Shown in pieces: positions 1-32,544 of a stretch of 32,544 nucleotides of DNA (the stretch's first letter is position 1; every line of letters starts with the position of its first letter). A program made the translations under genes and the position numbers. A model generated the notes under the pieces. It saw only the letters and a program-made list of their open reading frames with translations, had not been told where the DNA came from and made no database searches. The DNA comes from Paludibacteraceae bacterium. GTDB lineage: Bacteria > Bacteroidota > Bacteroidia > Bacteroidales > Paludibacteraceae. The stretch covers positions 1 through 32,544 of the forward strand of contig JAFSXJ010000111.1 of NCBI GenBank assembly GCA_017444065.1. Reading direction: 5' to 3'.

Positions 1-603
1 AAGTACACGGTGACGTTTGTGGACGAGGACGGCACGACAGTGCTTGCCTCTGCCGAGTACGAATACGGCGCAACGCCTATCGCACCTGCTGACCCGAGCA
101 AGCCTGCTACGGCGCAGTACACGTACAAGTTTAGCGGTTGGACGCCTGAGGTGACGGCTGTCACGGGCGACGCTACGTATAGGGCTACGTATAGTAGTAC
201 GGTGAACAAGTACACGGTGACGTTTGTGGACGAGGACGGCACGACAGTGCTTGCCTCTGCCGAGTACGAATACGGCGCAACGCCTGTCGCACCTGCTGAC
301 CCGAGCAAGCCTGCTACGGCGCAGTACACGTACAAGTTTAGCGGTTGGACGCCTGAGGTGACGGCTGTCACAGGCGATGCAACGTACACGGCTACGTACA
401 GCAGCACGGTGAACAAGTACACGGTGACGTTTGTGGACGAGGACGGCACAACCGTGCTTTGCTCCGAGGAGTATGAGTATGGCGTATTGCCGTCGTGTGA
501 CGACCCGACGAAACCTGCCGATGATGAGTACACCTATTCATTCAGCGGCTGGACGCCCGAGGTGGCTGCCGTGACGGGTGACGCGACCTATACGGCAACG
601 TAC
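1..603 (+). repeat. 207-base tandem repeats encoding InlB B-type modules
   Basis: Copies begin at 1, 208 and 415, giving an exact 207-base (69-codon) period. Copies 1 and 2 differ at one base over the first 170 or so (Ile to Val at codon 26 of the module), then at about nine bases in the last 40. Copy 3 is clearly diverged ([20 protein letters not shown] in its middle). The array runs off the left edge, so the total copy number is unknown. Confidence 0.95.
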
Positions 604-741
604 ATTGCACAATCCGTCATTACGTCTGCGGAACAAACGACCGTAACACCGCGAGCACGGAAGGTGATCGAGAACGACCTGCTCTACATCATTCTGCCTG
701 ACGGAACGAAATATTCCGCCACAGGCATGAAAGCGGAGTGA
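1..741 (+). CDS. Secreted surface protein with InlB B-type repeats, 3' end only
   Basis: The reading frame is open at the left edge, so only the last 246 residues are visible. Three copies of a 69-residue module fill residues 1 to about 201. Each starts [15 protein letters not shown] and contains FSGWTPEV and GDATYTATY, the pattern of the Listeria-Bacteroides (InlB B) repeat, a small beta-grasp-like module of bacterial surface proteins. The last 40 residues leave the repeat and end in a short beta-rich tail ([22 protein letters not shown]), a type of ending common on secreted Bacteroidales proteins. I infer a surface or secreted adhesin-like protein whose N-terminal domains and signal peptide lie outside the window. 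No catalytic domain is visible. The stop is TGA at 739-741. Confidence 0.85.
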
Positions 742-965
742 TGGCGTTGACAACAGAAGACAAGCGGGCGATAGCGATGCGGCTATCGCTCTGAAAAGAA
801 TGAAAAAGTAGCGGCGGCAGAGATGCTGCCGCTACTGTATATGCCTGCGTGGCGGAAGGACGCTATTACGTGACCGACCAAAATTGGTCGATAGATTGAG
901 ACAATGCTCAAAAATGCAAAACAAAGATGGAAAATCCATGCAAATGGCGCAAATTATACTAAACA
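742..965. other. Gene-free stretch with three hairpins
   Basis: I see no credible gene here. Just after the upstream stop there are two hairpins: 768-775 pairs with 782-789 (8 base pairs, 6-base loop), and 807-812 plus 816-820 pair with 831-836 plus 826-830 (11 pairs with a 3-base bulge). Neither is followed by a T-tract, so a role as a terminator is only possible. A third, CGACCAA/TTGGTCG, lies at 875-890 and resembles the palindrome found inside genes elsewhere in the window. From about 900 the DNA turns AT-rich toward the promoter at 966-997. Confidence 0.5.
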
Positions 966-997
966 TTTGGAAATGTCAAAACTTTTTTGTACCTTTG
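966..997 (+). promoter_or_regulatory. Bacteroides-type promoter upstream of the 1242-1958 gene
   Basis: TTTG at 966-969 and TACCTTTG at 990-997 are separated by exactly 20 bases. This matches the -33 TTTG / -7 TAnnTTTG consensus of the primary sigma factor in Bacteroidota. The predicted start of transcription is near 1003-1006, which leaves an untranslated leader of about 235 bases before the ATG at 1242. Confidence 0.8.
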
Positions 998-1003
998 CAA
1001 CGC

Positions 1004-1241
1004 GTTTGACAAGGAGGTCGCATCGGATGCCGCGTGCGGCGCAATAAAAATGAGTAAACCCTAGGAAAACCCCTTAAGGATCCGTCATCAACCCCACAAG
1101 GACCCCGCTTGCAATACACAAGAACTTATCCCGTCAGGTTCACTTCCATGCGAGCACGAAGCGCCCCTAACGGACTAAGTCACACCTCTTTGAGGTGCTG
1201 TCAACGGCGAAAATAAACATAAAATAAACAATGCTTTAACT
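1004..1241 (+). promoter_or_regulatory. Long 5' leader, possibly structured
   Basis: About 235 bases lie between the predicted transcription start and the ATG at 1242. Visible elements are an early GC-rich hairpin (GCCGC/GCGGC, 1029-1040), a four-codon open frame MSKP-stop at 1050-1064, repeated CCCC-containing segments (CCCCTTAAGGA, CCCCACAAGGA), and a 6-base-pair hairpin CACCTC/GAGGTG at 1183-1197 with a TTT loop. I recognise no known riboswitch or T-box. The length and the hairpins make a cis-acting RNA plausible but unproven. Confidence 0.35.
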
Positions 1242-1958
1242 ATGAGAAAGAATCAGACCAGAAAAGACCTGACGACAAACAGTCAGGCACAGGCACTTCA
1301 CCCTCTGCTGCAAGAGATTATCATCCGGCTGAACAAAGCCGGAGAGGTTGTTGCAGCCCCTGACGGGCATCTGTTCTTCCGGCCGGGCGTGCATGTCAAA
1401 TGCCTGTTCGGTGCGATGGACATGAAGAAGGAAGGTGAGAAGTACGGTGTGCGCATCGTTGTGCGGAAGGTAAGGAAGCGCGCCACGAAAAGCAAGTACG
1501 GAGATATGCCGTGGTTTCAGATTTACATGCTGCCTATCGTGAAGAAGAACGCCAAGACGATGACGGACAACGAGCGGCGGAACATGGAGATGAACCGCCA
1601 GGCGCTACGTATGGCGCATGCCGTGGAGCACGACCCTGAACAGCTCGCCGCATGGCGCGAACGGCACGAGGCGCACAAACGCAATCCTGAGGGATATGCG
1701 AAGCTGTATCCGAACTTGTTCGGATTCCTGGTGGCGACGTTCCGGAAAGAGCTGGAAGCACAAGAGATGCGTGACGCGGATGCGCCATTGGAAGTGGCGC
1801 ACACAGAACACCGGTCTGTATCGGATGAGGTTCGTCAACAATTACCTACAATTATCGACAATTATGATAATGGGATACAGAGCTTCGGCATACGATTGGC
1901 ACAGAGGCGGAACGGGCGGAGATGCCTGCCGTTCATACGCCTGCCGATGGTGGCATAG
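1242..1958 (+). CDS. Hypothetical basic protein, 238 residues
   Basis: I do not recognise this family. The protein starts MRKNQTRKDLTTNSQAQALH, has no signal peptide or membrane segment, and so should be cytoplasmic. Residues 20-110 hold a compact stretch with a glycine/phenylalanine-rich strand region (HLFFRPGVHVKCLFGAMDM) followed by a dense cluster of Lys and Arg (VRIVVRKVRKRATKSKYGD). Residues 105-190 look helical and charged, with many Glu, Arg and Met. The basic cluster would suit a nucleic-acid-binding role, but that is only inference. It stands alone, with its own promoter, a long leader upstream and another promoter downstream, so it is probably monocistronic. The last 25 residues are low in recognisable pattern, and a late frameshift cannot be excluded. 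Confidence 0.65.
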   Translation: MRKNQTRKDLTTNSQAQALHPLLQEIIIRLNKAGEVVAAPDGHLFFRPGVHVKCLFGAMDMKKEGEKYGVRIVVRKVRKRATKSKYGDMPWFQIYMLPIVKKNAKTMTDNERRNMEMNRQALRMAHAVEHDPEQLAAWRERHEAHKRNPEGYAKLYPNLFGFLVATFRKELEAQEMRDADAPLEVAHTEHRSVSDEVRQQLPTIIDNYDNGIQSFGIRLAQRRNGRRCLPFIRLPMVA

Positions 1959-2020
1959 CGGCGCATAATGAATGAAAAATTCTCTTTTGTTATACAAAAT
2001 ACGATATTTTTCTGAAAAAA

Positions 2021-2052
2021 TTTGCAAATTCAAATATTTTTTTGTAAATTTG
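2021..2052 (+). promoter_or_regulatory. Bacteroides-type promoter for the CotH-like gene
   Basis: TTTG at 2021-2024 and TAAATTTG at 2045-2052 are 20 bases apart, matching the TTTG / TAnnTTTG consensus. The two boxes are part of a direct repeat (AATTTGCAA around 2020-2028 and 2048-2056). Transcription should start near 2058-2060, giving a leader of about 45 bases to the ATG at 2103. It is the likely promoter for both the CotH-like gene and gltX, which follows after 3 bases. Confidence 0.85.
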
Positions 2053-2102
2053 CAAGGTTTTGCGCATGGCACGCGCGAATGCGTGTGCGCAGGAAGAAAA
2101 AG

Positions 2103-4019
2103 ATGACTACAAAAGTGCATAGATTTGTGGGCAGGTTGGTGTGTGCAATCATTGCACAGACCTTTATGCTGACGGCCGCTGCTGCTACCGCCCGCACGGC
2201 GGACGCCAAGCTGACGGGAACACCCATCGGCTCGTCGCCCTCGGTCGAATATACCAACTTCACCGTCACCACGACGCAGAACATCCCGGCAGATGCGTTT
2301 GACGGCGATCTGAACACCTTTTTCGCCTCGTACGACAGGACGTACACCTGGGTCGGACTCGATTTGGGCAAGCCGCATGTGATAACGAAAGTCGGCTGGA
2401 GCCCGCGTAACGACGGGCTCGGTCCCGGGCGCGTGCAGCTTGCGGTGTTCGAAGGCGCAAACATGCCGGACTTCACAGACGCCCTTCCGCTCTACGTGAA
2501 CGACAAGACCGGCACCATCGGCAAGACGGATTATGCGGATGTCGATTGCTCGTTAGGCTTCCGCTATGTTCGGTATATCGGTCCGAACGATGCGCGCTGC
2601 AACGTGGCGGAGGTCGAGTTCTACGGGCATGCGAGTGAAGGCGACAGCACGCAGCTGTACCGTCCGACGAACCTGCCGTGCGTACTTATTCACACGAAGG
2701 ACAACCAGGACCCCTACGACAAGGTGAACTACATCGAGAGCATCGTCACGATTCTTGGCGAAGACGGCAGTCTGCTGCGTGATACGGCAGGCGTGCGGCT
2801 GCGCGGGAATGCGTCCATCGATTTCCCGAAAAAACCGTATCGTATCAAGTTTGCGCACAAGCACAAGGTGCTCGGTTCGCCCGCCAAAGCCAAGAACTGG
2901 ACGCTGGTCAACAACTACGGCGACAAGACCCTGATGCGCAACCTCGTGGCTTTCCGCGTGAGCGAGGCGTGCCGCATGCCCTACACGCCGTTCTGCCGGG
3001 CGGTGGATGTGCTGGTGAACGGCGAGTACAAAGGCTGCTATCAGCTGAGCGACAAGATAGAAGTAAAGAAAGGTCGAGTGGAGATAGACGAGATGACTCC
3101 AAACGATCTGGTCGGCAGTGCGTTGAGCGGCGGCTACCTGTGGGAGATAGACGGCTACGCGTACAACGAACAGTATCCGTACACCTCGCCGCACGGCGTG
3201 CCGGTAACGCTGCATTCGCCGAAAGACGACGAGATAGTGCCGACGCAGCGGACGTACTTCGAGAACTACTACCGCACGATGGAGGACAAGGTGTATAAGA
3301 GTTCCGCCAGCGACACGACATGGCGCATGTATATCGACTACCCGAGTTTCGCGCGGTACTTCCTTGCGAACGAGACCTGCGGCAATCCGGATATGATATG
3401 GTCGTGCTACATGTACAAGAAACGCGACGACACGAAAGCCTATACCGGCCCCGTGTGGGACTTTGACATAGCGTTCGACAACGACTACCGCATCTACCCC
3501 GAAGCCAACCACACGCAGTTCATCTTCGCCGGAGCAAGCAACGCGGAGAGCTTTGCGCGGCACATCGTCTATGCCGACCAGCGTTCGCGCGACGAGATGA
3601 CGGAGTACTGGCATCTGGCGCGCAACAACGGCGTGAGCATCGAAGAACTGATAGCCTTCGTGGACAGTACGGCAGCAATATTAGACGCCTCGCAACAGCT
3701 GAACTTCATCCGCTGGCCGATATTGAGCCAGAAGGTGCACATGAATCCGGTGGCCCTCGGTTCGTACAACGCGGAAGTGATCCGCCTGAAGGAGTTCCTA
3801 AGGATGCGTATCAAATGGATGGACAGCAAGTTGGGCTACACGTGGCATCCGCTGGAGAACGTGAGTGCCGTGGAGAATACCGGCTGCGACATGCAGAAAG
3901 GCTACCGCGTGTTTGACATCCAAGGCAGGAAGATTTACGAGGGTGAGCAACTGCCGCCGCTGCCTGCCGGACTGTATATCATCCAACATAACGGGAAGAC
4001 TAACAAAATACTATTATAG
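2103..4019 (+). CDS. Secreted CotH-like protein with N-terminal discoidin-like domain and T9SS tail
   Basis: The ATG at 2103 gives 638 residues. The frame stays open upstream to 2022, but that part overlaps the promoter, so 2103 is preferred. Residues 1-30 form a signal peptide ending in an Ala-rich stretch. Residues 45-185 resemble an F5/8 type C (discoidin) beta-sandwich (AFDGDLNTFFASYDRTYTWVG, then RYVRYIGPNDARCNVAEVEFYG). Residues 195-580 match the CotH family: RLRGNASIDFPKKPYRIKF, NWTLVNNYGDKTLMRN, YKGCYQLSDKIEV and GPVWDFDIAFDND. CotH of Bacillus is an atypical protein kinase, but here the substrate is unknown. The end (GYRVFDIQGRKIYEGE, AGLYIIQHNGKTNKILL) is a type A T9SS sorting domain. 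The protein is therefore exported across the outer membrane and probably surface-attached. Confidence 0.88.
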   Translation: MTTKVHRFVGRLVCAIIAQTFMLTAAAATARTADAKLTGTPIGSSPSVEYTNFTVTTTQNIPADAFDGDLNTFFASYDRTYTWVGLDLGKPHVITKVGWSPRNDGLGPGRVQLAVFEGANMPDFTDALPLYVNDKTGTIGKTDYADVDCSLGFRYVRYIGPNDARCNVAEVEFYGHASEGDSTQLYRPTNLPCVLIHTKDNQDPYDKVNYIESIVTILGEDGSLLRDTAGVRLRGNASIDFPKKPYRIKFAHKHKVLGSPAKAKNWTLVNNYGDKTLMRNLVAFRVSEACRMPYTPFCRAVDVLVNGEYKGCYQLSDKIEVKKGRVEIDEMTPNDLVGSALSGGYLWEIDGYAYNEQYPYTSPHGVPVTLHSPKDDEIVPTQRTYFENYYRTMEDKVYKSSASDTTWRMYIDYPSFARYFLANETCGNPDMIWSCYMYKKRDDTKAYTGPVWDFDIAFDNDYRIYPEANHTQFIFAGASNAESFARHIVYADQRSRDEMTEYWHLARNNGVSIEELIAFVDSTAAILDASQQLNFIRWPILSQKVHMNPVALGSYNAEVIRLKEFLRMRIKWMDSKLGYTWHPLENVSAVENTGCDMQKGYRVFDIQGRKIYEGEQLPPLPAGLYIIQHNGKTNKILL

Positions 4020-4022
4020 ACT

Positions 4023-5573
4023 ATGGATAATCGAAAAGTTCGCGTACGCTTTGCTCCGTCGCCGACGGGCGCGCTGCATATCGGCGGCGTGCGTACCGCA
4101 TTGTACAACTACCTGTTCGCCCGCCAGCACGACGGCGATATGCTGCTCAGAATAGAGGACACCGACTCGACACGGTTCGTGCCCGGTGCAGAGGAGTATA
4201 TCCTGGAGTCACTGCGCTGGCTCGGGATAGAGATTGACGAGGGCCTCAGAATGAACGCCGAAGGGAAGATAGAGAGCGTGGGCGGGAATGGCCCGTACCG
4301 TCAGAGCGAGCGCAGGGACATCTACTGGCAGTATGTGAAGCAGCTGCTGGACAACCATCTGGCATACGTGGCGTTCGACACGCCCGAACAGCTGGAGGCA
4401 AAACGAAAGGAGATACCAAACTTCCAGTACGACGCTACGACGCGCGGGATGATGGACAACTCGCTGACCTGCACGAAAGCCAAAGAACGTGTTGAGGCAG
4501 GCGAGCAGTTCGTGGTGCGCTTCCTTGTCGAGCCGGACGAGGAGATAACGGTGCATGATCTGATTCGCGGTGATGTGACAATCAACTCGAACATCCTGGA
4601 CGACAAGGTGCTGTACAAGTCAGCCGACAAACTGCCCACGTACCATCTGGCGAACATTGTGGATGACCATCTGATGGGTATCACCCACGTCATCCGCGGC
4701 GAAGAGTGGCTGCCGAGTGCTCCGCTGCACGTGCTGTTGTACCGCGCTTTCGGTTGGGAGGATACGATGCCGCAGTTCGCACATCTGCCGCTGCTGCTCA
4801 AGCCCGACGGCAACGGCAAACTCAGCAAGCGTGACGGCGACCGTCTGGGCTTCCCTGTGTTCCCGCTGGAGTTCCACAATCCGAAGGACGGCAGCGTCAG
4901 CAGCGGTTACCGTGAGAGCGGCTACTACCCCGAGGCGGTGATTAACTTCCTCGCCTTATTGGGCTGGCACACGTCGGGTGACCAGGAGATGTTCACGATG
5001 GACGACCTGATTGCGCAGTTCTCATTGGAGCGCGTGAGCAAGTCGGGTGCGAAGTTCGACTACGAGAAGGGCAAGTGGTTCAACCACCAGTACCTGCAGA
5101 TGCGTTCCAACGAGCAGCTGGCTGCTGAGTTCCAGCCAATCTTGGCTGAAAAACTCGGCGAGAAGGCCGCCAAGAAATACAACCCCGAACAGGTGGCACA
5201 TATCATCGGTCTGGTGAAGGAGCGCGTGTCGTTCGTGAGCGAGCTGTGGGAGCAGTGCAACTACTTCTTCGTTGCGCCTACAGAATTTGACGAGAAGTCA
5301 CTCAAGAAACGTTGGAAAGAGGATTCGCCGCAACACATGCGCGAACTGCTGGCTGTACTCAAAGCGCAGAAAGACTGGAGTGCCGAGGCTCTGGATGCCA
5401 CCGTTCTGCCGTGGATTGAGCAGAAAGAGTACGGTCTGGGCATCGTGATGAACGCGTTCCGTATCTGCCTCGTGGGCGCTGCACGCGGACCGCATATCTG
5501 GGCGATAACCGATGTGCTGGGCAAGGATGAGGTTATCCGCCGCGTGGAAGTGGCATTGAAGAAATTATCGTAA
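4023..5573 (+). CDS. gltX: Glutamate-tRNA ligase
   Basis: A class I aminoacyl-tRNA synthetase of 516 residues that charges tRNA-Glu with glutamate in the cytoplasm. The N-terminal signature [19 protein letters not shown] carries the HIGH-type motif as His19-Ile-Gly-Gly, and the KMSKS-type loop is K266-L-S-K-R ([12 protein letters not shown]). The catalytic core is followed by the helical anticodon-binding region (about 340-516), and the length is normal for the family. The start is the ATG 3 bases after the stop of the CotH-like gene, so the two are probably co-transcribed, an odd pairing of a housekeeping gene with a secreted protein. A perfect 7-base-arm palindrome at 5133-5148 encodes QPILAE in the anticodon-binding region. 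It may be native coding sequence or a copy of the repeat described elsewhere. Confidence 0.97.
5133..5148. repeat. Palindromic element copy inside gltX
   Basis: CAGCCAA (5133-5139) and TTGGCTG (5142-5148) surround a 2-base centre. The core AGCCAA-nn-TTGGCT is the same as in the spoIID-like gene and the thioesterase gene. It reads QPILAE, the same reading phase as the ftsY and thioesterase copies. Confidence 0.5.
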
Positions 5574-5613
5574 TCTCGAAATCTCGAAGTGTCGAAATAC
5601 CGGGATGTCGAAA
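5574..5613 (+). repeat. 8-base degenerate tandem repeat between gltX and the NagB-like gene
   Basis: Five 8-base units follow the gltX stop directly: TCTCGAAA, TCTCGAAG, TGTCGAAA, TACCGGGA, TGTCGAAA. The rest of the 58-base gap is AT-rich and leads to the ATG at 5632. I see no clear TAnnTTTG box, so the next gene may be read through from gltX. Confidence 0.7.
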
Positions 5614-5631
5614 GATTAAAATATAATAACC

Positions 5632-7620
5632 ATGAGAACAAATCTAAGTTCACAAATCTCGCTCAGTCGGGTGGCGAGAAAACTGTACAAGCCCGATGAT
5701 GTGTTCGAACTCTCCCGCGTCAGCCGCATGGAGAAGGTGAAGACAAGTATCTACGAGACAGGCAAGGAAGGTGCCGTTGCCGTGGCACAGTACATTGCCG
5801 AGCAAATCAATCAGCGTCAGAAGGAAGGCAAGAAGTTCGTGCTGAGCATGATGACCGGCCGTTCGATGCAGGACATTTGTGCCGAACTGGTTCGTCTGCA
5901 CGGTCAGGGGCTGAGTTTCCGTAACGTGGTGCTGGTGGTAGGCTACGAGTATTATCCGCTGCCGAAGGAGGATGCCGGCTGTCTGGGTCAGCTGGAGGAG
6001 CAGCTGATATCGAAAGTAGGAATCCTGCCGGCGAACGTGATTGCCATTCCCGGAACGCTTGCCAAGGAACAGATTATCGACGCCTGCGCCGCCTACGAGC
6101 GCACCATTCAGGACCTCGGCGGCATTGACCTCATGCTCTTGGGCATCGGTCGTGGCGGCAATATCGCCTTCAACGAGCCGGGCACACAGTTCAACAGCGA
6201 GACACGTCTGGTGCTGCTGGACAACAACTCCCGTGCCGATGCAAGTGAGATGTTCGGAACAGCAGAGGCTGTGCCGGTAAGCGCGATTACAATAGGCATA
6301 GGCACGATCCTTCGCGCCCGTGAGATTCTGCTGGTTGCCTGGGGTGACCACAAGGCAGAGCAGGTGGCACGCGCCATTGAAGGTGAGGCATCGCCCGCCT
6401 GTCCGGCTTCGGCATTGCAGCTGGCATCGAACGCCCATATCGCCCTTGACCTCTCGGCTGCCGACCGCCTGACGCGTATCAGCAAGCCGTGGATGGTGAC
6501 GAGCTGCGAGTGGGATGACCAACTGACGCGCAAGGCTATCGTCTGGCTGTGCCAGATAACTGAGAAACCTATCCTCAAACTCACGAACAAGGATTATAAC
6601 GACCACGGCCTGTCGGAACTCATCACCTTGTACGGCTCGGCTTACAACTGCAACATCAAGGTCTTCAACGACCTGCAGCACACCATTACCGGCTGGCCCG
6701 GTGGCAAGCCGAACGCCGATGACAGCAACCGTCCCGAGCGCGCCAAGCCGTTCCCGAAGGATGTGGTAATCTTCTCTCCGCACCCCGATGACGATGTCAT
6801 CTCCATGGGCGGCACGTTCGCGCGCCTGATCAAGCAGGGGCACAATGTGCATATCGCCTACCAGACCTCGGGCTGTATCGCAGTGTGCGATGACGAGGTG
6901 GTGCGTTTCATGGACTTCATGAAGGGCTACAAGCTCATGCATCTGCCCGAGGATAAGGTGATTGACAAGAAGTATGACGAGTACATGCACTTCTTCCGTC
7001 AGGAGAAGATCGGCGACCAGGACACACGCGAGATACTGGATATCAAGGCGCTTATCCGTCGTGGCGAGGCAACAGCCGCCTGCCGGCACATGGGTCTGCC
7101 ACTCGACCACATCCACTTCCTGAACCTGCCGTTCTATGAGACGGGCACGATCAAGAAAGGTCCGTTGACGGAGAAGGATATCGCCATAGTGGAGAACCTG
7201 CTCAAAGAGGTCAAACCGCAACAGATATTCGTAGCAGGCGACCTTGCCGACCCGCACGGAACGCACCGCGTCTGCACCGATGCCGTACTGGCTGCTATCG
7301 ACGACCTGAAGGATTCGCCTGCTTGGGACGAATGGCTGAAGGACTGCCGTATCTGGATGTACCGCGGCGCATGGATGGAGTGGGGCGTTGACCTGATTGA
7401 GATGGCCGTGCCGATGTCTCCCGAAGAACTGCGCTTCAAGCGGAACACGATTCTCAAGCATCAGTCGCAGATGGAGAGTGCGCCGTTCATGGGTAACGAC
7501 GAGCGTCTGTTCTGGCAGCGTGCCGAGGACCGCAATCATGCTACTGCAGAACTCTATGCCCAATTGGGTCTCGCCAACTACGAAGCTATTGAGGCTTTCG
7601 TTCAGTATCATCCGTTGTAA
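5632..7620 (+). CDS. Glucosamine-6-phosphate deaminase-like / PIG-L deacetylase fusion
   Basis: 662 residues in two parts. Residues 30-290 have the NagB (sugar isomerase-like) fold, with SFRNVVLVVGYEYYPLPKED, GIGRGGNIAFNEPGTQFNS and ITIGIGTILRAREILLVAWG. Residues 375-600 are a PIG-L/LmbE-type zinc N-deacetylase, with SPHPDDDVISMGGT (first His is residue 384) and DPHGTHRVCTD. This arrangement is well known in Bacteroidales, where it is annotated as NagB and presumed to act on amino-sugar phosphates in the cytoplasm. Compared with E. coli NagB, the catalytic Asp72 (in NMDEY) is Tyr, and Asp141 and His143 (in NDGH) are Gly and Asn. The AFNEP Glu and the Arg and Lys of the phosphate site remain. 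Deaminase activity is therefore doubtful, while the PIG-L half looks intact. The start MRTNLSSQISLSRV fits the family. Confidence 0.88.
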   Translation: MRTNLSSQISLSRVARKLYKPDDVFELSRVSRMEKVKTSIYETGKEGAVAVAQYIAEQINQRQKEGKKFVLSMMTGRSMQDICAELVRLHGQGLSFRNVVLVVGYEYYPLPKEDAGCLGQLEEQLISKVGILPANVIAIPGTLAKEQIIDACAAYERTIQDLGGIDLMLLGIGRGGNIAFNEPGTQFNSETRLVLLDNNSRADASEMFGTAEAVPVSAITIGIGTILRAREILLVAWGDHKAEQVARAIEGEASPACPASALQLASNAHIALDLSAADRLTRISKPWMVTSCEWDDQLTRKAIVWLCQITEKPILKLTNKDYNDHGLSELITLYGSAYNCNIKVFNDLQHTITGWPGGKPNADDSNRPERAKPFPKDVVIFSPHPDDDVISMGGTFARLIKQGHNVHIAYQTSGCIAVCDDEVVRFMDFMKGYKLMHLPEDKVIDKKYDEYMHFFRQEKIGDQDTREILDIKALIRRGEATAACRHMGLPLDHIHFLNLPFYETGTIKKGPLTEKDIAIVENLLKEVKPQQIFVAGDLADPHGTHRVCTDAVLAAIDDLKDSPAWDEWLKDCRIWMYRGAWMEWGVDLIEMAVPMSPEELRFKRNTILKHQSQMESAPFMGNDERLFWQRAEDRNHATAELYAQLGLANYEAIEAFVQYHPL

Positions 7621-7675
7621 CAGACCGCTAACGCTCTAAGAGAAAAGACCGCTTCACTGAAAGAGTAAAGACGGA
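7621..7675 (-). repeat. GGTCT-headed dispersed repeat, intergenic copy
   Basis: Directly after the stop of the NagB-like gene, the minus strand reads as two units: one starting CGTCTTTACTCTTTCAG and one starting GGTCTTTTCTCTTAGAGCG, then GGTCTG. The first closely matches the unit GGTCTTTGCTCTTTCAG inside murF-alr at 30475-30491, so this is another copy of the same small element. The remaining bases up to 7710 are AT-rich and hold no clear promoter. Confidence 0.65.
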
Positions 7676-7710
7676 TTATGCTTTTAGTTTTCTACAAATA
7701 AAACACAATA

Positions 7711-9129
7711 ATGAAAAACATCACATGTTTCGTTCCGTTCCAGTCGGAACAACAAGTTCAAGCCACCCTGCAGAACCTGAGCAAACAGGAGCTGGTGGCA
7801 GAGGTTCACCAGATCAAAGGGGACATCCGTTCAACGGAGAACGTCCGGTTCATGGCGGCACACAGCCATACGCCGTACACACTGATTTATACGAAGTTTA
7901 CCAACCTGTCGTTCGTACTGTTCGCATTGGAGCGAATGGAGGCGCTGATGGAGGACACCGGTGCTGCGATGGTCTATTCCGACCACTTCAACCAGTCGGG
8001 CAGCGTGCGTACGAACGCTCCGGTGATTGACTATCAGTTAGGCGCGCTGCGTGACGATTTTGATTTTGGCTCCGTTCTGTTCTACCGCACATCGGCTTTG
8101 CAGGAGGCGGTCAGCCGGATGGATGTGGACTATCAGTACGCCGGTCTGTACGACCTGCGTCTGAAGGTCAGCCAGAAAGGCGCGTTGGAGCATATCAACG
8201 AATATCTGTATTACGATGTGGAGCTTGACACCCGCAAGTCCGGCGAGAAGCTGTTCGACTATGTGGACCCCAAGAACCGCGGCGTGCAGATTGAGATGGA
8301 GAAAGCCGTGACGCGTCACCTCAAGGACATAGGCGGCTATCTGGAGCCGAACTTCAAGGATGTGGATATGACAGCTGGCGGATTTGAGTACGAGGCATCG
8401 GTGGTTATCCCGTGCAAGAACCGCGTACGTACCATCGACACCGCTATCCGCAGTGCGCTCAGCCAGAAGGTGAAAGCGCCGTACAAATACAACGTTATCG
8501 TGGTGGATGACAACAGCGAAGACGGCACAGTGGATAAAATCAAGGCTATCGTGGCGGAAGGTCATGACAACCTTATTTATATAGCCCAGGACAAGTCGTG
8601 GCACGCCATCGGTGGCAACTGGAATGTGGCTTTGCACCACCCGAAATGCGGACGCTTCGCCATCCAGCTGGACAGCGATGATACTTATTTCGACGAGAAC
8701 ACCGTGCAGAAGTTCATCGATGCTTTCCATGAGCAGAACTGCGCCATGGTGGTCGGCACCTACCGGATGACCGACTTCGACGGCAACATCCTGCCTCCGG
8801 GCATAATCGACCACCGCGAGTGGACGCCCGACAACGGCCGTAACAACGCCCTCCGCATCAACGGTCTGGGTGCGCCGCGCGGGTTCTATACGCCTATGCT
8901 CCGCCGGATTAACTTCCCGACAACCAAGTACGGCGAGGATTATGCAGTCGGACTGCGCGTGAGCCGCGAGTATCAGATTGGCCGTATCTACGACGTGGTG
9001 TACAACTGCCGTCGTTGGGACGACAACTCTGACGCCAACTGCGACCTCATCGCAATGAATAACAACAACTTCTACAAGGACCGCATCCGTACCTGGGAAC
9101 TCAAGGCACGTATCGCAATGAATCGCTAA
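7711..9129 (+). CDS. Family 2 glycosyltransferase (GT-A fold)
   Basis: 472 residues, no signal peptide, no clear membrane segment, so probably cytoplasmic. Residues 225-440 form a GT-A glycosyltransferase: ASVVIPCKNRVRTIDTAIRS, VIVVDDNSEDGTVDKI (nucleotide-binding strand) and AIQLDSDDTYF, with the metal-binding DxD as Asp-Ser-Asp. Later comes KYGEDYAVGLRVS, whose acidic pair is at the usual position of the catalytic base. Residues 1-200 look like a second, degenerate copy of the fold (FMAAHSHTPYTLIYTKFTN, AAMVYSDHF). The donor and acceptor sugars cannot be told. It sits between an amino-sugar-type enzyme and a SpoIID-like wall protein, which suggests a role in envelope glycan metabolism, but this is only inference from context. 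Confidence 0.85.
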   Translation: MKNITCFVPFQSEQQVQATLQNLSKQELVAEVHQIKGDIRSTENVRFMAAHSHTPYTLIYTKFTNLSFVLFALERMEALMEDTGAAMVYSDHFNQSGSVRTNAPVIDYQLGALRDDFDFGSVLFYRTSALQEAVSRMDVDYQYAGLYDLRLKVSQKGALEHINEYLYYDVELDTRKSGEKLFDYVDPKNRGVQIEMEKAVTRHLKDIGGYLEPNFKDVDMTAGGFEYEASVVIPCKNRVRTIDTAIRSALSQKVKAPYKYNVIVVDDNSEDGTVDKIKAIVAEGHDNLIYIAQDKSWHAIGGNWNVALHHPKCGRFAIQLDSDDTYFDENTVQKFIDAFHEQNCAMVVGTYRMTDFDGNILPPGIIDHREWTPDNGRNNALRINGLGAPRGFYTPMLRRINFPTTKYGEDYAVGLRVSREYQIGRIYDVVYNCRRWDDNSDANCDLIAMNNNNFYKDRIRTWELKARIAMNR

Positions 9130-9232
9130 TTTTTGGTTTCTTTTGGCTTCTTTTTGATTTTGGTTCGGTCATTATGCCCCACATAACTCCCTCACCAGAA
9201 ATCAAAAATCTGCTCAAAACAAACTCAAAAAT

Positions 9233-9259
9233 ATGAATACACCCAATTTACAAATATGA
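9233..9259 (+). other. Eight-codon upstream reading frame before the SpoIID-like gene
   Basis: ATG at 9233 opens MNTPNLQI and stops at TGA 9257-9259, which overlaps the ATG of the next gene (9256-9258) by two bases. Such an ATGA junction could couple translation. The region 9130-9255 is otherwise AT-rich, and I see no clear TAnnTTTG box. Confidence 0.25.
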
Positions 9260-10359
9260 ATGTAAGAGTAGGTATCATGACTGCACCGCACATCTCGTGC
9301 GAGCAACGCCCCGAAGGAGTGTTGCTCCACGATGTGCGCATCGGTATAGGCTTCCACTGGGACCGCACGGAGGATCAGCTCTTCGAAGGCACAATGGAGA
9401 TTCGCGACAACGCTGACGGCACACAGACCGCCATCAACACCCTGGATGTAGAGGACTATCTGAGTTCGGTCATCACCTCGGAGATGTCCGCCACCTCGTC
9501 GCTCGAACTGCTGAAGGCGCATGCCGTCATCTCCCGTTCGTGGCTGTTGCGGCCGATGTTGAACAAGGCGGATGCACCAGCCAAACTTGGCTGGTCCGAC
9601 ACCCCTGACCGCCGCATCGTGTGGTACGAGCGTGACGCCCATGTGGGCTTCGACGTCTGTGCGGATGACCATTGCCAGCGTTACGAAGGTATCACCCGCC
9701 GCGACGCCCATCCCGAGGCGGCGGCGCGTGTCCGTGCAGCCGTGGAGGCGACACGCGGCATGGTGCTCGTAGACCCGACGGACAACGACGCCATATGCGA
9801 CACGCGGTTCTACAAGTCCTGCGGCGGACGCACGGAGCTCTTTGAGAACGCCTGGGCGCCGCATCACTATCGGTATCTGGAGAGCGTGGAGTGTCCGTAC
9901 TGCAATACCAAGGATGCCCGCGTGCTGTCCCAGGTGCTCAACAACTATGACCAGGAGACGCAGGACTTCTATCGCTGGACGGTGCGTTACAAGGCTGACG
10001 AACTGGCTGCGATCATCCGCGACAGGTCGGGAATAGACTTCGGCGATATATTGGAGTTGAAGCCTGTCAAGCGCGGTCCGAGCGGACGAATATACGAACT
10101 GGAGATAATCGGCAGCAAGCATCGGATGGTTGTGGGCAAGGAACTGGAGATACGCAAGTGGCTGAGCCGTACGCACCTGTACAGTTCCGCATTCGATGTG
10201 GAGCGTGACGGGACGGACTTTGTGCTTCGCGGCAAAGGCTGGGGACACGGCGTAGGTCTCTGCCAGATTGGTGCCGCCGTTATGGCGGACAAAGGCTTCA
10301 GTTATGAGCAGATACTGACGCATTATTTCCCCGGAGCAGAATTGAAGAGAATAATCTAA
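9256..10359 (+). CDS. SpoIID/LytB domain protein
   Basis: 367 residues matching the SpoIID/LytB family, whose sporulation member is a peptidoglycan lytic transglycosylase acting on glycan strands stripped of stem peptides. The core motif is VEDYLSSVITSEMSATSSLELLKAHAVISRSW (residues about 65-97), where the Glu of SEM corresponds to the catalytic Glu of SpoIID. The C-terminal signature is GKGWGHGVGLCQIGAAVMADKG followed by ILTHYFPGAEL. A Cys pair (CGG and CPYC) lies between. No signal peptide is visible, which is unusual for an enzyme acting on the cell wall. The next gene starts 4 bases after its stop, so it heads the operon with the OmpA-type and T9SS cargo genes. A palindromic element at 9576-9595 encodes APAKLGW just after the core motif. 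Confidence 0.87.
   Translation: MNVRVGIMTAPHISCEQRPEGVLLHDVRIGIGFHWDRTEDQLFEGTMEIRDNADGTQTAINTLDVEDYLSSVITSEMSATSSLELLKAHAVISRSWLLRPMLNKADAPAKLGWSDTPDRRIVWYERDAHVGFDVCADDHCQRYEGITRRDAHPEAAARVRAAVEATRGMVLVDPTDNDAICDTRFYKSCGGRTELFENAWAPHHYRYLESVECPYCNTKDARVLSQVLNNYDQETQDFYRWTVRYKADELAAIIRDRSGIDFGDILELKPVKRGPSGRIYELEIIGSKHRMVVGKELEIRKWLSRTHLYSSAFDVERDGTDFVLRGKGWGHGVGLCQIGAAVMADKGFSYEQILTHYFPGAELKRII
9576..9595. repeat. Palindromic element copy inside the SpoIID-like gene
   Basis: Arms ACCAGCCAA (9576-9584) and TTGGCTGGT (9587-9595) surround AC: a perfect 9-base-arm palindrome, in frame, reading APAKLGW. The central 14 bases are identical to those of the copy in the thioesterase gene at 28998-29011. 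Confidence 0.7.
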
Positions 10360-10363
10360 TACC

Positions 10364-12028
10364 ATGAGATACCATTTACACATCGCGCTGTCCGCCGTTG
10401 TGGTCCTCATGACGGCAGTGCAGAGCAGGGCTGAGGTTCCCGCTAACGTACGTGAGGAGTTCCGTATGACGGCACCGCTGGTGACTGACCGGCAGGAGCA
10501 GCATGAGACGCTGCCGCAGGTAGCCGCATCGGCAGACAGCCTCGTACGCGTCACCACGAAGTACCTGCACACATACATCGACACCATCCGTGTCGTGCGC
10601 TATAGCGAGGACAGTATTCCCCGTACTGACACCATCATCACTTTTGCGGACTCTACCGACCGCAAGGGGCATTATGTGCAGGCGTACATCGGTGGCGGAT
10701 ACGGTTCGATAGGTTTCCGTCTTGCCGAAGGACACGGCGGAAAGGTCAGCGGCTTCGCCACAGGACGTGTGCAGGCGCAGTACGCCTACTTCTTCCACCC
10801 GAACTGGGGTATAGGTGCAGGCTTGTGGTTCGAGAACCTGTCCTCCACCGCCTCGCTGGCGAACGGAATGGACTACACGGACTTTGTGTTCCTTGACCGC
10901 ATCGACACCAATGGCGAGCCGCATTACAACCATACCGCGCGCGTCTATGGATGGAAGGAGCGTGCTACGCTGTATAACCTCGCTATTCCCGTATCCTTGC
11001 AGACGCAGTGGTGGAACGAGGCGGGAGAGCTTGGCATATTCGGTGCCATAGGTGTCGCGCCGGCTTTTGCCGTGGTGCAGAACTACCGGCTGATTGAGGG
11101 CGATGTGGAGCATTACGGCGTCTATCCCAACTGGGGACTGACGCTGGACGGCATGGCAGACCATGAGTATGCGCGCAACACCGACAATCCCGACCTGTAC
11201 ACGGCCAAGCCGACCGCGAAAGGCAAGATGGAGGTCTCCCCGATGGCTACGGTGTTTGCCGAAGTCGGAGCACTGGTCAACCTGACGCGACAACTGGATA
11301 TGATGATTGGTCTGTACGGGCATTTCACGCCGAACAATGTCGTGACAGAGACCTTGGTGTCGCAATACCTGCCGGCAGACGCCGGTGAGGATGCGCCACC
11401 GTTCGGATGGGGACCCGAACAGCGAGTGGGACCGACCACCTTCATGGATGAGTACAAAGGACTATATGCCACATCGCTGCGAGAGGGAAAGACCTATCCG
11501 TGGGCGGTTGGACTGAAGATCGGTCTGCATTGGCACCACTTCGACAAGCCCAAGAGCCATACCGAGCAGAACTACGACTACTTCTTCCGTCCGGACACAA
11601 CCTACCGTACCGTAGAACGGCTGGAGACGGAAGTGGTGGAGCGTATCGATACCTTCAAACGGGCACCCAAACTGGAGATTAAACTCATACAGAAGAAGGT
11701 GGACAAACTCAACAAGATTTACTTTGCCTTCGACAGCTACAGCCTGAACAACAAGTCGAAGAAATACCTCCGCGACATCTATGCCATCCTCAAGGAAGTG
11801 CCGAACCATATCATCATCGGTGGGCATGCCTCGGAGGAAGGTCAAGTGGAGTACAACGAGCAACTGGCGCTTCATCGTGCAACAGCGGTCAAGAACTATC
11901 TGGTGCAGCTGGGAATACCCGAGCCGCAACTCGAGGTGAAGAACTACGGTGCACGCGTGGCGAACGAGGAACGTGTGGATAACAACATATCCCTTGACCG
12001 GCGCGTGGAAATTATTATAGTGGAATAA
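10364..12028 (+). CDS. OmpA-type outer membrane protein, first copy
   Basis: 554 residues. Residues 1-23 are a signal peptide (LHIALSAVVVLMTAVQSRA). Residues about 100-420 look like an outer membrane beta-barrel, with alternating aromatic strands such as GHYVQAYIGGGYGSIGF, QAQYAYFFHPNWGIGAGLWF and TYPWAVGLKIGLHWHHF. Residues 440-554 are an OmpA C-terminal, peptidoglycan-binding domain (KIYFAFDSYSLNN, IIIGGHASEEG, NEQLALHRATAVKNYL, SLDRRVEIIIVE). It should tie the outer membrane to the wall. The start is 4 bases after the SpoIID-like gene and the stop is 12 bases before the T9SS cargo, so they form one operon. It is a clear paralogue of the gene at 14484-16049, with the same order of domains and matching strand motifs. 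Confidence 0.92.
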   Translation: MRYHLHIALSAVVVLMTAVQSRAEVPANVREEFRMTAPLVTDRQEQHETLPQVAASADSLVRVTTKYLHTYIDTIRVVRYSEDSIPRTDTIITFADSTDRKGHYVQAYIGGGYGSIGFRLAEGHGGKVSGFATGRVQAQYAYFFHPNWGIGAGLWFENLSSTASLANGMDYTDFVFLDRIDTNGEPHYNHTARVYGWKERATLYNLAIPVSLQTQWWNEAGELGIFGAIGVAPAFAVVQNYRLIEGDVEHYGVYPNWGLTLDGMADHEYARNTDNPDLYTAKPTAKGKMEVSPMATVFAEVGALVNLTRQLDMMIGLYGHFTPNNVVTETLVSQYLPADAGEDAPPFGWGPEQRVGPTTFMDEYKGLYATSLREGKTYPWAVGLKIGLHWHHFDKPKSHTEQNYDYFFRPDTTYRTVERLETEVVERIDTFKRAPKLEIKLIQKKVDKLNKIYFAFDSYSLNNKSKKYLRDIYAILKEVPNHIIIGGHASEEGQVEYNEQLALHRATAVKNYLVQLGIPEPQLEVKNYGARVANEERVDNNISLDRRVEIIIVE

Positions 12029-12040
12029 AATTGTACAGCC

Positions 12041-14494
12041 ATGAAAACAGTCAAGCATATTATCCTCGCAGTACTGTGTCTGGTGTCGGCAACGATGTCA
12101 GCAAGGCAGTTCGAGCAGGGCGAGAAAATCTATGTCAATGCCGACCAGTCGTTTCACGACGGGTGTTTCAACTGGGCGAAGGACGGCGCAAAGATCTTCC
12201 TGTATGTTTGGAAAAAGACAGGAACGACGGACAGCGGCGCACAGTGGATAACCCTTGCTGTGGAGAGCGGCAGCCTGTTCAGCGGAAGCATGCCTGCAGG
12301 TGACTTCAACAGGTGTATCGTCATCCGCGGTACGTCTGCCGATTGGTCTGGCAAGTGGAACCAGACAGGTGACTTGACGTTCCCCGAAGTGTCCGACAGG
12401 AATTACATCAGCAAGTTCTGGGAAGGCGGAACGGAAGCCGACTGGCTGACGTATGCTCCCGCGGCGGATAAGATTGGTGCGTTTGCCAAGTCTGTCACGG
12501 CGGAGGACATCCATATCTGCTCATCTGCTTTGGGTGGACCGTATTCCCTGCACGTCAAGCTGAAATCAGGCAAGTCTGACTATGACTACGACAACGTGCA
12601 GTGCCACGGCTGGTACAAGAGTTCCGACGGCAATACATGGACCTCGGTGGACGCCTATGCCGGCAATGCAAGGGACGGGGAGAATGACAAGGATATAATC
12701 AACAATGTCCTGCCGTCCTCCGGCACGGTGTATTACTATCTCCATTCAGCGAAGAAAGCGGGATGCCGATTGCTCAAGATTGTTCCAGACGCTACGGGGT
12801 GTGACCTGGACTGCACCATCACCTCGTTTGAGGTGGCATGCTCGGAGGTCAATGCCAATGATACGACCTACACCTTGGACGGCATGGTGGCATTCGGCGA
12901 GCCGAACGGTGATCTCGTCATCACCTGTGACGGCAAGTCCACAACCATCAAGGCGGCTGACGCAAGGAGCCCGCAGACATTCTCCATCCCTGGCTTGCGG
13001 GCAGCCACAAGCAACGGAAAGACAACAACCGCACAGGCGAAGTTCACGGGGAATGCCGGATGCAGCAAGACAAAAACATTTACCGTGCCGAATGCCAAGC
13101 AGGGTATTGTTTATACCTACTTGGATGTTCCTCTTGGCGAAACAACGCCGCTCAATCCCTCGGGAGCGAACTACGCGAACGAGCACAAGTGGTATATTGA
13201 TGGCGTTGAGCAGCCTGACATGCAAGGTGCTCAGACCAGCATCCCATACGACGAGCCCAACACCACCCTGTACACCTATCGCGAGTTCAATCCGCCAGCA
13301 GGCGATATGAACGACATGTTGGACAACGGCGGCTATGAGCAGGCGGACGCCAATGTGTACAAGACTTCGCCCATCAGCGAATACGACTTCTGGGGCAAGT
13401 ATGACAACGCTGCAACGCCAACTGACTACTATGCTGCCCATGTAGGGGCAAGCAACGGATTTGCCGTCGTGCAGAGTGCCAACAATTTTGCCGGCACGTA
13501 CGCCAAGGTCACACCGCGAGAGGGCAGTTTCTTCGCGCTGTTCGACGCTGCGTCGGGCAGTACCATGGCGGGAAAGAAGGCTTGGTTCGCAACAACAGCC
13601 AACAACCCGAACCTCAAGTTGCAGAAGGGCACAACCTACCTCTTCTCTTTCTGGGCGGCGAACATCAACAACTACGGCGAGATGGACAATGCAGCCAAAC
13701 TGCAGTTCCAGATTGAGTACAACGGCAAGACCGTCAAGCTCGGCGAGCCGCTGGACCTGAACAAAGCCGACTTTCGTAATAACCGCTGGCACCAGTGCTC
13801 ATCGACGTTCTATGCGGATGCCGATGCCGCGACTGTCACCATCTCTGTGGTCAACCTGAATAACAACAGCCTGAACATCGGCAACGACTTTGCACTCGAC
13901 GACATACAGTTCCGTGCCGTCAGCAGCGTGTCGCGTGCAGTACGCATCCAGCAGGTGTTCGTGGTGCAGACGTATAACCCCTGTGTTGACGGACGCATAT
14001 TCCGCAAGTGGGACAATGTGCTGTTTGTCAACAACGGCGACAGCATCTATACGGCGTACCAGTGGTACAAGAACGACCAGAAGATGAACGGCGAGACGCT
14101 GCAACGGCTCTATACCGCTTCAACGCCGATGGCGGGTACAACCGACCTCTATCATTGTGTGGCGACGCGTAAGGACGGAACGACAGATAAGTTCTGCGCG
14201 CACATGTTCAACGATTTTCCGGAGTCACGTCTGCATGCCGCCATCGGGGATATAGCCGCCGACGGCATCTCAGTAGCACCCACACAACTTGCTGCCGGAC
14301 AATCCGTTACCGTCTGCAAGACCTTTGCCAGTGCAGTGCATGCCACACTGCTGACCCTGACCGGACAGACAATCAGTACAACCGTTCTCTACGATGAGAC
14401 GAACACCATAACCATGCCCGCCACGGCAGGATTGTACCTGCTGAGGCTGCAAAGTACAAACGTGCAAAGAACAGTTAAGATCAATGTGTTGTAA
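12041..14494 (+). CDS. T9SS-exported surface protein, short paralogue of the giant protein
   Basis: 817 residues. A signal peptide (KHIILAVLCLVSATMSA) leads into an N-terminal domain (FEQGEKIYVNADQSFHDGCF). Residues about 253-358 form one A-type module with a Cys pair (CDLDCTITSFEVACSE to GNAGCSKTKTFTVP). Residues about 425-630 are a galactose-binding-like beta-sandwich (SFFALFDAASGS, YLFSFWAANINNYGEMDNAA, IGNDFALDDIQF). The end (LLTLTGQTISTT, AGLYLLRLQSTNVQRTVKIN) is a type A T9SS sorting domain. Every part has a counterpart in the 3712-residue protein at 16317-27455. I infer a surface-anchored binding or adhesion protein; the ligand is unknown. It overlaps the next gene by 11 bases, so translation is probably coupled. 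Confidence 0.88.
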   Translation: MKTVKHIILAVLCLVSATMSARQFEQGEKIYVNADQSFHDGCFNWAKDGAKIFLYVWKKTGTTDSGAQWITLAVESGSLFSGSMPAGDFNRCIVIRGTSADWSGKWNQTGDLTFPEVSDRNYISKFWEGGTEADWLTYAPAADKIGAFAKSVTAEDIHICSSALGGPYSLHVKLKSGKSDYDYDNVQCHGWYKSSDGNTWTSVDAYAGNARDGENDKDIINNVLPSSGTVYYYLHSAKKAGCRLLKIVPDATGCDLDCTITSFEVACSEVNANDTTYTLDGMVAFGEPNGDLVITCDGKSTTIKAADARSPQTFSIPGLRAATSNGKTTTAQAKFTGNAGCSKTKTFTVPNAKQGIVYTYLDVPLGETTPLNPSGANYANEHKWYIDGVEQPDMQGAQTSIPYDEPNTTLYTYREFNPPAGDMNDMLDNGGYEQADANVYKTSPISEYDFWGKYDNAATPTDYYAAHVGASNGFAVVQSANNFAGTYAKVTPREGSFFALFDAASGSTMAGKKAWFATTANNPNLKLQKGTTYLFSFWAANINNYGEMDNAAKLQFQIEYNGKTVKLGEPLDLNKADFRNNRWHQCSSTFYADADAATVTISVVNLNNNSLNIGNDFALDDIQFRAVSSVSRAVRIQQVFVVQTYNPCVDGRIFRKWDNVLFVNNGDSIYTAYQWYKNDQKMNGETLQRLYTASTPMAGTTDLYHCVATRKDGTTDKFCAHMFNDFPESRLHAAIGDIAADGISVAPTQLAAGQSVTVCKTFASAVHATLLTLTGQTISTTVLYDETNTITMPATAGLYLLRLQSTNVQRTVKINVL

Positions 14495-16049
14495 GAGAAT
14501 CATAGTAGCCATGCTGGCTCTCGGTGCTGCCATCGGCATACGGGCGCAGGAGGTTCTTGCGGGGCATGAACTGACCGAGGTTCGTCACTCTGAACGACGT
14601 ATCACGCTCCCGGGGGACGTCAGTTCAACCGACAGCCTTGTCGAGGTGCATATGCTCGACGTGAATACGTATGTGGACACCATGCGTACAGTCCGACAGA
14701 CCGAACGGCAGTTCACCCAGGCACCGGACTCGATGTGCCGTCGCGGGCATTATGTTCAGATTCATGCCGGTGCAGGATATGGCAATGTGGGCTACGGCTT
14801 ACTCAGAAAGGACCTGACCCATCCGACCGCTACGGGCTATGAAACGGGCGGTATATCTGCGGCGGTACAGTTGCAGTACGCTTATTTCTTCGTGCCCTAC
14901 GTGGGCATAGGCATAGGCTTGTGGCTGTCAGAATATACGTCCCACGGCTATCTGCAGGGCGACTTTGTTTATCCGGGTCAGTGGGATTCGGATGTTGACC
15001 CGTCGGGAGTGAGCAAGACGAGCGAGCAGTACACCCACCATACCACGGTACGCAACTGGCATGAGCGCCAGACCGTACATACCGCAGGACTGCCTGTATC
15101 ACTGCAGTTCCAGGCTTGGGGCAGACGGAACAAGGCGGGCTTCTTCCTCGCACTCGGGGCTGCACCGACATATACGGTCATGACAGGCTATCGGGTCATG
15201 CAGGGAGAGATTGAGCATTGGGGAATGTACCGCAACAATGCGGAGATTCACAATATGCACGAGTTCGGGACCATCGATTATGCAGGCAGGACAGGCACGC
15301 AGCACATCAGGCGATTCGCGGCTTCGACCTTTGCCGACCTCGGGCTCCTGATCCAGATGAGTCCGCACACCGACCTCTTGCTTGGCGTTTATGCTCATTA
15401 TGCACTATTGGATATGCAGGATGCCACGCCCGTTGACATCGGCTGGAAGGACGACCGCTTCCCGAATCTTGATGTGCAGGAGTACAACGGCATACTGGCG
15501 ACCAACTGCCTTAGCGACGGCGGACGCCTCCATCCTTGGCAGGCTGGCGTGAAGATTGGTCTGCACTGGCATAGTATTGCCAAACCGCGGACTGTAACGG
15601 TTATCGGGAACGACACGCTCCTGCACACCGTCGAGCGATATGACAGCGTCTGGACAACGCGCGTCGATACGCTCCAACGACATATGTACACTGCGGTCGA
15701 GCGCGTACAACAGCAGATTGACAGACTGAACCGCGTTTACTTCGAGTTTGACAGTCATGAACTGTCACCCGAGGCAATGCAGTCGCTGGACAAGATTGCC
15801 GAACAACTGAAAACCATACCCAACAAGGTGCTCATTGGCGGACATGCTTCTAAGGAAGGTACGCGCGCGCATAACGAACGCCTCGCAAGGAACCGTGCGC
15901 TCATGGTCAAGTACTATCTGGTTGACAAGGGAGTGCCCGCAACGCGGATGATCGTCAAGGACTATGGCTCAACTGTGTCCAACGCCATCAACCTCAGCGA
16001 CGACCTCGCGCTCGACAGACGCGCAGAGATTATTGTGCTCGAGGAATAA
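14484..16049 (+). CDS. OmpA-type outer membrane protein, second copy
   Basis: 521 residues. The ATG at 14484 lies inside the end of the upstream gene. It is preferred because it supplies a full signal peptide (MCCKRIIVAMLALGAAIGIRA); an internal Met at 14511 would leave it too short. The barrel region (about 90-385) shares its motifs with the first copy: RRGHYVQIHAGAGYGNVGYG, LQYAYFFVPYVGIGIGLW and HPWQAGVKIGLHWHS. The C-terminal OmpA domain (about 410-521) has RVYFEFDSHELSPEAM, LIGGHASKEG, NERLARNRALMVKYYL and ALDRRAEIIVLEE. It ends the tight operon and is followed by a hairpin-forming repeat and then the giant cargo gene, so it is placed as the partner of that protein, just as the first copy precedes the short cargo. 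Confidence 0.92.
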   Translation: MCCKRIIVAMLALGAAIGIRAQEVLAGHELTEVRHSERRITLPGDVSSTDSLVEVHMLDVNTYVDTMRTVRQTERQFTQAPDSMCRRGHYVQIHAGAGYGNVGYGLLRKDLTHPTATGYETGGISAAVQLQYAYFFVPYVGIGIGLWLSEYTSHGYLQGDFVYPGQWDSDVDPSGVSKTSEQYTHHTTVRNWHERQTVHTAGLPVSLQFQAWGRRNKAGFFLALGAAPTYTVMTGYRVMQGEIEHWGMYRNNAEIHNMHEFGTIDYAGRTGTQHIRRFAASTFADLGLLIQMSPHTDLLLGVYAHYALLDMQDATPVDIGWKDDRFPNLDVQEYNGILATNCLSDGGRLHPWQAGVKIGLHWHSIAKPRTVTVIGNDTLLHTVERYDSVWTTRVDTLQRHMYTAVERVQQQIDRLNRVYFEFDSHELSPEAMQSLDKIAEQLKTIPNKVLIGGHASKEGTRAHNERLARNRALMVKYYLVDKGVPATRMIVKDYGSTVSNAINLSDDLALDRRAEIIVLEE

Positions 16050-16060
16050 AAAAATGACAT

Positions 16061-16122
16061 TGCACTATTTGCACTTTCTGCACTTTGAGCGGGAAAGTGC
16101 AAATAGTGCAGAAAGTGCAAAG
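16061..16122. repeat. Mirrored 9-base tandem repeats forming a long hairpin
   Basis: Three 9-base units starting TGCACT (16061-16087) are followed by a 10-base turn and then three units starting GTGCA in the opposite orientation (16098-16124). Folded back, they pair over roughly 27 positions with a few mismatches. The element begins 11 bases after the stop of the second OmpA-type gene and could end its transcript. The remainder up to 16316 holds a short GTTAGTT repeat near 16188-16202 and no clear promoter box. Confidence 0.7.
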
Positions 16123-16316
16123 CAAAAAATTATAGCCCTGTCTCAACTGTATCATGTAAAAAGTCAGCCCAATTTGCCGAAGGCGAACGTTAGTTGTTAG
16201 TTATATATTCCTTACAGGTTCGCTAACCATTGTAGGGGGCAACGCGACCTCTGAAGCGGATTGAATCGGCATTAACCACAGTCGAAATATAGAAGCAAAA
16301 CATAACACCCACTGTC

Positions 16317-19300
16317 ATGAAACATCTTTTCATCATGAAAACTCGAAATACTATCATCACTGTCCTCACCATACTCCTCTCCACCTTGGGAGTCTCCTCT
16401 TCGTATGCGTATTATTTCCGTGCAGGGGACAAGTTCTATATCAATACATATAGCCGTAGTGACGGTGATACAGAATTTGATTGGGGAGAAGCCGATGCCC
16501 ATCTTGTCATGTGGATTTGGAAAGACGGAGGTGATGGTGAGTGGTTGGAATTCAAGACCAAGGAATATGAGTACAATTCTCATAAAGTCAGGATATTGTC
16601 GGCAACAATAATGAATGATGCAGACTATAAGTACTGCAAATTGATTCGTCGCCCCAATACCGATTGGTATCATTCCGAAGATAGTGACTGGGGGCATACC
16701 GGTTCAATGCCCGTTAACAATGTTTATTTGTACAGATATTGGTTCAACGGTGTATCAGGCGAATGGTCGCACACCTTGCCGGACGATTTGATTCTTTCGC
16801 CGTATAGAACGGATTTAGGGACATATGCCAGTCTGAAATCTACATTGTCTGCAAGCAGCATTGAAGCGGAGGAATACACGATTTGTCCGGCTGCTGCGGG
16901 CGACCTTATCTCCTTGCATTGCAAGATAAATGCCGCACGCACCGACTATGAAGAAACCGATGTATGGCAGCATGCGTGGTACTGTTCTGTGGATAACGGT
17001 GCTACATGGGAGTCGTTGGACGGGTATGCAGGATGCATCCGCAATTTTGACGAGGGAGCAAGAACTTTGGCACCGCTTTTGCCCGACCCTTTGCCTGCTA
17101 CAGTTTGTTATTACCTCTATTCGAAGGTCGCAAGCGGGCAAAGGCTGATTAAATTCACTACGGATGATACCGGCTGTGACTACGATTGTTCCATCACTTC
17201 GGTCGAACGCGCCATATCTAATGTGAATGCAGAGGACAACACCTATTCGCTGGACGGACTGGTGGCTTTTGGGGTCGCGAACGGTGATCTGAAGATTGTT
17301 TATGGAAAAGGTAAAGAAGGTGAACAGACATTAACCATCTCATCTCCAGTCAGTCCGCAGTCTTTCTCATTCACTGGACTTCCGGCGGTTGAATCCAGTG
17401 GCGAGACAAGAACGCTTGAAGCCTATTTTACGGGTAATCCATCTGGCTGCACACGAAATTTCGTTGACGTGCCTGTGCCTAATGTTCGTGATGCGCGAAC
17501 TGAACACCCGACAATCCACTTGCTGACAGGAACTTCCGCCACGCTTACACCGGACGATGCGGAATTGTCCAACAAGGCTGTATGGACAGATGCTGCGGGT
17601 GTAGCACATAATGTGGCTGCTGGAGGTATAAAAACATGTTCGACGATGCCTTCCGATACCGCGGGTACACACTACTATGTTTACAAAGAATTGTACCCAC
17701 TTGTTGGCAGCACGGCTGACATGATGTCAAACGGTGACTATGAGGCTGATGCCGGCTATGGCGTCGTGGATGGAGTAAGTACCATGAGTGCCTATACTTT
17801 TTGGGGACGATTCGATAATGCTGCGGCCTATTCTGAATTTTATACTGGTGCTCATGAGAATGCAAACAATGGCTTTGCGGTCATCCGGCACGCAAAGAAC
17901 TTCCATGACAAATATGCGACACTTACTGCCAAACACGGCAGTTACTTTGGCTTGTTTGATGCTGCTTCTGATGGAGTGGCAGGCAAAAAGGCTTGGTATG
18001 CCAATACTTCCTCGAATAACGATTTGAAGCTTAAAAAAGGCACAACATATGTCTTCTCCTTCTGGGCGGCGAACATTAACAACTACGGCGAGATGGACAA
18101 TGCGGCCGTTTTACAGTTCCAAATCGAGTATGGAGGGAATACCTACCTGTTGGGGGACCCCTTGGATTTGGGATCGGCGGAATTTCAGAATAACATCTGG
18201 CACCAGTGTTCTTCCACATTCACGGCTACCGAGGATGCAGATGATGTAACCATTTCTGTAGTGAACCTTAATACCGACCGTTTGCGTGTCGGTAACGATT
18301 TCGCGTTGGATGATATCCAGTTCCACGCAATCAGTACGGTCACTGAGACATCCAAGTCCTACCAGATATTCCGTGTTGACTTCCATATACCGACAATATC
18401 TTCCTTTACCGCTACGCCTGTTCAGATGGGATGTGGCGAAATGACGTATGCCGTGGACTTGAATATTCAATATAGGAACCAACCCGGTAAATTAAAAGTC
18501 GTGGATATAACAGGCGGTGGTAGCCGTGACGTCTGGGATACGACACTTGTCGCACTCCCCGGTGCAGGAGCAGGTGCAACATGGGATGAACTTAAGGAAA
18601 TTAACCGCAGGGTAGTGCAAACCATCATTTCCGGTGACCCTGTCGGAAAGAAGCGTACATATAAGGTCTATTTTGAGGATTGGACCACTGCAACACTGTC
18701 GGCCGATTTCAATGATCCCGTTATTCCTGTCCTGACTGCAACCAATGACAACAATCCCGCAGCCATTCTGCCATGTGACCAGTTGACATACACGCTCAAT
18801 GTGAATGTGTCTTACCGAAACATGAGTGCTGACAAAATACAAGTTTGGGTAGATGGTGCTTCGTATGCCACAAGTTCGCTCAAGCAGGAAAAATCGATAG
18901 ACAAAAATACATCTGCCACTAAGACTGTTTCGTTTGCCATTGACAATGTTCCTGCTGACAGTGCTGAACATGTTTTGCATGTAGAATGTGCCGGACTTGG
19001 TGAAGGTTGTTTTGATCCTCTCACATTCCGTGCTCCATTTGCACCGAAAGTAGTTGAGCCTATAGTGGTGATAGCACCTGCCGTTTCATGTAGTTCGCCT
19101 ACGTATACAGCAACAGTCAATGTCACAACAACCAACCATCGTAATGCCACTCTAACGGCTTTCGTCAATCAGGGAACGCCAATCTCAAAAGTAGTTGTTG
19201 GCGATGTTACAGAATTTGTATTTGATGACCTGAAGGCTGATGGCAGTGAGGATACGGTAACTGTGTACTTTGATTATGTACATGCTTCTCAGCCTGAGTG

Positions 19301-22300
19301 CGATAAGACCCACAAATATACTGCGCCAACGCAACCCAGAGCCTCGTTGGTAACACCCATTACAATGCCCTCTGTCGCAGCGTGTGACCAGCAGACCTTT
19401 GACTTGACTATATCTGTCAAGTTCACCAATCAGGACGGCGACCTTCAGCTCAAAGCGGACGATGGTTCGTGGAAAACCTTCTACACGGCAAGTACAACTG
19501 CCGGCGAAGGCAAGTATCTCAAGAATAGCACCGAACAGACCAAATCGGTTACACTCACAGGGCTGCCTACAGATGGCGGAACAGCGCATACGATTTACTA
19601 CCGCTTCAACGCAGAAGGCTATTGCGGCTATGATACACCGCTTGAGTCAGCGGCACTGACCTTCCCGCAGTCACCGACTGTCACATCGACAAGTGTATTC
19701 GCTACTCCTGCGACCTTGGATTGTGATGCAGCGAACTACACAAGAACGGTCACTGTCAACTATAAGAACGGAATAGGCAAAAAGATTGTTATTGAGGATG
19801 AGGATGGTAACAAACTCTACACCTCTCCCACTACCCTGGCAACCTCTGACGGCAGTATATCGCCAAGCGTCACGCTGTCAGCCATCGACGGAGCATCGCA
19901 TCATGTAATCGCCTACTTTGAAGGTTATGACTGCAAGAGCGAGCTTGCTCATAAGGGAACATATACCGCACCGGTGAAACCGGTCATCAGTGATGTAACT
20001 GTATCTGACGTCGGTGAAACGAAATGCAGTCCGTATAATTATACCATTAGCGGTACGGTTACTTACTCTAATGCTGACATCTCAAAGAAACTGATTGTCG
20101 CTTACGGGGCACTCAAGGATGAAATCACCCTCTCGTCAGCATCCGCTACAGTGGACTTCACAATTTCGGACATGACGGCTACAGGTAGTGCTCTCACCGT
20201 AGATGCATACTTCAAGGATGCTCCAGCTGGATGCACCAAGACATCCAATACCTTTGCGTCACCCACACAGCCGAGTATGGATATCAAGAACATCAAGCAA
20301 AGCACACCCGGATGTGATGACCTGACATACAACCTGTCGTTTGATGTCGATTATATCTATCAGCACGGAAATCTGACTGTTCATGTGGATACCTATGGTG
20401 ATACAGTAATCACGATTCCTGAAACCAGCCGGAGAAAGAAAGATAAACTGACAGTGCATGTTACATATACGGCTAAGATTCCTGCCGATGGCAATACACA
20501 TACTTTGTATGCATCGTTTGCAGGTGAAAAGTCCTGTTCTGCCAGCCAAACACTCGCTGCTGTTCTTTCCCCTGTAATCACTGATTTAGCGGTGACTGTG
20601 CCTACTGATCCTATTGCATGTGATGCAACTTCATATCCCGCATCCGTAGCGGTTACTACACAGTATGCTGTTGGCAAAAATATTGTAATCAAATATAAGA
20701 ATGCATCCAACGAGGATGTGGTGTTAGGTACCCACAAAGTGCTGACTTCACCCGAAACATACACCTTCACACCGCTGTCTTTCACCGACATCGGTGCAAC
20801 AGGCACGCGTTCGGTTTGGGCGTATCTCGCAGAGCGTGATACATGTGTCAAGTCCGAGGATTATGCAATTCCTCCTACCACATCCATAGACCCGTTTACC
20901 ATTTCCACAATAACGGACAAGAGTACTTGTAGTGGGGTCAAATACGATTTGGAGGGACATATCAGTTATTCATCGATGCCTGTCGGTGCGAGCCCGGCTG
21001 TTCGCGTTGGCGCATACAATGCCGCAATGACGAATGTTACTTCCACTGGTGCTGACTTTAAATTCACTAATGTAACCACTACCGGCGAAGGCTTGCATGT
21101 AGAGGCGTACTTTACGGACAAACCCGAGTGCTTTGTTTCCTCCGGCACATTCAATGCACCGCTGAAACCTGATGTTCAAGTTATCAACCAAGTCATGGCG
21201 GATGCAGCTTGCAACGTCATGACCACCACCTTGCTCTTCGACATCGTTTATACCAAGCAACCTGCTGGAGAACTTAAAGTCTGGCTCAATGACACGCATA
21301 TTGGTGAGCGTACCCTTACTTATACGCCTAATGCCGGCAAGGAGAAACCCGATACCATTCATGCCGCCGTTTCCAGTATTCCAGCAACAGGTGGCGCCTA
21401 CACCCTGCATGTCAACTTTGCTGCCGGCTGCGGTGACCGCACGTTTGATACTCCTTCCACAAAATTCTCGCCGGTAATCTCTGATTCCACAGCAGTTATT
21501 TCTGGTGAGAGCTGCGGCTCTGATGCATATACGGTAACGGTAACCTTCAAGGTCAAGAATGGTCAAAGCAAACTTGTTACAGTGGCAGGAAAGGGGCTGA
21601 CACCGCAATCCAAGACAGTTGTTGATGGAACAAACACCTTTACCTTCACCAATGTGCCTCGCACGTTAGCTGTTGCCGATGACGACTATTTCGAGATTTA
21701 CTTCCCCGATGCTTTGCCCTCATGCCCGCATATCCTGTTGGAATATGCTGAGACGCCGAAGCCTGTTCTGACATCTATTACCCCCAATGCAGCTCCAGCA
21801 TTGGATTGCACAGATGGTACGTACACGCTTACCGGTACTGTCGGCTACACCTATATCAATGCCCAGCCGTACATCTGGTTGGATGATAAGGAAGACCTTG
21901 CTGTGCCGGTCGGTACTGCCCCCGGCTCTTATTCCGACAAGTCGGCCTCATCGGCCTCTACAGCATTCTCGCTTACAGGTGTGCCTGCTGATGGTCAGAC
22001 GCACACTTTGCACCTGAAAGCTGCAGGATGGACGGCCGGCTGTCCTGTCTCGCAGACCTTTACCGCTGCCCTGCAACCCGTATTCGGTACAGTAACCGCC
22101 GTTGCTTCGGACACTTATCTGCATTGCAATCAGACCTATTCGGTAGTTGTCACCATACAGTTCGTTCATAGTGGTGGCAGGACCCTGTATGTCGAATATA
22201 CCGACAACGGCTCTACCACAACGGAGGAGATAACCACCGTAGCCGGTGATACCGAGAAACAAATAACGCTGACCGGACTAAAGACAATCGACGGTGCCGC

Positions 22301-25300
22301 ACACGATATTAAGGTGTGGTTCGATGGCTTCAAGTCATGCATGGTATCACCGTCTCCTACATACACTGCACCCAAATTGAAAACCATCACATTGAGTGAT
22401 GTTACGTCAAATCCTGTTAATTGCGGTGATCTTTCGTTCAGCATCAGCGGTACTGTTACCTCCAATGTGGCAGGTGAGTCAATCGTAATTACCACCAATA
22501 GTGGCAAGTCCACCACCGTGACTTCCAGGAAAGATGAAGCAGTTGAGTACACCGTATCCGGCCTCACTGCGGCGGGAAATCTTTCTGCCCAGTTTGTCGG
22601 CGTGCCATGTAGTGTAACCGACGAGAAAGACTTTGTAAATGTTCTGCTGAAGCCTTACCCGACATTTGACTTGAACGACATAACGCCACAGTGCTATCCC
22701 GCTGAATCGTTCGTAGTCACCTATACACATACTGATGCTGCAACAATCAAATATACAGTTAATGGCGGAGAGGAAATTCCCGTAGCTGTGAATGCCGAAA
22801 AGGAGTTCATCATAGACATCCATGACTGGACTGCCGGAACGTATGTCATCGAGGCGTATGCTGAAAGTGCTGCAGGCTGCAAGAGTTCGCCAACAAGCAA
22901 GAAGAATCTTGTGATTAACGCCAAACCTGAAGTGACAACACTTTCGGTCGAGAATATATGCAAGGGTGCAGGCGTCGCTAAGGTGAACTTCACAGCGGCA
23001 GATGCAACGCAGTATAGTTACTATATAGTTGATCAGACGGAACCTTCTGCAAAGAAAGACATTCTCGATGGCAAGTTTGATTTGACCATCCCGACCGCTC
23101 TGATAGCAGGTACATACACACTTCGCCTGACTGCATATTCTGCGACATGTGAAAGCAACCCAAAGGATGTTGAGTTCACTATCTATCCGTTGCCTGAACT
23201 CAAATTTGACGCAATCGATGCGGTATGCTACCCCGCAAGCGGTGTCGAGGTGGAATATACCGCTGCATATACCAAAGAGTTCCGCTACACAGTCAAGACA
23301 AAAGATGGTACGACAACCAAGATTAACAACAAACTCGTTGCTGTTGATGCTTCCAAGAAATTCACGTTGGAGACAGACGGATGGGATGCCGGTGAATACA
23401 CCTTGACCGCTACCGCTGTCTCTACATCCGAGAAAGGGTGCACGGCTGATGCTCCATCTGTAGATTTCTCTATCCTGCCCAAGCCGAAGGTCACCTCCAT
23501 CGCTATGGAGAGTAAATGTGTCAATACTGCAACAGCCCAATTGACATTCGCAGTGGAATATGCAGATGAGTACCAATACTATATTGTCGGTCAGACCACT
23601 CTCTCCGATAAGAAATCAATCGCTTCACCTGTTGATGTAACTATATCTGGTTTGCTTGACGGAGAATATACACTCAAACTGGTGGTAAGTTCTGCTTCCT
23701 GCGTAAGTGACACAGCAAGCACCGAGTTTGAGATTTATCCCTTGCCGACATTCCTGTTTAATGATGCAGTAGCACATGACTGCTACCCGTCAACCGGAAT
23801 ATCTGTCGGTTACACATCAACCAACGCCTCTACATACAGCTATACGCTGACCAAAGAAGGTGCCGGCTCGCCTGCTCTGACGGGCGATGATCTGCATGCC
23901 GATGCCACAGGTTCAATTGCGCTCAACACTGAGGGATTGTCAGCCGGCAAGTACGAACTAAAAGTAACTGCCAAGTCCGTGCACAACTGCGAACAGGCTA
24001 CACCTGTTACGAAAGAGGTGACTATCTATGACCAACCGACACTAACCATTACTTCCGTAGAAAACCGCTGTGAGGGTGGTGACAAAATAACTGTTAATTA
24101 CAAAACGGAATATGCAACAGATTATTCGTATGAGGTGGTAGGAACCGGTTTGTTCGGTCACGGTCTGGCTGCATCTTCCGGCTCGTTCACGATTGACATC
24201 AACACCCTTACTGCCAAAACATATACTCTGCATATGCAGGCAACAGCAACACATGCTTCGCTTGTCTGTGAAGGTGCTACAGCCGACAAGACGTTTGAGA
24301 TATATCCTGTGCCCAAAGTGGAGATTGTTACGCCTTCGCCAATCAAAGAGGGTGTGTCTAATGTGACGGTATCGCTTAACCTGACGGCTGCAGACACCTA
24401 CGACTGGCGCTTCATGAACGGTGCAACAGAGTTGGAGAGCGGTGATGACGTTCCGTCAAGTACTACCACAATATCTCTTACTACAGGTACGTTGGACGAA
24501 GGCACATATAGCTTGTTTGTTGCGCCTGAAAACGCGCATTGTACGGGTGAGGAGAAAGAGGTGCATGTCGTTGTGAATAACAAGCCGACTATCAACTTCA
24601 CTGAACCCGCTCTCGTTTGTGAAAAAGCGACTGCAATCAGTATCCCTTACAGTACATCACCCGATGCTACTGATTTGTATTATACCAACATGCGAGGCAC
24701 AACGCCTGTCGGCAGCGAACAGCATGTTGACCTCACGGCAACAGCATCGCCGCTGTCGGTGGATATTTCGGGTCTGTCGTACGGAACTTATACCTTAAGC
24801 GGTTATGTCAAGTCTGCTCTCGAAAGCGGGGATGTTTCGGAGGTGAACTTCACGCTGATGGCTGTGCCGACAGTAGAAACGGTTACCCAAACCAAGGAGT
24901 TCATCGGTTGTGACGAGACCTACGACGCAACGATTGTTCTTAACATCTACAATGCTGCAGGCAAGTCGGTTTATGCCAAATATACCGATGATAATACCGA
25001 GCACATCGTGCCTGTTACTACTGCAACGGGTGATGAAACGGCTACGTTCCACCTGTCAGGATTGAAAGATACGGATCATGGAACGCACTACGTGAACGTG
25101 TATGTTGATGGCTTTGAGGAGTGTGGTGGCGTGGCTACCTACACCGAACCCAAGCTCATGACAATATTGCCCGGCTTTGAAGCTACCCCTGCTCCCAAGT
25201 CATGTGGCGATGATACGTTTACTATCAACGGCAAGGTATGTGCCAACTGCAATGTCGGAAATATCGTTGTCGAGTACGATGCTATGCACACTGCTACAGT

Positions 25301-27455
25301 TGTCGCAAACACGTCGGGTAGCAGTTTTACTATCCCGAGCATCCCTGCCGGTGGTAGTATAACTCAACTCAAAGCATACTTCGAGGGTAAGACGTGTGGA
25401 GTTGTCGAGTCAGCTGCTTTCGCTGAACCTACTCAACCTCAAGCATCTGTCACCTACAGCCCGATTGTTGCTCCTGCATGCGACGTTACCACCTTCAGTT
25501 TGGACTTCTCACTCAGTTACACCTACCAGCAAGCAGGCACGCTGACCGTTTGGGTGGACGAAGCTCATAAGTTGGTGCTCACCAGTGCTGACGGTGATTA
25601 TCAGGCACTCAACGCGACTGCACAAACCCTAACCGGCACAATCGCCAATCTGCCTGCCGACGGACGTACAGGACAGAAACTCTACTTCAAGTTCAGTGGT
25701 GACCATTCATGCGAAGGCTCGGTTGATTTGCCTGCTTTCCCGCAGACCCCGTTGATAACAGGTGTTACTGTGACCGGCGTACCGGCGTATGTCGCAGGCG
25801 AAAGCGGCACATACAAGCCCACCGTTACGGTGACGTATGAGAAAGCCGTCGGCGAGCGGATCGTATTGGAGTATCTGGATAAGAACGACGATCTGCAGTA
25901 CGCATACTCCGCTTCGACCGTTTCCGGCGACGGCACGTATGTGTTCGACGAGGCATCCGGCTTGCCGGCCTTTGACGATGTTACCAAGGGCAGCCGTACC
26001 GTCCATGCCTACTTCGAAGGGTCAGCATGTACTACCGGTGGCAACCATGACGGTGCGTACACGGCTCCCACCTACTGCGCCATCACATTTGTCAGCGTCA
26101 GCACTGTTAATCATAGCCTCTGCGACCATCTGCTCTATGACATCACGGGCTACGTTTCCTACGTTGGCACCAGTGTCGGCGACCTTATTGTCGAACTCGA
26201 TGCTGTCAACCGCTGTGTCATCCCAGAATCGCAGTGTGTAGCAGGGCAGCCCTTGCCGTTCACCATTCAGAATGCCAGTGTAGCTATCCCTGCTGAAGGT
26301 GTGCAGTTGCTGACATATTTCGCTGATTTGGCAAGTAACACGACTTCTTACACTCTCGTGGCCGACCTCGTCATACCGGAACTCCAAGCCACACTTGCTG
26401 CTGTGGATACCGTCTTCACCTGTGGCGACAAGAGTTATACGGTCGGAGTCAACATCACTTCTGCCAATCAGTCCGGCACGGGGTATGTGCTGGATAGTAT
26501 CGCCGGAGGCGCAGCCGTTGCGCGTCATACGGAGTCGGGTACATTCAGCGGTACCGCCTCGTTCTCTATCGCTCGTCCGGCAACGGCGGAGACCCACTAC
26601 GTCATCGTCCGCTATCCGGCTACCGGCTGCGAGGTGGTGTCTGCACCTATCGACATCAACCCGTACATCAAGTCCGAGCCGCGCATCAGCCTCACGGCTA
26701 TCGACCGCTTGTGCGACAGCGAGACTGAACTCAACCTGCCGCTGGTCATCACGCAGGGTGACATCACCGACGCCGCACTGACGGTTACCGACAGCAAGGG
26801 ACAGACTATTGTCAATGCTGCACCGCTGGTCATCAGCGACAGCAAGGACACCCTTACATATTCCCTTGCAGCACCGCTTGCTGCCGGCACGTACACCGCT
26901 ACGGTGGAGGCACACGACACGCTGGACTGCGCCGCTACAGCCACCTTGCCTGTTGAGCTTGCCTTGGACGGTCATCTCTACTCCAAGTGGACGGATGTGC
27001 TGCTTGTGGATAACCCAGACGGACAGTTTACAGCTTACCAGTGGTATGAGAACGGGCTGCCGCTTGCATCCCAGACCGCCCAGACGCTTTACCTGCCCGA
27101 GGGTATGAACGGCACATACTGCTGTCTGCTGACCCTCACCGACGGCACTCAGCTCTACACCTGTGAGCAGGCGTTCGCCGCCATACCGCGTTCGGCGGAT
27201 AACCCCGGCACACATGCAGCTAACGAGGTCAGCGTGACGCCTAACCGCGTCCGCATGGGCGGTAACGTCACCGTACGGCAGTCGGCAAGCGAGACGCTCA
27301 GGCTCCTGCTCATGAGTGCCACCGGCCAGCGTATAGCCGAATGGGTGCAGACCGACAGCCGTGGCGAACTACAGATGCCGTCCGTACAGGGCGTATATAT
27401 GCTGCGCGTCACCACGCCGACCGACTCCCGCGCCGTCAAGATTGTAGTATATTAA
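16317..27455 (+). CDS. Giant modular T9SS-exported surface protein, 3712 residues
   Basis: The signal peptide lies within residues 1-35; a second in-frame ATG at 16335 (MKTRNTIITVLTIL) is equally likely as the start. Residues 36-690 match the short paralogue at 12041-14494: N-terminal domain (FRAGDKFYINTYS), one A-type module (about 280-390) and a galactose-binding-like domain (YVFSFWAANINNYGEMDNAA, VGNDFALDDIQF). Residues about 693-2111 hold 14 A-type modules, 2112-2849 eight B-type modules and 2850-3550 about seven more A-type modules. The end (LYSKWTDVLLVDN to GVYMLRVTTPTDSRAVKIVVY) matches the end of the paralogue and is a type A T9SS sorting domain. The protein should be a long, disulfide-stabilised stalk or adhesin on the cell surface. 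No enzyme domain is seen. Base composition appears lower in GC through most of the gene than in its last 1.7 kb and its neighbours. Confidence 0.92.
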   Translation: MKHLFIMKTRNTIITVLTILLSTLGVSSSYAYYFRAGDKFYINTYSRSDGDTEFDWGEADAHLVMWIWKDGGDGEWLEFKTKEYEYNSHKVRILSATIMNDADYKYCKLIRRPNTDWYHSEDSDWGHTGSMPVNNVYLYRYWFNGVSGEWSHTLPDDLILSPYRTDLGTYASLKSTLSASSIEAEEYTICPAAAGDLISLHCKINAARTDYEETDVWQHAWYCSVDNGATWESLDGYAGCIRNFDEGARTLAPLLPDPLPATVCYYLYSKVASGQRLIKFTTDDTGCDYDCSITSVERAISNVNAEDNTYSLDGLVAFGVANGDLKIVYGKGKEGEQTLTISSPVSPQSFSFTGLPAVESSGETRTLEAYFTGNPSGCTRNFVDVPVPNVRDARTEHPTIHLLTGTSATLTPDDAELSNKAVWTDAAGVAHNVAAGGIKTCSTMPSDTAGTHYYVYKELYPLVGSTADMMSNGDYEADAGYGVVDGVSTMSAYTFWGRFDNAAAYSEFYTGAHENANNGFAVIRHAKNFHDKYATLTAKHGSYFGLFDAASDGVAGKKAWYANTSSNNDLKLKKGTTYVFSFWAANINNYGEMDNAAVLQFQIEYGGNTYLLGDPLDLGSAEFQNNIWHQCSSTFTATEDADDVTISVVNLNTDRLRVGNDFALDDIQFHAISTVTETSKSYQIFRVDFHIPTISSFTATPVQMGCGEMTYAVDLNIQYRNQPGKLKVVDITGGGSRDVWDTTLVALPGAGAGATWDELKEINRRVVQTIISGDPVGKKRTYKVYFEDWTTATLSADFNDPVIPVLTATNDNNPAAILPCDQLTYTLNVNVSYRNMSADKIQVWVDGASYATSSLKQEKSIDKNTSATKTVSFAIDNVPADSAEHVLHVECAGLGEGCFDPLTFRAPFAPKVVEPIVVIAPAVSCSSPTYTATVNVTTTNHRNATLTAFVNQGTPISKVVVGDVTEFVFDDLKADGSEDTVTVYFDYVHASQPECDKTHKYTAPTQPRASLVTPITMPSVAACDQQTFDLTISVKFTNQDGDLQLKADDGSWKTFYTASTTAGEGKYLKNSTEQTKSVTLTGLPTDGGTAHTIYYRFNAEGYCGYDTPLESAALTFPQSPTVTSTSVFATPATLDCDAANYTRTVTVNYKNGIGKKIVIEDEDGNKLYTSPTTLATSDGSISPSVTLSAIDGASHHVIAYFEGYDCKSELAHKGTYTAPVKPVISDVTVSDVGETKCSPYNYTISGTVTYSNADISKKLIVAYGALKDEITLSSASATVDFTISDMTATGSALTVDAYFKDAPAGCTKTSNTFASPTQPSMDIKNIKQSTPGCDDLTYNLSFDVDYIYQHGNLTVHVDTYGDTVITIPETSRRKKDKLTVHVTYTAKIPADGNTHTLYASFAGEKSCSASQTLAAVLSPVITDLAVTVPTDPIACDATSYPASVAVTTQYAVGKNIVIKYKNASNEDVVLGTHKVLTSPETYTFTPLSFTDIGATGTRSVWAYLAERDTCVKSEDYAIPPTTSIDPFTISTITDKSTCSGVKYDLEGHISYSSMPVGASPAVRVGAYNAAMTNVTSTGADFKFTNVTTTGEGLHVEAYFTDKPECFVSSGTFNAPLKPDVQVINQVMADAACNVMTTTLLFDIVYTKQPAGELKVWLNDTHIGERTLTYTPNAGKEKPDTIHAAVSSIPATGGAYTLHVNFAAGCGDRTFDTPSTKFSPVISDSTAVISGESCGSDAYTVTVTFKVKNGQSKLVTVAGKGLTPQSKTVVDGTNTFTFTNVPRTLAVADDDYFEIYFPDALPSCPHILLEYAETPKPVLTSITPNAAPALDCTDGTYTLTGTVGYTYINAQPYIWLDDKEDLAVPVGTAPGSYSDKSASSASTAFSLTGVPADGQTHTLHLKAAGWTAGCPVSQTFTAALQPVFGTVTAVASDTYLHCNQTYSVVVTIQFVHSGGRTLYVEYTDNGSTTTEEITTVAGDTEKQITLTGLKTIDGAAHDIKVWFDGFKSCMVSPSPTYTAPKLKTITLSDVTSNPVNCGDLSFSISGTVTSNVAGESIVITTNSGKSTTVTSRKDEAVEYTVSGLTAAGNLSAQFVGVPCSVTDEKDFVNVLLKPYPTFDLNDITPQCYPAESFVVTYTHTDAATIKYTVNGGEEIPVAVNAEKEFIIDIHDWTAGTYVIEAYAESAAGCKSSPTSKKNLVINAKPEVTTLSVENICKGAGVAKVNFTAADATQYSYYIVDQTEPSAKKDILDGKFDLTIPTALIAGTYTLRLTAYSATCESNPKDVEFTIYPLPELKFDAIDAVCYPASGVEVEYTAAYTKEFRYTVKTKDGTTTKINNKLVAVDASKKFTLETDGWDAGEYTLTATAVSTSEKGCTADAPSVDFSILPKPKVTSIAMESKCVNTATAQLTFAVEYADEYQYYIVGQTTLSDKKSIASPVDVTISGLLDGEYTLKLVVSSASCVSDTASTEFEIYPLPTFLFNDAVAHDCYPSTGISVGYTSTNASTYSYTLTKEGAGSPALTGDDLHADATGSIALNTEGLSAGKYELKVTAKSVHNCEQATPVTKEVTIYDQPTLTITSVENRCEGGDKITVNYKTEYATDYSYEVVGTGLFGHGLAASSGSFTIDINTLTAKTYTLHMQATATHASLVCEGATADKTFEIYPVPKVEIVTPSPIKEGVSNVTVSLNLTAADTYDWRFMNGATELESGDDVPSSTTTISLTTGTLDEGTYSLFVAPENAHCTGEEKEVHVVVNNKPTINFTEPALVCEKATAISIPYSTSPDATDLYYTNMRGTTPVGSEQHVDLTATASPLSVDISGLSYGTYTLSGYVKSALESGDVSEVNFTLMAVPTVETVTQTKEFIGCDETYDATIVLNIYNAAGKSVYAKYTDDNTEHIVPVTTATGDETATFHLSGLKDTDHGTHYVNVYVDGFEECGGVATYTEPKLMTILPGFEATPAPKSCGDDTFTINGKVCANCNVGNIVVEYDAMHTATVVANTSGSSFTIPSIPAGGSITQLKAYFEGKTCGVVESAAFAEPTQPQASVTYSPIVAPACDVTTFSLDFSLSYTYQQAGTLTVWVDEAHKLVLTSADGDYQALNATAQTLTGTIANLPADGRTGQKLYFKFSGDHSCEGSVDLPAFPQTPLITGVTVTGVPAYVAGESGTYKPTVTVTYEKAVGERIVLEYLDKNDDLQYAYSASTVSGDGTYVFDEASGLPAFDDVTKGSRTVHAYFEGSACTTGGNHDGAYTAPTYCAITFVSVSTVNHSLCDHLLYDITGYVSYVGTSVGDLIVELDAVNRCVIPESQCVAGQPLPFTIQNASVAIPAEGVQLLTYFADLASNTTSYTLVADLVIPELQATLAAVDTVFTCGDKSYTVGVNITSANQSGTGYVLDSIAGGAAVARHTESGTFSGTASFSIARPATAETHYVIVRYPATGCEVVSAPIDINPYIKSEPRISLTAIDRLCDSETELNLPLVITQGDITDAALTVTDSKGQTIVNAAPLVISDSKDTLTYSLAAPLAAGTYTATVEAHDTLDCAATATLPVELALDGHLYSKWTDVLLVDNPDGQFTAYQWYENGLPLASQTAQTLYLPEGMNGTYCCLLTLTDGTQLYTCEQAFAAIPRSADNPGTHAANEVSVTPNRVRMGGNVTVRQSASETLRLLLMSATGQRIAEWVQTDSRGELQMPSVQGVYMLRVTTPTDSRAVKIVVY
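18394..22649 (+). repeat. First A-type module array (14 modules)
   Basis: Modules of about 100 residues follow one plan: Cys near the start in a C-D-x-x-x-Y context, two strands, a middle glycine turn, a glpadg-type loop, a strand, a second Cys, then a Pro-rich link such as YTAPTQP. The sequences have diverged; I see no long DNA identity between them. From the fourth module, types recur in threes. Type X (CDDLTYNLSFDVDYIYQHG) has first cysteines at residues 1023, 1333 and 1632, spaced 310 and 299 residues apart. Confidence 0.8.
22650..24863 (+). repeat. B-type module array (8 modules)
   Basis: Eight modules average 92 residues. They read C-Y-P-A-x-x-V-x-V-x-Y-T, then an aromatic strand (EFRYTV, EYQYYIV, TYSYTL), then AGTYTL or DGEYTL, a second Cys, and a link such as FTIYPLP. 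They alternate between a CYP form (first, third, fifth) and a form ending YYIV or YEVV (second, fourth, sixth), so the unit of duplication may be a pair. The seventh lacks the first Cys and the eighth lacks the second. Confidence 0.75.
24864..26970 (+). repeat. Second A-type module array (about 7 modules)
   Basis: The A pattern resumes with GCDETYDATIVLNIYN. The first two modules (24864-25440) resemble the last two before the B array (22069-22649): both pairs pass through YTxPKLxTI, then a CGD start. A type X module (CDVTTFSLDFSLSYTYQQ, first Cys at residue 3055) and two more follow, then two looser ones. The last part has a base composition like the flanking genes. Confidence 0.72.
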
Positions 27456-27462
27456 CGTATAA

Positions 27463-27511
27463 CTATAAACTTTTAAACGACTCTAAACACTAAACATTCA
27501 ACTCTAAACGA
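27463..27511 (+). repeat. Degenerate CTCTAAAC tandem repeat upstream of ftsY
   Basis: The 63-base gap before ftsY is built of units of about 9 to 12 bases ending in AAAC: CTATAAACT, TTTAAACGA, CTCTAAACA, CTAAACATTCAA, CTCTAAACGA. I see no terminator for the giant gene and no TAnnTTTG promoter here. Confidence 0.55.
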
Positions 27512-27518
27512 ATAAAAT

Positions 27519-28469
27519 ATGGCATTTTTCGGATTATTCGGTAATAAAACCAAACAAGAGACCCTCGACAAGGGATTACAGCAGTCCAACGCCTCGGTGC
27601 TGAGCAAGATCGGTCACGCCATTGCTGGTCGTTCGACCATCGACGATGAGGTGCTCGACGACCTTGAGGAGGCACTCATCACCTCTGATGTGGGCGTAGA
27701 AACAACCCTGCGCATCATCGAACGCATTCAGAATCGCGTCAAGCGCGACAAGTACGTCGGCACCGGCGAACTTAACCGTCTTCTGGTGGAGGAGACCTGC
27801 GCTCTACTCGCCGAGAACGACAGCATCCATCAGCCAAATTCGGCTGATACGGCTGCCCCGTACGTGATTATGGTGGTCGGCGTCAACGGCGTAGGCAAGA
27901 CCACCACCATCGGCAAACTGGCGTACATGTACAAGCAGGCGGGCAAGAAGGTCTATCTCGGTGCAGCCGACACGTTCCGCGCTGCGGCTGTCGAGCAGCT
28001 CTGCATATGGGGCGAACGCGTCGGTGTGCCGGTCATCAAGCAGCAGCAAGGCTCTGACCCTGCTTCCGTGGCATTCGATACATTGCAGTCCGCCAAGGCG
28101 AACGGAGCAGATGTCGTGCTCATCGATACAGCCGGGCGTTTGCACAACAAGATCAACCTCATGAACGAGCTCACGAAAATCAAGAACGTCATGCAGAAGG
28201 TCGTACCCGGTGCGCCGCACGACGTGATGCTCGTGCTCGACGGATCGACAGGGCAGAACGCCTTTGAGCAGGCCAAGCAGTTCACTGCTGCCACACAGGT
28301 CAGTTCGCTCGCCATCACCAAGCTGGATGGTACAGCCAAGGGCGGAGTGGTGCTCGGTATATCCGACCAGTTCAAGATACCTGTACGTTACATCGGTCTC
28401 GGCGAGCAGATGACTGACCTCCAGCCCTTCAATGCCGAGCAGTTCGTCAAAACACTCTTGCATCAATGA
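27519..28469 (+). CDS. ftsY: Signal recognition particle receptor FtsY
   Basis: 316 residues, the NG-domain GTPase that docks the signal recognition particle and its ribosome at the inner membrane. The N domain covers residues 1-100 (ALITSDVGVETTLRIIERI). The G domain has the P-loop GVNGVGKT at 121-128, the DTFRAAA segment, DTAGR starting at 203 and TKLDGTAKGG starting at 267. It lacks the long acidic A domain of E. coli FtsY, as is usual in Bacteroidota. The linker between N and G (residues 104-110) is coded by a near-perfect palindrome (27829-27848). The stop overlaps the next ATG by 4 bases (ATGA), so it starts an operon with the thioesterase and murF-alr. Confidence 0.97.
   Translation: MAFFGLFGNKTKQETLDKGLQQSNASVLSKIGHAIAGRSTIDDEVLDDLEEALITSDVGVETTLRIIERIQNRVKRDKYVGTGELNRLLVEETCALLAENDSIHQPNSADTAAPYVIMVVGVNGVGKTTTIGKLAYMYKQAGKKVYLGAADTFRAAAVEQLCIWGERVGVPVIKQQQGSDPASVAFDTLQSAKANGADVVLIDTAGRLHNKINLMNELTKIKNVMQKVVPGAPHDVMLVLDGSTGQNAFEQAKQFTAATQVSSLAITKLDGTAKGGVVLGISDQFKIPVRYIGLGEQMTDLQPFNAEQFVKTLLHQ
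27829..27848. repeat. Palindromic element copy inside ftsY
   Basis: ATCAGCCAAATTCGGCTGAT: 7-base perfect arms around 6 bases, reading HQPNSAD in the linker between the N and G domains. One base differs from the core AGCCAA-nn-TTGGCT (C at 27841 in place of T). Confidence 0.6.
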
Positions 28470-29041
28470 ATCTACTAAAGAACCCTTGGATTGATACTCC
28501 CGGCTACAACTGTTTCGGTTGTAGCCCCAATAACCCTATCGGCACGCGCATGCATTTCTATGAGGACGGCGATGCCATCGTCAGTTTCTGGCACCCGACG
28601 CAGAACCACCAGTCCTGGCTCAACACCCTGCACGGTGGCATACAGGCCACCCTGTTGGACGAGGTGTGCGGTTGGGTAGTCTTTCATAAGCTCCAGACGG
28701 CCGGTGTGACGGCTAAGATGGAGACGCGCTATCACAAACCCGTCAGTACGCTTTATCCCTATATCGAGCTGCGGGCATATCTGCAAGAGATGCGCCGCAA
28801 CGTGGCATACGTGCACGGCGAGATTCGTGCTCCCGGCACAAAGGACGCCGACGGGCTGTTCACACCCGGTGAGGTGCTCTGCGAATGCACCTGTACGTAT
28901 TTCACCTTCCCGCAGGACAAAGCGGCAGCGGAGATGATGTATATCCCTTCGACCATCGACCCCGAAGATGTCTCTCGCGACGAAGCAATAATGAATCAGC
29001 CAAACTTGGCTGATTCCCCCATCACCAAAACCCCATCATGA
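28466..29041 (+). CDS. PaaI-type hotdog-fold thioesterase
   Basis: 191 residues, cytoplasmic. The N-terminal YNCFGCSPNNPIGTRMHF is the Cys-containing opening of PaaI-like thioesterases. The hotdog helix is WLNTLHGGIQATLLDEVCGW (residues about 51-70), whose HGG and Asp/Glu are the usual catalytic segment, and it is followed by strands through TAKMETRYHKPV and CECTCTYFTF. It should hydrolyse an acyl-CoA or other acyl thioester; the substrate is unknown. It overlaps ftsY and murF-alr by 4 bases each, so translation is coupled. The last 15 or so residues lie beyond the fold, and the palindrome at 28994-29015 encodes NQPNLAD in this tail. Confidence 0.85.
   Translation: MNLLKNPWIDTPGYNCFGCSPNNPIGTRMHFYEDGDAIVSFWHPTQNHQSWLNTLHGGIQATLLDEVCGWVVFHKLQTAGVTAKMETRYHKPVSTLYPYIELRAYLQEMRRNVAYVHGEIRAPGTKDADGLFTPGEVLCECTCTYFTFPQDKAAAEMMYIPSTIDPEDVSRDEAIMNQPNLADSPITKTPS
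28994..29015. repeat. Palindromic element copy at the end of the thioesterase gene
   Basis: Perfect 10-base arms (AATCAGCCAA at 28994-29003, TTGGCTGATT at 29006-29015) surround AC. It reads NQPNLAD, almost the peptide of the ftsY copy, and lies just ahead of the murF-alr start. Confidence 0.75.
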
Positions 29042-31011
29042 TACTATCAGAAGTTATATCCGCTATCCGTCCTCTTGAGGTCTTTGGCAAGCCTGCCGGA
29101 AAAGAGGTCACCTATCTGCTGACTGACAGCCGTCAGTTAGGCTCGTCGCAGGCACCACTGCCTGCTGAAACGCTGTTCTTTGCGTTGCGTACACCCAAAA
29201 ACGACGGCGCACGTTATATCCCCGAACTTTACCGGAAAGGCGTGCGCCTGTTCGTTGTCTCTGAGTGCTTTGAGTGCTCTGGGTTCTCCGAGTGTTCCGA
29301 TGCTATCCTCCTCCGCGTGGATGACAGTCTGGCGGCTCTACAACGATTGGCGGCGTATGTGCGCTCGTCGTACGATATACCCGTCATAGGCATTACCGGC
29401 TCCAATGGCAAGACCGTAGTCAAGGAGTGGCTGTACGAACTGCTCAAGGACGACTACCGTATCATCCGTTCGCCCAAGTCCTACAACTCACAGATTGGTG
29501 TGCCGCTGTCTGTATGGCAGTTGACAGCCATTAGCCATTGGCCATTGGCCGTTGGTGGTAAAGAGCCAAAAACTAATGGCCAACAGCCAATAGCCATATT
29601 TGAAGCCGGCATCTCTCTCCCCGGTGAGATGGAGCGTCTGGAACCCATCATCCGCCCGACGATAGGCGTCATCACGTACATCGGCGAGGAGCATGGCGAG
29701 AACTTTGCCAATCTGGAAGCCAAGCGTGCGGAGAAGATGAAGCTCTTCGCCCACTGCAATACGGTCATCGAAGACCCGACGCACCAGAATGTACGCACCT
29801 GTGCGGCGGTGATGCGCGCCTTGGGGTATGACGAAGATACAATCTCCCGACGCATTCTCCAGCAGACTCACGAGACCGTCATGCGCGTCAACCTGACTGC
29901 CCTGACCGACAATGTCCGTACGTTCCGCAGTATGCTCCGTCCGGATACCAAGCTCACCTGTATGGTCAAGGCGTTTGCCTACGGCGCAGGCAGTGTCGAG
30001 GTCAGCCGTGCACTGCAGGAGGCTAAGGTCGCCGATTATCTGGCGGTGGCGGTGGCTGACGAGGGAGTGGAACTCCGCCGTGCAGGTGTCACTCTGCCTA
30101 TCATCATCATGGATCCTGAGGTGGCGGCAATGAACCTTATCCTGGAGAACAACCTCGAGCCGAACGTCTATTCGTTCGCCTCACTCGAGCAGGTCATCAC
30201 AGCCGCGCAGGAGCAAGGGCTGGAGAACGTGCCCGTGCATATCAAGATTGACTCAGGCATGCACCGATTGGGCTTTTATTTCGAAGATATGCCTCGTCTG
30301 ATTGAACGCCTGCAAGGGCAGAATACCGTCCGCGTACGTTCCGTCTTCTCGCATCTGGCAGGTAGCGACGAGCAGCAGTTCGACGCCTTCACCATGCAGC
30401 AGATCTGTTACTTCAAGCGTTGTGCCGACACCCTTGAAGCGGGGCTTTCAGGCGAGGCCGGTCTTTCAGCGGAGCGGTCTTTGCTCTTTCAGCCCGAAGG
30501 GCGGTCTATAATCAAGCATATATGCAACTCGGCGGGCATCGAGCGTTTTGCGGGGTACCAGTTCGACATGTGCCGCCTCGGTATTGGTATGTACGGTATC
30601 TCGTTTGCCGGAAGCAAACTGCGTAATGTCTGCTCGTTACAGACGACCATTCTCTCCGTCAAGACCGTCCGTGCCGGTGAGACCATCGGCTACGGCCGCC
30701 ACACTACGCTCACCGACGATCGGCAGATTGCCGTTATCCCTATCGGTTATGCCGACGGCTTTGACCGGCGGTTTTCTAATTACGGCGGTGAGGTCATTGT
30801 CCGTGGCAGGCGTTGTCCCGTGGTAGGTAATGTCTGCATGGACCAAGCCATGGTTGATGTCACCGGCACCGATGCGCATGTCGGCGACTCTGTGGAGGTC
30901 TTTGGCGAACGCCTGCCGCTGCAGGAACTATCCAACCGCTTGGGCACTATCCCCTACGAGGTGCTGACCTCTGTCTCTCGCCGTGTGCAACGCGTCTATT
31001 ACTACGAGTAA
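29038..31011 (+). CDS. MurF-alanine racemase fusion with reduced MurF half
   Basis: 657 residues. Residues 1-276 derive from MurF, which adds D-Ala-D-Ala to the UDP-MurNAc-tripeptide. They include the N-terminal domain (TYLLTDSRQL), the P-loop GITGSNGKT at 118-126, SYNSQIGVPLSVW and EAGISLPGEM. Residues 277-657 are a full PLP-dependent alanine racemase: MVKAFAYGAG with Lys311 for PLP, HIKIDSGMHRLGF, ETIGYGRH with catalytic Tyr552, IGYADGFDRR and GNVCMDQAMVDV. E. coli MurF has 452 residues. Here the C-terminal ligase domain is missing, and the text jumps from RALGYDEDTISRRIL straight to HETVMRVNL, so ligase activity is unlikely. Three low-complexity insertions lie in frame: residues about 76-87, 164-186 and 468-490. 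The stop and start overlap upstream is 4 bases. Confidence 0.9.
   Translation: MILSEVISAIRPLEVFGKPAGKEVTYLLTDSRQLGSSQAPLPAETLFFALRTPKNDGARYIPELYRKGVRLFVVSECFECSGFSECSDAILLRVDDSLAALQRLAAYVRSSYDIPVIGITGSNGKTVVKEWLYELLKDDYRIIRSPKSYNSQIGVPLSVWQLTAISHWPLAVGGKEPKTNGQQPIAIFEAGISLPGEMERLEPIIRPTIGVITYIGEEHGENFANLEAKRAEKMKLFAHCNTVIEDPTHQNVRTCAAVMRALGYDEDTISRRILQQTHETVMRVNLTALTDNVRTFRSMLRPDTKLTCMVKAFAYGAGSVEVSRALQEAKVADYLAVAVADEGVELRRAGVTLPIIIMDPEVAAMNLILENNLEPNVYSFASLEQVITAAQEQGLENVPVHIKIDSGMHRLGFYFEDMPRLIERLQGQNTVRVRSVFSHLAGSDEQQFDAFTMQQICYFKRCADTLEAGLSGEAGLSAERSLLFQPEGRSIIKHICNSAGIERFAGYQFDMCRLGIGMYGISFAGSKLRNVCSLQTTILSVKTVRAGETIGYGRHTTLTDDRQIAVIPIGYADGFDRRFSNYGGEVIVRGRRCPVVGNVCMDQAMVDVTGTDAHVGDSVEVFGERLPLQELSNRLGTIPYEVLTSVSRRVQRVYYYE
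29262..29297 (+). repeat. 9-base tandem repeat in frame in murF-alr
   Basis: Four 9-base units (TGAGTGCTT, TGAGTGCTC, TGGGTTCTC, CGAGTGTTC) encode a three-residue period, ECF ECS GFS ECS. It sits where MurF proteins have a loop between the N-terminal domain's last strands, just before DAILLRVDDSLAAL. Confidence 0.7.
29527..29594. repeat. Mirrored 7-base tandem repeats in frame in murF-alr
   Basis: Four direct units (GCCATTA, GCCATTG, GCCATTG, GCCGTTG; 29527-29554) and three in reverse (TAATGGC, CAACAGC, CAATAGC; 29574-29594) lie either side of a 19-base spacer. Together they encode ISHWPLAVGGKEPKTNGQQP between LSVWQL and IAIFEAGIS, two MurF segments that are normally almost adjacent. Confidence 0.75.
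30441..30506 (+). repeat. GGTCT-headed dispersed repeat in frame in murF-alr
   Basis: Units start GGGGCTTTCAGGCGAGGCC, GGTCTTTCAGCGGAGC, and GGTCTTTGCTCTTTCAG with CCCGAAGGGC, then GGTCT again. They encode AGLSGEAGLSAERSLLFQPE inside the alanine racemase half, between RCADTLE and HICNSAGIERF, which are close together in ordinary racemases. Confidence 0.75.
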
Positions 31012-31041
31012 TTTTTGATAATTTTGGTAATTGTTGACCAA

Positions 31042-31788
31042 ATGATTCAATGCGATAATCTCCATATTGGCTACGGCAGTCGTGTCGTCCAGCACGACCT
31101 GTCGTTCACGCTTGAGACGGGACAACTTGTCGCCTTGCTTGGAGCCAACGGCTGCGGCAAATCAACTCTGCTGCGTACCCTCGCCGGTCTGCAACCGACA
31201 TTGGGTGGCTCATATAGTCTAACCTCCAACAGCGACAGCGGTCTAATCTCCAACAGCGAGCAAAGCGAGCGGTCTAAACTCATCGCCCTGGTGCTGACCG
31301 AACGCCTGAGCGTGGAGAGTGCCACCGTCCGCGATGTGGTGGCTATGGGGCGCTATCCTTATACCTCGTTCCTTGGCACGCTCTCAGCGGCGGACTATCG
31401 CATCGTGGATGAAGCCATGCGGCAGGTCGATGTTGCCGAACTCGCCGACACGTTCTACAACGACCACTCCGATGGTGAGAAACAACGTATTCTTATCGCC
31501 AAGGCTCTTGCCCAGCAGACGCCGGTCATCCTCCTGGACGAACCCACGGCGCACCTTGACCTGCTTTCGCGAATCAAGACCTTGAACCTGTTGCGCGACA
31601 TTGCCCATGAACAGGGCAAGACCATCCTTATCTCCACCCACGAGCTCGACCTCGCCCTGCGTACGGCCGATCGCGTGCTGCTCATGTTCCCCAAGAACGA
31701 AGGAGTCCTCCTCGCCACACCTTCCGACATCCGCCACACCGACGCCCTCCGCCGCGCCTTCGGTATGGATATTTCTCTGTCGTGTTGA
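31042..31788 (+). CDS. ABC transporter ATP-binding protein, FecE/BtuD type
   Basis: 248 residues from the ATG at 31042. The frame is open from a TTG at 31015, but the family starts near MIQCDNLHIGYG. Walker A is GANGCGKST (Gly34 to Thr42), the signature is HSDGEKQR, Walker B is VILLDEP (Asp166, Glu167) and the switch His is in ISTHELD. The length and the late helical region fit the ATPases of iron-siderophore, haem or cobalamin importers, which work with two inner-membrane permeases and a binding protein. None is encoded beside it, so it may use components coded elsewhere. Residues about 59-79 (SLTSNSDSGLISNSEQSERS) replace the usual segment before the Q-loop strand and are coded by a repeat. 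It follows murF-alr after 30 bases, probably in the same operon. Confidence 0.88.
   Translation: MIQCDNLHIGYGSRVVQHDLSFTLETGQLVALLGANGCGKSTLLRTLAGLQPTLGGSYSLTSNSDSGLISNSEQSERSKLIALVLTERLSVESATVRDVVAMGRYPYTSFLGTLSAADYRIVDEAMRQVDVAELADTFYNDHSDGEKQRILIAKALAQQTPVILLDEPTAHLDLLSRIKTLNLLRDIAHEQGKTILISTHELDLALRTADRVLLMFPKNEGVLLATPSDIRHTDALRRAFGMDISLSC
31218..31276 (+). repeat. GGTCT-type dispersed repeat in frame in the ABC ATPase gene
   Basis: GTCTAACCTCCAACAGCGA (31218-31236) is repeated as GTCTAATCTCCAACAGCGA (31241-31259), with one difference. A third unit starts GGTCTAAACTC at 31271, after GCGAGCAAAGCGAGC. It has the same plan as the copies at 7.6 and 30.4 kb: a GGTCT head, then CTC, then CAGCG and a GC end. 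Confidence 0.7.
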
Positions 31789-31836
31789 TTTTGAACTGCT
31801 GTGTTTTGACATGTGCCTGTTCCCTCGGGTGTCATG

Positions 31837-32420
31837 TCATAGCATGCTATACGAATCAATATGCCATTTTTGACTTTTCTTGTTGTACTGCAGGACGGCG
31901 AATGTGTCATGGTATTCATTCTCGATGCGGTGTACTGAGGCGTTACAACCCACTCGCCTTGTTGGTTAATCAATCCCCACTTGCAGTTATTGTCCTGCAT
32001 GACGCACAGACCGTGATGGTATAGGAACGCAGTCTCCCTGAAATCGTCGTTGTTGAATATCGCAAATTCCTTAGGGAATGCCGCTTCGCCTGTTTCGGTG
32101 ATGAAGGATAACTTCCCGTTCTTGTAAACCGCTGCAATGCCTTCGCTGAAGTTCCATGCGCGGTCATACTGCACGGGGATGATAATCTTGCCGGTGTTGA
32201 TATTCAGGTACCCTCGTTTATTGTTCAGTGAGCGGAATACTACCAGACTGTCGCTTGAGTTGGGATCATTCAGGAATATATGCCGCAACTTGGGCGTAGT
32301 GAACTTTCCTGTACGACAGTCTTTGAGTCGTTCAACTCCTTTTCTGAACTGCACGCCGTACACAATCACGATGTTTTCCGATACGTGAGGCGGGCAACTA
32401 TTGTAGGGTACTTCTAATAA
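31837..32420 (-). pseudogene. WG-repeat protein, frameshifted remnant
   Basis: On the minus strand the frame runs from about 32420 with LLEVPYNSCPPHVSENIVIVYGV through WG-type repeats: NNKRGYLNINTGKIIIPVQYD, AWNFSEGIAAVYKNGKLSFI and CKWGLINQQGEWVVTPQY. Near 31929-31931 the frame is lost. Adding one base there (ACCGC to ACCCGC on the minus strand) restores RIENEYHDTFAVLQYNKKSQKWHIDSYSML and a stop at 31837. Upstream, the frame is closed by a TGA at 32421-32423, and ENIL in the neighbouring frame suggests a second shift. No start codon with a signal peptide is left. WG-repeat proteins are of unknown function and often secreted or lipid-anchored. The gene converges on the ABC ATPase gene, 48 bases apart. 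A sequencing error at either site is possible. Confidence 0.75.
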
Positions 32421-32423
32421 TCA

Positions 32424-32544
32424 GTATATTTTCAGTGGGACTGCTCTGATGAGATACCTCTTTCAGAGTTCGCCTTCAGCGGAAGGCATCAGTCGGTGAT
32501 ATTTTTCATCTTATCCACTCATTTGACATATTGTTTTTGGCGTA
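32424..32544. other. Right-edge region upstream of the WG remnant
   Basis: No intact gene. On the minus strand there is a short ATG-led frame (MKNITD, then stop) at about 32489-32509 and traces that may be the broken start of the WG gene. A hairpin GCCTTC/GAAGGC lies at 32472-32487, next to CTCTTTCAG, a segment also found in the GGTCT-type repeats at 7.6 and 30.4 kb. Confidence 0.35.

Follow-up and report, generated by a model that had tools for sequence, protein, structure and literature searches.

Several giant surface adhesins of uncultured gut bacteria each appear to have an outer-membrane carrier protein of their own. In the window, which is the whole 32,544-nucleotide stretch of DNA analysed here and an entire contig (G000:C57) of a Paludibacteraceae genome (2.42 Mb, 145 contigs, 80.6% complete), two T9SS cargoes each follow a gene for an OmpA-type outer membrane barrel. 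At the level of sequence, the barrel and the Ig-CTD end of its cargo form conserved, co-varying pairs across the genus, the adjacency recurs in other Bacteroidales, and the head of the adhesin is exchanged freely. We consider it probable, at roughly two chances in three, that each OmpA-type barrel serves the T9SS adhesin beside it as a dedicated carrier and anchor in the outer membrane. The original prediction had suspected an undescribed surface-display unit, and no carrier-adhesin pairs of this kind are described in the literature searched, which leaves most subscription journals outside.

Genes of the window and their relatives

The four genes lie on the + strand in the order OmpA-type protein, 817-aa cargo, OmpA-type protein and 3712-aa cargo (Table 1), which agrees with the original prediction in both order and position. 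A gap of 12 nt separates OmpA1 from cargo1, an 11-nt overlap joins cargo1 to OmpA2, and 267 nt lie between OmpA2 and the giant; the short gap and the overlap make at least the first three genes look like one operon. Promoter and terminator scans returned nothing above shuffled sequences. G+C content is 0.47-0.51 over 16 to 26 kb and 0.53-0.57 in the rest of the window. An ORF at the contig edge (positions 1-741) contains 2.2 copies of a 207-bp (69-aa) tandem repeat with 95% matches and looks like a repeat surface protein with a short terminal tail.

Table 1. Coordinates of the carrier and cargo features in the window.
Feature	Position	Strand	Description
OmpA1	10364..12028	+	554 aa, carrier-type outer membrane barrel with C-terminal OmpA domain
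Barrel region of OmpA1	10652..11560	+	profile match
OmpA domain of OmpA1	11720..11956	+	residues 453-531; Ser490, Asn498, Arg505
Cargo1	12041..14494	+	817 aa: head (N and galactose-binding-like parts), Ig domain, T9SS tail
Pre-CTD Ig domain of cargo1	13979..14224	+	RKWDNVLFVNN...YQWYKN
OmpA2	14484..16049	+	521 aa, second barrel and OmpA carrier; 11-nt overlap with cargo1
Barrel region of OmpA2	14730..15596	+	profile match
OmpA domain of OmpA2	15738..15974	+	residues 419-497
Giant cargo	16317..27455	+	3712 aa
Head of giant	16335..18398	+	residues 7-694, homologous to cargo1 head
Stalk of giant	18408..26930	+	~20 type-1 (~100 aa) and 9 type-2 (~88 aa) repeats
Pre-CTD Ig domain of giant	26958..27191	+	YSKWTDVLLVDN...YQWYEN
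T9SS type A sorting domain of giant	27237..27449	+	TIGR04183, 33.6 bits

A matching four-gene set, with a giant of 3667 aa and followed by the gene that comes next in the window (95% identical), is found at G007:C36, which is also locus L096. The same four genes with the same downstream gene indicate that the order is no accident of assembly. Comparable arrays, some of them interrupted by additional ORFs, occur in L092, L093 and L097-L100, and together with G007:C36 they led us to reject chance or an assembly artefact. Named relatives retrieved with the carrier as the only query bear the names Bacteroidales or Paludibacteraceae and are nearly all uncultured MAGs; their sources, where stated (many state none), are the guts of goat, sheep, cattle, deer, reindeer, yak and water buffalo and, once, horse faeces. 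We infer that the window's bacterium inhabits the rumen or gut.

Each carrier consists of an N-terminal stretch, a ~290-residue barrel, a linker and an OmpA domain. The two proteins of the window share both barrel and C-terminal domain, as originally claimed, with 35% identity over 526 aligned positions (E 1e-102) and Pfam OmpA domains that score 63.8 and 66.7 bits against a curated cut-off of 27.2. PF13568 matches 56 of the 75 barrel-family members. The original prediction had also set the partner apart from PorP/SprF, which holds: PF11751 matches 0/75 members at E<=0.01, and alignment of the barrel profile with the genome's own PorP by hhalign gave a probability of 0.8, which is no similarity, so that identity with PorP/SprF was ruled out. 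TIGR03519 is absent among the best 25 of the 30 and 35 NCBIfam families for OmpA1 and OmpA2 and matches none of three sister barrels. A PDB profile search with the barrel returned four matches only (E 0.13-0.21), three of which are OprG.

PorE contacts peptidoglycan through the side chains of Asp576, Asn584 and Arg591 (PMC7192894, in excerpt). The spacing of Ser490, Asn498 and Arg505 in OmpA1 fits PorE positions 576, 584 and 591, with the Asn and the Arg kept, and the contact Asp is replaced by Ser or Cys in all 102 readable copies among 105 distinct OmpA domains. Peptidoglycan binding by the OmpA domain of the carriers may be altered or lost, and the replacement weakens the earlier proposal that this domain anchors the cargo to the wall. 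Elsewhere in the genome, at G000:C98:20825-29745 (L024), cargo and outer membrane genes alternate: a cargo of 1060 aa is followed by an OmpA protein of 599 aa that bears a GHTD motif, a cargo of 1003 aa and a CxC barrel of 352 aa. This group may represent a second type of carrier that retains the Asp.

The cargoes had been expected to share N-terminal, galactose-binding-like and C-terminal sorting regions. The two ends bear this out, with 42% identity over 699 positions on the N-terminal side and 35% over 168 positions at the C-terminal end; the galactose-binding-like part amounts to a weak CBM_4_9 match under the cut-off (15 of 37 aligned short cargoes match this model at E<=0.01), and the type A T9SS tail model TIGR04183, with a cut-off of 23, scores 33.6 bits in the giant and 21.1 bits, just under, in cargo1. 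The giant owes its extra length to two repeats, one of ~100 aa in ~20 copies, 19 of which are strong, and one of ~88 aa in 9 copies. Both N-termini are hydrophobic, judged by eye. The Ig domain that precedes the tail carries the motif vYrKWnDVLFvDN...YQWYkdG...tC and is an Ig fold by sequence (top PDB profile match 3.1e-24).

Among 41 cargo C-terminal segments at E<=0.01, 21 match type A (TIGR04183), 3 match type C and 0 match type B (TIGR04131), and 20 are without a TIGR04183 match. Because type A CTDs are all reported to be recognised by PorV (PMC12618676, in excerpt), the type A-like tails are the most surprising feature of these cargoes. Other large proteins of the genus, for example at L021:1825-8801, end in a '...RNGQLLLIVGGRAYTVFGQ'-like short motif and not in a full T9SS CTD, and some of them have an Ig domain just upstream of the motif. 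The window's genome also encodes another giant with a weaker Ig domain at its end (G000:C14:4804-5031, L165), in an open frame of 5258 aa, 5156 aa of which lie within the stretch examined.

Pairing of barrels with cargo ends

We examined 71 loci that had been chosen by their barrel match alone and not by their cargo, and defined a neighbour as a same-strand gene no more than two ORFs and 1 kb away. A T9SS-type cargo adjoins 87 of the 95 barrels, which is the opposite of a barrel family found mostly away from such cargoes. The eight barrels without an adjoining cargo comprise four at contig ends and four that are not (L094, L145, L158 and L160).

Carriers and Ig domains were also searched separately in 46 genomes of the genus. 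The best 100 Ig matches comprise 70 strong and 30 weak ones, divided at 80 bits, a cut chosen after the gap from 81.4 to 74.3 was seen. A same-strand barrel lies within ~2.5 kb of the estimated cargo for 66 of the 70 strong Ig domains, and for 1 of the 30 weaker ones among the matches listed. One of the four strong Ig domains without a barrel belongs to a broken gene in L063, and each of the other three comes from a genome in which a contig edge cuts off the cargo of a carrier, which suggests that they may be the missing halves of those cargoes. From the side of the carriers, 72 of the best 89 barrel matches (>140 bits) have a listed Ig partner and 17 have none, with 10 of the 17 among the 12 remote barrels that score 149 to 225 bits. 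Some places occur both among the genus genomes and among the named loci (e.g., G007:C36 is L096 and G022:C47 is L133), and the two sets therefore lack independence.

Eight stretches with weaker Ig domains were inspected as well. An OmpA or barrel ORF lies directly beside the Ig cargo in five (L166, L167, L168, L171 and L172) and two ORFs off in L169, none is labelled in L165 and L170, and the barrels of L166, L168 and L172 end in CxC. A separate set of carriers may thus serve the weaker Ig domains.

Across the order, the barrel profile finds matches, many of them partial, at E<=1e-10 in 49 of the 247 genomes, and 38 of the 173 genera are represented. A further twenty stretches, of which 18 come from outside the genus and represent other genera and families of the same order, contain 21 barrels that were inspected as the better-scoring among 78 listed places, many of the others matching part of the barrel only and perhaps being different barrels. 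All 21 barrels are directly beside an Ig/CTD cargo, including 19/19 outside the genus.

For co-variation, 106 of 127 pairs were taken as clean and ambiguous pairs were left out; the gene order is one way in 66 of the 106 and the other way in 40. Over 84 non-redundant clean pairs, barrel and Ig distances correlate with r 0.778, and the top of 2000 free permutations is 0.335. When the 44 pairs with a comparable head were considered, r was 0.685 for barrel and Ig, 0.070 for barrel and head (a value equalled or exceeded in 340 of 2000 permutations) and 0.000 for Ig and head. Partners were then shuffled within genomes (39 pairs in 23 genomes, with 28 pairs in the 12 genomes that have more than one pair), and the observed r of 0.691 was reached in 0/5000 shuffles, which suggests that the pairs are dedicated. 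Co-variation is partly expected from vertical inheritance of neighbouring genes alone, and a nearest-barrel test favours the own Ig domain in only 32 of 42 comparisons; judged by these distances, partners are matched beyond shared species, though imperfectly. Taken together, adjacency (87/95, 66/70 and 19/19) and within-genome shuffles (0/5000) support the original proposal of a dedicated partner for each cargo.

Head exchange and duplication

The clearest case of head exchange is given by L109 and L110, which to judge by the DNA are one species. Their carriers are 99.6% identical, their heads are unrelated, and DNA identity is ~95% on both flanks of the head and 93-96% in long stretches along the locus. 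Identity stops 17 nt into the cargo gene and returns 2.9 kb on, at about residue 964 of 1214, with a single 191-nt piece at 72% in between. In windows of 50 positions, the two cargoes are 18-38% identical over the first 15 windows, 4-60% over the next seven, and 94, 66, 68, 100 and 96% over the last five. The head of L110 is of the same type as that of L103, and the head of L109 recurs in L105 at 84-100% by window, beside a carrier that is only 88% identical. Across a tree of 64 carriers, head type (three types at 40% linkage) changes at least 17 times. In the exchange loci the head sits between the carrier and the Ig end on the DNA, and the match of carrier and Ig persists despite this, which suggests a docking end that belongs with the carrier and a head that behaves as a cassette. 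It seems that strains exchange the outer end of the adhesin and retain the carrier and the docking end.

Such exchange bears on the tandem duplication that the original prediction read from the window. In the carrier tree, OmpA1 (11 rows) and OmpA2 (10 rows) each form a full-support clade and are sisters at 98/97, which suggests that the carrier was duplicated in the window's lineage. In the head tree, the window's giant and the L092 giant have heads that group in one clade with those from other loci, and seven of the nine giants placed (L093, L096-L100 and L148) form a separate clade with a different head. The cargo heads are not sisters because, as we read the trees, heads were exchanged between loci; in part, this is the grouping of paralogues with unrelated loci that was to count against the original prediction. 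A simple duplication of the whole two-gene unit, which the carrier tree supports and the head tree does not, was ruled out; what the trees support is duplication of the barrels only, with exchanged heads. Two relatives, L091 and L095, hold only one unit at this position, and their carrier and single cargo are immediately followed by the gene that lies downstream of the giant in the window (93-95% identical), which we take to be FtsY. One MAG carries cargo1, OmpA2 and giant in L148 and a lone OmpA1 in L094, on separate contigs, which reflects either a rearranged array or an effect of assembly.

A proposed carrier model and its alternatives

SprF and PorG bind GldK by a disulfide through a CxC tail (PMC12635249, in excerpt), and the same motif marks one class of the barrels described here. 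Among distinct C-terminal segments of 150 residues, with four barrels at contig ends left out, CxC lies within 40 residues of the C-terminus in 0/102 OmpA-bearing carriers and in 23/27 barrel-only carriers; the remaining four comprise three with another tail and one frameshifted OmpA carrier. OmpA-tailed and CxC-tailed carriers occur on one strand within 6 kb in twenty combinations in 18 loci, at least three of which are the same place in both collections. In L064, L065, L074 and L159, gene groups hold one OmpA-tailed carrier, two cargoes and one CxC-tailed carrier. Outside the genus, the motif was found in 0/12 carriers without an OmpA domain, two of which (L188 and L193) have another C-terminal extension, which suggests that CxC may be special to this genus.

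The genome encodes T9SS components to which such tails might couple. PorP, PorK, PorL, PorM and PorN are above cut-off in one operon at G000:C115, and PorK, which matches its P. gingivalis counterpart at 1.4e-97, retains two cysteines that align between the two proteins (295 and 347), one of which would correspond to GldK Cys343. Exactly one PF11751 match (PorP) per genome was found in 21/21 genomes, which indicates that there is no set of SprF-like carriers. A single type B CTD occurs in 20 of the 21 genomes, and that of the window's genome lies at G000:C23, away from the locus. GldB is above cut-off in 18/21 genomes and GldD in 19/21, and a GldJ-like protein matches over its full length in the window's genome; the GldJ cut-off was passed in 0/46 genomes, and some weaker GldJ matches are PorK. 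Genes for the GldJ-like protein (under cut-off), GldD and GldB lie at G000:C120, C33 and C109 and are also present in the genus genomes. This gene content suggests that these uncultured Bacteroidales may glide.

We propose that the cargo would leave the Sov/SprA translocon bound through its Ig-CTD end to the barrel, as type B cargo does with PorP/SprF, and would remain attached to the barrel at the cell surface. The periplasmic tail would then set what the barrel is tied to: the OmpA domain of the window's carriers would provide a fixed anchor, either at the wall or at some other partner in the periplasm, and the CxC tail of sister carriers in the genus would form a disulfide link to PorK/GldK, as in SprF and PorG. 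In the window, two carriers from an old barrel duplication would serve a short adhesin and a giant on a stalk of ~30 repeats. Since the barrel lacks profile similarity to the genome's own PorP, this function is assigned by analogy.

The closest analogues are SprB-SprF and other pairs of a type B CTD and PorP/SprF (in F. johnsoniae, and PG1035-PorP-PorE in P. gingivalis), in which a large T9SS adhesin likewise has a neighbouring dedicated barrel that is required for export and anchors the adhesin (PMC9143113 and PMC12618676, in excerpt); the giant is also repeat-rich like SprB. In contrast to those pairs, the barrel here is without a PF11751 match (0/75), and the cargo tails are of type A or C, none of type B. 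Six porP-like genes of F. johnsoniae adjoin porE-like genes (PMC9143113, in excerpt). PorE, a periplasmic OmpA-domain lipoprotein, supplies an OmpA-type domain to the T9SS anchoring complex; PorP and PorE are two proteins, whereas barrel and OmpA domain are fused in one protein here, and PorE has the peptidoglycan-contact Asp that these carriers lack. In PorZ-PorQ and PorU-PorV, a CTD is held at the surface by a dedicated barrel, as we propose here (PMC10202324, in excerpt), but PorZ and PorU are parts of the attachment complex and not adhesins, and neither a multi-copy family nor head exchange is described for these pairs in the literature searched, represented in part by excerpts. PorG, a T9SS barrel of eight strands whose CxC tail binds GldK, resembles the sister carriers in its cysteine-bearing C-tail (PMC12635249, in excerpt); however, PorG is a core T9SS component, and the barrel family here is multi-copy and paired with cargo.

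The type A- or C-like tails count against reading the barrel as a carrier, as PorV is reported for type A. We regard it as unlikely, yet deserving of weight, that PorV carries the cargo like any other type A substrate and the PorU sortase attaches it to LPS, with the barrel a co-regulated envelope protein such as a receptor or a wall linker that steadies the membrane under a heavy adhesin. The giant's TIGR04183 score above cut-off and the 21/41 segments that match at E<=0.01 fit such a route, and OmpA-domain proteins commonly link outer membrane and wall; however, 20/41 segments are without that match, and the route leaves unexplained why one Ig type accompanies one barrel family (66/70, plus other genera and families) and why the barrel co-varies with the Ig end and not with the head.

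Linkage without physical pairing, in which adhesin and barrel are kept together since heads recombine between conserved flanks, would account for the ~95% DNA identity on both flanks of the swapped head, and shared inheritance by itself gives correlation. We find this very improbable, because the pairing holds across paralogous loci of one genome (0/5000 shuffles), whichever way round the two genes lie (66 and 40 of 106 clean pairs), and also in other genera and families. Adjacent gene pairing is also typical of two-partner secretion, and the barrel might itself pass the cargo across the outer membrane, in a two-partner or intimin-like manner, without Sov. That the cargoes have T9SS tails, that the genome has a PorP-K-L-M-N operon, and that to our knowledge no translocation pore is a ~290-aa barrel with an OmpA or CxC tail make this route scarcely credible.

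The carrier reading can be extended tentatively to a more specific picture, which we think possible and would not yet bet on: one barrel family, by profile unrelated to PorP/SprF, might be a plug-and-socket carrier of T9SS adhesins, in which, within the genus, the OmpA tail fixes the adhesin and the CxC tail couples it covalently to the moving PorK/GldJ track. Mixed operons might then yield one gripping and one moving adhesin, head cassettes might retarget them without touching the carrier, and the genus may glide. The choice between OmpA and CxC tails offers a direct test of what fixes and what moves an adhesin.

Dedicated carriers have been described for type B cargo, where the barrels are of the PorP/SprF kind. 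If the carrier reading is true, a second carrier family would exist across Bacteroidales and work with type A-like tails, type A cargo would not always depend on PorV, and many genes annotated as 'OmpA family protein' or 'outer membrane beta-barrel' beside large T9SS proteins would be carriers. Head exchange furthermore suggests how gut Bacteroidales may alter their binding targets and keep the display hardware.
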